DNA of 64,000 nucleotides from Nemopilema nomurai. Taxonomy: Eukaryota; Cnidaria; Scyphozoa; Rhizostomeae; Rhizostomatidae. Location of the stretch: the NCBI GenBank assembly GCA_003864495.1, contig ML133472.1:1123469-1187468 (forward strand). Direction: 5' to 3'. Positions 1 to 64,000 of the stretch are shown here, piece after piece. The first letter of the stretch is position 1, and every line of letters begins with the position of its first letter. The position numbers and the translations under genes were made by a program. The notes below the pieces were generated by a model. That model saw only the letters and a list, made by a program, of their open reading frames with translations. It had not been told where the DNA came from and searched no databases.

Positions 1-3000
1 TTACATTGCTCTTTTGTCAACCCGCAGCGTATTTGCATCTTTAACTGGGTATGTTCGTTTTTTGTTGTAGCATTTTAGCAGAAGTAAAAAATGCATTTTG
101 TAGGCTTCAAATTGATTATGTCCTTGGGGAAGAGCTAGTCTTCATTTTGAACATAATGTTGGCGTGACTGGCTTGGATAATTTAACTGCTAATGTTGCAG
201 CAGAAAGCAAAAGTGACCATCATAATTCAGCCTTAGAAAACTGCATGAGAATTATCAGATTTGTCAGGCAAACATAGCGTGCTTCCTCTACAGGAAACAT
301 GACTTCTGCGTATGACTTTCTTGAATGATCTCTCGACTTGTGTTTCCGAATCCTAGCAATCAGACCGTGATGACCGACGATGACATCACAATGATGATAA
401 AGAACATGCTGTCAAACTATGAAAGAAAAATTAGGCCAAATTACACAGGTACTGACTTAAAAAATGCTATATTTCCATGTAATGTAATGTAATGTCATGT
501 CATATGTAATATGTCATATTATGTCATATCATGTCATGTCATATCATGTCATGTCATATCGTGTCATGTCATGCAAGCATACCAGGATTGCTTTTATCTT
601 GTAACGAATCCGACAAGTGTACGTAAGGGATGTGTGTGTCCGATGCATGATTCGTCAAGTTTACTAAGGGGTTTTAATATGCATTACCCTAAGGGGTGTT
701 TTTTTTCGATACACAATACGACAAGTATAGGAAAGCAATTTCTTCATAAAAAGCACGAGGGTATAGAAAGTTGAGTGATTGTATAGAAGCAAGTGTTAAC
801 ATTTCATCCAGACAGCAAACTTTGTAACCTTTTATAGACTTTTAAAGACTTTTATAGGCTGATGGTTTTATTGAATTCTTTTGCTAGAACCTTTCATTGA
901 ACGTTGATGATATGAAATGTTTTATCGCTATTCTACTTTTCAACGAAGGGTGAAACAACAGTTTGTTCTTACTTAAGTCATTCTTCAGACAAAATTCATT
1001 TGTGATTTATATTTCAAATTTCCCAAAGAAGGTTGGATTCCTGACAAACAGCCACGCCAGAAGGCATTCCTGTGTTATTCCTAGCCATGAACAGTTGGGC
1101 CTGAGAATTTTAGTATAAGTTACTTGGCTAGCCTCTTTCTTGTTCAAAAATTGAATTTCAAGAAAAACTAAAGACATGTCGTTACAAAACTATTGACATA
1201 GTCTCGATTACCTCTTCACAAAAAGAGACTAATCTGAATTTAGTTATCTCATCTCTTTATAGTAACCTTGCAAAATTTCGAAAATTTCTGAAGCTTTTCG
1301 AAAAATTCTTGAAATTCTCTATGTTTTAAGCGCCGCTAAAAAAAGAATAGCATTACAAAAGAATTGGCATTTATTTTGGATACCATAAACAATACCCCAT
1401 AAATTCGCAATAGAAGTCTGTGTTTCCTTTCCTTTAAGAAACAGGTGGTAGCTTCATAGTTTAGAGACAATTCGATGATATATTGTAGAAAAAATACGAT
1501 TGACAAAAGTATTATTTGATTTAATCAACATCACCTTATGGTGCTCTTGAATTTAATTACCGAAGGACACCTGAAGATATAGTCTCAAATAGCTAAACCA
1601 ACTCCAAGCTTTATATCCAAACAGACGGCTTGAGACATTGACTTTTTATCTCACTTTGGGTTACTTTCAAATTTGATTCTTTGTGAATTCTATATGATAC
1701 TTAAGTACCTCAATGTAGCATGGACCATTTGAACTATACAGTGTCGCACTCAAATGAATTCGAAAGAACCTATAGGAGCCAGAAATAGAAACAGGTTCAC
1801 AAATAAGCCAACTTCATAGATAGTCGAATGTTCGTTGCAACCAGTAAGCTCGATGAAGTACAAACTTTTAAGAATTAATGATAAGAATATTTCAATGCTA
1901 TTCATGCATCAATGTAAATTTGGATTTTAACAGTATGAAGGTAGAACAAAATTTCGACTTTAATTTAGAATTTAATTGAGGTTTTAAGTAAATTTAATGC
2001 ATTGAAATTATTCATTTGAAATTTACTTGGTCATAATTTTTAATTTTCGAAGGAGATCCAGTAAAAGTGATAGTCGATGCCAGTGTTATGTCATTTGGAA
2101 AGCTGGATACACTAAACATGGTAGGGTACCCTTCTCTTTGTAAAGTAGGATTTTCAGTTTCAAAATCCCTGTTCACATGTCAGCAAGATTGATAAATAAA
2201 CATGATCTGAATGCTTGATAAAAATGATCTACCAGCAATCTGAAAACAAGCGACTTCAACCAATGAGTTTGGTTTATGTAAATCTTTGCAAGTCGTGTTT
2301 TTTGAAAAGGATATTAATAAGATTTAAAAGTTTCTGTTATGCTTATGTTAATGCAATGGCAATATGTTAATGCTTGTTTGTATGTTGATTCGAGCCATTG
2401 ACCAAGAGACGACTGTATTCTTAGGCCTTCACTCTGGACATGTTTTTCCGGCAAACCTGGAAAGATCATCGACTAAAACACAACTTGTCAAGAGTTTTAA
2501 CACTCACTTGTGGGACCAAACACCCTGCTGACATCGTTTGGGTTCCAGACACCGTTTTCATCAACTCAATGAAGTCTACAATGCATAGTGTTACCGTCAA
2601 TAACCACAAACTAGATATTTACAAGGATGGGACTGTCTTTTGGGGCACAAGGTAATCAAACATAATCATATTAGCTCTGATAAATTTACTGGCAGTTTCA
2701 ATTGTCCAATTGACAAATCGTCATAATAGTCATATTAAAACGCTTTGCGGGAAACATCTCAATATTCATGAATATCTGTTTGGAATTTTGGTTGGTTGTT
2801 TGATAAACAAGTAAGAGCACTTCAGAAATAAGTTTGAGCTTCCTTTTGCAACTGAAGTTGATTTTTTTACAGCAAGGTGTCTTTGATGTAAATAACTACT
2901 CAATTGACAAACTTTCTGTCATTGAAAATTGAACTTAGCATCATAATCGAGTGGTTGTGTTTGCTTGTAAACATGTTTTAATATGTCTTGTAGTTACCTT

Positions 3001-6000
3001 TTCACTTGTCAATAATTAACTTTAATCAACTTAAAAACTAATTGCATAATTAAACCTCTTTTGTTAACAGAGTTACTGTGTTTACAGCAAGGTGTCTTTG
3101 ATGTAAATAACTATTCATTTGACAATTGCTTAGAAAAACTTTCTGTCGTTGAAAATTGAACTTAGCATTATAATCGAGTGGTTGTGTTTGCTTGTCAACA
3201 TGTTTTAATATGTCTTGTAGTTACCTTTTCACTTGTCAATAATTAACTTTAATCAACTTAAAAACTAATTGCATAATTAAACCTCTTTTGTTAACAGAGT
3301 TACTGTGTTTACAGCAAGGTGTCTTTGATGTAAATAACTATTCATTTGACAATTGCTTAGAAAAACTTTCTGTCATTGAAAATTGAACTTAGCATTATAA
3401 TCGAGTGGTTGTGTTTGCTTGTCAACATGTTTTAATACGTCTTGTAGTTACCTTCTGACTTGTCAATAATTAACTTTAATCAACTTAAAAACTAATTGCA
3501 TAATTAAACCTCTTTTGTTAACAGAGTTACTGTGTCACCATCTTGCAAACTAAACTTAAGAAGTTACCCGATGGATACTCAGCGTTGCATGTTTGAGTTA
3601 GTAAGCTGTGAGTATTTTCATGCTAGAGCTTTCACTTGTGACTCTGAATGCTGTCAAGGCACGTCAATAGTACTAGATGTTACATCATTAGGGTCACAAG
3701 CCAATCTGCCCCGGCATCGTCGCTGTAGTTGCCAAAATAACTGTTCTTTAGAACACATCTTATCCACAGGCCTTATTAAAAAAATCTTTTTACTTAGACT
3801 TACCAAATTTTGCTGGAATGACATTGTCGTCATAATGCCTAGAGAGTCAATAGTCTATAGCTAGCAAATATAATCCAAACTATTATTCAAATGATGTATA
3901 TGCATTTGCAGGGGTATTGCGCGATGCCCAGTTGTTGTAAGCTTAATAAAAAGAAGGCCATGCACAATGAAGGGATTTCAACTAGCTGGGGTTATAACTG
4001 TATGGTTTGAAGTTGAATGGTAGATCAATGTTTAGGGTGCGCTGATACCGTGTCGATTAACTCTAGGCTTGTGTCTTCAAAACGTTTGAGCACCAGGCAA
4101 GTTTTTCAGGAAGACGAGGCTTCTAATATCTTTCTTTGAAAAAGGGGTCGAGCCACTTATTTGTAGAGATTCAAATATTGAAGTTATTTTGTCCTTTTAA
4201 AGGATGCGGTGCTTGCCATAGTGCTTGTCAATGTTTAGAGGATTGGTAATAGGTGCGAATTGAAGAATAAAGATAACAAGCCTAGTTTTGTTTTCCAAGT
4301 CATTGTGAGAACTCTGCTCAGCTAAAAGCCGACTGAAGCTCAGAACTAATGTATGACCAACAACCACTTTTTACTTTCACTGTGGTCAAATGTTCTTTTT
4401 CATGTAATTCGTCTCAATTAATTTTAAGATGCACACGTGGCCCGGGACTTGATTTACTCCTGGAAGGTTCAGCCAGGAGTCAAGATTCTTGATTCTACAA
4501 TGTCGCAGTTTAGGCTTACACACTACGAATCAAGGGAAAGAATGGTTGGCTTTGTTGCAGGTAGAGTGTTAACACCAATCTCCTTAGTTTATTGTTTTAT
4601 ATATATGGATCTTTTACTAAGTCTTTCAAGGTAGGCAGGAAACTCTAACTCTAAAGTAATCAATTGCTCTACGAATAGAATAGAAGTATTTAGGTGAAGT
4701 CAAGATTGTTCAAATCGAGGTACGTCATATTGAATTATTTTTATGCATGGAAATGCATTTTAAGGAAGGAAAGACAAGACAAAAACATTTAAACTTTCAA
4801 TCATACAAGTCTTCCGTTCAAGAATTCCCTTTATCTGCATACTTTGCCTGCTACGAGGAGGTGTTTTTTGCAAAAATATTTCATTTTTGATTTTAGTTCT
4901 GCCTATTATTTCCAATATGCCTATTTTTCAAGTGACATCAGTTTTTTTTGTATTTTAAATTTTTAAGTCTTTTTAATTAAGTTTTTCATTACGCTTTTCC
5001 TTTCTGACAAATTTCATTAAACCTCGAAAAATAGAAGCAATAATATATGTGATAGACAATGGAGTTTTCAAATTTAATGAAGAAGACGAACATCAATCCA
5101 AAACATTTATTGTAAATTGCAAATCTAATTATATGACCTTTAATGCAAAAGAACGTTTTCCAAAATGATTGAAAACTTTAAAGTTTTAGGGGAATGGTGT
5201 TAAGTCTCCCTTATAATTATTTATTTCAGTTAGGAATTGGAAGAAAAGTCTGCTCTTTGCAGTGAGGTTTTTTAGGTGTCACCCAACAAAAGAACTTTGA
5301 ATTCAATATTGATAAAATCATGTTGCATCTTTAAAAGTTAAAACTTTGATTTGTTTTAAACCTTACGATTACTTACTTTTCTTACTTAAACTTTTGTTCA
5401 CGTGACAGGGGGTTCCCATCTTTTTAATAAAAATTCCGAAACTTTTCTAAATTTTTCAAACAAGTTCATCTTTTGACTTTATAAGTATAGTTTTCGTCAT
5501 CTGCTTTGAAATCGGTTATTTTGTTGATGAATAAATGATCTCATTTTGAAAGCAATAGCAATATTGTTTATGGAAAAACTCTCTTGAAATATACACAAAT
5601 TCTTTTCAAATTTGATATTTAATTGAAATTGCTAGTGACAGTAGGGTAGAAGCTGACCGCAATGAAGAACCCTTAACGACTAAAACGGGATCTTGTTAAA
5701 GCACTTCAAAGAATTATTTGTTTAAGAACTTGTAATCAAAGGCCTAATTGTATGATCGTAGACAGCAACGGTATTTTTGCCTGGTGACTCTCGAATTCTT
5801 TCGCGCTAGCATCACGTGACACTATGACAATTCAAGCATGTAATATCTCGATTTATCCACACTTTGCTCCGAGGGATGCAAATGCAGAAATTATGGGAAG
5901 CCTTGGAGTTGAATATCTCTTAGGCATTTTGAACTTCCAAAGTTTAAAACCATACTCTTTTCTTTGTTTCCAATGGAATCGAAGGGAGGCCAAACTTTTT

Positions 6001-7495
6001 TCATTTAGTTTGAATACAATAAATGTAATGTAAAGAATTTTTGCTTCGATGGTTTCCTTATTACTTTAATTCAAAGAATACCTAACATTATGTAATCCCT
6101 TTTGCTATATGTTCATCTTCTAACAATTCTCTTTCCAATAAATGCGTTTTGGTTATGTATAAAGCGCGCCTTGTTTAGCAGCTCATTCATTTTTCCCCAG
6201 GCAAATACTCCGTGTTGACAGTCTCCTTCACATTCAAGCGACTGATGGGCCATTCCATACTTCAGATTTACATTCCCTGTGTTGCTGTTGTCTGCGTATC
6301 TTGGATCTCGCTCTGGATCGACCGGAAGTCGACGCCCGCTAGAGTCGGTGAGTTATCGGTTGAAATCAAGGCACCTGCTGTTGTATACACATGTTACTCT
6401 TTCACTTTCTTCCTCATCTAGAAAGCAGTAACCCTAATAGGCCTGTCTCTAGATCTACCTCTATTCCATCACGGCATTTCATAGGCTTGAAGGATGTTTT
6501 GCCAAAGTCGCAAAATATCTCAAGCGTTGCCTCATGCATCGTATAGCAAAGCGTGCCTTCCTGATCAAGTATTAATTTTTTATTAATGATTTCTGTGCAA
6601 ATGGTGATAGGATGTGGAAACAGTAGTCATGCAATGATGTTGCCAATGCTACCAATATGCTGTGTCCTATATTGCCAATAGAATGGGCTTCACCTGACCA
6701 GTTCTCTTGGTTTTAGACCTTCCCTTGACTATCAGTTGTAGAAGGCCTTCTTATTACGTCACAGCCCTGTGCATTACGACCCTGCTGACAGTGGCGACTC
6801 TCTGGGGCAGCGCCAACTCCACCTTACCAAGGGTTAACTACATCAAGGCGGTCGATGTATACTTGCTGACGTCATTCGTATTTGTACTTTGCACTTTGAT
6901 TGAGTACGTGCTGGTTCTGAACTGCGAGAACATTATTATCAATCGGCGAAAGAGGAAGAAGCACGGAAAAAAGGAGGTAGGATTCCTGATGTGTGTCAAA
7001 GAAGACCTGATTCATTTCTTTATAAATGCCTTTGCTTTTTTTAAAAAGAGAGAACAATGCTTTCTTTTCTGAGTTCCATTATCTATGTTTCGGTATGGAG
7101 CGCAAATTTGTCTGTGCCTGAATATTCATAAATGTAGGGCAAGATCTACAGCGTAGATGATTCCTTCAAGGAGAAAGAATTCTATCTCTTTTAAGGTGGA
7201 AGAGTCGTTGATAAAACCTGGAATAGAGCTTCGTGACCCATACGAAAAGCACTGCCACAAAAGGCTGTCGACTGACCCACCACCTTCAAGTATGAATACG
7301 ATTGTCAATCGAAAGTTCACTCTCAATGGAAACATTGAAGAAAAGCCAGAAGAAAAGGAAGTAGAGAAAGAAGATTCAGTGCTTGCAGATTATGTCGAGA
7401 ATTTTGCACGGGCCTTGTTCCTAATAGTCTACATGGTTTTCAATTGTGTATATTGGGCAAAGTACAGAAATTCAAAATACGATGCTAACGGGTAG
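1..7495 (+). CDS. Cys-loop anion channel subunit 1 (GABA/glycine receptor-like), 5' partial
   Basis: Predicted pentameric ligand-gated chloride channel subunit of the plasma membrane. Exons by hand: <1-48, 357-448, 2053-2120, 2425-2651, 3525-3607, 4429-4560, 6201-6347, 6765-6976, 7157-7495; all junction phases agree, giving about 449 codons. Exon 1 holds only the end of a signal peptide, so the start codon lies before the window. Exon 4 carries the extracellular motif [11 protein letters not shown] and loop A-type [10 protein letters not shown]. Exon 5 has the Cys-loop with exactly 13 residues between cysteines ([15 protein letters not shown]). Exon 7 holds TM1; the TM2 motif PAR, typical of anion channels, ends exon 7 and TM2 continues in exon 8 as [14 protein letters not shown]3 follows. 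Exon 9 encodes the rest of the intracellular loop and TM4 ([18 protein letters not shown]), ending in TAG. TM2-TM3 looks closest to GABA-A beta/rho or RDL types. The ligand is not predictable. The neighbour at 10896-16384 is a tandem paralogue. Confidence 0.88.
481..575. repeat. ATGTC-type microsatellite
   Basis: Irregular tandem 5 to 10 bp units (atgtcatgtcat, atgtaatgtc) in intron 2 of channel gene 1. The short open reading frame across it is a product of the repeat. Confidence 0.85.
2869..3535 (+). repeat. Three-copy tandem repeat spanning a 3' splice site
   Basis: About 215-227 bp units begin at 2869, 3084 and 3310 (each with acagcaaggtgtctttgatg) and are nearly identical. Each ends with the same acceptor and exon start (ctcttttgttaacag/agttactgtg). 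Only the last copy, acceptor AG at 3523-3524, continues into the true exon 5 of channel gene 1. The two upstream copies (acceptors at 3069-3070 and 3296-3297) are decoys. Confidence 0.92.
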
Positions 7496-10400
7496 CCTAA
7501 AATCAAACTATTCATTATATAAATGTTGTCTGTATTTGTAATTATTCAAGTCACGTAATCTCAGATTGCATGCATTTTCATTGTCTCTCAATTCCCATCC
7601 TAATCTTCGCAATTATCTGCCAATATTTAAATATCGAATATTTAATTATTATTGTTTGCAAGGGATGGTAGGCTATACAAGCCCTATAATCCGCTTCCAT
7701 AGCCTTAGCGAAATCTGATGCACTAAGATTCTTTATCTTAGAAAAATTTACCTACCAATTTAAATAGTCCTTTTGGGGCAAACGCACACATTTGGATTCC
7801 CAGCCTATAGGTCACAGATCTTGTGTGCCATACTGAACCAGCAAGTACCAAAAAGAGACCAAACCATTGATTTGAAGCCATGCCAATGCACTCAAGCAAG
7901 CTCTCCGCTTTGGGTTTCACCGTTCAACGGTGTATTTCCCGAGAGATGCCACCTTGACTTTTAGCTTGCATGAACAATTTTTTTTATATTGAAGTTAATG
8001 AAGAAAGTTTAATAAGATATGAATTTAATTATTGCTATTTGTGGTTTATGGAACTGGAACGTTGTTGTCGCCGCAATTAAATTCACGTTTTGCCAGTCAG
8101 CATAGAACGTTTGCTAAAAAGTGCAAGAAGACGTTTATGAAGTCCTTTTCTGTTTCTAATTTCTCAATCTTCTCAAAACGTGCTAAATCTAAACCATACA
8201 CTACTTGTTATACACCTCTTCACCTGTCCTTTTCTGGTATTTGGTTTGTTGCTCATATTCTACATTTCTTATTATTGCTAATTCTGCTTTTTACTACTAT
8301 TTATAAATATTTCCATCTATTTTGAGCATCCGGTCGTCCTGTCGTTTCAGCTCCATCTTTATTTTCTAACTAATTTCACACTTGTTTTATCATTATCATG
8401 TTACTTGACCACTCATTAAGGGCCATTGAATATTAGTGTCATTAATGCTTTACACTCATCACCATGAAAGTAAGATCTTCCGAATTTCACTGCCAAATGG
8501 AGTTATTAAGCGTGCTTTTCACTCTATACTTTTTTACAAACAAGTTGAGTTCATAACAGCAAAAATCAATCTGCAGCTGATGTTTCGTGCTGAAATTGCG
8601 AACATTGTTAGCTCGTTGACACTTAATTTTGATTAGAGAGGGAAGTATTGCATTCCCAACATCAACCTTATCGAGAAAGCTGCTTTCGCCATGAAGGCCA
8701 AGGGCCCCTCCTTCCGGTACATAAATATGCATGCTGTCCTCAGTGGGAAGAAGGCTCTTGATGAGTTACTGAAAATGACTTCTGCAAGAATACTTTTCCT
8801 CTACGAACTTCATTGGCTGATAAAAGCTGTATGAAAGTGGGAAAATCTAGCAGTATAGCTAATGGCAATAAAGCTCTTGATTTATATAGGAGGAGCAATT
8901 GAGTTGAGCTCAATATACTTGCTTACAGAATGCAGCAGATGTGTGCAAAAGTGACATATTTTGATGCTCATGACCCACACCGCGCGGTGATTATGGAATG
9001 TAGGAAATAGCTCATCGTGTGAACTGAATCCGCGCTTCAGAATACACATGCATGCTGCTCTTTCTATTCTAACAGTAACTAGCCTTAAGCCAGTAGTAAT
9101 TAATGGTTTTCATCATTAATAGTTATGGGCAGTCATCAATCTCTAATTGGAAACCAAGAAAAGAAAGCATCGACGAGCATAACACATTTTAGTTTGCGAT
9201 CAATCTCTCGGGTTTGTCCGACCGAAAACATATTTCTTTCGTATTTTGAAGGTTAAAAAATAGGAAAATATTTCAAAGTTTGGCCAAGGCTTTAAAGGAC
9301 GGTGCCACTGCTTAGCCATTGGTGCAACAGCATAGTTGACATATTTCATACTGACGTATATCTGAGTCTATTGTATATTCCGAATGTTGCTCAAATGTTT
9401 CCCAGTTTGGCCACACAGTTTTGACGACAACAAAATCAAGAATATTTCGAGCAACATTGTTGGGGAACAATGTTGCCCAGTTTGGCCAAGGCTTTAATGA
9501 AATGATCCGTGCTGCTTTGAGACATTCTCTTTATGGTATACAAAAAGCGTCCAGCCAGTAAGTGTCTTCCTCTAAAAGGTATGATTGGTACGGGTGAGGT
9601 CTCGATGACAACATGCTTATTCCTAATAGGGATTTAGAACTGTTCTCCCTATTTTCTTCCATCTCAACAAGTCAAAGTTTAATAGATACCAAAAAGGGAA
9701 CCGAATAACCTCAGTAATAATTACACTTGAAGGTTGGGTCTTTCATCGTGCTTGTATAATCTTCTGGGTAACCCTCACCAAATAAATTTGTCTAAAGTCA
9801 GCTCTTGTTATTGTCAATGGCACCAAAGCCAAATGTTTCTTAAAAAAGAAGATGATTTTACACTCAAAGCTCATCTTTCGTAGACAATGTAAGCAGCTTT
9901 ACCAAATGTAGTGCTTTATTCAGTTATTACCTGTCAAAGAGATATGATTAAAATTAGACATTAATTCTGATTGCCCGAGTGGCTCGGCTTTTTCCCAAGC
10001 ACCTTCTTGAATCCTGCCACAGAATGATCGATGGCCTATCCATAACGTTGTTGCTGGAATTAAATGCGAGAACTTGCTTGGTAGACAATTTCAAGGCCAA
10101 AACTAAGTCATTGTCAAATAGAACATAATTCATGTGGTTTCTATAGTAAAGGTACCTGCAATTCTAGCAGGGGATAATGTAAGCGATGCATGATTCAATA
10201 TTAATGGAATTCTTGTTATTGCCTCCACTTAAACAGCGGTGCTAGCAATAGTTTAGGTTGCAGCTTCTAAAAGAATTGGAGGGCGTTTGATGAACGATTG
10301 ACGAGTCCTAAATGAAGATTTTTTGGCTGTAGACAAAGGTTTGGGCTCACCAATATTTTTTAAATGGTTTTCTTGGCAATAAAAACACCTACTCTATTCT

Positions 10401-10895
10401 TTATTGTGTCTTTGAAGGGTTACCTACGCCAATTTTTTTTGTTATCGTAACAGGCTTGAAAGAAATATTGACTGAAATTCAGCACATTATGGAACCACAT
10501 AACTATGCGGTATTTGTATAATATATACCAGGTGCTTTACTTTTGCAGTACTGTCTTTTCAAAACACATTCAGCGAAGCTCGAGTTGAACGATACTTGGA
10601 AAGACCGGTCTTGATTTATTATTCAATGGAATGCACATGGTGCCGGGTGTGAAGAAGAATGAATGCTTAAGAGTGTTTTGATTAGTGCAATGATGAACTT
10701 TATGGATCTTCATTAATCTCAAAATGTGGATAACTAATTGTGTTATACAAGGCAAGTGTCATGAGAATTTAATTAGATGAAAAATAAATACAATAAATCG
10801 TTGTTTCCAAAGGAAGTATGCAGTATTTGACACAAATATTGAAGTGGAATGTAGATTCAAATTTGAAAGAGTTTTGCAATTTGCAGGTCTTTGAC
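7496..10895. other. Intergenic stretch between the two channel genes
   Basis: No supported exon on either strand. It should contain the 3' UTR of gene 1 and the promoter and 5' UTR of gene 2. The only structure I see is a perfect 11-bp inverted repeat with a GGGG loop at 9451-9476 (gcaacattgtt/aacaatgttgc), set among repeated phrases resembling gtttggccaaggcttta near 9280 and 9480. These suggest a degraded short interspersed repeat. Confidence 0.6.
9451..9476. repeat. Short perfect hairpin
   Basis: gcaacattgtt, then gggg, then aacaatgttgc: an 11-bp stem. It lies between partial copies of a phrase resembling cccagtttggcc (near 9400 and 9475), so it may be part of a small degraded mobile element. 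No function is assigned. Confidence 0.7.
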
Positions 10896-13800
10896 ATGGA
10901 GTTTGGCCGAAAGCTTGTCGGTTTACTTGTTCTTTTTGCAATAGCCTCGAGGCAGTCCCTTGCATTTGGCGTGCAAGAAGCAAGGTATGGAACATATTAA
11001 AACGAAGATACCTTTTTGGCCGACTCATTAGTTTAGTTTTTTATGACTTAATTCTCTAGTTTGTTCAGTTTGTAATTGGGTTCAAGTTGAGACAAGTAGG
11101 AAGGACATTGCATAATTAAAAGTCTCAAGAGATTCTCAATCGGTTGCAAAAAGAATGCTTCAATTGAAAGATAAAAGCAATCAACATAAACTTTAAAGGC
11201 GCTAAAATTCTAAAATTAGCTTAAATTCTGTGAAGTTTACTTTTATGATAATGGTGTAAGAGTTTCAGCGCATTTTTTATTTTCTTCTTGAACCCAAGCG
11301 ATTTCCAGGGTGATGCTAGTGCTTCTAACACTTTGAGAGCATTGCTAAAAGGCTACGACAGAAGGCTGCGACCAAATCTTACAGGTAAAAACCTCTGGAT
11401 CAATTTAAAAAATGATCAGATTCAAGGCTCAATGGAACATTGATCAGGATGAAGCAGAAAAGTCTAGGAACGTCAACTTATATTTGCATTAAAATTTTGC
11501 GCAACTTGTATAATGGGCCAAACTGATGTTTTTTGCTACCATATTTCTTGGATTGAACGAATGTAGCAGCTTCAAATGAACTTGTTTTTTTAGTTTGCTT
11601 TGTTGATGATTTCTTTTCCTTAATTAAGATATTCTTCCGAACTTTCTAAAAATTAAGATAAATGTATCTCGGAAGATCCTATCATACATTTTTGGTTATC
11701 ATCGAGTTTGGTTATCTTATTTCATACGTCATTTGTATTCCACTTTTATAGGTCCTCCGACGATAGTCCGCGTGGATCTTTCAATTGTCTCGTTTGGTCA
11801 CATAGAGGAAGTGAGAATGGTATGAGATATTTTCTACAAATATGGACATCATATAAAGCTTCTGTCTAATTATTCTTATCTAAAGGTCGACTCCTGGGCA
11901 TGGCTTAAAGCGATGAGTCTGCGCTGTTTATCTGATTTATTGTTGATCGAAAAGAGCATAAGAAGAATTGCTAGCAATTCTAAAAGAATATGGACATAAG
12001 TATTGGATTTCTTTTTACTGAGAAAGACCGGCATAGATTATAAAGCTAAGGATAAAGCCCAATTGTTCGACTTCATCAGCTAGGATTTCAAGTTGTCTTC
12101 ATGCTGCATATGTTGCATATGTTGCATGCAACAAAGTAAAAGAGACAAAAGATTGACAATGATTAATGTAAAACGTAAAAAATGTCTCTGTGGCTCACCA
12201 GTTGTCTAATCTATTCATTTTGGAGCTGCGTTTTTCAAATTTTAAAGAAATTGTTTTTCCTGAGGGTAATCTTCTTAACAATTTTCTAGATCTTCCCCTG
12301 TGAGTTATTCTTCAGACAACGATGGAACGATCCCCGTTTGAGACACAACTTGACCAGGTCTCTTGTTCTCATGGCGGGCAAGCAACATGTCTCTGACATC
12401 ATATGGGTACCGGACACTGTCTTTGTCAACTCCATTGACTCTAAAATGCATGACGTAACAGTTAAGAATGACAAGATTGATATTCACTCAAATGGAGACG
12501 TTTTCTTGGGCACAAGGTCTGTTTTGTACTTTCTCAAATGAAGCTCTGAATTCACTTGCTTAACTGCTTGAATGAAAGCTAGAATACTTATCTACATCAA
12601 TGTTTTGCCAGCCATCAGTCCCCTAAAATAGAAAAGTCTGGGCCTTTCGTTCTTACAAGAGGGCTAGTTTGTCATTTTACAGCATTTGTAACAGGAAAAT
12701 TCTACTATTGTATAACCTCGTTTTCACATCTATCTCGCTTTTCTTATAATGCTAATTATGTAAATTATTCTTTCGTTCATATAACTACATATAATGTGTT
12801 TCACGTGTAACGAGAGGAGTTGCTTCATGATCTCGAATGAAATGAGATAATAACTTAACAGTCGCTTTTTCATAAAATCCTCTCACAATCAGATGCGTCA
12901 GCACCATAAACTGACCATTACACATTAAGGGGCGTGTTAATGATTATGACAATGGAATTGTGCCTTTCCAGTTTAAAAATTCTATGTTAAACTTTGCAAG
13001 GATTTTTAAGCAAGACCTTAAGGAAGAGCACCTTCCTTATTAGAAATTTAATCGACATTGCAACTTTGAACGCACATTTGATGCTCGCAGGGTGGTTGTT
13101 GTTGTGATGGTGGTGGTTGTTCCTCGATTAGAAACGTCTTATTAAGAACGCCATACTTTCTCAACTTTAGTTATTTTCCAACAGGATAAGCGTCAGAGCC
13201 TCGTGTCGCCTTGACCTCAGGAGCTACCCCATGGACACCCAAAGATGCAGCATCGGTGTGGAAAGCTGTAAGTTTAAAAATGCAAAGCAAATTTGTTGTC
13301 TATCGCGTTTCTTTGAGATCTGGTATTCGCCTGTTAATCTTTTGCTGCCTGTTGATTCAGTCAAAAGAATGCTGTAAATGTTTAGAGTGTGAAAATGATC
13401 AGGAACGCGAGGTTGTCTTTTGGGAGTCGTTTGTAGTGTCTCTGTCTAAGTTTGTAGCTCAAACAGCTCTGAGCTTTGTTAGCCACAGTGGAGTAATTTT
13501 GTCCCGTTTCACAATCCTGTTTACTGTCCAAATGCCAGTGCGTTCGATATAGCAGAGATCCAGCTATCAATATATTGCTAACTATAAACGCTTTATCAAC
13601 ACACAACATGAAGAAAGTACGATTGGTGTAAAATGATAACCTCTCTTGATGTCTCAATATTTTCTCCAAATGGCAGTAGATTCTACTGTCTTCAAAAGAT
13701 TTTTACTCTATGCAGTCTAGATTATAGCGAGTTTAAGCATGTTAGTTGAGGAATTTTCGTAGTGAGTTGATGCCTTTGTTTTTCTGAAAAATTTTTGGAA

Positions 13801-16384
13801 TAATTTACAAACCAAAAAGAACAAGCAAAATACTTTATGTTCGTGCAATCTTTGATAGGAATGATCTAACTTTAACAGATTATCTTTTGCTTGCATTTTT
13901 CTATTTTCTTTTTTTCCATATTGGGCTCCAGATGGTCAAAAAAGCCATTTTAGTGAGATAACAATAAAACTTTCAACAGTACATTGATACTATGAATGCC
14001 GGTTTTATGCAATAGATTATAAAACATCGTGAATAATTGGCTGTTCTACTAAATTCAATATCCCCATTATTGTTTCACTACTATAGACAGCAAACCAAAG
14101 AGCTTGTTTTCAGCTGTTGTACAAAAACAAATTATGTTTCCCATAAACATTATGACACGTTGCTGGCGAACCTGAATTTTGTCTATTGATTTCAACATTG
14201 TTTGCATGTGTTTCCAGGCAGCCGATTGGTTTGTTTTGAAAATAGGAGCTTCAGCTATTTATTCGACCGGTCTGCAGCTTTAGCCTCAAGATTGAGGCTA
14301 ACCCACAAAAGTCGAGCAGGTGCCATCTTTCCAAGGCAGACGTATCGAGAGCTAGGGCATAGAGCGTAAAGGCCTCTGGGAGTTAGTGACGTCACCAAAA
14401 GCGAGGCTGTTGTTTTTATTGTATAGCATGTCAAAACAACAATAGTTGGCATCGCAAACATCCTGGATTTTTATCTTTGTCAATCAACTTTCCTTTTATC
14501 GTCTAATGAATCATTTTGTGGAGCTTTGTATGGGAGTCTCATTTTTCTCATCCACCCTTCTGTCCACCTAAGAGGCCTACATATAGAACCAAAAGGCTTT
14601 CGAGAAAAGAATTTTAGAACATTCCTATAAAAAATTTCGTTGATAGATACATATCCTGTGAATGACATCATCTACCGGTGGTTTAAAGACCCAGGAATCA
14701 CAATAATCGATTCAGAGACTCCCCAGTATGACTTACTGGGCTTTGGTACAGAAGAAGCAAATGTCACCACTGCTGCTGGTAAACATGGTTTTCAATATAT
14801 TCGTAGTGCATGAATCCTTTCGCTTTAAAATGAAATCCTCCATGGTTTTAATCGCATATATGCAGAAGTCGCTATACACCTGACTTAAGCCTGATTTACA
14901 CGGGGCGAATACACTTGACTTAGATTCCTTTACCAATCGATCCAGGGCCGCATTTTTGACTGCCGGGACCCTGGATTCAATTTTGATTGGGGCCCCAGAA
15001 ACTTTGACAAACGAATTTTTGCATGCTACTCAGTTCATCAACATCACTTCTTGTAGGTGTTCAAAATATTGCTCGGGGCCCTCTGAAACTGAAAATCTTA
15101 GGCCCAGTAGGCCCTAAGGCTTGGGCCCTGTGGGCTTATGGATCAAAGCGCCACTGTATGGATCCCAAAATGGCTTTTTTAAATATAGTTAATACTAGGT
15201 CTAACTAAACTGTTCGTTATTGAATGCTCTCTCAATCTGTTGTCAGGAAACTACTCGATGCTAAGCAGCACTTTTACATTCAAACGACGATCTGGTCACG
15301 CGGTCCTTCAGATATTTATTCCTACAATTGCCCTCGTCTGTGTGTCTTGGATCTCGCTATGGATTGACCAGGATTCGACAACCCCTAGAATATGCAAGTA
15401 TCCAAATAATAACAATTATTCTAGTAAGGCAAAGCTGCTTTAGATCAAAATTCATAGCTTGTTTACATTTCAGATTATTACTCAAAAGAAAGACTCCTTG
15501 GGTACTTTTTGTATTTTTAGTACGACCTCAGTTTTACATGATTGTTTATTAGAAAAAAAAACTAGTCAAATAGTTACTTCAATCACTTGTATATAAAGCC
15601 CCGACTGTTTATAGCTGCTTCTCTTCTTTAGCTCTATGCATTACCACACTTCTCACTCTATCGACCATATGTGGCTCGGTGAACTCGACTTTGCCAAGAG
15701 TGTCTTACATAAAGGCGGTGGACCTCTTCCTACTGGTGTCTTTCTGCTTTGTGTTCTTTACATTGGTGCAGTACGTGCTGGTGCTAAATTTATCAACCCG
15801 AGCGAAGGAAAAGAAGAAGCAGTCAAAGCAAAAGAAAGAAGATGCAAATGAAGTGGTAGGTTTAAGAATCTTTACAGGGAATCAAAGCCTTTGAATGAGG
15901 AATGTTACCCTAGACCAGTCCTCCTGCGTTTTGTATGTTTGTTTGTTAGGTACATCTTAAGAGTGAATAATGTGTATGTCATTCAAATTAAATTGAAAAA
16001 GCAATGAACAAAGCACTAAATCTTAAATATGGTCATCATCTTTACTTACCAAAGTTTTGTCAAATTACTGAATCAAGGTAGAAATTTTCGATTGCTGTGT
16101 AAAAACTCTTTTTTCAGGCAAATTTGGATTATGCAATTGCTGAGAAGCCGAGTGGACACGTCCATTGTCCCGGATCAAAAGCTTACGAAAATCTTCGACA
16201 ACGAATCAAATTTTCGAAAGAATTAGAAAGAAAAGGCTCTTTTCTCACTAAAGTTACAGTTCCAGAGACTTCAAGTTTGGATAAAGTGGGACGAATAGTG
16301 TTTCCTTCTGGATATGTCATGTTCAATGTCTATTATTGGATAAAATATCTTGGCAGTGACCAGTTGAAACGATTTCCACACTGA
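10896..16384 (+). CDS. Cys-loop anion channel subunit 2 (GABA/glycine receptor-like), complete
   Basis: Tandem paralogue of the gene at 1-7495 and complete here: exons 10896-10984, 11299-11384, 11752-11819, 12290-12516, 13185-13267, 14647-14778, 15247-15393, 15632-15855, 16118-16384; 1323 nt, 440 residues. The start was chosen because it opens a signal peptide (MEFGRKLVGLLVLFAIASR...). Landmarks: FFRQRWNDPRL about 88-98, WVPDTVFVNS, Cys-loop C164-C178 with 13 residues between, TM1 about 246-268, TM2 from R276, TM3 (VSFCFVFFTLVQYVLVLN), a Lys/Glu-rich intracellular loop, and a short TM4 near the C-terminus (YVMFNVYYWIKYL). Exons 3 to 7 have exactly the same lengths as in gene 1 (68, 227, 83, 132, 147). 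Oddities: the intron after 15393 starts with GC (GCAAGT), and the usual PAR before TM2 reads TPR. Family assignment is firm; ion selectivity and ligand are inferred only. Confidence 0.9.
14940..15145. repeat. GC-richer transposon-like fragment in intron 6 of channel gene 2
   Basis: A patch rich in ggcccc and gggccct phrases (ggggccccagaaac, ctcggggccctctgaaac, taggcccagtaggccctaagg), unlike the AT-rich intron around it. A similar style of sequence appears at 53690-53800. I cannot name the family. Confidence 0.4.
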
Positions 16385-17580
16385 CATGTGCACAAACATT
16401 GGTGCATTTCAAATTCCCTTAGAAAGTGTTTAGACTGATGGAAGCACGGAACATGATTGCAAACGAACTTTAAAGTGTTCCAAGTTTTAATCAAAGTCCG
16501 CAATTTCAGTGAACATTTGCTGATGCTCCTTTTATTGGTTTGATCCTTTTCAACTACAAATACCCACGAACAATTAAGCTTTCAATAACTGGAAATTGTT
16601 AAAAGGACTTGAACAAATGTCACGGACCTATTTTCATTAAATGCCATCTTCTCCGTTTTTCTGAAAGAGGAAAATGTTTCCTTCAACTTAGACACGAGCA
16701 AATGTACACGTTTTGGATCAATTGTTAATTAACTTAATTAGCGTAATTTGCTTTATAATGAATACTCCGTTCTGTTCAGGACTAAAATTAGTGCACTATA
16801 AGCCGTCAAGTTATATTTGATATCTTTATCATTCTGGATGCGGATGCATTTCAACATCTATGAGAAAGAGAACAGTTTTGCATGTTGTTGGAAATCTAAT
16901 ATGTGTAGGTCATGTGAGGAGATTTCATCTGATCGGATTTTCTTCTCTCAGGCGTGCAATGCAAAAATCATCGAACTTAATATCATACCATTAAAAAGCT
17001 GTCTACAGAATCCCAAAGAACAAGCGACTTGGTTGTTTGTGATTCATGCTTACAGGCTTCTCTTACGACTGCATTCAGTCTAATACAGTAAATGAAAGAT
17101 GAATAACTTTAATCTGAGAATAGTTTTAGTCTCTGGTGACAGTCTCCAGCGTAGCAAAGTCGTGAACAACCAAACCTGTATAAAAAAGGTTGACAGATGG
17201 GTAAAATAGTTTATCTACTTTCAGAATGTCTCTCTTTATCGCCGTTACTTTTGGCGGTGACAATGACCAGCAGTTTCAATGTTGGGTTGTAACAATGCTA
17301 AAGTTAATGAAGCATAACTTAAGAGTCTCAGGCTAGTGAAAAATTTCCGAAGCTACAGACTTATCACAGTTCAGAAAAACGCGCAAGAAAAAATTGACTA
17401 AAAATTGTTAATGTTAGCCATAGCAGAATATGATTTCAATATTACAGAGATTTTGAAATTGATGTTTGATCAACCATGAATTACTTGACATAATCAAACA
17501 GAGCCTGTATAGAGCTAGACTGGATGTATGCCCACGTGGGAAGTCAGAACTCAGATATCTGCTTCTATAACTCACCCAGA
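16385..17580. other. Intergenic, convergent gene ends
   Basis: Lies between the stop of channel gene 2 (+) and the stop of the lectin gene (minus), so both 3' UTRs should be here. No exon-like stretch with splice sites or recognisable domain was found; the open frame at 16817-17083 has no family resemblance. Confidence 0.6.
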
Positions 17581-19818
17581 TTACACACACTGGTATGTGA
17601 TATCTAAGTATTTGTAGGTGCCACGACAAGGGTCTCCGAAAATTGCGTTTGTCGCAGGAAGAAAGCAAACTCTTCTTGAATTGCATCTACCCCGGGTGAC
17701 CTGAAGTGATCTAGGAAAAACGTTTTAAAGGTTACTGCGAATTCTTTAAATTGTGTAAACAAAAGAACCCTAAAAAATAGTGTTAGTACCTCTAAGTGCA
17801 AGAAATAGCACCAAAACATAACCTTGGGCCAAAAGCCTTGAGCCTTAAAAGTTTTTTATCGTTCACAATGCAAACTTATTTTACTTCCATCAAAAGAAGC
17901 AATGATAATAATGAGAGTATCTACGATTGAAATTCTATTAGCAGAAGCTTCTGAATAACATGCATTTAGAGAGTTCGATGATTATTACTGGGGGCGGGCT
18001 TTCATTCGAACTTCGCTCACCTGGAGGAAGAGCAACGGATGTTTGTCATGGCGGAATGGCGGCAGATGCTCCTGTTGGTCCGCCCGTAGAAGGCCCTACG
18101 GATTTGCAGTTGGTAACCCGGCAAGCAGCTCAACATGGTGCTGCGTCCCTCGCAAACAATCGATCGCCTTGCTGTTACGTGCCGAAAAAGGAAGTAGGTA
18201 AGTCTCAAAGCAGAATCAAGCAATCACAACCACAGGAAGTAGCTTATTTAGCAGATGATTTGAAGGACTGTGCATCAAGATTATAACATTTATAACATTT
18301 CCTGAATGATAATATTTGAAATTTCTTTCTTTTCATAATATGAAAAATAACCTAAGTATAAAGTAACAATTGATTAAATTATCAACAAAAATATAAATTC
18401 TTGTGTTAATTCACTAAAATGCCAAAGGCAACCATAGGAGTCAAAAATCAACAATTCGAGGAGGGGCTTATTCGAGAGGGGGGGGGGCTTATTGAAAGTT
18501 TGTAATTCTAGGATGGGGCTTATTCGAGGGGGGGGCTTTTTCGAACATTTACGGTAATGAAAGAAACAGGGGATTATATAATACTCACGCGGACGTGGAT
18601 GATTGCGGCATCGGTAGGTGACTTTCAGGTATTTGTATGTTCCGTAGCATGGATCTCCATATATACGGTTGCTTGCATACAACTTGCATGACGGTTGCCC
18701 ATGACAACGTCGTTTGACAGCCTGCAAGGACCTAAAAGCCCAAGCATGGCCAATTTAATAAGACATATGTGGCTAAATGCAGAGTAACGATGACTCCAAA
18801 CCCCATTCGTACAAAACAGTTGGCCGCAAGAGCACCAGGTTATACACTTGTTCAGTTATGCAGCGCCTTAAAGCTGTTTAGAAAGTAAAACTGTAATGGT
18901 TTGACTTGCATCGTCTACTCACCTACCAGATCTGCAACTGGTCGTTTTGATGGATGCATGAGGACAGGTCTGCCTGTCAGTTCGTCCGTAGTTTGCTGCA
19001 ATGACGTCCAGCACTTTTCCTCTCGGGCATGTCAGGTATCGTGAACTGTGCTCACAAATGTTTACAGTTTGGGTAGCTATAAAACGGGTTTTAAAAGTAA
19101 AGGTCAGAAAACGAGCTTAGAGTGGACAGAGCCGCTGAGAGGAAGGGGGCAAGGGGCCTCGATGTCTGTGTCACCGGTAGGGGGCCGCATGGTTCAACTT
19201 TGCCCCTGGTCCTTCAAATCCTCACGGCAGCCCTGTGGTCATAAAGTTTAAAAGACTTTAAATCCAAAGGACATTTAATCTAACTCTGAAGCGATTTCAG
19301 GGATAATGTGTAGCATGGAATAATGTGTCTAGGCAAGCAATGACCTGCGTTGGTTATTTTTGTTGAACAGATTTTAAAGCAAATAGCAAATGATTATGAT
19401 CTTGAGGGCTTCGTCTGTATGTTGATTTCATTAATCGACTCTGTTCCTAGTTGAAAACTGTTTCAAAGTAGAAGTTTGAATTAGTTTGTTTAATTTGATG
19501 TAAGTTGCTTACTCTTAATGAGACATTTCAAACTCTTATCTGGCTATGACGTAAATTTTTTTGTTTTCCTGATGCCAACAATGGTTGGATAGTTTCAGTA
19601 CATTGGACATACAGTGTGCAAAGCAAAACATGAAGATATATATTGTTTTGTAGAATTTAAAATGCAGTGAAACTTGTGGTACTGATATAAAAGCCATGTA
19701 CTTAATAAGTGTTAATTGGAAGTCGAAGCGATGAACAGCTAGTTAAGTAAAACTGTAAAAACGTACCTTGAGACAGTGCAAGGAAGCTAACTCCAAAAAG
19801 CATAGAAATGAACAGCAT
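17581..19818 (-). CDS. Secreted tandem SUEL (rhamnose/galactose-binding) lectin
   Basis: Five exons on the minus strand: 19767-19818, 18923-19076, 18589-18731, 18021-18171, 17581-17710; 630 nt, 209 residues, phases agreeing throughout. Exon 1 starts at an ATG that opens a signal peptide (MLFISMLFGVSFLALSQ). Residues 25-110 and 123-208 form two SUEL-type domains, each with eight cysteines. The family landmarks YGR (47-49, 145-147), GDPC (94-97, 192-195) and KYL (102-104, 200-202) are present in both. The spacing between successive cysteines is identical in the two domains (9, 21, 10, 13, 6, 13, 13), and each is split by a phase 2 intron at the matching place. Such lectins bind L-rhamnose or D-galactose and are secreted in venom, eggs, mucus or immunity; the role here is unknown. 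The protein ends two residues after the last domain's YQC. Confidence 0.9.
18450..18560. repeat. Poly-G/GGGGCTTATTCGAG repeat in lectin intron 3
   Basis: Short units of the form ggggcttattcgag with long G runs (10 or more G), ending near gaacatttacggta. It lies between lectin exons 3 and 4. It resembles a dispersed marine-invertebrate repeat terminus, but no element boundaries could be set. Confidence 0.5.
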
Positions 19819-21400
19819 GTTGCTCTGAGAAAACGTAGAAAAACGATTAAAAGCAATCTGAGTTGGTTTATAGGGATATTATAGTCGAAATCTTCGCTTT
19901 TAGAAAATCTGCTAATTAAAGATGGCTTCTGTATTGCTTCAGATTCTTTCTACTTCTGAATCTGCTACGAATCTGTTCTGCTTGAAGCTGCAAGTGAGTT
20001 CGAGACAATCGTGCTAAAAACACAATAACTTGCAAAGCATGGTAAACCTGATGATCCAAAAAGAGTTCATGCGAGACCAGACATGGGACACGCAATCTAG
20101 AGACAGCCAATGCCAAGGGGGTATATGGTCATCACTTGCAATAACAAAGTAATAGCCTCAGGCGTACAACCACAATTGGTCTCTTTCCGTTTATCCCATC
20201 CCCAAAAAAGTAACCCAGGCTACCCCCGCTGAACAAATCTGTTTGTATGTTATCAACCAACGTCGCATCTACATCCACTTACCTGTAGATTCCTTTCCCT
20301 TTGCCTTCCTCAATTTTCCCTTTTGCCTCATCAAACACTGATGACAACCATTGAGTAGAGACGCTGTATTTATCCTTGACACCTTGATGCCATTGTGTGG
20401 TCAGGGGCTAAGTCTTTTTGACGTAATCCTCACCTCAACGCGTCTACTTTTTTCCAGCTTGGCTAACCTGCAGATGATTATCTTTTCACCAATTGCCAAC
20501 AGGGTCACAAGTTTGTGAAAGTGATTATCTTCCTGCTTCATCCCGGAATTTTTGCGATGAATCAAGGCAGGAAACAACTGATTTCAAACCAGTGTTGTAG
20601 GGATGGGGAAAGTGTGAGGTGTTGTGGTTGCATTGGTTTATCAAAAGCATACTTTTTATAGCATTGTAAAAAGAAGTAGTAAGTAGAAGTAGAGAGAAAT
20701 TTCTAAATAGAAAGAAAAGAGGTCAAACCTTGTTTTAATTTATTTGAGTTGTTTGAAGAGAATCCTTAGAATGACACGTTTAAAACATTTCCATCACAAA
20801 CCCCACCAGCCCCCCCCCCCCTCCAACATTCAAGGCCTGTTTTCTCATCGGGATAATTTATTGTGATATCCAGCATTTCCTACAGAGTTTAACAGTAACA
20901 TAAATGATCTAACTATACAAACTAAATCCATAAAAAGACAGGTTTTCCAGAAATATGAGAAGAATGGCTGAATGCCGTCTAAAACCTTTCTTCCAAGAGG
21001 CTGCTATGCAACGTATAAACACAGCCTACCAAGCTTATCAAATTACTTCCGGCTTCCTTTCACCAACTTGTGCCAATTCTTTTAAGAGCTGGGTGAAAAA
21101 ACCAAGCGCCCACTTGGAAAACTGCCTAAAAAACCAAAGTGTAAAGAGCCCAATGTAATCAAGCCGCAAGTTTTTCTAACTTCTAGACCAACAACTGCGG
21201 CTAGATTATTTCCATCCTAATCAAACTTGAAAGATTTATGAAATCAAAGTTATCGGGCCCTTATATCAATGCTTTTGGTGTTATAGTAAAACAATCTGAA
21301 TAATTTTGATAAAAATTGTGTTTAGAGGGGGTCATGTACGAGGATCAAAAAACGTCATCAAAAAGGCAATGATAGAAACAACAATATTTAATGGAAAGCT
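19819..21400. other. Upstream region of the lectin gene
   Basis: Should hold the lectin promoter (minus strand, reading away from 19818). It has a C-rich run near 20809-20823. The minus open frame at 19916-20116 and the plus frame at 20955-21158 show no domain and no splice support. I see nothing else. Confidence 0.55.
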
Positions 21401-21409
21401 TTTTCTCGT

Positions 21410-23340
21410 CTGCTTCTCATCCCTGTGTCGTACGCATCCAGGTCGACAGGAAGTGACAGCATTGCATAATGACGATAGAGCCTTAAAATTGAAGGTTATA
21501 GGCTTGCAAAAATGACAGATTTTAAACCAGAAATTAATTTGGGTAAAAATGAATTTAATTGAACCTATATTCAAAATGAATGCTAATGATCCTCATCTCT
21601 TTGTTCTACGGATCCAGGTCGACAAGAAATGACAGCATTGCATAATGACGATAGAGCCTTAAAATTGAAGGTTATAGGCTTGCAAAAATGACAGATTTTA
21701 AACCAGAAATTAATTTTGGTAAAAATGAATTTAATTGAACCTATATTCAAAATGAATGCTAATGATGCTCATCTCTTTGTTCTACGGATCCAGGTCAAAA
21801 AGAAATGACAGCATTGCATAATGACGATAGAGCCTTAAAATTGAAGGTTATAGCCCTGCAAAAATGACAGATTTTAAACCAGAAATTAATTTGGGTAAAA
21901 ATGAATTTAATTGAACCTATATTCAAAATGAATGCTAATGATGCTCATCTCTTTGTTCTACGGATCCAGGTCGACAAGAAATGACAGCATTGCATAATGA
22001 CGATAGAGCCTTGAAATTAAAGGTTATAGGCTTGCAAAAATGACAGATTTTGAACCAGAAATTATTTTGGTAAAAATGGTTCTAAGCAAACTTATAATCA
22101 ATTTGAATGCTAATAATGCTCATCTCTGTGTCCTACGCATCCTGGTCGACAAGAAATAAGAACATCGCATGAATTTAAGAATCTAAGAAATAAGAACATC
22201 ACATGCAATAAGAATTTGAATGCTAAAAATGCTCATCTCTGTGTCGTATGGACCCTGGTGGGCAGGAAATAAGAACATCGCATAATGGCGGTAGAGCCTC
22301 AAACTCGAAGGTTATAGCCTTGCAAGAATGACAGAATTTCAACCAAGAAAATGAATTTTTGTAAAAATGAATTTAATTGAACCTATAATCAAATTTAATA
22401 TTAATGATGCTCATCTCTGTGTCGTATGGACCCTGGTGGGCAGGAAATAAGAACATCGCATAATGGCGGTAGAGCCTCAAACTCGAAGGTTATAGCCTTG
22501 CAAGAATGACAGAATTTCAACCAAGAAAATGAATTTTTGTAAAAATGAATTTAATTGAACCTATAATCAAATTTAATATTAATGATGCTCATCTCTGTGT
22601 CGTATGGACCCTGGTGGGCAGGAAATAAGAACATCGCATAATGGCGGTAGAGCCTCAAACTCGAAGGTTATAGCCTTGCAAGAATGACAGAATTTCAACC
22701 AAGAAAATGAATTTTTGTAAAAATGAATTTAATTGAACTTAATCAAATTTAATATTAATGATGCTCATCTCTGTGTCGTATGGACCCTGGTGGGCAGGAA
22801 ATAAGAACATCGCATAATGGCGGTAGAGCCTCAAACTCGAAGGTTATAGCCTTGCAAGAATGACAGAATTTCAACCAAGAAAATGAATTTTTGTAAAAAT
22901 GAATTTAATTGAACTTATAATCAAATTTAATATTAATGATGCTCATCTCTGTGTCGTATGGACCCTGGTGGGCAGGAAATAAGAACATCGCATAATGGCG
23001 GTAGAGCCTCAAACTCGAAGGTTATAGCCTTGCAAGAATGACAGAATTTCAACCAAGAAAATGAATTTTTGTAAAAATGAATTTAATTGAACTATAATCA
23101 AATTTAATATTAATGATGCTCATCTCTGTGTCGTATGGACCCTGGTTGACAAGAAATGACAACATCGCATAATGGCGGTAGAGCCTCAAATTCAAAGGTT
23201 ATGGTCTTGCAAAAATGATAGATTTCGAACCAAAAATTAACTTTGGTAAAAATGAATTTAATTGAACTTATAATCAAATTGAATGTTTATGATGTTCAGC
23301 TCATGGTAGTGCCTGTCCTGGTCGACAAGAAATGTTAACA
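21410..23340. repeat. 176-178 bp tandem satellite array, about 11 units
   Basis: Successive copies of a unit containing catctctgtgtcgtatgg, cataatggcggtagagcctc and gaatttaattgaac. The core phrase recurs about every 176-178 bases. Units at about 21440-22080 form one sub-family (gtcgacaagaaatgacagc, attgcataatgacgatag). Units at about 22240-23130 form a second, nearly identical sub-family (ctggtgggcaggaaataag). A shortened, rearranged unit sits between them (about 22130-22235), and the last copies from 23130 diverge. It lies between the lectin and GPCR genes. The open frames on it are repeat artefacts. Confidence 0.93.
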
Positions 23341-23632
23341 CCGCATAGTGTCTGGTGAGGCTTAAATTGTAAGGTTATAGTTTGCAAAAACTATAGATTT
23401 AAAACGTAAAATTAATTTTGCCAAATCACACGCCTCTACATTGAAAAAAATGCTTTTGGTATTTTGAAGTTTACACCTTTAATGTTCTAATATGCGAAAA
23501 TCTAATATGCGAAAGTTTTTACAATTTTCTTTACCATCAAAATTAATGCTTTTTGTGGTTATCTCTTCATCTTGTGGTTATTTCTTCGACGATGGTTTTC
23601 TTGTTCCAACAATATTCCAGTAGCTATATTTC

Positions 23633-26600
23633 TTACTTTAGTTCTTGAGTTTCTAGAACATCCAGACAGGATTGCTTTGTCATTGGGATCCGTTTACCAT
23701 TCATCCAGTGCATGCCATGAGGGTGAATCATTGTACGTTCCTCTAATACGCATGTGGTTGCTGTGCTTGTTTGGATGACGTCATCTGAAGCCTCCTGTTT
23801 AGGAAGTGAAGCTGAACCTTCTTGTGATACTTTCGACATCCGGTGAGCACTTGCAGCTGACAAAAAGGTAGGAAATAAAGATTGGTCTTTGTCTACCATT
23901 TATTTCAATTTAATAAACTATGTTTGTGTATTTAGTAAAATAAGCTTTGCATTTTGCGACAGGCTCCCACTATTTATAGTACCTTACAGAAGAAGAACAT
24001 CAGAGTGAAATTAGCTCGTCGTGTACTTACATCCTGCCGATACGTCGTGTACTCGTGAGAAACAAGAAGACTAAAACAAAATTTAATTATCAAAACTTGT
24101 CCGAAACTCTTCGAAATCCTTTTCGAAATGGTTTTAATGCTTCTTTTCCCGCCTTTGAACAGACTTAATCAAGTCCCTTGGGAATCAATTTTAAAACTTT
24201 CCGGAACACATTAAGTTGCTTAAGGTCTTATAGTTTTGTAAATTAGTCATTCGATCTTCAACGTGTTAAAAATTGCAATTTTTTGAAAATCCCTCCTAAA
24301 ATCGCCACAGTGCATCTCGGTAAATGGGCCACTCTCGATTTTAGGCTATTAGTTCCACTAGAAAAAGCAGTGGAACTTCTTCTTAGGGTTAAAGCATTAT
24401 AATCAGAGCACTGTATGGCAGCAGAGTGCATAAGCAGTCTTAGGGTCCGGTAAAGCAGGTAACGTGCACCACAGAAGACATCCGGATACAGGCACAGAAA
24501 TGAGGCCCATATTAATTGCATGGAGCACAAATAGGCGACTTTCGTTGAGTGTTGGTACCTCTTAGGAGCATTGAAAATGGACTTCTGCATATTCATAAAT
24601 GGTTTAGGAAAGTGCTCTGATCATAATATAAACCCAGAAAACTGTTTTCATGCTCTTTATGTACAATTCCTAAGTAAACAATTTTTGCTATTTGGACGAA
24701 GAAAATTTTTTATTTTTTGCATTAATTACATCTAGGGACACGATTAAGAGTAAAACGTCACTAAACTCAATTTGTGTATGAGATGATGAACATTTTCAGC
24801 AAAGGCCCTTGTCTTGAAATGGAGATCTGGTCAATGCGTTCATACAGTACTCTGGTAATCAAAGTCCACAATAACAAAGCGTCTAGTTGTCAATGAAGCA
24901 CTGTGATCAAATTTCATGGAGGTCCAAAATACTAAGGACAAATACCTGAAAAGCAGCGACAAATCCAACCTCTCAACATTTTACGGCACTGCTTGCGAGA
25001 TATTGTGTAGACAAAGGGATCAACTAGGAAGGTGAGGAGTAGCAATCTTGTGATCTGCTTGTCAACAGCGTCTGCGACGACTTGGCCATTCAGAGACACC
25101 AGAATTCGCACCTGCGCAGAGATGCAAGCTTAGTGCCAAACGCTGCCAAGCAGCAACAGTGGCATAATTGAAAAAATGTTGTCTTGATGCATGGAAAGAG
25201 TGAAACTGAAGTGGAGCATAATCTTAGAGATTATTTATGGCAAAAAGTAATTAAGAAACAAGACAGTTGTACAATCTAATTGGAGACATTCAGCCATCTT
25301 CCTGAGGTGCTACTTCGTGTACTCAAGGATGGCAATATTCAACAATAAAGAATTGCTTGCGTAAGAAACGCTATTGGGATTCCACTTGCAAGACTGGAAG
25401 GTTTAAAAAGCATCTAAAATATAAATAGCAGTTTCAGTTTTTACCAGATATGTCGAGTATCAATACGAGAGGATTTCAATCCAATATTTGTTGGCAGGAT
25501 CGCTATCAGATGTTATCAACGATGGGGTCTCAAAGTTCTCAGAGCCAAAGAACATGCATATTAATCATTTGTTTGAAATGGGAAAGCTGGGGAGGTCGAT
25601 AAAATAAACATGCTTTTTAAGAAACGATAAAAACTCATTTCTGTTAATTAGCTAGGTAAAAAAATATAGAACTTTATTGAAGTCTTTGCTCGATTTGTTC
25701 TTCCTTTTGTTTCAAAACCTTGAAGCAACTTCTAGTTAAGGAACTTGTAAATTTTAGTAAAAAAACAGCTTATGCTTCCAGAATACCCATTCATAAAAGT
25801 AGGCGTTCTAGGCAGAAAAACAGTCGATACGCAAGCACCTACAAAAAATTGATCCTTTTCCTTGGAAAAAATATTTTGGCCATAAATCTATAATTTACTT
25901 GGAAAAATCACAGGTGTCAACAGCTGTTTCAACTCATGATCTAAAGCGCTTTTGTCTGTTTACAGCATATTTCTAGTCCGGGGTTACCTTTCTCCCTCTT
26001 AAAGACACTTTTTAAGAAAAGTTTTTTTAACCAAAAGTTTCAAGCGTTTCACCTGCTATGTTCGTGCACCTGTCAAATCTAATCAGACACAGCAGGATAG
26101 GTTTCGCCTTTTTTATAGGAAGGTGCGGAGCAAATTCGACCGACTACTGTGTTAATTTATAATCAATATTGCCATCCAGGGAAAGGTCTTAGGTTACTAT
26201 TGTCTAAGGACTATTAGGTTACTTTTAGATGAACAGAGCTGAACCATTAGGTGGCCATTTATGATCTCTACCATATGCCATACCTGATGCTCTATAAAAT
26301 TGTCTCACTATGGAGAATCAGCCGTTTTTACTTTTATTGCGAGACAAATGGGAGCAAGTTAATTTCATCAGGTTCCCAAAACAACGAAAATGAATTGTCT
26401 AGAAATATTGAATTCGGCTTTAAACAGAATGGCTCAAGCAAGCAATAACAAGTAAATGTGAAAATATTCGAACCTGTTAACCGAAGCAGTTATTCATGGA
26501 TTCATTCTGCCGATTTAATACTGTTGCACTCTCTTCCAAGAACAACAGCAATAGATTGCATAATATCGTGCATATAAACTGGGAAATGCTTGTCTTATGC

Positions 26601-27974
26601 TTAGAATCAGTGAATCTGTCTATTGATGGCACGTGTGGCACGTGGGATGGAATGATGACGTGTGATTTCCAAGTGCTCTGAAGTATTACTAATCAGCGAT
26701 TTAACCATAGACTAGACTCCTAATAGGACTGTGAAAAAGCGCCACAACAGACTAATAACTAAGCTAATAACCTATGACTTATTGCTCAAACTTGGATTAA
26801 TTTTAAAAAGGTACAGAAGGACAAGGTTCTATTTATGTTTCTGTCTGCCTTAGACGTCTCTAGCTGACGAGAACTTTATTCAAGCTGGATTATCCAATGA
26901 TACTCTTTTGACTATAGTGTACCTTTCTGATTTAGCAATACCTGCAAAATATGGCAGTTTAAACACCATATGCACCGTCTCTTTGGTAGGCATTTGTCAA
27001 AGGACCTTCTGAAGGACCTAAATTTTACCTTCACAAATTTTTGAGCTGGCATGTATACTTACTGCGTGTGGCGTCCAGCAAATCACATTGGCAATTGACA
27101 CAAATATAACAGGCTTTGTCAGGCCTAATTGAAACTTCGTATCTGCAACTCTTCTATTTGCCTTGACATTGTCTTCGACCTCACTGACTTCACACTCTTT
27201 TTTCTCTCGACAATTTCCACCTTTAAGTTCTGATCTTCTTTTGTTTGTCCTTAAAAGACTCCTCGCTGTTATAATGTTACATATGGAAGTTGCTGAAGAC
27301 GAAAGCAAGCAGTAAATGGCAACGAAAATACTGAATGCCATACTTCCTCTCTTTTTGCTTGCCCAGTCAAAGCTGCAGTATGTTCCAGAAAGATTCTTTG
27401 TCACATAATCTTCAACAAAAAGAGATGCCAAGGAAGTTGCAATAGAAAACGCGAATACAAGCATAGCAACGACTCCTGTCTTTTTTGCCGATATGGTATT
27501 TTTGTAGAAATATGGCTTGTTTACTGCGAAATACCGCTCCAAAGACATTGCAACTGTCAGCCCGGGGGAGGCCATGTTGACAAACATAAGCGACGCAGCC
27601 TGAAAAGCGCATGCGCCATCGCCACCAATCCAACTGCCACTCAAGTAGCAAAGCGTCGTTGGCATGGCAGCAATGGAGATCGCAAAAAGGTCGGTTGTTG
27701 TCATGGCTATGGCGAGATTGCTCGTCTTCCTCTGCTCTTTAAGGAGCTTCAAGGTAACCACAAATGCCAGAATGTTTGCAGCTATGCCAGAAAATATCAA
27801 CAGCAAAAGCAACGTGACCTGTGAATACCTCGGGTCTTCGGTATTCCCTGCGAAATCCGCGCCTGCAGTAGTTGTTGTTGAAGAGTTCACCATTAGTTGG
27901 TGCGTTGAGCGATTTCCTATTGTCCAATGTCCAGACTCCATCATTGTTTGACTAACGCACCACTTTTGATGCAA
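23633..27974 (-). CDS. Class A GPCR, prostanoid (EP)-receptor-like
   Basis: Three exons on the minus strand: 27063-27974, 24946-25111, 23633-23856; 1302 nt, 433 residues, phases 0 and 1 matching. The N-terminus has N-glycosylation sites (NRST, NSST). TM1 starts near residue 53. TM3 ends with an ERY form of DRY (MSLERYFAVNKPYFY). The second extracellular loop reads GTYCSFDW, close to the TWCFIDW of EP4. TM6 ends exon 1 at WTPHA. Exon 2 carries TM7 with ITRLLLLTFLVDPFVY; DPxxY replaces NPxxY, and an Arg lies nine residues before the Asp, as in prostanoid receptors where it contacts the ligand carboxylate. Exon 3 is a Ser/Thr-rich tail. The intron 2 partner exon is the least certain part; a small extra exon near 24030-24080 cannot be excluded. 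Prostaglandin binding is inference. Confidence 0.78.
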
Positions 27975-28750
27975 TCAATTTCACCATTACAAGCAAGATA
28001 GTTGAATAATGCCACCGAAGGCTCTTCTTTAAACTAATGATGCTTCTTAAAAAGTACTCAGGCGAAAGAGCTTCGACTCCCCAACAATACTTGGCGAAGT
28101 GAAGCTTTAAAATCTGGGTCATCTGCCTTTTTCACTCAGCTCCATCCGGTCTCAATTTCGTTTGAAACTGTTTCATTGAATTATTCATGTGACGGGTTTC
28201 AGCTGTTGAGAAAAGTTTTTACGCTACGTTGAAATGGAAACAAACGTGTTGCAATTTTTAGAGCAAAATGGAAGAATTTGAAAGAGGCTTGATAATCAGG
28301 AGTATTATTCATCTCTACATTAGCAAACGAAAAGAGAATCAAAATTCAATATCATACAATGATGCGTCTAGCCAAAAAATACCCACGTGACATTTGAAAA
28401 TCATTCAACAAGATGAAATTACGAAATAAAATCAGGCGCTTTCCCCGTTCCCACTTATATTTTGGTCTCTATGTACGTGCTTTTGAAAAGTATACTTTCG
28501 CAACAACTCTTTTGCTTCCTGGTCGAGCCGTTTACATATTATTCCATTTAACACGTCTCTGACCCTTCTCTTTCAACTTCAATTCCAATTTCCGTGAATA
28601 ATTTCGAAAAATGATGTCAAATCCCTCAACATATGACTTCAGATTTTCATTCTCCTCTATATTTCATTCTGCTTCAGTTGCGAACTATCTCTACTCTGTG
28701 TCATTACAGTGCGTCCACGATTTGAACTTTGCATATCGGTATTGAATATG
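27975..28750. other. GPCR upstream region
   Basis: AT-rich sequence upstream of the minus-strand GPCR, expected to contain its promoter and 5' UTR. No exon-like structure or recognisable repeat was seen before the ACCGGT-rich repeat that begins near 28757. Confidence 0.5.
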
Positions 28751-29109
28751 CTTTTTAGCCACCGGTTTTTTTCGTGTAAGGGAAACATATGGCCACCAGT
28801 TTTCACAGGTTTTCAGGGAAAATAGCCACCGGTTTCAAAATTGGAGAGAAATTCGGCCCAGCGGTCACGTGACTTGAAATGGGTGTTTACATCTGCGGTC
28901 AATCAAAGATGGCTACTGCGAAACTATGTACGTGTTGTAAATCTCACGCTGAATGCTGTATTTGCTGGACATGAAATGAATATAAATGGACGAAGTCACT
29001 TGTAGGAGCTCCTAAATTTGTTCCTTAAACGTGGACAGACTGGTTGGCTACTGCAGGAAAAGGAGACACCGGAGCGAAGAGCTGGAAATTGTTCAAGGGG
29101 GCCTACGTC

Positions 29110-29705
29110 ATGTTGATCGCCTTCAGTGATGAAGGGAATCCCACTAAAACAATTGTTCGGGCTAGATGTTTTCGCTCAATGAAGAAAATGAAGAGCCACA
29201 CATAAGGTATCTTTGTGCTGAGATATGCAGCTACGCAGAAATAAGCAAAGCACATTGCTCCTGCAAAGCTGGTAGCGGAGGCCACTGCAGTCACGTATTT
29301 GCGCGTCTTTTCCAGATCAACGACTTTTCATGCAGTGGGTTAAAATCCATTCCCATAAACGGTACTTGCACAAGCAGACCCCAACAGTGGCACATACCAA
29401 AAGCAAGCACACTTTCTTCATTGCCAGTAATGGGGACCCATTTTGCCAATCCAGCCACAGATAAAAATGATAATACGCGAATGAGAAGTCCGGTGAAATG
29501 TAAACTTTATGACGCCACATCTGGAATGAATAGTCGTTTAAGTTCAGATAATATAATGAACCAGGTTTCCCAACTAAAGAGCCTGAGCAATGCACCACTC
29601 TTTTCATATCTTTTGTCAGGTCGAGAGCCATCTATGCAAGTCAACACGGTCTTGGGGAATGTTCCTGTAGGATCATGTCTTTCCTATCAACTTTTTGAAT
29701 TTTGA
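29110..29705 (+). pseudogene. SWIM zinc-finger (YqaJ-family type) ORF fragment
   Basis: The + strand encodes a SWIM zinc finger CxCx(n)CxH (CSCKAGSGGHCSHVFARLF), followed by CTSRPQQWHIPK and later NVPVGSCLSYQL. This order is typical of invertebrate SWIM plus YqaJ-exonuclease-like proteins. The preceding segment (VRARCFRSMKK) is in a different frame, so a frameshift lies near 29185-29190. Upstream there are in-frame stops after a short MATAKLCTCC start near 28911. The YqaJ nuclease core was not found. It lies within the inverted-repeat element and is best read as a decayed mobile-element gene. Confidence 0.65.
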
Positions 29706-30129
29706 AAGACCAGCACAAGATTTGAATTTACAACAGTCCCTGCAACAGGAGATTCAAGTGTTTCCCGCGTCATCCAATATATTATCCATATCAATTGACT
29801 TCCTAGCAGCTTCTTTTGTTCCCCAGTAAACTAGTTTCGTCCTATCCTGGTTAGGGAGCAAAAAATTCAATGTCTCTATAGAACATTGCTCTGAACTAAA
29901 TCCAGTAAAATGGGTGAATAGTTTCTCTTCCTTTTTCTCCGTTACACCCTTTGAAACAAGATGTCCGAGCGTAAAAGCATGGAGGCAACCTGTCTACTTC
30001 ATCATCACAGTCTTCGACAAACGTTTGGGTCTTTCTTGAACAGCGTCACCTTCTTCCCCTTCGGAGGCAGTGTCGGTAGCTTCTTAAGCCTGTACACGAC
30101 AACTTTCTAATTTTTTTAGTGCTTGCCTT

Positions 30130-30427
30130 GCCTGTTCAACTTCTTCTTGCTATTCACAGCTTGGAGTTGTCCATTTGAACCTACTTGGAACTGCAGTTGC
30201 CTTTAAACGCTTTACTTCTGCAAGTGGGTCAATGAAATCATTTTTGCTAAAATGAACCGAAAATTTTTTCGTATGTTTCGTTATGGTAAAAATCTGGGAT
30301 CTCGTTTTATCTTTTTTATACAAATATCAAGCCACTTCTTGTCATTTAGCGGCAAACTATGAAATGAAATATCTTTATTGCCATCTGAGCTATTGGCGCA
30401 TTCTCCAGAACAACAAAAATGCGGCAT
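30130..30427 (-). pseudogene. THAP-domain ORF fragment
   Basis: From the ATG at 30427 (minus) the frame reads MPHFCCSGECANSS...SFHSLPL...WL, a THAP zinc-finger start. The remainder (TKKFSVHFSKNDF, then RLKATAVPS) is in another frame after about 30290, so there is a frameshift. The position where THAP domains have their third zinc-binding Cys (C-S-x-H-F) is Phe here. A stop follows near 30150. THAP domains are common DNA-binding parts of transposases and their domesticated relatives. Confidence 0.65.
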
Positions 30428-31516
30428 TTGGAATGTAAATAAGCGAACGCATGCGAATATCTTAGGCCACTTGAGAATGTAAACACCCATTTCAGGTCAC
30501 GTGACAGTATAACAACAACAGAGCCGAATTTGTCTATTCCTCGAATACTTTGGAATGAAAGACAAATTAAACAGGAAACTGGAAAGTCTGTCACAATATC
30601 TGCAAAGAGGGGGTGCTGTCCACACGAAATTGAGTGATTCTTTCTACCACTATTTCTGCATCATTTTACGACCTGCTTTCAAACAGTGTTTAAACATAGG
30701 AATTTCAGTCATTAGTCAGTCAAGGGAAAAGGAAGATATAGTTGGAATTAAAATTCTAGATTCCAATTTAAAATTCGCAGAGAAACATAGCTCTGAGAAT
30801 TTTACCGGTTTTTTGAAACCTGTGAAACCGGTCTAGATCCGCGCTTGAAAATACAATGAGATGTACAATATGATTCTGATTGTCTCGTGAATAGTGATTA
30901 TATATTGAAATAGGCCTTTAGAGATGGTAGATATAGAGATGTCTCTTCATTTGCCTTTGTTGACATGTAATCTTGTGTGTAATAACATTATTTCTGATTG
31001 ATTTATCTTTCATGATATTTCTACGTTTTCCTTTCTCTTTACCTGTGTCTTTCATCTGCGAGATAGTTGCCACGGAAAATGTGAGAAAGCATTTTGCTTC
31101 TTTGTGGTAAATTTGGCTAACTGAGTAAATGCAGGGGTCAATTCCGCTCAAATCAAGATGCCAGATGTCTTTACTCGATGGCACTTTGGTGTAGGGTACT
31201 ACTTTGTCAAATGATGCGAAGTCAAATTAACTTGCGGAACAAAATTTGTTGATGCAACAGGCAATGTTGTCTTTGACTGGGAGTGGTTGCAAGCATTGTC
31301 AAAATATTGCCAAGTTATGTAGTCGTTTGTGAAGGGTTGGTAGATTCTGAAGCTTACAGTGAAAGATGATACACAATAGCTTGATGTCCGTTTTATAAAC
31401 AACGATTATGATGTATCGTCTATCGAGTACGGTTTAAAATCTGGCTTATTTTCTGGTGCCTTTCTTTTCGTGGGAAAGGAGGTAGATTTCTACTAGTCCA
31501 TTTTTTCGGCACAACG

Positions 31517-32401
31517 ATGCCCGTCACTGGTTACGTGGAATGTAAAGTTGTAATTTTCATAAACTTCCTTTTTGTGAGTGCGGATGGAGCTCTTGCCAAA
31601 GATGGTGAGTTTCGAGTTTAGAGATATGAATCACTATTTAAACAGACTTTGTCATGGCCTGTAATGACTATTATTGCGCTAAGCTGACTGCTAAACTTCA
31701 AAATGTAAATGATCACATTTGTGTCGGCAGCAACTCTATTTCGATGCTTGTTTTGTTGCCGTTGTTTTCAGGTTGAATGGTTTGCTGAGGTGCTGTCTCG
31801 CTTCTCGAACACCCTACTGTAAAAGACCACTGTTTGTTGTCTACGGCAGTTAGCATGCTGCCCTAATATCGCTTAGTTTGCGCACTTGTGGTTAGTTGGA
31901 AACTGCACATTAAGGCCCAGAGAGAAGAAGGCTCTCTAGTGAAATCTTTCAAGAGGTGTTTGGCTTTCAGATAAGCCATTGTGTGATGGTAGATTTGATG
32001 ATGATATGATGCCAACGTTTTCTATTCTTGAGCAGCCATTAATGGCCCCTTACTTTGTTTAACTACATGTGTGTTATTGATAACTGATAAAGTAAAAGCA
32101 AACCATTCAACCCTATCGTCTTTCTGCGTTTGTTTCTCTGCGTTCATTTCTGATTTCAAATTTATATGCACGCATGTTCATATCTATTCATAAATGTAAA
32201 GCAGCCACTACATATGCAGTACCCCCAGGCATAGCAGAGCGCTTAAATTTCACAGAAAATCCGAAGATTCCCCATGCAAGTTTGTTTAACGGCAATGAAT
32301 GCAGGAATAGCCACATCAACAATCGTGATTTAGTCTGGTCTATTTTACGGAAATCAAGTAAAGAAATCATCTGCAGGAATATCAGAACTTTGAAAAATTA
32401 G
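31517..32401 (+). CDS. Tentative two-exon small secreted protein
   Basis: Exon 1 (31517-31604) opens with a plausible signal peptide (MPVTGYVECKVVIFINFLF, then VSADGALA) and ends at a good donor (GATG/GTGAGT). Exon 2 (32205-32401) joins in phase after an AG at 32203-32204 and ends at a TAG, giving 285 nt and 94 residues. The mature part has two cysteines (GNECRNS, IICRN) and no domain I recognise. The acceptor has a weak pyrimidine tract. Exon 1 could equally belong to another gene whose later exons I did not find. Treat as a prediction only. Confidence 0.33.
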
Positions 32402-32794
32402 GCCACAAAAATCCAAAAAAGCTTTGGCTTAAGTCAACTACAGAACCTTTTAAAAGTAATCCTTAACATGACACAATAGCACGAAAAAAGAATCAGTGCA
32501 CCTTGCACTGTTTAGGCATATAATGCAGAAAGAAGATCACACAAATAGCAATAGCACTACAATTGCGCTGCATTCTAATCTATGAAACACGATAGATACG
32601 AAATGGGCACAGGACCTTTTGAGCTGTTTGATAACAGGAGAAAATAAAATGAACGATTAAGGGTAATGACAAAGGCCTATTGTAACAAGCAACCGGATCA
32701 GCTCAGGAGCAACCGTTATAACAAAATAAAGTACATAATTATTTAATTATAAGCGCAGTTGGAGGAAAGGTTTTGAGGACTTTTGACAGAATCA

Positions 32795-32850
32795 TTAGAT
32801 TTCACAATTGCTAGAAAAAGCGGAACTATCATTAGATTACTTGGAGTGCA
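32795..32850. repeat. Diverged single arm of the long-TIR MITE family
   Basis: tttcacaattgctagaaaaa and the following gcggaactatcattagattacttgg resemble the outer arm of the elements at 33652 and 60437 (ttcacaatagctagaaatag, then tggaaccag...gcatacttaa). No second arm is seen nearby. Confidence 0.4.
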
Positions 32851-33159
32851 TATCCATTTGACAAACTTTATTGGAATTGCTATGCCATTGTCAGCCATCT
32901 TATCAGCGATTGCCCTGAAACCCACATCTGATGCCGCTATGTTTCACAAATTGGCATTCAACTTGACCTGCAACTTGATCTATCGCTAGAAAATTGGATT
33001 TTGACCTTCGTTAGCGCCTGAGGAAAATTTTCTTATTTTAAAAACAACGACTCGTGTGAAGCTGCCGGTGTTTTCAAGCTGACACCTGTTACCTGTTACA
33101 AGGAAAAAACTGTTGGAGTCATCTGAAAGAAATTAGGGTGGAATTGTCATATTTGCCGG

Positions 33160-33228
33160 AACCGAAACGAAACATTGAAACGAAACGCCGAAACAAAACG
33201 GTGAACGGCGAAATGAAACAGCAAACGG
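33160..33228. repeat. CGAAA-type pentanucleotide microsatellite
   Basis: Imperfect tandem cgaaa/cgaaac units (ccgaaacgaaacattgaaac, gaaacgccgaaacaaaacgg) just upstream of the MITE at 33652. Confidence 0.7.
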
Positions 33229-33651
33229 GCTAGCAATCTTAAGCACTTGCTGTCATTGCCACTCCACGTGATCTTATGCAAACGCCGATATTTAGTTGTT
33301 TCTCGTTCGTTTTAGCTCACTTGGGTACTGCCTTCAATGAAGACACGAGCCGCAAAGGACGACCGAGCCTTCCGAAGAAGAACATCATCTACAGTTTCTA
33401 CAAGTTTTGTGCAAGTTTGGCAAAGGGAATAGCTTATGCTCACAGCCCCCTTGCCCCCTTAAAAATATTGCATCGTTAGGTGAAGGTCATGGGTTCGCGC
33501 TACACAACATTGTTTGCGGGGCGAGGGGAATTGGGACCTTCAGAGATTGTAGGATACTATTCTCTCAAGGGAGTATGCCACTTACAAAAGATTTAGTGTC
33601 ACAAGCAAAACACTAAAACATAACTAACGAGTGCTTTGCGGTACAAAACTT

Positions 33652-34192
33652 CACAATGGCAATAAAATACGGAACTAGTTGTTGCATACTTAAAGTGCTT
33701 TTTGTTCGACACTCTCAGAGTATGCAAACGTCGGAAAACAAAAAGCTGACAGAATAAATAGCCAGTTGCGGATCGAAAACACTAGAGGCCGTTAAGAAGA
33801 GCATAAGGACCAAAACGTCAACAGAAAGAGAGCAGCCACGTCGAAATTGTAAAATACGCAATGCCCAAACTTGGAAAATCCAGATTGCACCAAAACATAC
33901 AGTGACAACAATTTTCATAAAATTGGGCAAGCTAGGTTGTCTTTTCGCCTAGGTGCTCTGGAGTCTGCCCATATTTCAATGGAAACTCCCATTCTTTGTA
34001 GACAGAAAGAGTTCGTTATAACCAATCACGCGCCCTTTTTATCACCCTCTAGTGTTTTCGATCCGCAACTGGCTATTTGTTCTGTCAGCTTTTGGTTATT
34101 TTCCGATGTTTGCACACTCCGAGGAGTGTCGGACGAAAAAGTACTTTAAGTATACAAAAACTAGTTCCGTATTTTATTGTCATTGTAAAACA
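33652..34192. mobile_element. MITE-like element with about 140-bp inverted repeats, copy 1
   Basis: The left arm (33652-33790) contains aataaaatacggaactagtt, aaaagctgacagaataaata and tcgaaaacactagaggc. The right arm (about 34042-34192) is its reverse complement, with atccgcaactggctatttgt and aactagttccgtattttatt. The arms are roughly 85-90 percent alike by eye. The interior is non-coding. A second copy lies at 60437. No transposase is present, so this is a non-autonomous element. Confidence 0.85.
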
Positions 34193-37100
34193 TAAGTATA
34201 GGAAATGTTTGTACCTGGAGTTCCAGTGATCCAATTTGTTCCATACTTTTTCTGGTGTTTTGGGTGATCATTCATAACGGAAAATCCGTACGATGGTTAT
34301 TAAAAGTTCGGCTGCTCCAGCTCTCGTGCTGATAATGATGTTGAGCAGCTGCGGGATCCCAGCCTAATTAGGGACAATCTACAATCCTTCAAAAGCCGCT
34401 TCTAAAATCATGCTACTAGCCAATGCAAAGTTCCCTGAAAAGGCTCCCAAGATTGTGTCTGAAGCTCTGGCGTGGGTAAATTATCCAATTGAATAACGCT
34501 ATATTTATAAGAACGCAGTGTAGATACAAGATGTTAGGTTAAAATGCTTCAAAGCATTTCTCTTAGTAGCAAACTTATTTGCTGAGCGAAGAGTTGAATT
34601 GTCAATAAGAAACATGATTTCGGTAGGGACCGTGATTTCTTAGAAGATGAAAATTGCTTATTCTGACATGACCCTGCAATATTAAGTGAAGTAGAAATGC
34701 TTAGAGAGCCTAGCCTCGACTCTATGAATTTAACGAGAAAGGGGAGAAGGAAACTCTACCCTGTAATGATTGGCTTTGTGACACTTCAAACTGGGTTCTC
34801 TATTGCCCAGGGCCATTTTCCGTGCCAGAGCATGGAAGATACCTTTTCTGTCTCCTTGTTTAAAACTTCCTCCCATCCGTGTTTTTCGAACATTTCTCGC
34901 TTGTTGATGTTTTCTTCTATGCACCCTACGTTTCTGCAACAAGTCCTCAAATGAAGTAAAATTTCATTCATGTTTGACTGAATAACTGACCACCTCGTTC
35001 TCCATATGTGATTTGTACAATGACAACTATCCTTTTACATCAGTTTTGATTAATTTGCTTTTTCGTGTGTTTTCAACTTTAGGGTGCCCGGAACATATTT
35101 TTAAAAACCTACATGAAGTGAAGTTGAACAATTCAGTAGCATGACAAAAATGTTTTTGGTATACTTTTAGGCGCCTCGACCGAATTCGGGTCCAAGTCCC
35201 TGACAGTCCTAGAGGCGGACCGGACCTCATCCAGAAAGTTTTAACTGCGCATGCCCGCTTTGCTTGCTACAGCTATTGCTTCCCAGACTTCCCAGAGTTG
35301 GTTGGTGTGGCTTCAATTGTACGGGGGCAATAGAATTGATAACAGTTATACCAGTTTGGCACAGGGGTTCGGAAACAGGGATTGAGAAGAGTAAAAAAAC
35401 AAGATCGCAAATCCTTAAAAAAACATTGCATTAAAGCCTAAACATACGAAAGAATCAAAATTTGCATAAACGGTGAAAGCAGAGGCCAGAAATTACAATG
35501 ACGACCAAGAAATCAGTAAGCCGGGGTAGAAAAAACGATTCGGGCCATCGAAAAGCCAGATTTGGGGCGAAAAGCATTGATGGAATTTGTGTCAAGGCCG
35601 TTATGGGGCTCAAAGTTTGGAGGTTACATTGATTGTAGGGAAGGAAATGAAGATATTAACTAAAACGTGAGGAAACGGGCACGTGTTGTTCATCTCAGTT
35701 TCAGGAGGGCAAAGTAGGTTTATTCACCTGCAGAAAACACGATAAACAACTCCTCATGGTAAAATACTTCAATATAGCAAGAAACAAAAGCTGAAACATA
35801 ACAGCTATTGATTAACAATTTTATCAATGGAATGTACTGTTATGGTTATTTGACGTAGGAATTTGACTAGGGACCGGACCATCAATTACTAACAACTTAA
35901 AGGATTTGGATTTCAAGTGGTTAAAACATAGCTGAAACAAAAAGGAATCACCATTGATCTTCAAAATATTTGATGTTCATCTTTATCAAAACAGGCCAAA
36001 AAATGAGGATTAATATAGCTTCAAAGGTACACCATTCCAATTTCACATTAATGACCTTGCCTTTACATAGCTCAAGAACATTTTGTGTGATCTTGACGTT
36101 CTGACTGGAAGCCTCCTGTCAACATGAAAACAGTGATAAAACTGAACTTCATGGCTGACTAAAAGGTGACGCAAATTACTCAGAAACCCAGTTTTGGACT
36201 CAACATAGACTCAATAAAATTGATGGGCAAGCTTCATATTGAAAAATCACTCAAAACCCACATGACAGTATTATAAGAAAACAATTATCAGCAAAATCTG
36301 TTATATATTATTTGAAGAAGATAATGAAAGTAGGTAAAATACTCATCTTGCTGATAAGACAAGAATAATGTCTTGTTGAGATATGTTCCTGGTAGCATAA
36401 ATTTGAACTTTCAACAGCTGCACTAGCTAGTTACAGAACATGTTCCCTACTTGAAAGCTGTGAACACACAGCACAATGTTTCTTGACTGCTTTTCTTTTC
36501 TCCCCAAAACCTTTTCTATACTTGTGATGGCTTTAAAAACAATCTATATGGCTTAAAAAGGTCAAGCAACTGCATTCTTATTCTGTGAAATTAGATAAAA
36601 AAGGGGGTGAAATTAGGTAGAGAACCTAGAGTTGTGCCATTTGGTCACAAAAACTATTCAAAGCACAAAATTTTGTTTGCAAAAGTGTATCAAGACTGAT
36701 CTTTCTTTTTACTGTTAAATACGACTGTATGTTAAAAACACAAATAACTCAGAAACTAACATGAAGAATAAGTGACTAAACACATCAATATTACATAAAT
36801 ATTGCACAAACATTAACTTGTTATACCGATTTAAGATAAAAATGCTATTGTATACATTCGCTTTTGTGTAAATAACATCAATCATATTTCCTGAATAGAC
36901 TTATAATGTACCTTTAAGGGGCAACTGCTGGTTAAGCAGAACTGACTTCAAATTATACTTTCTAATATTAACAAGTTACAGGATAGCCTAATATTTCTGA
37001 AATGGTTAATACTAATACTTAATATTGGTAGTCACTGGGAGTTGGCTGATTTAAGTCACAACCAAATTAGGGCCTCTGCTTATTTGCCCTAAAATGATAT

Positions 37101-37861
37101 CATAAACCGATATTACTTACTCAAATCTAAATTCATGAATCACTCATTCATTATAACTAAAATATCTGATGCACTGCAGCAAAATTTTTCATCTTGTTGT
37201 CTACTATTGAAAATCACTTATCTTATAAGACAACCTCCTATAAACACACTGTCAAATGGTGCCCTAGAGAAGAACAACTTGACTAGGGCTTTAATGCTCA
37301 AGTCAATACAGATGTATTTTGCACTGACCCAATTTTAACAAAAAATATTTACCTGGAGTCTAGTTATAAAATCAACTTCTAAATTTTTGATTTGATGACA
37401 TGTTACAATGCATAAATATTTTCAATTATGCCTGAAAATTGATCTTGGGTGAGAGGTTTGGATTGCTGGCCAAATCAACTGATACTTCTTGAATATCAAG
37501 CATTTAGGTAAAATGGCAGAAGCAAAAGGCATTTCCATTATTTGAAAAGAGAATTGTGTTGAACTTTGGCTTGAATATTTGAGTGTGAAAAGTAGAATTC
37601 ATAAAAGCATTCTATGCATGTTTGAATATTATATACTGGTGCATTCTTATTTGAAAAATTGGTGTTCCTCAATTTGAGTGCTGCAAGTTAATGGTGTTGG
37701 TCACTGGTACCCCCACCACTGGATCTTTCTCTAATTCTTGATAAAAGAGCCCACTGCCTTGAACTAATCATGGAACATTGCCTTGAACTTGCATACATTA
37801 AAATGAAAACCACTTCAATAGCATAGGATCTTGTCTTGCAAGAGATTATATTTTGTGGCAT
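34193..37861. other. Intergenic region downstream of JAZF1
   Basis: AT-rich. The right-hand part, from about 36000 to 37861, probably holds the long 3' UTR of the minus-strand JAZF1 gene. Several short frames around 34697-34971 and 35027-35230 have no family resemblance or splice support. No repeat with clear ends was found. Confidence 0.5.
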
Positions 37862-38707
37862 CTAACCCAATTTTGATGAATCCCCACTGCCTGATGCTGT
37901 ATATAGATCAAGATGTGGCAGTTTTACTTGAGTTTGCAATGAGCCTGTGTTGTGCTGATCTGTGACAAGAGAAGTGTCTTTCTTGCCACTGCCGATCTTC
38001 TTCCCATGCTGGGTATTCTGGTGGTGCCGCAAGCCACTTTGGCTTTTATAGTTCTTTCCACAGTGGCACTCATAGCCCCTTCTTTGGTCTTCAGGTGTGC
38101 CACTTGGAACTGTCACCCTAGACCTGGCTATGGGTTTGGGTGTCTTTTGTTTAATATCAATTTTTCGGTTATGTCCATTCTTGGCATGGTACTTTATGCC
38201 ATTCACATTCTTATATCGCTTACCACAGCCCTTGACAGGGCAAATATACCTTCGTTTGCCCTCCCTGTTTTCCTCAATATGGGCAATACGGCTTAGCATT
38301 AAGTCACTCTCCTGCGATGTGTTTGTAGACCAGGAATTGCAAGAATCCTCACTTTCAGCGTCGCTCATACTACAAATTTCATCATCGAAGTAATTATCTG
38401 GTTCATTAACGATTTGTTTTCGTGCCACCTGTAACGCAGGACTGCCTTTACCTGGTGTCACGCTCAAATGACTTTGATTTCCGCCATCTTGCTTTGGGTT
38501 CTTCTTCACCGGTCTCGTTGACTCCGCGAAAAAACAATTAATGTAACTTAGTGCAATGGCCGCTGGCTGGGTCAACTCCTGTTTTTCCAAAGCAATAGGA
38601 TCTCTCTCTATGTGTATGACTTCGATATGGTCAATTAGTTCCACCAAAGAGCTGCATTTCTTGCCACAATTCGACCAGAGACATACATGCTTGTAGAACG
38701 CCGCCAT
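37862..38707 (-). CDS. JAZF1: JAZF1 (juxtaposed with another zinc finger 1) orthologue
   Basis: An uninterrupted 281-residue frame matching JAZF1 along its length. The first C2H2 finger is at residues 9-32 (C9, C14, H27, H32), followed by EKQELTQPAAIALSYINCF, the JAZF1-specific EKQELxQPxxxALSYIN block. An acidic serine-rich linker precedes the second finger (YICPVKGCGKRYKNVNGIKY, HAKNGH) and the last finger (ECHCGKNYKSQSGLRHHQNT, QH). JAZF1 is a nuclear transcriptional cofactor that represses TR4 and is part of NuA4/TIP60 chromatin complexes in vertebrates. The start is the first ATG (MAAFYKH) before finger 1. The human gene has five exons; here there is no intron in the coding region. It is slightly longer than the 243-residue human protein because of a longer linker and C-terminal tail. 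Confidence 0.95.
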   Translation of the reverse strand: MAAFYKHVCLWSNCGKKCSSLVELIDHIEVIHIERDPIALEKQELTQPAAIALSYINCFFAESTRPVKKNPKQDGGNQSHLSVTPGKGSPALQVARKQIVNEPDNYFDDEICSMSDAESEDSCNSWSTNTSQESDLMLSRIAHIEENREGKRRYICPVKGCGKRYKNVNGIKYHAKNGHNRKIDIKQKTPKPIARSRVTVPSGTPEDQRRGYECHCGKNYKSQSGLRHHQNTQHGKKIGSGKKDTSLVTDQHNTGSLQTQVKLPHLDLYTASGSGDSSKLG

Positions 38708-41700
38708 TACTAAGCGTATGTCGAGTAACAGGGAACCAGTGCTAATAGACTCACGATTTCACAGGTCAACCAAGCAACAGGTGATTCCTGCATCGGATTT
38801 GATTTTGAATGGAAGCAGTTTGCCATCGAAACAGAAAATTGAATAGTAATAAGTCTTTGGCTTCAGCAAACATAGCAACGCCAGTAAATTATTTAAAAAG
38901 TTTAGATGCAGTTTTAAATATCGCCCAAGTTATCATAATCTAAAGCAGAAGGAGGAAAATAAAGCTTGTGTCAAATAACTTTTGTTTCTTTTTCATCATT
39001 CTTTGGCTGAACATCATCAGGGCACCGTTCCTGGTTCCATTGCTGGGTAAATAATCTGATGTCGGAGCCACAACATTGAACAGTTAGATTGATATTTAAA
39101 TCAAATGTTTACAACCTTCGTTCTTTTCTACGTCTTAGCCCCACATTCAACACAACATCAATAATGAGAAATAAGACAAGAGGATAGTTCAACAGAATGG
39201 CAGTGTGATGGAACCAGAAATAAACTAAAGCAGATGTCAATAGCATAACAGAGATTATTAACTACATGATATGATGGTGGAACAGCATGGTTGAGAAAAT
39301 AAACAGAACTGGAAATATGATGCCTATCAATGCTGCTATTGCTTAACAATTGAATTAGGCCCAAAGGGAAACCAAGATTCAGCAGATAGGGAAACAAATG
39401 TTCTGGAAACGACGAGTCAGAAAGAAGGGTTTAAAAAAGGAAATCATCGCTCATTTTCTCCTCACTTAGAAACCATTTAATTGCTTTAATGGTGTGAAAA
39501 GTGGTTTATTTGGTTTGCCATCGCTTGGCATCAATAATAGAACAGCGTCGGCCGTGGGCATTTCATTCGCATCGTCACCTCCGTATTTTAATGCAAGAAT
39601 GGTGCAATTTCATCAACAAGGCAAACTACTTGATTGGTTTACTAGAAGGTCTAGTGCTACGAGCAGCTGCCTTCAACTAACTGAGACGAACTACAATCCC
39701 TGACAAAAATGATTGAGACTTTTCAAGGAAAGCTTATACTTTCACTTCCCTTTCAAAAATAACTCCCCCTCCCCCAATTCAATGTTGAATGCATGATTTT
39801 GAAGGAGAAATGATAGAACAACAAATCCAATATTGATTCGTGTGGAAAGGGGGGACTCGAATTTATAGGGGCGACATAAAGTAGAAAATTGCAGAAATTG
39901 CATTTTGTCTCAACAATTTTGTACAGCAATGCAGGTATTGTAGACAGATACCATACAACATTTGATCATGGTATATGATATATGATCTTAGGCCACTCTG
40001 TTGAACATGATAAGAGTGCTAAACAAGGACCATCTGATCTGTGAGGAAACTCTTTGCAATTCTGAAGAAGGGAATTGAAGTAAGAGAGAATTTTGGGTCA
40101 GTGGGAATGGCCGACAGAGCAATCAATGTCCAGCAACCAAAAAGCTTAAGCTTCTTCTGTGGGCAAAATTTCAGGCATTGCTAATTCCCTGTTGAGATTG
40201 TTAGACACGAAGTAAACAAGGTACTAAATTTTCTGATGTTTCTGAATAGAATTGACAGATTGCAAAATAAGAATGGGAATTTTAGCTAAGTCAATGTAAC
40301 GTATGTCGAAGTAACCCAAGATAGCTATGCGGAGACATCCTCCTGCGTAGCATTAATTTTCTACTGACCCTGGCTAGGCAAATGAGAATACCTAGGGCAC
40401 AAGTGATGTAATGTAGCTAAATAAAATCTATTTTCCGTTTCATATTCAGTAGAAATTCAGTAGAATTTCAAAAGTACCAGAAAGCTGTTTGTCTGGACAG
40501 AGGGGGAAACTGTATTACTGTTAAAAGACGTCTTAGACTTTGTTGGCAACCCGCTACTTTGCATTGCCACCCTTACTTTCTACTGTTGTTCATTGATTCC
40601 ATCGGGTTTCTTAATTAGTCAAACAGGAATTTTCGTCTCATTGTATTTAGTGTAGCGATTGCGTCAAACTCGCATCGGATCCATCCGAGGTGAAAGGAAG
40701 TAATTACATCACACCTGCTTATTTACGCTGTTAGAATAAATTCATGAGTAAAATACATTATCGTTGATTGGTAGTTAAAATTAAAACAACATGACTCAGA
40801 ACCAATGAGTAATTCAAGAAAACCTATAAATTCCGCCAATTTTTTAAGTAAATGAGACTAGAGGTAGAAGGATTAGTAGGAGTATACTAGTAGTAGTAGC
40901 ACTCGTCGCTGCCAACGAAGTACTGATTATCGTCAAAGAGATTTGGAAAAGGATGAAAACGTTGTCTATTTGGAATTGAATTTCTGCACTTGGGCTATCT
41001 ATTCTGAAACCAGCGAGATTGGAGGGTTTCCTTAACAGACTACAAGCCATTCAAATGTGAAGCACGACAGGACTGGGAAACTATTCGCTCAAAGTCGCTC
41101 AAAGCGAAACGTTTGGCAGGGGCATATCCAAACGAAGGAAAAAAGAATTCACAGCACCTAAAATTGCCACAAAAATGAAAAAAGGAAAAACGGTTCTAGG
41201 AAAGCAGAATAGAGTAAAATAATGTCTTCCCTTCACCAAAAGTGTGCTGAAATATGGGCTGGGTACGCAGCAGCGAAAAGCATTGATGGCGGTTTTGAGG
41301 CTATGGGCATCAACAAAACTGAAGGTAAAACGCTGTCAGAAGAGAATTCTGTTGTAGACATAGATTTTCAGACATCCAGTCCATCAATTTCTGCTGAAAG
41401 CAATGGTGATAATGATGAGCAATCTTGGAAGATGCTTGAACGCTGAAGAAGATGTCTCAACTCCTGATAATATGGGCAGTCCAAGAAGACTTCGTAAGGA
41501 GGCCATCATAATTCATATGCTCCAGCACTATCATCAGATACTTCGACAGCTCTTGGAATCCGAAAAAAGGGACAACAAAAGAAGGCAAAAAGCAGTAAAG
41601 GAGAATAGTTTTTACCATTAGTTTTTAGTTTTTAGCTTTTACCATTCCCTCCTTTATGTGAGCTTAAAAAAATCTCACGTGACAAGATTTTTCGCGCCAG

Positions 41701-42860
41701 TTAGAAATCACGTCAGAATCCCAGTCGGCAGAAATGAAGACAGGCGAAAGAAATAACTTTGCGATGTTACAAAGTTACTTTGTCACTGGATGATGGACAG
41801 TTTTAAAATGAAACAGAAACGCCAAGCTGTATATCATCAAAAGTTTTGTGCATATTTAGGTAGGTGAGTTAGCTACATATGCTTATGATAGAAATTTGGC
41901 CTTGTTCATAATGAAAAAACCAAGCTGATCAATCGACAAAAAGCGACTTTCGAATGAAGTTGTCCATGTAGATTTCTTTGATAAATGTTTTCGAGAATTT
42001 TATTTCACTACCCGACTTTTACGTTCAGTTTAGGAAATGTTAGGATAAATGTTTGCAGTGTATAGTGTAGAAATGCAATCGTCATCTTTAGGATGCTCTC
42101 ATTTAAAGAGTATTTAGAATATAGAGAAAGTTCGCGACAAAAATTTGCTCTTATGTTTTATGAGCTCGATTCAGTTAAAATTTTTGAAATCTATCGTAAC
42201 AGATTTTACACCGGGCAATTTTAGTGGGTAGTGCTAAAATGAATAAAAATGGCCTTCGTTGGCGTTTGTTTACAGTTTCTTGTTATCTGATTGGTCAGAA
42301 CTCGGGGGTGTGTCTGCTGTATTAACCAATCAAAGATTTGAAGCTCATGCTGTGAAGGAAAGACTTACTTTTAAAAAGAAAATTTGAGCCCTTTTAGATG
42401 ATGAACGAAAGGAGTCTGATTATGAAGATGATGTATTTGTCAGCGCCTATGGAGGAGTTACCAAGGGAAGAAAAGTGGAAAATGGGTTCAGGATAACATC
42501 GGCGATGAATACTGTTGCCCCAAATGTATCCCTGGAGGAGCCGACCTTTCTGGTGACTTCTACTGCAATAACTGCTGTGATTGAAGGAAACTTGGCTTAA
42601 AACGAAATTAATTGAACCTTGATATTTCTAGAACCAGTTGACATTATAGTTGATAATAAAGTTTTTCTGTAATTTGTATGTTGGATTGATCTATTTTTGG
42701 CATAAATCATTTCTTTGTTTGATTTTTATTTTCACTAACTTTCAGAAAAATTGAATTGCTGTTTACACTTACTAAGCCTCAAAGCAATTTTTAGAAGCAA
42801 AATGTAGAATCATATTTTGATGTAGTATTGCTCTCAACTGAGGGCAATCCCTTAAGGTCT
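38708..42860. other. Intergenic region upstream of JAZF1
   Basis: Should contain the JAZF1 promoter just above 38707. Open frames at 39494-39703, 41222-41446 and 41403-41621 have no recognisable domain; those at 41222-41621 (start MSSLHQKC) could be remnants of a mobile element. Around 41674-41700 there is a CACGTG site (tctcacgtgacaag). Nothing else is supported. Confidence 0.45.
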
Positions 42861-42984
42861 AGGTTAAGTGCCTTAAGGGTGCGTTCACATTGCAAATGAA
42901 TTCAGTGGCGCCTTCTTTTGCGTCTAAGTTTCCGCCATACTAAGCTCTAGATGTGTTCAAACTGACAGGTTGGTTAAACGCGCG

Positions 42985-43117
42985 ATGGATTTCGAACTCC
43001 TCATCACTGAAATTGAAAAAAATCCCACAATATGGGATCCAAAGAATCCAATGCATTGCAATCGCGATGTAACGTCCAAAAGCTGGGAAGGAATCTCAGA
43101 TATAATGCAGTCACAAG
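42985..43117 (+). pseudogene. MADF domain exon of a Harbinger-associated protein
   Basis: ATG at 42985, then MDFELLITEIEKNPTIWDPK and a continuation through NRDVTSKSWEGISDIM: the N-terminal half of a MADF domain (Leu-Ile...NPxxWD...W..I), ending at a possible donor (caag/gtaaat). The second half of the domain was not found in frame. Confidence 0.6.
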
Positions 43118-43189
43118 GTAAATTGAAATTTTCAAGTTTTGACAAACAAGTATTGTACATAGATATCAACCCTACTAGATTATTTATAT

Positions 43190-43740
43190 TTCCTTGCCAT
43201 GAGACCTCTCCTAACGGACTGTTAAAATAGTTCATGAACTTGTTTCGAATGACCAGGCTTACATTGTTAGCCCGATTAGCTCGTCGTTGAATTGCTCGTT
43301 CTCCTTTAACATTATCTTCGCCCCCGAAGTTTTCTGTTATATCATCGAAACGTAAGCCTACCTCTCCAATTATTATGTTATCCAACAAACAGGCAGCTTT
43401 TATCAGTTATTCGCAATTTCTTACGCTGATATTCATTTCAGTGACTAAAACCTCCACTTTGCACGCAAGATTCCAAAAGCACACTCAGCATATTGTTGAG
43501 CCTGAAAAAGTCTGTAATTGAATACCTCTTATGCATCATTTAGATCTTGACGAGGAAAGGCCCGCATGTGGTAGGAAGCTAGAGGACAGGCCTCATTACC
43601 AAGGATAACTAATGGCAAAACAAAGACTGTATTTGGTAGAGTCCTTTAGGGAGGGATATCTAGGGAACCATCATCAAGGTATCTTTCTAAGCTTGAATCC
43701 TGGAATATTCCTTGAAAAAGAACCCATTGGAAAGTCAGGT
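43190..43740 (-). pseudogene. PIF/Harbinger transposase fragment (minus)
   Basis: The minus strand reads NEACPLASYHMRAFPRQDLN, then, after a stop, EVFNYRLFQAQQYAECAFGI followed by LRAKWRF. This is the Harbinger nuclease block around the third catalytic acidic residue (Glu in YAECAFG). After another stop come IKAACLLDNIIIGE and IRNKFMNYFNSPLGEVSWQ, matching the LHNF and RDxFxxYF...WQ C-terminal blocks. At least two in-frame stops and a frame change show decay. The N-terminal DDE residues were not recognised. Confidence 0.72.
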
Positions 43741-43817
43741 GATTCTGCCCTACCATTGGACCAGAACCTTTCGAAATGGCCTCTTTCAAAGTGACGTTTC
43801 TTTGAAAAATTCGATGG

Positions 43818-44236
43818 TTGAAGAGAAAGATGTCAGGCAATCTCACAGCCACAAAAATTGGAGAAATCAAAGCCCAATACGGTAGTGAAAGTCCGCCTTC
43901 AGCTCCCTCACAGACCAATGTAATGGAGGCTGGAGAAATACTTCCTGGAGGAGAGTTTTGCAAGGATGATTCCGCGGCTGACTGCCAGCCACTACAGAAA
44001 CCAACTGTTGAAAGGAAGAGGAGGAGAGGTGAGAAAATGACATCAAATAACTAATGATGATAAAGAAGATGAAGGTAGCGATAGAAAAGAAAAAATTGCA
44101 GCTGCTAGCACAAGACAACGAGAGAAGGGAGATGGAAGAAAGTGATCCCGACCGACTGTTTTTTTTAAGTTTATTGCCACTCATGAGAAAAGTTTTAGAG
44201 AGGGAAAAGATTGACGTCAAAATCAATTTTCAGTAA
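43818..44236 (+). pseudogene. BESS-motif C-terminus of the MADF protein
   Basis: The + strand has a Ser/Lys-rich linker (starting MKRKMSGNLTATKIG), then a segment NDDKEDEGSDRKEKIAAAST in a second frame, and finally DPDRLFFLSLLPLMRKV plus LEREKIDVKINFQ in a third frame. The last matches a BESS motif, the protein-interaction module of MADF-BESS proteins. Two frame changes mark it as a relic. Confidence 0.55.
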
Positions 44237-45632
44237 ACATTGCAAGAAGCGCGTTTTAGTAGCCCCCACAACATCACGTTAACAGGCCATGGGATGAGTA
44301 GAACAATCCATATAAGAACATGACGTGATTAGTTATATATCAAATTAGAAAATTAACATTCTTGACAAAGCAAAGTAATAGTATAGATATGTAATGATCA
44401 GTCTCTTTTTTTCGCTGAAATTGGCTTTTAAAAGTTTGTTTCCTTCTTCTCTAAGTAGGGCGTAACAGCATTAAAAACGGTATTGAAAGTTGAAAGTGAA
44501 AGGGATTAGTGAACTACAAAAATTGTACAAGTCATTAGTTCCCAAAGGGAAGGTTGAATAATTTCATTAAAATTTCTATGCAGTTTTTATCCCTCGTTTT
44601 AGACTTCACAATTTTCTAGCCAAGGCTCAACTCTTTTAACTATGCCTACAACTGCACCATCTTCATTTAGGAACAAGTGCGCGAAAAGCCGTTCTTTGAA
44701 AAAGGCTGACAAAGCTGTTCCACAAAGTCCGAACAACAAGGGAAATTTTATCAAGTTTGGCAAATTTTATTCTTGCGATGATTTTCATGATTGCATGTAG
44801 AATGGCGAGTGCAATACTCTTGGTCATAGTGAAGCGGACTTATCAATCAACGTTTCGATTATGATACAGATGATACCAGATGATACAACGACGATTGCAA
44901 TCCATGTATAAAATTCTATCAGTGCAAAAAGAATGATGCTGGATACATAACGTAAATGCAAGTCAAGGTGGATATTGAGGAAGCTTTATAGGTGTAGAAA
45001 GGTAAGGTAACCGCTTTTAAAAAGCATACCTTTACCAAACGCCAGCAATATGCAGAATGCAAGTGCTTCAAGGCAGAATGAAAGAGACTTGAGTTGGTGT
45101 GGAGGATGTACGGGCGACGCATCAAATCAATTATGCTCTGGAAGGACTCGCCGTAAATTGGTCACAATTAATCCACACTCAGCTTCAAGGCGTGGACCAG
45201 GTAGCAAGATCTAAAGCCGTTGCGATTCTTAATGACTTTTACACAAAGTTAAAGACAGACCCTACATCCAACCACGCCTGTCATGAATTCAATCTTGAAG
45301 ACAATGTGCCAGTCTCGCTTCCATGCCGACGTCTCCATTACACTCAACGTGAAGAGATCTTAATGCAAAAATGTCACTTGCATCTGCAAACATGGCACAC
45401 TAATACTTCATGAACAAATGACATATGGGATAAGTCATTCATTGGGCAAGCGAAGAAGAGAAAGGTTGGAGAAGCCTTTTACTGCACACGTAAAACCTCT
45501 TGGAAAAGCCTCGGCTCCCTCTTCTAATGCACTTCAATGTCTATACCTTGATCTGCAATCATTAATGAGCCTTCCATAATCCATTCTCAAGGTGGTTGGC
45601 TTCGTCTGTCTCCTGCTTCTCCTGGCTAGTTA
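44237..45632. other. Intergenic region between Harbinger relic and hAT element
   Basis: The frame at 45099-45413 ends in VPVSLPCRRLHYTQREEI, faintly like the start of a Ty3/gypsy reverse transcriptase (PxRRLP...REEI), but no catalytic block follows, so it is not called. Nothing else is seen. Confidence 0.35.
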
Positions 45633-45640
45633 CCATTAAG

Positions 45641-46557
45641 CAGTGGCGGACTGGCCCACCGGTGGGCCTCCTTTGAGCCGCAAGTGGTTTTCAGAAAAGA
45701 AGTCAAAGTTGATGTTGGTTTCTTAGAATGCAAGGGGAAAAATGCAGCTTCTGGTAGCATTTGATTCAAATTGTTTTCAAAATGATAAAGCTATACGTTT
45801 TGTGAAAAAATTTCGTATTCAAGGGAACTTTCTTGTTACGATTTAGCTATGATTTTCTTAGCATTCAGACATGAAATTTTCGAACAGCTGTATAGAAAAT
45901 GAATTTGATGAAAATATCTGCAAGCTGGCCCCAACTGTTACCATAGAATATCTGATAGTGATAATAAGAAAGCTGAATCTACATTTCGAAGCAGTTACCC
46001 CGCAATTGGGTATCAACAAACCATTATTATAAGTTCAAGTTTTGTTGGCTTTTCTTGAACTTTGGCTTGATTTTTCGCTATTACAAGCCTTTTATATTTG
46101 GGGTTTTTAGTAGAAATTTGGACAATCCAATAAGCGTTCAATGAATTCCTCATGGAAACCACACCTTCTGCAAAAAGAATAAGAATACTTTCTTCTGTAG
46201 TTTGCTATTAGGTCTGCAAACTTTAGTTCAAATTTTAGTAGGGATGAGGCTTCCTCACACCTGAGATATTTTTTCATTTTAAACTTACTGTCCTATAAGA
46301 ATCTGAGGTTAGTTTTCTTCTTATTTTATCTTTGTTTTCTACAAGAAGGTATCTTGCGCAAAATTACTAAAATCAAAATCAGACCGAATTTTATTATTTA
46401 ATGTTAAATTTCAATTATACTCTGCTCCCATTTGTAATCAATGCTATGTTGCTTAGAAATTGACCGATTTTTATGAAGTGTTCACTTGACCACGCCCCAA
46501 TTTTCAGACCTCACCCACATGGGCCCCTCCCAGTTCTTATGAGCCAGTCCGCCACTG
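45641..46557. mobile_element. hAT-like non-autonomous element (917 bp)
   Basis: The termini are cagtggcggactggc at 45641 and its reverse complement gccagtccgccactg ending at 46557. They are flanked by 8-bp duplications ccattaag (45633-45640) and ccattaaa (46558-46565), with one mismatch. CAGTGGCG-type ends and an 8-bp target duplication are hAT hallmarks. The interior has no transposase frame. An AT-rich centre separates GC-richer end regions. Confidence 0.85.
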
Positions 46558-46565
46558 CCATTAAA

Positions 46566-47424
46566 TACTACTCCTTTTACTGTTTTTTGGTCTCTCTCTT
46601 TCGTGTTTCTCCTTCCTTGTCTTCAAAAAAGATTCTCATACTGGACTGCACTACAACAATCATTTCAGCTGAAACATTGATTATGGACGTGTGTAGCACA
46701 TGTATGCCTTGCATCCCGCAAAAGGATATCGTACCGAAAGATCCAGGGAGAAGGTCAAGGGAGCTGTTCAGTTTATCGCCACGTATGCTTGTCATTGCCC
46801 GTCCAAACTACCCCTGGGGCATTGGGACTCGAATATGGCATATGTGGCAATGACATACATGACGTCAAAGCAATGAAGATGTATGTGCATTTGGAAATCA
46901 GTATTTTCTTAGATGATATAGCTCGTAACGAAAATAAACTTTTGTTTAAATTATCAAAAATTCCAAAACAGAGTCAAAATAACACAGAACCTCTATCTCG
47001 GTACAAACTACGAAGTCACCAATTATTATTGATGGAAACGTTTTCTGCCCCTCAGATGCACCGAGGTATAGGGTGGATAGGGTTTATTTCGGAAGGTCAT
47101 TTTTCAACTCAATTTTTGTTAAAGTGACCTCAATTTGGTTTCCAAAAAACAGACAACTTGGATCGCTTTCTAGATCTAAACTTATACTTAAAGGGTATCA
47201 TTTTTGCTTAACATCACAAGATTCAACCTAACATCACGTTTCCAGATGGCATGCTTTTTAATTGGTTTAGTCAAATTTTTAAACAAGCAAAGGATTTTAA
47301 TTACCGAATAACAATCTTCAAAGAACCAATCTCCGACACAAATCTCTTACAAAAAAGATGATCCTGTAGGAAACTGGTCCTTTGACTTAAAAAAGTATAA
47401 AAATACATTTAAGCGAACCTACTT
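46566..47424. other. Intergenic region downstream of POLI
   Basis: Expected to contain the 3' UTR of the minus-strand POLI gene. The plus frames at 46473-46853 and 46789-47127 start inside or next to the hAT element and show no domain. Confidence 0.45.
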
Positions 47425-50400
47425 TTATGATTTGGTGAAATATTTTCGAATGGAATTACTCCCAGAGTTGCCAATTGTCTTCTGCTTCTTTTTCGGTGGA
47501 CCAGCACCACTTCTGGCAGTGACAACATCATGCTCCTTTCTCTTCCAATCTTCCAGCAGTTCATCTTTAATCTGCTTAGGTAGTTGCCGAAATACATCTG
47601 CGTCAATGCCATTGGGACACTTGACTTCACATGAAGTGTTTACGGGACCACTCTGCAAAAGGTCTTTAGAAATCGCAAAACCGTCTGCCTTTAAACCATC
47701 ATTGCCTGTGCCCTTACTGCGATTGAAGCATGTTGGTGATTTTTCCTTGGTCACTCGCTCGCTATTAGAAAATTTACCTAAGACAATTGGCACTGAACTT
47801 TCCATTTTCCCTGCCTGGCTTTCGGGCAAAGAATTGTGGATATTCAACTGTTTTTGGTGCATCAAACAACTTTCATTAGAACTTGAAATATTTGTATTAG
47901 AGTGCGTGTGGAATGAATATTCTGATGCAACATGATCTTTCATAGTCTCGTTGCCTATTTTGGTTGCTTCTATCTTGTATGCTTTATTGCTAACAGCAAA
48001 AGTTTGTGAATTTTCTGTTGTTGAATTTTTTTCAGGTTTAAATGTCTTGAAACTGTTGATTTGATAACTATTTGTCTTACTAAAGTAACTTGGAAGTGAG
48101 GAATTCCCTGTCGCCATTTCATCAAAACTAGTAAAGCAGATATTGATAACAGCAATGTCAAAGTCTTGCTCCCTGTCAATCATCTTGTCAAAGAGTCGGA
48201 TCAAAACTTGAAGAATCGTATCTTCTTTTCTTTTTCCTTTTTCGGATTTCAAAATAGTTGGTTCAAAATGCTCCTGCCTGCATATCCTTGCAAAATTGTG
48301 TGAACCTCGTTTTCGAAGTGACAGCTTGATGGTTCTAGGAGATCTACCATCTTTACTTAACCTTGTAATCAGCTTTTCTATAAGAATTGTCATTTCCTTT
48401 TTCACCAATTGAAAATCAGTCAGTTTCCTGTATGATTCTTCTTCACTTAGAGACTTCAGAACATCTTCTGATACATTAACTTCTGTGTTATCAATACCCA
48501 AAGCAATGTCTGCCATGAATTCTCCTTGCTTCATCCCAAACCTACTTTTTAATTTGTCTCTTGATAATCTTCCCAAGTCACAAACTCTTTCTACATTCAT
48601 ACTGCTCAAAAGTTTTGAACATCGAGATCCAATACCTAGAGTAAGAATAGAAACAACTCCAGTCAAAATGAAATCTAAAGACTTGAAATATAAAAGGAAC
48701 ACAGAAAAGAAATGGGATGATGCTCCAAGGCTTCAACAAATATATATATATAGACACATCTTCTGCACGCCAAATCTGATAAAGTTCTGATTTACATAAT
48801 GAAATGCTTTCAATGAGACAATAACAGCTACAGAAGTCCTTTCATTGGTTAAGATTACGTATGCATAAAATATTAAACAATTACAATAATGTGTTTACAT
48901 TATTGATTTTCAGTTAAAACTGCAAGATTTTTAAAACTATATTATCAATTTTTCCAACCCACATTTTAGTACTCTTAAGATGAAATTTTCAGAATGGAGT
49001 TTAAAATGGAGAAAGTGAGTAAAAATTGGGAAAGAAGACCAAATGGGAAAGTATGAACTGTAGCAATTGAAGATGGCAATCAACCAACAGGGTAGATTAA
49101 CCAATCAAGACTTGGACTCGGTTTGAAGAGGACACTGATTGGTCATTAGACAGCCAATCATTCTTCTCACAATCAATTACTGTTTTTGATTTGCTAATCA
49201 TTATTCATTTTGTCAGCTTTTTGTCACTTTCTGATGTTAGAGTATAGGACGAAAAGGCACCCAACAGTGCTAAATCATGTCACTGTTGCTTCTTGCAATT
49301 GTGATACTACATACATTACAATCAATATCTTTATTGTTTGAAAAAACAAATCAATTGCAAATAGTACTGTAAGACCTCTTTGGTGTTTTATGATTAACCC
49401 TTAAACAATGATTAAAAATAGTTTGTCAAAAGAGTGGTTTATAAATAGATGAATGCTCAAGGCAAAACTAAGAAGCATTGCATCAATTCTAGTGCAACTT
49501 GCTTCAAAATTCACCTGGTATCTCTCTAACATTTCTAGAGGTCATAAACTCTACAGCAAATGCTGGCAGTATTGTTGTCTGTTGGTTCGGCTTGTGCATT
49601 TTCCCAACCAGCTTTGCAAGCACTTTGCTGTGGGAAATGCCTGCACTTGATGTAAGGCCAAGACTATCATAAAGAGACTTGCGCAGACTAGCCGCCACTG
49701 ATGATGGCATTGCCATACGTAAGACACACCCACAATCGCAAGCAGTGTCTCCTTCCTTCTGAAGCAGCTCTGCAACATTCTGGAAACAGCACAAAAACTT
49801 TTCATTAAATATTGCTAAGAGTCAAAGTAGCAAGTCATTTGAAGCAAAATAAAAAGGTGATCATGTTTAAGGGATCTCTACACATTTTCCTGAACTCTGA
49901 TATGAACTTTGATTATTTTATATGCTTGGATTTAAAACACAAGAGATATACAAAACAGCAGAAAATGATATGTGTAAGTTGAAGGCGTTTTTGGGGTCAA
50001 TTAAATAACAAATATCTCTGAAATGCAGCCTGTTTCTTTGATCTTGACAAATCATTGTGTGTAAGGCAAAGAATTCCTTTCTTGTAAGTAAATAGCCTAT
50101 TGGCAACCTGAAGATCTATTTAAGAACTTTATTAGGTCTATGGAAGGAAGTACAAAATTAAACATCATTATAAAAATTTTTTTCATTGAAACAGTTTGCA
50201 GTACATTTTGTGATTTGATAACTTACCATATCAGTTTGACCTTCATATCCATAGCAGTGTCCTTTAATCATCTCATTTTTGCTTGGGCATTTTTCATCTA
50301 TCAATTTTGTGACATCGATAAAGTTCTCGTCAATACCAACTCTCTCGACAACGGGTGAAACGGTTTTCATTAAGTTGAACATTTTCATTGAAAATTCACG

Positions 50401-50841
50401 GTATACGGAGAGGTCTTCTCCATTTACCATGATCATGTCAGGGCAAACCTTGAGCGCTTCTGCCTTGGTTGACATTTTCTTTACCCCGAGTCGTCTTGCG
50501 ACATAATTTGAGCTCACCACGACATGCTTCTGGTACACTCCAAATGGCCTGTCTTGCAAGGGTGGATTCCGTATGACCTCAACTTGGCAGTAAAAGCAAT
50601 CAAAGTCGATATGAATAATGCATTTATTGTGTCTGGAACTACTTATTTTCTTCGACGTACCCAGCCTGTTGTCGGTCAGGCTCTTGGGGTCCTCTTTTCT
50701 TGACTGGAAGGAAAGTGGCCTATTATTGTGATGCTCCCCTTCTTTGAACGGGCCAGAACTTACTTGATACGCTTCAACGTTGTCAGCAGGCTGTCTCCAG
50801 TTTACATTTTCGTCCACATCTTCCTCTTCGTCCCCATACAT
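47425..50841 (-). CDS. POLI: DNA polymerase iota (Y-family translesion polymerase)
   Basis: Three exons on the minus strand: 50227-50841, 49515-49779, 47425-48635; 2091 nt, 696 residues, phases 0 and 1 matching. It inserts nucleotides opposite damaged template bases in the nucleus. Exon 1 has the first catalytic motif (IIHIDFDCFYCQVEV) and the second acidic pair in VERVGIDENFIDVT, the DENFVDLT block of human POLI. Exon 2 carries LGLTSSAGISHSKVLAKLVG and KPNQQT, then EIPG, completed across the splice by IGSR, forming the helix-hairpin-helix. Exon 3 holds the little finger and a long Ser-rich linker, then one ubiquitin-binding motif (DADVFRQLPKQIKDELLEDW). The last residues (NSIRKYFTKS) resemble a PIP box. 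The first ATG after the upstream region was taken as the start. Human POLI has more introns and two ubiquitin-binding motifs; only one is visible here. Confidence 0.94.
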
Positions 50842-53800
50842 TGCAACAACAAAATCAAGAACAGTATCTCGGCATGCGATAAGACACTATTTTAATATAA
50901 TGTGTAACAATTCTTTCGGGAAAACAGGAATTGAAAACCTCGAATTGATGGCGAGACCAACATATTGGGAACTGAAATCCGCAGTGCTGTTATAACCATG
51001 GCATAAAAGTGCCAGATATATTTCTAACCGTTATAATATTGCAAGTATAGGGAAAAAATCATAAAAAATGGCTAAGCTATTCATTAATCAAAGAAGCTGA
51101 GCACTTCTAGTTCTGAAAAAGTTCAGCCTTAATGGTAGGCACCAAAGAGAGTACATAAACAGAGTGCTTTTTCCAATTCTATTCAGTTACTTTCGCAAAC
51201 TACAGATTTACTCATCGTCATGTGTTCATGAATTATTATTAGGAGCCTAGAACAGAGAATATATTTGCATGGCATTATTTGAACCTATTTTTGATTGGAA
51301 CATGCCAATTTCTACGTTAAGCCAAGAAAATCGTACCACAAAAGGTTTCACTGGGATAGCTGTAGCAATACAACAGCAACAGCACTTGTATAAAAGCACA
51401 TTGAAGTTGGATATGCACCCATTAGATGGTGCGTCGGGTGGCAAAGCAGCTGTGAAGCACCAGAAAAGGATGGCAGTCTGCTGTCCTCTTCAGTTGGATT
51501 TTTATTCTTCGCACTATGACCCTGATCTAGCACTTTGTGTCTCCAGTCATCTTCATAACCCATAGTTTGGAAGGTGTAATATAAATCAACTAAAAAGTGC
51601 CATATTATCAATAAAAATAGCACAGATGTACAAACATAGGGTTGTAAAGTGATGAGGTCACAAAATTTAATCTAAGGATTTCTTGAACCTAAGTGTCCCA
51701 TAACCAGAAAGAATATCATAGCATACCCCTTAATTGGAAAAATTAGTCTATGGTGGTACAAATTGGCAGAGATAACTCCAGTTATCAGCTGAGAACAGAA
51801 TACAAAGTATACAGGATAGTGCACCTCTAGATAATAGATAAGAAGACCATTGACGTTGCATTCCTGAATCATGACAAAATGCCCCTTGGCCACAACATCT
51901 CTGGAGTTTTCCCCTTAAAATTCCCCTTCTTTTAGAATATTTTCTCATGGCTGACATGGCTTTAGCTGCAATAGCACCTCTTTGTTATCTATCCTCAATT
52001 TCGATTTCTTTGAAAAGCATCTCATTGTACTTGTGTAGAATCGAAGCTGAGACCTCTTCTTCTGACCACACTTCATAGAAGGCAGTCAATATTATCGATT
52101 TGGTTTCAAAATACATTGTTGATATATGCTAGGCCATCACTTCTTTGCACACGCAGAAAACAATCAGTACTGCGACGCTTGCGACGTTGTTATAGAGTGT
52201 CAACGTCTGTGTCATGTTATGTTAAACATCAGAAATGCGTTTAAATATGTTTCATATCTTCTTCTTAAAAATGACTTCTACTGTCATGCAAATTAGGCTT
52301 TTGCATTTGACCAATCGGCATGGATCTTGTAAAACTTCTGCAGGACTCAGATTTCAGACAGTACTTTTTGGGTAATGTCCCCCTTTTGACGATGTCCCCC
52401 TTTTGTTAAAGACAAAGAAGTTAGGGTCAAGTCTGTTTGGCCATACTTCTTTGGAGCATGCGCAGTATGAAGTCAAACTTGTGTGAATATGTTCCCGTGA
52501 AATCACTCGTTGTGCTGTGGAGGTCAGCACTTGATGTTTCGCTTTGTTCTGTCTATTTTGGTCCAGATAGAGTTTGATATCAGCCTTGGAAGCAGATTAT
52601 GATCGTTAGAATTGGCTTGTTGATCCTTGTATGCAAATAGCCTTGACCTAGTGCATCGTACACTCTTAGCGTAGTCTCCGTTTTGAACTGGCCGATCCTC
52701 TGTAATATGGTAGGGTTCTAAGTACAGGATTTTTTTACCTCCTTTGGTAAGGATACAAAAATTGGAAGGAATTGTAACCTTACTTGGTGCATTATTAAAA
52801 CTACGGAGAATCCCTGCCATTCGACTATATTACAGTTTTCTTTTGAGACTTGGATTCATTGAGGATGGAGAAGTACATCTTTCCCAAACACGAAACAGAA
52901 TTGAGCCAATAATATTCTCACAAATGTCCCTATTTAAACATCTAATGATAGTAGACTCGAAGCATATTGTCTACCCAAGAAAGGTAGTGATCCTGTGTTG
53001 GAATTATTATCTCCCCCTGGTAGTCCCCTGCAAAGCTTTGTGATTGAAAGGAAAACGATAAAAATATCTTTATCAGCAAAACATGACATTGCCGAGTTCT
53101 CTCTAGTTCATTTCTCTAAGTTTCATAAGTTAGCATCCAAAAGTGACGAGTCTAATAGAGATTTAAACCGCAAATTCATTCTTTGAGGCTGTTTTAGTAA
53201 CAGAAGACTTTTGGCAAGGCAGAAATCTACAGGGGCACAACAGCAGACCACTTCAAGTGTAGGTGATCCATTAGATAGATCCATATGTCACGATATAGTG
53301 GTATAATGATAACTGCTAATTGAAGGACTCCCTAGGGCTCAATTTGATGAAGACCTTAAATGCACTGGAAAACCAGAGTTGGACCATAAACAGTTATTGA
53401 GGGATCTCCATTTTCAGTTTGTAATGACAGTAAAGAAGGCTTGGTTTTCAAAATTTTTGGTTTTCTTGGTTATCGTATCTGCAAAGGCTCTGTCCCAACT
53501 TTCTAACAAAAAATAGAGATCATCATTTTACAATAGCAATGAAAGGCGGAGCAGTTTTCGTGTACACAAATAAAGAAAGTAGCTTTGCCTTGTGGTCCTA
53601 CGATACTGCTGCAAGCATTTTATCGCCCCTGTCTCAACAAATTCATCATTCAAAGAGCTGCAATGTTTCAGCGCCTCTATCCAGGGTCGTTGATAGACGG
53701 CCCGGGCCCCGGAGCCAAGCTCTGGGGCGGGCCCTTTTGCGCCGCAGTCGAAATTTTTAACTGTAAGACCTATATTTTGCGGGCCCCGGACCTTTACTCC

Positions 53801-54261
53801 GTTTACCCCCCCCCCCTCTCTATGTAGTAGGACGCTCCCCAGATCACATGACCTTTTATAATCACGTGACAAGTACTATTTAATCCGAAGCTTTGTAAAG
53901 CGTAGTGGAGTTATCTTCGTATCCTTGTTCAGTTAAGTTACAAATCTTGAATGATTATCAAGATATGAAAATGTAAAGAGTGTGTTTCCTTGCTCAACCA
54001 TCTCAATAATATAAATAGAAGCACCTCTCACATCTACGCTCCTGCCTCCATCACTCATCGCTGTAAACAAATCAGAGCGTATCTTTTCCCGCCATTTTGT
54101 TAGAACATGTACTTGCGAGGAGAGAGAGTCACTCCGAATGATATCTAGTGCGCACGCTCCAAGGAAGTAAACTGAGTGGTGTCAAATTTGAGATACCGAC
54201 GCGAGACGCGGGTTAGCCTTCTTGCCGATCCTCCTGGCTTCGGCCGAACTGAGACAAGGGG
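50842..54261. other. Intergenic region between POLI and the NB-ARC gene (divergent promoters)
   Basis: POLI reads left and the NB-ARC gene reads right, so both promoters are here. Frames at 51269-51565, 52524-52820 and 52744-53186 have no recognisable domain. A direct repeat atgtcccccttttg occurs twice near 52375-52405. A GC-rich patch at 53690-53800 (gggccccggagccaagctct, gcgggccccgg) looks like a mobile-element fragment similar in style to 14940-15145. A CACGTG lies near 53862 (atcacgtgac). Confidence 0.5.
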
Positions 54262-55130
54262 ATGGCCGTAGAACTAATGGGCCCCCTTTTGCATCAAATC
54301 AACAGCACACTACCAAAGAGTAGCCAGGAAGAATCATTCCGTCGGATGATCTCTGTTTATGGGCAGCGTTACTCTTCTGAAGGGGATCTTCTATCCCTCT
54401 TGGATAGGCTAGTCGACGAAGAGAAGATAACTCCCACCAACACATTTGCACTAGAACATTGTCTATCTGAAAATTTGACTTTGAAGGAAAATCTTGGGAA
54501 TATTCTGAAAGGCTTTCGTAGCACAAAGAAACAGGAAATTAAAGAATGGAATGAATATCAGCCAGCGGAATTTATAAAAAGGGACTTAAGTTGGCTTGAA
54601 ACGGCATTTGGAGAGAGGTCATGTGTTGTAATTTGGGGTAGGTCAAAACAGGGACACTTTGTACTCCAAATTTCATTTACATACACCAACAAGCAAAGAA
54701 GTGTTGATAATTTTTCACATCCTTGACTTTGAGGTTGTATAAATGGAGCCTGTTTGAACATGTAATCTGTACTTCAAATGCCTAAAGTTAATTTAGTTGC
54801 CTTCATTCTTGTGGAAATTCCTAGTTTTATTATTGCTAGTAAATTTTTTTGTAGTTTTAAAGCTGAAGCATTTCTTCAATAGTTTCGATTATTTTAGAAA
54901 AAGGAAGGTCGGAGTAAGTAAAAAGGAAGTAAAAAGAAAGATAAAATCCCACGAATTTAGAATGATCTTTGGCAAATCTTGGCTATTGAGATACCTGCTA
55001 CATTTGAGTGATAAGCAAATCTGATTTTGTTTATGATGATAAAACTTTTGGTTGAATTCGCCAAAGCATATTCTTTTTTATGAGCAGCTTCTCTTGAAAA
55101 TAGCTTTCTTGATAGTGCAATGAAAACATG

Positions 55131-55196
<66 letters not shown>

Positions 55197-55382
55197 TTAT
55201 ATATTATATTAATTATTATATTGCTGTCTAGAGTGCTCAACTTGTCGGAGCAATAAGTTTGACTAAAATAAATAGACTATTGTGACACAACTCTGAGTTT
55301 CATGTGTAAACAATCATCAAGTGTCTAAAAGAAATCGCTGATGAAACTCAGAGTTGTGTCACAATAGTCTATTTATTTTAGT

Positions 55383-55427
<45 letters not shown>

Positions 55428-58400
55428 TTTGAAAACATTTCAAATAGTTGTTAAATTTGTTTGTTTTTTTGTGAATATTCATCCTTTTTCTAGTATATTT
55501 AATGTTGTACTGCATAAGAAATAAGCATTTTATCAGCAGATGAAAACCATTATTTTATCTAGTAGCATGAGGGGAATCAATAGCATTTTTATGGTGTTTG
55601 AACATGTGCTTCTGAATAGAATATTCAAGTTTGGAAATCTGATATTAAAATGCTATCTATTAAAGTAATTACACAGAAACATCATCACTAAGACTGTTAA
55701 GACTTTTTATGTTTGGTGTCCTTATTACATAAACAAAACAACAGAATGAGCAAAACTTCTTGGTTATTGTGCATCCTCTATTCATACCATCTTCATTCAC
55801 CATGGAAACAATCTTTTTTAGGTGTGTCTGGTGTGGGCAAGACAAAGTTAGCAAATGAATTCATGGTCTCACAGAGGGAGAGGCAACATGTTATTGTTGA
55901 TTTGAGGGGCCTAAACAGTGTTCAGGCGTTGTGTGTTGAAACTCTGCGCAAAATAGGAAAGATAGTAAGTATAGATGATGCAACAATGATGCTTGTAGCA
56001 TCTGTGCTAGCAGAACAGATGTCAACTAATCATATGATGCTTTTGTTTGATAATGCAGATGATTTTGTGCATTATTCTGGTGTTGGTGAGGACATGACTA
56101 AAAATTTTGCTAGTCTTGTGCAAAATATTCTTTTAAAGTCAGCAGGCAAGTTGAAGATATTAATAACATCAAGAAGCAAAAGTGATCACCCAGAATCTGA
56201 AAAGTTTTTGCATCAAAAGGAGCTTCATGCCTTGAAAAATGAAGAAGCTAGTTACATTTTGAGGTCCACATTTGCTCGCAAGCCTGATGAGAGACAAACA
56301 AGCTACTTCCAGAAGCAATCAAGCAATGTCAAAATTTGCCTTTGAATCTAAAGATTCTAGGCTCTGCTCTGCTAGATCAAGGCATTAGACTAGCAGACAT
56401 TTTGTCAGATGTTACTCGTAAGGCAAGGCAGTGGAAGCTAAGTAGTAAAAAGGGAGAGGCTCCCTTATCAGAAGCAGAATCCCTTACATATGGTGTGTTG
56501 GCTGCAAGGTTCGAGAGCCTTAGTGATACTACTCAGTTGAGTGCAGTGGCTTTGTCGCTCTTTGCTAGATCTTTTTCATTTGAAGCTGCAGTTGAAGTTC
56601 TGAAGGAGTTTGAAATTTCCAAAGTACATTTGATTTTGGAGCACCTGAGAGGAACAAACTTTGTTAGTCTTGAGTCGGACAGTATGAATGATGAAATTGA
56701 TCGAAAGTATGATATTCATCCAAAGGTGAAAGAATTTTTGTTAGAAAATATTAGCTATTCAAAGGAAGTTTCCAGCTTTTATAACAGAGCTAAAGGTAGA
56801 TTCATAAGTTTCTTTAATAAGAAACTGGACTCCATTGGCCAGTATATTGATAAAGACTATATGCGGGCATGCACAGAATATCAAGAAGAGAGCTCAAATT
56901 TTGATTTCATTTTCAAGCAAGCAGGAAACGACCTGGTATTGCTTGGCAGTTATGAGAAAAGTCAACGAGTTCAACTCCTTTTTAATGGAGTGTTGCTACC
57001 AGAAAGAAGGCTTGAATACTTCAGAAATCTTGCAGATACAGCCTTTAAGCATGGTATGTTGAATGTTAACTTGGTTATCTAATGCTTGAAAATTTGGCTT
57101 TTGGAAAGGGTTTGATGACACAAAATTAGAGCAACTTTTTCATGATGTAATTAGCCAGAATATTAATGCTTTGATTGAAGGGAAGAGAGTAATATGCATT
57201 CATGTTCTCCACTCACCAACCATTGATTTCAAGCTATTTTCGAATTTGCTGTTTGTTATAAGGGTTTTTCTGATCATACCCTTAAGTTCTAATAAAGTCT
57301 ATTTGTATTTGCTAACCCAAAATGAATTATCTCTTGAAGGTCTTCTAACAAATTAGTAAAAATGATTTTGTTTTAGGGTGTTTCTGGCAACTCAAGTGGT
57401 TTTATTTTTGATGGCTAACTGTTGAGCTGCAGTATCAAGCCTTTTGAAACTAGGCATTTCTCACTACTTCAGAATTCCAAAGTATTTGTGTTTATCTAGG
57501 AGCTACTTTTTGTGAATAGGGATTTAAATGAGTTCTTCAAAAAATTGGCATTGACAAACCTATTGATTTTCCTTCCAAGGTGATCACTTTCTTGGCACCC
57601 AGTATTTAAGTTGGCAGGGAATGGAAGAAAGTTTTCTCGACCCAATTAAAGCCCTAAAGTACACGGTTCTCAGGATTGAACACCAGGTTATAAAGCTAGA
57701 AAGAAAGTGTTTAGTAAGAGATGAAAGGAAGTATACTCAAGTGAAAGCACTTTACCATTACACCCTTGGTCATGTTCTCTATAATGTCATACATTCAAAC
57801 ATGTCTCTAGATGATTGTGATGCAGCAATAGAATCGCTATCGGAAAGTTTGCATTTAATGGAATTGCTGGAACCACAAGGACATATAGATACTGTTCGAG
57901 CTTATATAACTTTGGGAAATATTTACAATATTGAAGAGGATATTTTTCGCAGCAACGAAAAGTTTGATGATATCAACGAAGCATTAGATAGAGCTTTGGA
58001 CTATTACAAAATGGCATTGGATATGCGAGAACGCTTATCGTCACGGAGGCTGCACATAGATACGCCGCAGATACTTCAAAATATCGGATCGATTTGGTAT
58101 GAGCGGTGTCGAATTAAGAAAATGTTTGGTGAAGATTATACGGAATCTTATCAGAATGCAGAAATGCTACTAAAGGAAGCCATCAACATGGAGAAAGATT
58201 TGAAATTGTACGGACTATATAGAACCAGCTCAAAACTTATTAATTTGGGGGATCTGTACAGAATCCAAAAGGAGTATGACAAGGCAGTCGAATGTTTCAC
58301 AGAGGCATTAGGTATCAGGCGTTCCTCGAAAGGTGATCACAAAGACACTGTCCTTGTGATTTATCGGCTGGCAGTAGTGAAGGACACCATTGGAGAGTAT

Positions 58401-61400
58401 GCAGAAGCTGTCCGTTACTACAAGGAGGCTTTTGAAATGGAGGAGAGTCTCCCCGTAGACTTTCACTCAGCCGTTAGAAGGGACATTTGGAAATATCTCA
58501 TAGAGGCCTATGGATATTGGGAAGATATGGAATCGAATCCGCCTGAAAAGTTACGAATTAGAGGGGAAGCGGAAAAATTTAGAAAAAAAATACTGCAGAT
58601 TGTAAGTACTTTAACACTTTTTTATAAGAATTAAGACTATAAGAATGTCGAGCCTCAAATTTGCTAAACTTTAAGAGTAATTTATGAATAATGCCAGGCT
58701 AAATCTTCATCAATACTAGAACTTTTCCGTAGTCTATATATATGTACGATATGTATATATAAATCAGTATTATATCTATATGTATATATAAACAAATAAA
58801 TATTTATATATTTACATATATACACAAATATAGGAAAGATACCAAAAGAGATGCAATGTTTTTCTTTGATCTTAAGGCAAATTTACACCTTGTGTTGGGC
58901 AAGAATGATTGAAGGATAATTTTAGGCTCAAAATCGAATTTTTTTTATAGTATTAAGGCTCTGAAAAAAATTATAGGTATTCTGATAAAGAGAGAGTGTA
59001 AGCCTATCATGGCCAAAGGTTTTATCGACATAGTACTCTCAGCGAACCCTCGCGGAAAAATGTTAAAAATTTTGGTGATCTCAGTGGTAATTTTTCGCTG
59101 TAGGATGTTTAAATTTGAATTTGAAAGTATCGTGTTTATACTTAAGTATAAAGTCTTATTGGTAATTGAACGGTAACGTTCCATAAGAGAACGGTTAAGT
59201 TGAATTCACACTGGACGCATCATTTATGCAGACGTTTCTTAAAGAAAAATAGGAACGAGCAGCTTTGTATGAAAGTTATGGGCATGAACGTCAAGGTCAT
59301 TACAACAACTGGACCTAGAAAAGAATTTAGAAATCAATCGATGTATTTGAAGTATTTACACAATCTCGAGGTCACCAAATCTGTACGTCTGTATAAGTAT
59401 CAAATCTGGAGATAGTTTTAATTGTGTTACATTTCGTGAAATCTGCTCTGTATTTCGTATTTGGTGGCCATTGCGGTTGAGTTGATTTTTAATCCAGAGC
59501 TCTGGAGTATTCTTCAGTCTGCAAAAACTCTTGATTTTTAGAAAGTGTCCTTTTGTTTTAATTCACCTCTTGACTATCATGGCTTCTAATTTCTAGAAGA
59601 AGGATCAGGAGGAAGTAGAAAAGCGGAGTGAGTGTAGTTATTTTTTTAGCCTTGCACATGTTATATCTTTTTTGAGTTCTTCTTATCAGTCCAGTCATCT
59701 TCGTAGAAACAGTTGATGTTTTCTTTTTTTAAAGCCCAATTTATTGAACTGCAAACCTTTAAATGATTGGGAAGAGAAGACGTGATTCAAACTTGCAGGG
59801 CAACATCAAAATCGCAAATATTGAATTGCGTCTCGGATTGTGGTTGTGTAAAACACGGGGATTTCTTCACCTTTCATATCAGCCAGCAAATTGGTTTTGA
59901 GAGTCACAACGATGTACCTGAAAGACAAGTTTAATTGTGCCTAATTTAATTTTTGTCCGGTTTGTAAAACGCTTCCAAGCAAATTCTTTCACCGAATTTT
60001 TTAAAATGTAGAATTGCTAATTATGATCCTTAAATCTGTTTCTTCAGAACCAACGGGAACTCCACCACATCGGGAATTTATTGCACAGGGGTCCTCTTCT
60101 GGAGGAATTGATATCCGTTCTCGGTGAGGAATCACCATTTTTTAAAAATATTATGTGTGTTTGTTCTCGTTGTAAAAGTTACTGCTTTTGCTATAATTTA
60201 TGGAAAGAACATTTGGATAAGAACACTTAGAATCTTGAAAGTCATTGTTATACTTTCGATTTTTGTTGCTGGTATTATAAGATAGGCTTTTTTTATACGT
60301 TCATGGCAGGCTTTCATTCTAGTTTTTGCCCTCTTCTTGGTATCTTTTGTTATTTATTTTTCATTGTTATCAATTTGCTCTCTCTCCTTCTCACGTCCGA
60401 TTTTCTTACCTTAACAAGTGCTTTGTGGTACTGAACTTCACAATAGCTAGAAATAGTGGAACCAGTTTTGGCATACTTAAGGTACCTTTTCGTCAGACAC
60501 TCCTCAGAGTATGCCAACGTCTGAAAATGACCAAAAGCTGACAGAATAAATAGCCAGTTGTAGATGGAAAACACTAGAGGCGGTAAGAAGAGCCTATGAT
60601 TGGTTATAATTGACCAATCGCCTAACTTGACGAATGAAGGTACGAAGTGGTCATTTACAGCCAATCATGCGCTCTTCTTACCACCATCTAGTGTTTTCAA
60701 TCCGGAAGCTTTTGGTCATTTTTCGACCTTTGCATGCTCTAAAGGGGTCGGCAGGAAAGTAACTCTATTTTTTTACCTTATTTCCTCAACTATTCTTTAT
60801 CAACATGTCATCACTTCTGAACTCATTTGCTTCTAAAAGGAGTCTTCACTTGGAGCTTGATTCTTCAAGTGTGCGCCTGTCAATCCCTAAAGATCTGGCT
60901 CTGGATGAAAAGATGACAGAATTGGCAGTGATTCCACCAGATCGATATGAATTGTTTGGACAGAATCTCATGAGCGAAGTGCTTGGATTTGGTACCCATC
61001 GTTTTTTGGGGAAAACCTTGGACGCTCCTGCTTTTTTGGAAATACGCAGTGAAATTTTGAACTCCAATTTAGATGATTCTTCAGAAATTTGTGTTCTGCA
61101 GTACGACCCTGTGTCAAACCATTGGGATAGGGTTGAAGACATTGTCGTTGTGCCTGAAAAATATTGTGAGTGCTGTTATCGGTCATTAGCTTGAATCTAT
61201 CGTTCTGTAGAACTGGCTCACAATCGCAAGGTTGAAGGCTCTAGGTTAGTCCTCTTTTCCGAACTCTTGCTAAGATTCTTTCGCAACGTTGAATTAAGAA
61301 GCATCGTGGATTAACTTTTAACGTCTTATTCCAAGCAATTAACAAAGTATCTAACAGCGGCAATAGAATAATAACTGACATCCAGCTTCTCATTCGTTGT

Positions 61401-63819
61401 GTATTGTCAGTGCCACTAAGCTATCTAAATATTGGTTTTAAAACACATGCGAGTTTTCAAGTATTTCACAAAGTTCTAATCTTTCCTGATATTGGTGTCC
61501 TTTCTTTAGATTGGTTTGATAGAAATGATTCAGTTTCGACAGTATACGCTTGGGTTTCAAGATGTACGTATTACCGTCTCGCTGTCCAACCCAAAGTACA
61601 TACGTTATCTGTACCAGTGGCAGGCACAATTTGGAGATCATGGCAGGACCAGAAACTTGCTTTAGAATTCAAGCCAGGAACTTTCAGTGAGACAGCTGCT
61701 TGCCACGTCAAAGTATTTATAGACCATACTGTATTCGCTTCCTCATACTGCATTCGCTTTCTCAAACTGTGTACGCTTTTTCGAATTGTGTTCGCTTGCT
61801 CAAACCGTGTTCGCTTGTTAAGACTGTTTTCGCTTGCTCAAACTATATTCACTTGTTTAAAGCATGTTCTCTTGCTCAAACTATGTTCGCTTGCTCAAAC
61901 TTACTCGCGTGCTCAAACTGTGTTCGCTTGCTCAAACTTACTCGCGTGCTCAAACCGTGTTCGCTTGTTAAGACTGTTTTCGCTTGCTCAAACTATATTC
62001 ACTTGTTTAAAGCATGTTCTCTTGCTCAAACTATGTTCGCTTGCTCAAACTTACTCGCTTGCTCAAACTGTGTTCGTTTTTTCAAATTGTATTCGCTTTT
62101 TCAAATTGTTTCTGCTTGCTTAAACTGTGCCCGCTTGTCCAGACTGTTTTCAAGTGCTCAAACAATGTTTGCTTACCAAGCCGTGTTTGCCAACAGACCC
62201 AGCTTCTATTGCTCAAACTTTGTTTTATTGTTCAGACTGTTTCTCATCTCAAACAGCGCTCATTTGCGATTTCACGTGAGTTTTGAGCCGAGAAGGGTAG
62301 TGGCTGGTTGTCGTTTTCTGGAATTCTTAACCTGTTATTACCAACTTGTTGCCCGCATAATTCGACAGTCATTTCTTAAAAGAAAATGTTACGTAGATTC
62401 AGCAAATATATTATATATTATATTATATTATGTTATATAATATGATTAATATAATATCATAATATAATATAATATAATATAATATAATATACATATATAA
62501 TATAATAAATATATATAATACATATAATATAATATAATAATATAATATAATATAATATAATATAATATAATATAATATAATATAATATAATATAATATAA
62601 TGTAATATAATATAATATATATTATCAAGAATATAATTGTTTTCTCTTTCCGTTCCCTCGTTTTTATAGTCTAGTACCATGCTTCACCAAATGCCGACCA
62701 ACATTCTGTTAATAATTCTAGGTCCTTGCACCTCAGGTTCGGATAAGCGCAAAGAGCGGGGTCCTGGTGACGCCTGCAGTTAACGTCCAAATATCGAAGC
62801 ACCTTAACCACCCAGTTTTGCTATCATTGCCATTTGTTGACGGATATTCGGAAGCATGCAGCACATTGAGGGTCATAAAGCTGCCTGATGACGCCTATGC
62901 AGAACAGGGAGTCGACAATGCAGAGTGGGAAGAAATCGATGTTCCATGTACATTAGACAAAGCACGCGGAATAGTGTCGATTGAAGTAAATTCTTTCTCC
63001 TGGTAAGATTCGGTTGATGGTATAAGTTTTGGCAACCAGACAATGTAAACTTATGGATTTCTTTACAGACAATAAGGAATGACGTATTTATTTGTGATTC
63101 TGTTTGTCAGCTATTTGCAAAACAGCAGTTTAGAAGGGGTTTTTTGAAACCTCTGACGTAAAGACCAAGATCTCTACCTGTGTAGAGAAAATTCATGGGT
63201 AGTGGGTAGTGGCTTTTAGATAATGGTCAATCGTTTTTCATCGTCCGCCTTTCTCGTTTTGCTGTTGCCAAGATCCCTTTGTACCGCGTCTTTGTATGTT
63301 TCATCACCTCTGTGAGCACAAGCAAAAGCCGCAGATACCCAGGCAATGCCGTAGCATTTGCACTCCACGTGAACTGATTTGACCAGGCTGCTCTTAGTGT
63401 TACTCCGTCACTCTACGCCTCAGAGTGGTCAGCTTTTAATGAACACTCCTAACAAAAATGTCGCTAACATATTTGTGGATATCCTCGTGCATTCACGTAC
63501 AAATCTTCTTCAATAGGCTATGGGTTGTAGGCACGCCCGTGGACTACACGCTTGCAGCTCTCAAAACGCTGTTGTCCTCGCTGTATCGTGGTCCAGTTTA
63601 TGATTCTGTGTTCCATCTGTACCGGGGTTTGCAGCAACTGGACCAGCGCGTTATTGCTCTTGCCTGCGCAAGGTTTGACGTCATCCCCAATGTTGATAGC
63701 CGCTACACGCTGGTTGACAGTGCGCCTTCCCAGAAAAGGCTTCTTGATTCAGAGAAAATTACAGTCAAGGTAGAAGGACAATTTATCAACACACGGACTG
63801 ATAAAGAAGACACAATAAG
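54262..63819 (+). CDS. Death-fold/NB-ARC/TPR/ZU5-ZU5-UPA protein (NLR-PIDD-like), 3' partial
   Basis: Ten exons: 54262-54637, 55822-57053, 57580-58601, 59597-59627, 60048-60123, 60840-61165, 61510-61712, 62722-63002, 63517-about 63819; phases agree at each junction, and the gene runs past the window (nine exons visible by this listing). Exon 1 encodes a death-effector-like N-domain (GDLLSLLDRLVDEEKITPTN). Exon 2 encodes an NB-ARC ATPase: P-loop GVSGVGKT (126-133), Walker B LLFDNADD (about 199-206), ILITSRS, and LPLNLKILGSAL. Exon 3 is TPR repeats (KLINLGDLYRIQKEYDKAVE, GEYAEAVRYYKEAFEMEE). Later exons give a first ZU5-like domain (VRLSIPKDLALDEKMTELAV), a second (HTLSVPVAGTIW...VNSFSW), then a UPA-like region (SLYRGPVYDSVFHLYRG). 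ZU5-ZU5-UPA is the PIDD1 order, where a death domain follows; here that would lie beyond 64000. It is probably a cytosolic sensor or scaffold for innate immunity or apoptosis. A -1 frameshift in exon 2 (about 56285-56345) is an anomaly: allele, pseudogene or sequence error. Confidence 0.82.
55133..55191. repeat. (TA)n microsatellite
   Basis: About 28 TA units in intron 1 of the NB-ARC gene, left of a perfect inverted repeat. Confidence 0.95.
55261..55383. mobile_element. Perfect 43-bp inverted repeat, MITE-like hairpin between TA tracts
   Basis: Arms 55261-55303 and 55341-55383 are exact reverse complements (left arm begins gactaaaataaatagactat; right arm ends atagtctatttattttagtc), separated by 37 bases. 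TA tracts lie on both sides (55133-55191 and 55388-55421), suggesting insertion into, or expansion of, a TA target. It is in intron 1 of the NB-ARC gene. Confidence 0.9.
55388..55421. repeat. (TA)n microsatellite, second tract
   Basis: About 17 TA units immediately right of the 43-bp inverted repeat. Confidence 0.9.
60437..60757. mobile_element. MITE-like element, copy 2
   Basis: Same family as 33652-34192. The left arm has ttcacaatagctagaaatag, caaaagctgacagaataaat and gaaaacactagaggcgg. The right arm (about 60665-60757) has the reverse complement (accaccatctagtgttttca, gatccggaa-like, cttttggtcatttttcgacc). It is shorter inside than copy 1. It lies in the intron between exons ending at 60123 and starting at 60840 of the NB-ARC gene. 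Confidence 0.82.
61725..62250. repeat. GCTCAAAC minisatellite with a higher-order duplication
   Basis: Tandem 14-20 bp units of the form gttcgcttgctcaaactgt. A block of about 110-155 bp including ttcgcttgttaagactgttt and cacttgtttaaagcatgttc occurs twice (near 61808 and 61961). It lies in the intron after 61712; the long frames across it are repeat products, not genes. Confidence 0.9.
62405..62622. repeat. (TATAA)n microsatellite
   Basis: Mostly 5-bp tataa units over about 215 bases in the same intron as the GCTCAAAC minisatellite. Open frames coding YYIIL repeats on the minus strand are artefacts. Confidence 0.95.
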
Positions 63820-64000
63820 GTTTGACCTCATCGTTTTATGTTGATGACAAAACGGAGAAATAGGAACGCTTTCTGGCTCATTCCGCTGATGTACTTTTTT
63901 GGGCATTTTTCGAACTATCATTGTTGGGAAAGTGAGACGCCTTAGCAACGATTTGGTGTTTCTTGATAAGGAATATGATGGCAGTTCCAACAGTGCTTCT

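Follow-up and report, generated by a model that had tools for sequence, protein, structure and literature searches.

A candidate scyphozoan STAND receptor joining an NB-ARC/TPR half to divergent tandem ZU5-like domains in the jellyfish Nemopilema nomurai

Several described protein families combine ZU5 domains with a UPA domain, in settings as different as scaffolds and inflammasome sensors. PIDD1 has the order LRR-ZU5-ZU5-UPA-DD (DD, death domain). The ankyrins also carry a ZU5-ZU5-UPA-DD unit, together with ankyrin repeats, and these proteins have a scaffolding role and are not known to contain an NTPase. In NLRP1 and CARD8, a single ZU5 and a UPA form the FIIND, which is followed by a CARD, and the sensor parts are NACHT and LRRs; the domain order used for comparison here follows PMC11508797 and PMC3210808. 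Cleavage of CARD8 and NLRP1 is reported to occur at SF/S and to require the second serine, histidines also being important (PMC3210808), and the UPA is reported to promote self-oligomerisation in both proteins (PMC7794386). Among cnidarians, receptors combining NACHT or NB-ARC with TPRs are known (PMC7642931, PMC4083563, PMC2246300), NACHT-ZU5 proteins have been published for cnidarians and sponges (PMC8260672, PMC12909245), and a TRADD-N with UPA-ZU5 has also been published (PMC8195603). Because NACHT-ZU5 proteins are already on record, the general idea of an NTPase-ZU5 fusion is not new. The locus described below draws on the same types of parts as the cnidarian NB-ARC/TPR and NACHT-ZU5 receptors, but unites NB-ARC, TPR and ZU5-ZU5 in one protein. 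The first-pass annotation had left its novelty uncertain. The fusion principle has precedents, and this particular combination did not turn up in those parts of the mostly non-subscription literature on architecture that were available.

The window, i.e., the whole 64,000-nucleotide stretch of N. nomurai DNA under analysis, contains most of a plus-strand gene that begins at 54262 and runs through 12 exons to about 4.1 kb past the window. All 11 introns are GT-AG and in phase, the joined product has 1552 residues with its stop codon in exon 12, and, apart from a break in exon 2, no other stop interrupts the 12 exons. These splice sites and phases bear out the earlier outline of a single gene within the window, with its small exons at 59597 and 60048. 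The accompanying statement that the intron phases agree holds for 11 of 11 introns, but the frame break in exon 2 near 56289 had been overlooked. Extension of the analysis past 64000 showed that the gene indeed continues beyond 63819, with three more exons, 10, 11 and 12, the last containing the stop (64513-64654, 65091-65415 and 67782-68125 in extended window coordinates), which are likewise on the plus strand, bounded by GT-AG introns and in phase. Two introns have repeats of their own. The one between exons 7 and 8 contains about 24 tandem copies of a 19-bp repeat (61728-62174), followed by an AT-rich array (62405-62619). Intron 1 carries, at 55256-55388, a 48-nt inverted repeat whose arms are 98% complementary and separated by 37 nt, resembling a small transposon remnant.

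A search of 5.8 billion proteins, of which 7989 candidates were scored, returned at least two matches, one of them full length. This is the uncharacterized protein LOC135689943, isoform X2, of Rhopilema esculentum (1584 aa), which covers 100% of the query at 55% identity (884 of 1613 alignment columns) and has the same order of parts as the joined product; counted over the 1552 residues of the latter, 883 are identical. The second match (P0002) has 14% coverage and carries TPR models. Since the Rhopilema protein spans the entire joined product, both halves lie within one gene model in two jellyfish. Hence, the proposal that an NB-ARC/TPR half and a ZU5-ZU5 module belong to one gene is supported by this full-length orthologue, along with the profile comparison discussed below. 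Exon by exon, identity to Rhopilema is 61-66% in exons 1-3, 54-62% in exons 7, 9, 10 and 11, and 24-39% in exons 4, 5, 6, 8 and 12. When the C-terminal part of the Rhopilema protein served as query, the sole homologue recovered among 6140 candidates was this protein itself.

The N-terminal half of the protein is specified by the first three exons. Exon 1 (54262-54637; 76 of 125 residues identical to Rhopilema) supplies the start methionine, an N-terminal helical region and the lead-in to the P-loop. Exon 2 (55822-57053; 66% identical) contains the NB-ARC/STAND NTPase, with the motifs GVSGVGKT, LLFDNADD, LITSR and DIHPKVKEFL, the first of which we take to be the P-loop and the last part of the winged helix. 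Exon 3 (57580-58601; 65% identical) encodes the TPR repeats. The earlier assignments of NB-ARC and TPR stand: in Rhopilema both exceed the Pfam cut-offs, with 25.9 bits for NB-ARC (cut-off 23.5) and 50 bits for TPR_12 (cut-off 30.1), and in the window's own pieces TPR_12 (73.4 bits) and AAA_22 (36.3 bits, cut-off 27) pass. NB-ARC itself reaches 14.4 bits in those pieces, under its cut-off; the domain is split by the frame break, which is probably the reason. The gene is also not among the matches of a genome-wide NB-ARC search at E 0.1. The proposed DED-like nature of the N-terminal region finds no clear support. Its Pfam DED score is 15 bits, where 35.9 would be needed to pass, and a genome-wide DED search at E 1 does not list the gene. 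Comparison of the region with CARD, DED and Death exons of the same genome (18 of 20 death-fold exons used, one CARD and one DED match being left out) gave 58/60, 46/60 and 10/60 shuffles as high, respectively. The genome also encodes another NB-ARC/TPR receptor, in a long frame at C122:478128-478856, open for 1215 aa. A possible Death-NB-ARC receptor gene lies at C9:772936-775643, where a Death-domain exon is followed, 2.2 kb on and in the same orientation, by an NB-ARC exon.

Two small linker exons, 4 (59597-59627) and 5 (60048-60123, the least conserved), both of fitting phase, lead into the C-terminal half. Exon 6 (60840-61165; 39% identical to Rhopilema) provides the main part of the first ZU5-like domain. 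Exon 7 (61510-61712; 60% identical) provides the end of the first and the start of the second; it is of fitting phase and is needed, because the phase is lost without it. Exon 8 (62722-63002; 30% identical) holds the main part of the second and ends with SFSW. With HMMER filters that remove most matches above E 0.1, Pfam reported none of ZU5, UPA, FIIND, CARD and Death in either jellyfish, whether the query was the joined pieces, individual exons and domains, or the Rhopilema protein. Likewise, an hhalign comparison of the whole C-terminal part with PIDD had a probability of 0.5%, and only the per-domain comparison separated. There, the first ZU5 matched the second ZU5 of PIDD with a score of 27.3, and the second ZU5 matched the first of PIDD with 21.3, with 0/60 shuffles as high in both instances. 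The like-for-like pairings are at null level (19/60 and 16/60 shuffles as high), such that the hhalign support comes from the crosswise domain pairs only. Altogether, 30 per-domain comparisons were made (9+15+6). In three of them no shuffle reached the observed score, namely in both crosswise ZU5 pairings and in that of the UPA region with PIDD ZU5a. The second batch, of three domains, had 40 shuffles where the first had 60, and the 30 comparisons do not include ZU5b paired with the second death domain. The PIDD alignments have up to five rows, falling to two (P0003, P0004) beyond mid-UPA, including the death domains.

Structure prediction points in the same direction at low confidence: over the ZU5-ZU5 part of a Rhopilema model, the closest solved fold is the ankyrin ZU5-ZU5. 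This likeness is to be read with the mean pLDDT of 44.7 (below 50 in the UPA), with the low Foldseek TM-scores against the ankyrin ZU5-ZU5 chains (0.27-0.38 by query length), and with a fold that is partly imposed, because four of the eight alignment rows are PIDD proteins. Exon 8 was omitted from the second structure alignment owing to its misplacement by MAFFT. A single-sequence AlphaFold model of Rhopilema residues 925-1584 had a mean pLDDT of 32 and was dropped. Sequence searches of the PDB with the C-terminal half returned 0 chains, and with a two-row C-terminal profile a single bacterioferritin match (E 0.41), which was taken as chance. The PIDD alignment was of no use as a PDB query, because its LRR part dominated the result (the best 60 of 459 matches have their best stretches within profile positions 10-168). 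Thus, of the earlier claim of two ZU5 domains, the profile comparison with PIDD and the low-confidence model support two predicted ZU5-like domains that are divergent, and the HMM check was negative for Pfam ZU5. The identities of exons 6 and 8 are far below those of exons 2, 3 and 11 (62-66%), a difference that could stem from weak constraint or from change driven by conflict.

The region after the second ZU5 begins in exon 9 (63517-63819; 54% identical to Rhopilema). By eye, a MAFFT alignment lines it up with the beginning of the PIDD UPA, and hhalign of exons 9-10 against that UPA scores 14.95, with 4/40 shuffles as high. The same region scores higher, 18.1 over 13 columns with 0/40 shuffles as high, against PIDD ZU5a, which we take to be chance or a fold-level likeness. 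Pairwise UPA tests are at null level. Genome-wide Pfam UPA and FIIND searches gave no match anywhere, and are uninformative because they also missed the PIDD1-like gene. A UPA-like domain after the second ZU5 is suggested by the alignment register; the profile score and the pairwise tests fall short of establishing it. Farther on, exon 11 is 62% identical to its Rhopilema counterpart and resembles a CARD by eye; against CARD exons of the same genome the match is weak (5/60 shuffles as high), and a genome-wide CARD_2 search at E 1 does not list the gene. Past 64000, where the first-pass annotation proposed to look for a death domain, the C-terminal exons have no Death match: the Rhopilema protein has none at E 10 (Pfam), the gene is not among the 19 matches of a genome-wide Death search at E 0.01, and exon 11 compared with Death exons of the same genome gave 17/60 shuffles as high.

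Compared with PIDD1, the protein shares a tandem of ZU5-like domains, with a UPA-like region suggested after it, but differs in having NB-ARC/TPR as its sensor, in having no HFS and in having no detected Death domain; no LRR was found in Pfam scans of the window pieces and the Rhopilema protein. Separate PIDD1-like genes are present both in this genome and in Rhopilema (P0003), and because such a gene lies elsewhere in the genome, the gene described here is not the PIDD1 orthologue. The PIDD1-like gene of N. nomurai (C61:297221-304000) has LRRs recognisable by eye, two ZU5 domains, HFS after the first and a Death domain; its ZU5 and Death exons recur with identical scores at C167:113464-117883, in what looks like a haplotypic second copy. 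The first-pass label of a PIDD-type ZU5-ZU5-UPA module is therefore apt for the ZU5-ZU5 tandem but too strong as a whole, given the weak UPA and the lack of an HFS and of a Death match. The predicted order of NTPase, repeats, ZU5, the tentative UPA and a last domain is nearer to that of NLRP1.

The gene model itself admits two other readings. The NB-ARC/TPR receptor and the ZU5-type protein could be adjacent genes merged in both gene models: the TPR exon would read through to a stop at 58634, with an AATAAA at 58795, an in-frame ATG occurs at 60805, 35 nt before exon 6, and conservation is low in the two linker exons (3 of 10 residues of exon 4 and 6 of 25 of exon 5 match Rhopilema). We consider this improbable, as all 11 intron phases agree, the linker is short in both species and the same joined product is predicted in Rhopilema, both products being gene models. 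A different difficulty is the frame break at 56289-56291, where the open frames 55701-56345 and 56291-57082 are in different phases in the middle of the NTPase exon, as would be expected if this animal carried a decaying or segregating null copy. Formally, 35 introns could join the two frames, six of them GT-AG (41, 62, 65, 110, 131 and 134 nt); each of these six would delete SYILRS, which is kept in Rhopilema as SCILKS. We take it that no convincing intron accounts for the break, which would be an error in the assembly, an allelic variant or a lesion of recent origin. Protein-level searches of the assembly found one copy only, with no close second copy of the gene, and for this reason the assembly cannot decide the cause. 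A null copy nevertheless appears unlikely to us: the remainder of the gene is open over its 12 exons, with more than half of the residues identical to the relative as counted above, and a sequence error at one place in the assembly is equally likely.

The C-terminal module could also be a self-cleaving, FIIND-like device, from which a freed C-terminal piece would signal as in NLRP1 and CARD8. An HFS-like site was looked for after each ZU5; the residues after the first are RCT in N. nomurai and RFT in Rhopilema, and those after the second are SFSWLWV in both species, with no HFS. The SFS after the second ZU5 fits the SF/S of CARD8 and NLRP1 better than it does PIDD, and, on sequence grounds, it may stand at a ZU5/UPA-like junction, a placing that depends on the weak UPA call. 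With NTPase, repeats and ZU5-(UPA), the part order also resembles that of NLRP1 (PMC11508797). The differences are that NB-ARC/TPR takes the place of NACHT/LRR, that two ZU5 domains are present instead of one, that no CARD was detected by Pfam or in the CARD_2 search (the comparison of exon 11 with CARD exons being weak), and that the important histidine of CARD8 has no shared counterpart near the SFS. Indeed, no histidine is common to both jellyfish proteins between residues 916 and 1365, and because of this, any self-cleavage at the SFS, though possible, is unlikely to be efficient; the SFS may have been conserved for a structural role. We therefore regard a FIIND-like device as a doubtful reading. 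Similarly speculative is a jellyfish counterpart of NLRP1, in which an NB-ARC/TPR switch, ZU5-ZU5-UPA and a CARD-like last domain would have come together independently of the vertebrate NACHT/LRR/FIIND/CARD receptor, with the kept SFS acting either as a hinge between conformations or as a site of slow cleavage.

The reading that we prefer, with slightly better than even chances in our estimate, is a scyphozoan STAND receptor of about 1550 aa, with an NB-ARC/TPR sensing half and a divergent output half comprising ZU5-ZU5, probably a UPA-like domain, and two C-terminal exons without an assigned fold. Most likely, the TPR half would sense a ligand or stress, upon which the NTPase would oligomerise, the NB-ARC nucleotide switch and the TPRs together forming the sensing and oligomerising half. 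Oligomerisation would then most likely gather the ZU5/UPA-like modules as an assembly platform, in the manner of the UPA-promoted self-oligomerisation of NLRP1 and CARD8 (PMC7794386); we infer this step, the output and any link to cell death, as we do the UPA itself. If the C-terminal half works like that of PIDD or NLRP1, a nucleotide-driven oligomerising switch would be wired directly to a ZU5 module in an early-branching animal, by a route that differs from the vertebrate inflammasome sensors. If true, this would offer one gene in two jellyfish for testing the order of sensor, switch, ZU5 and output.
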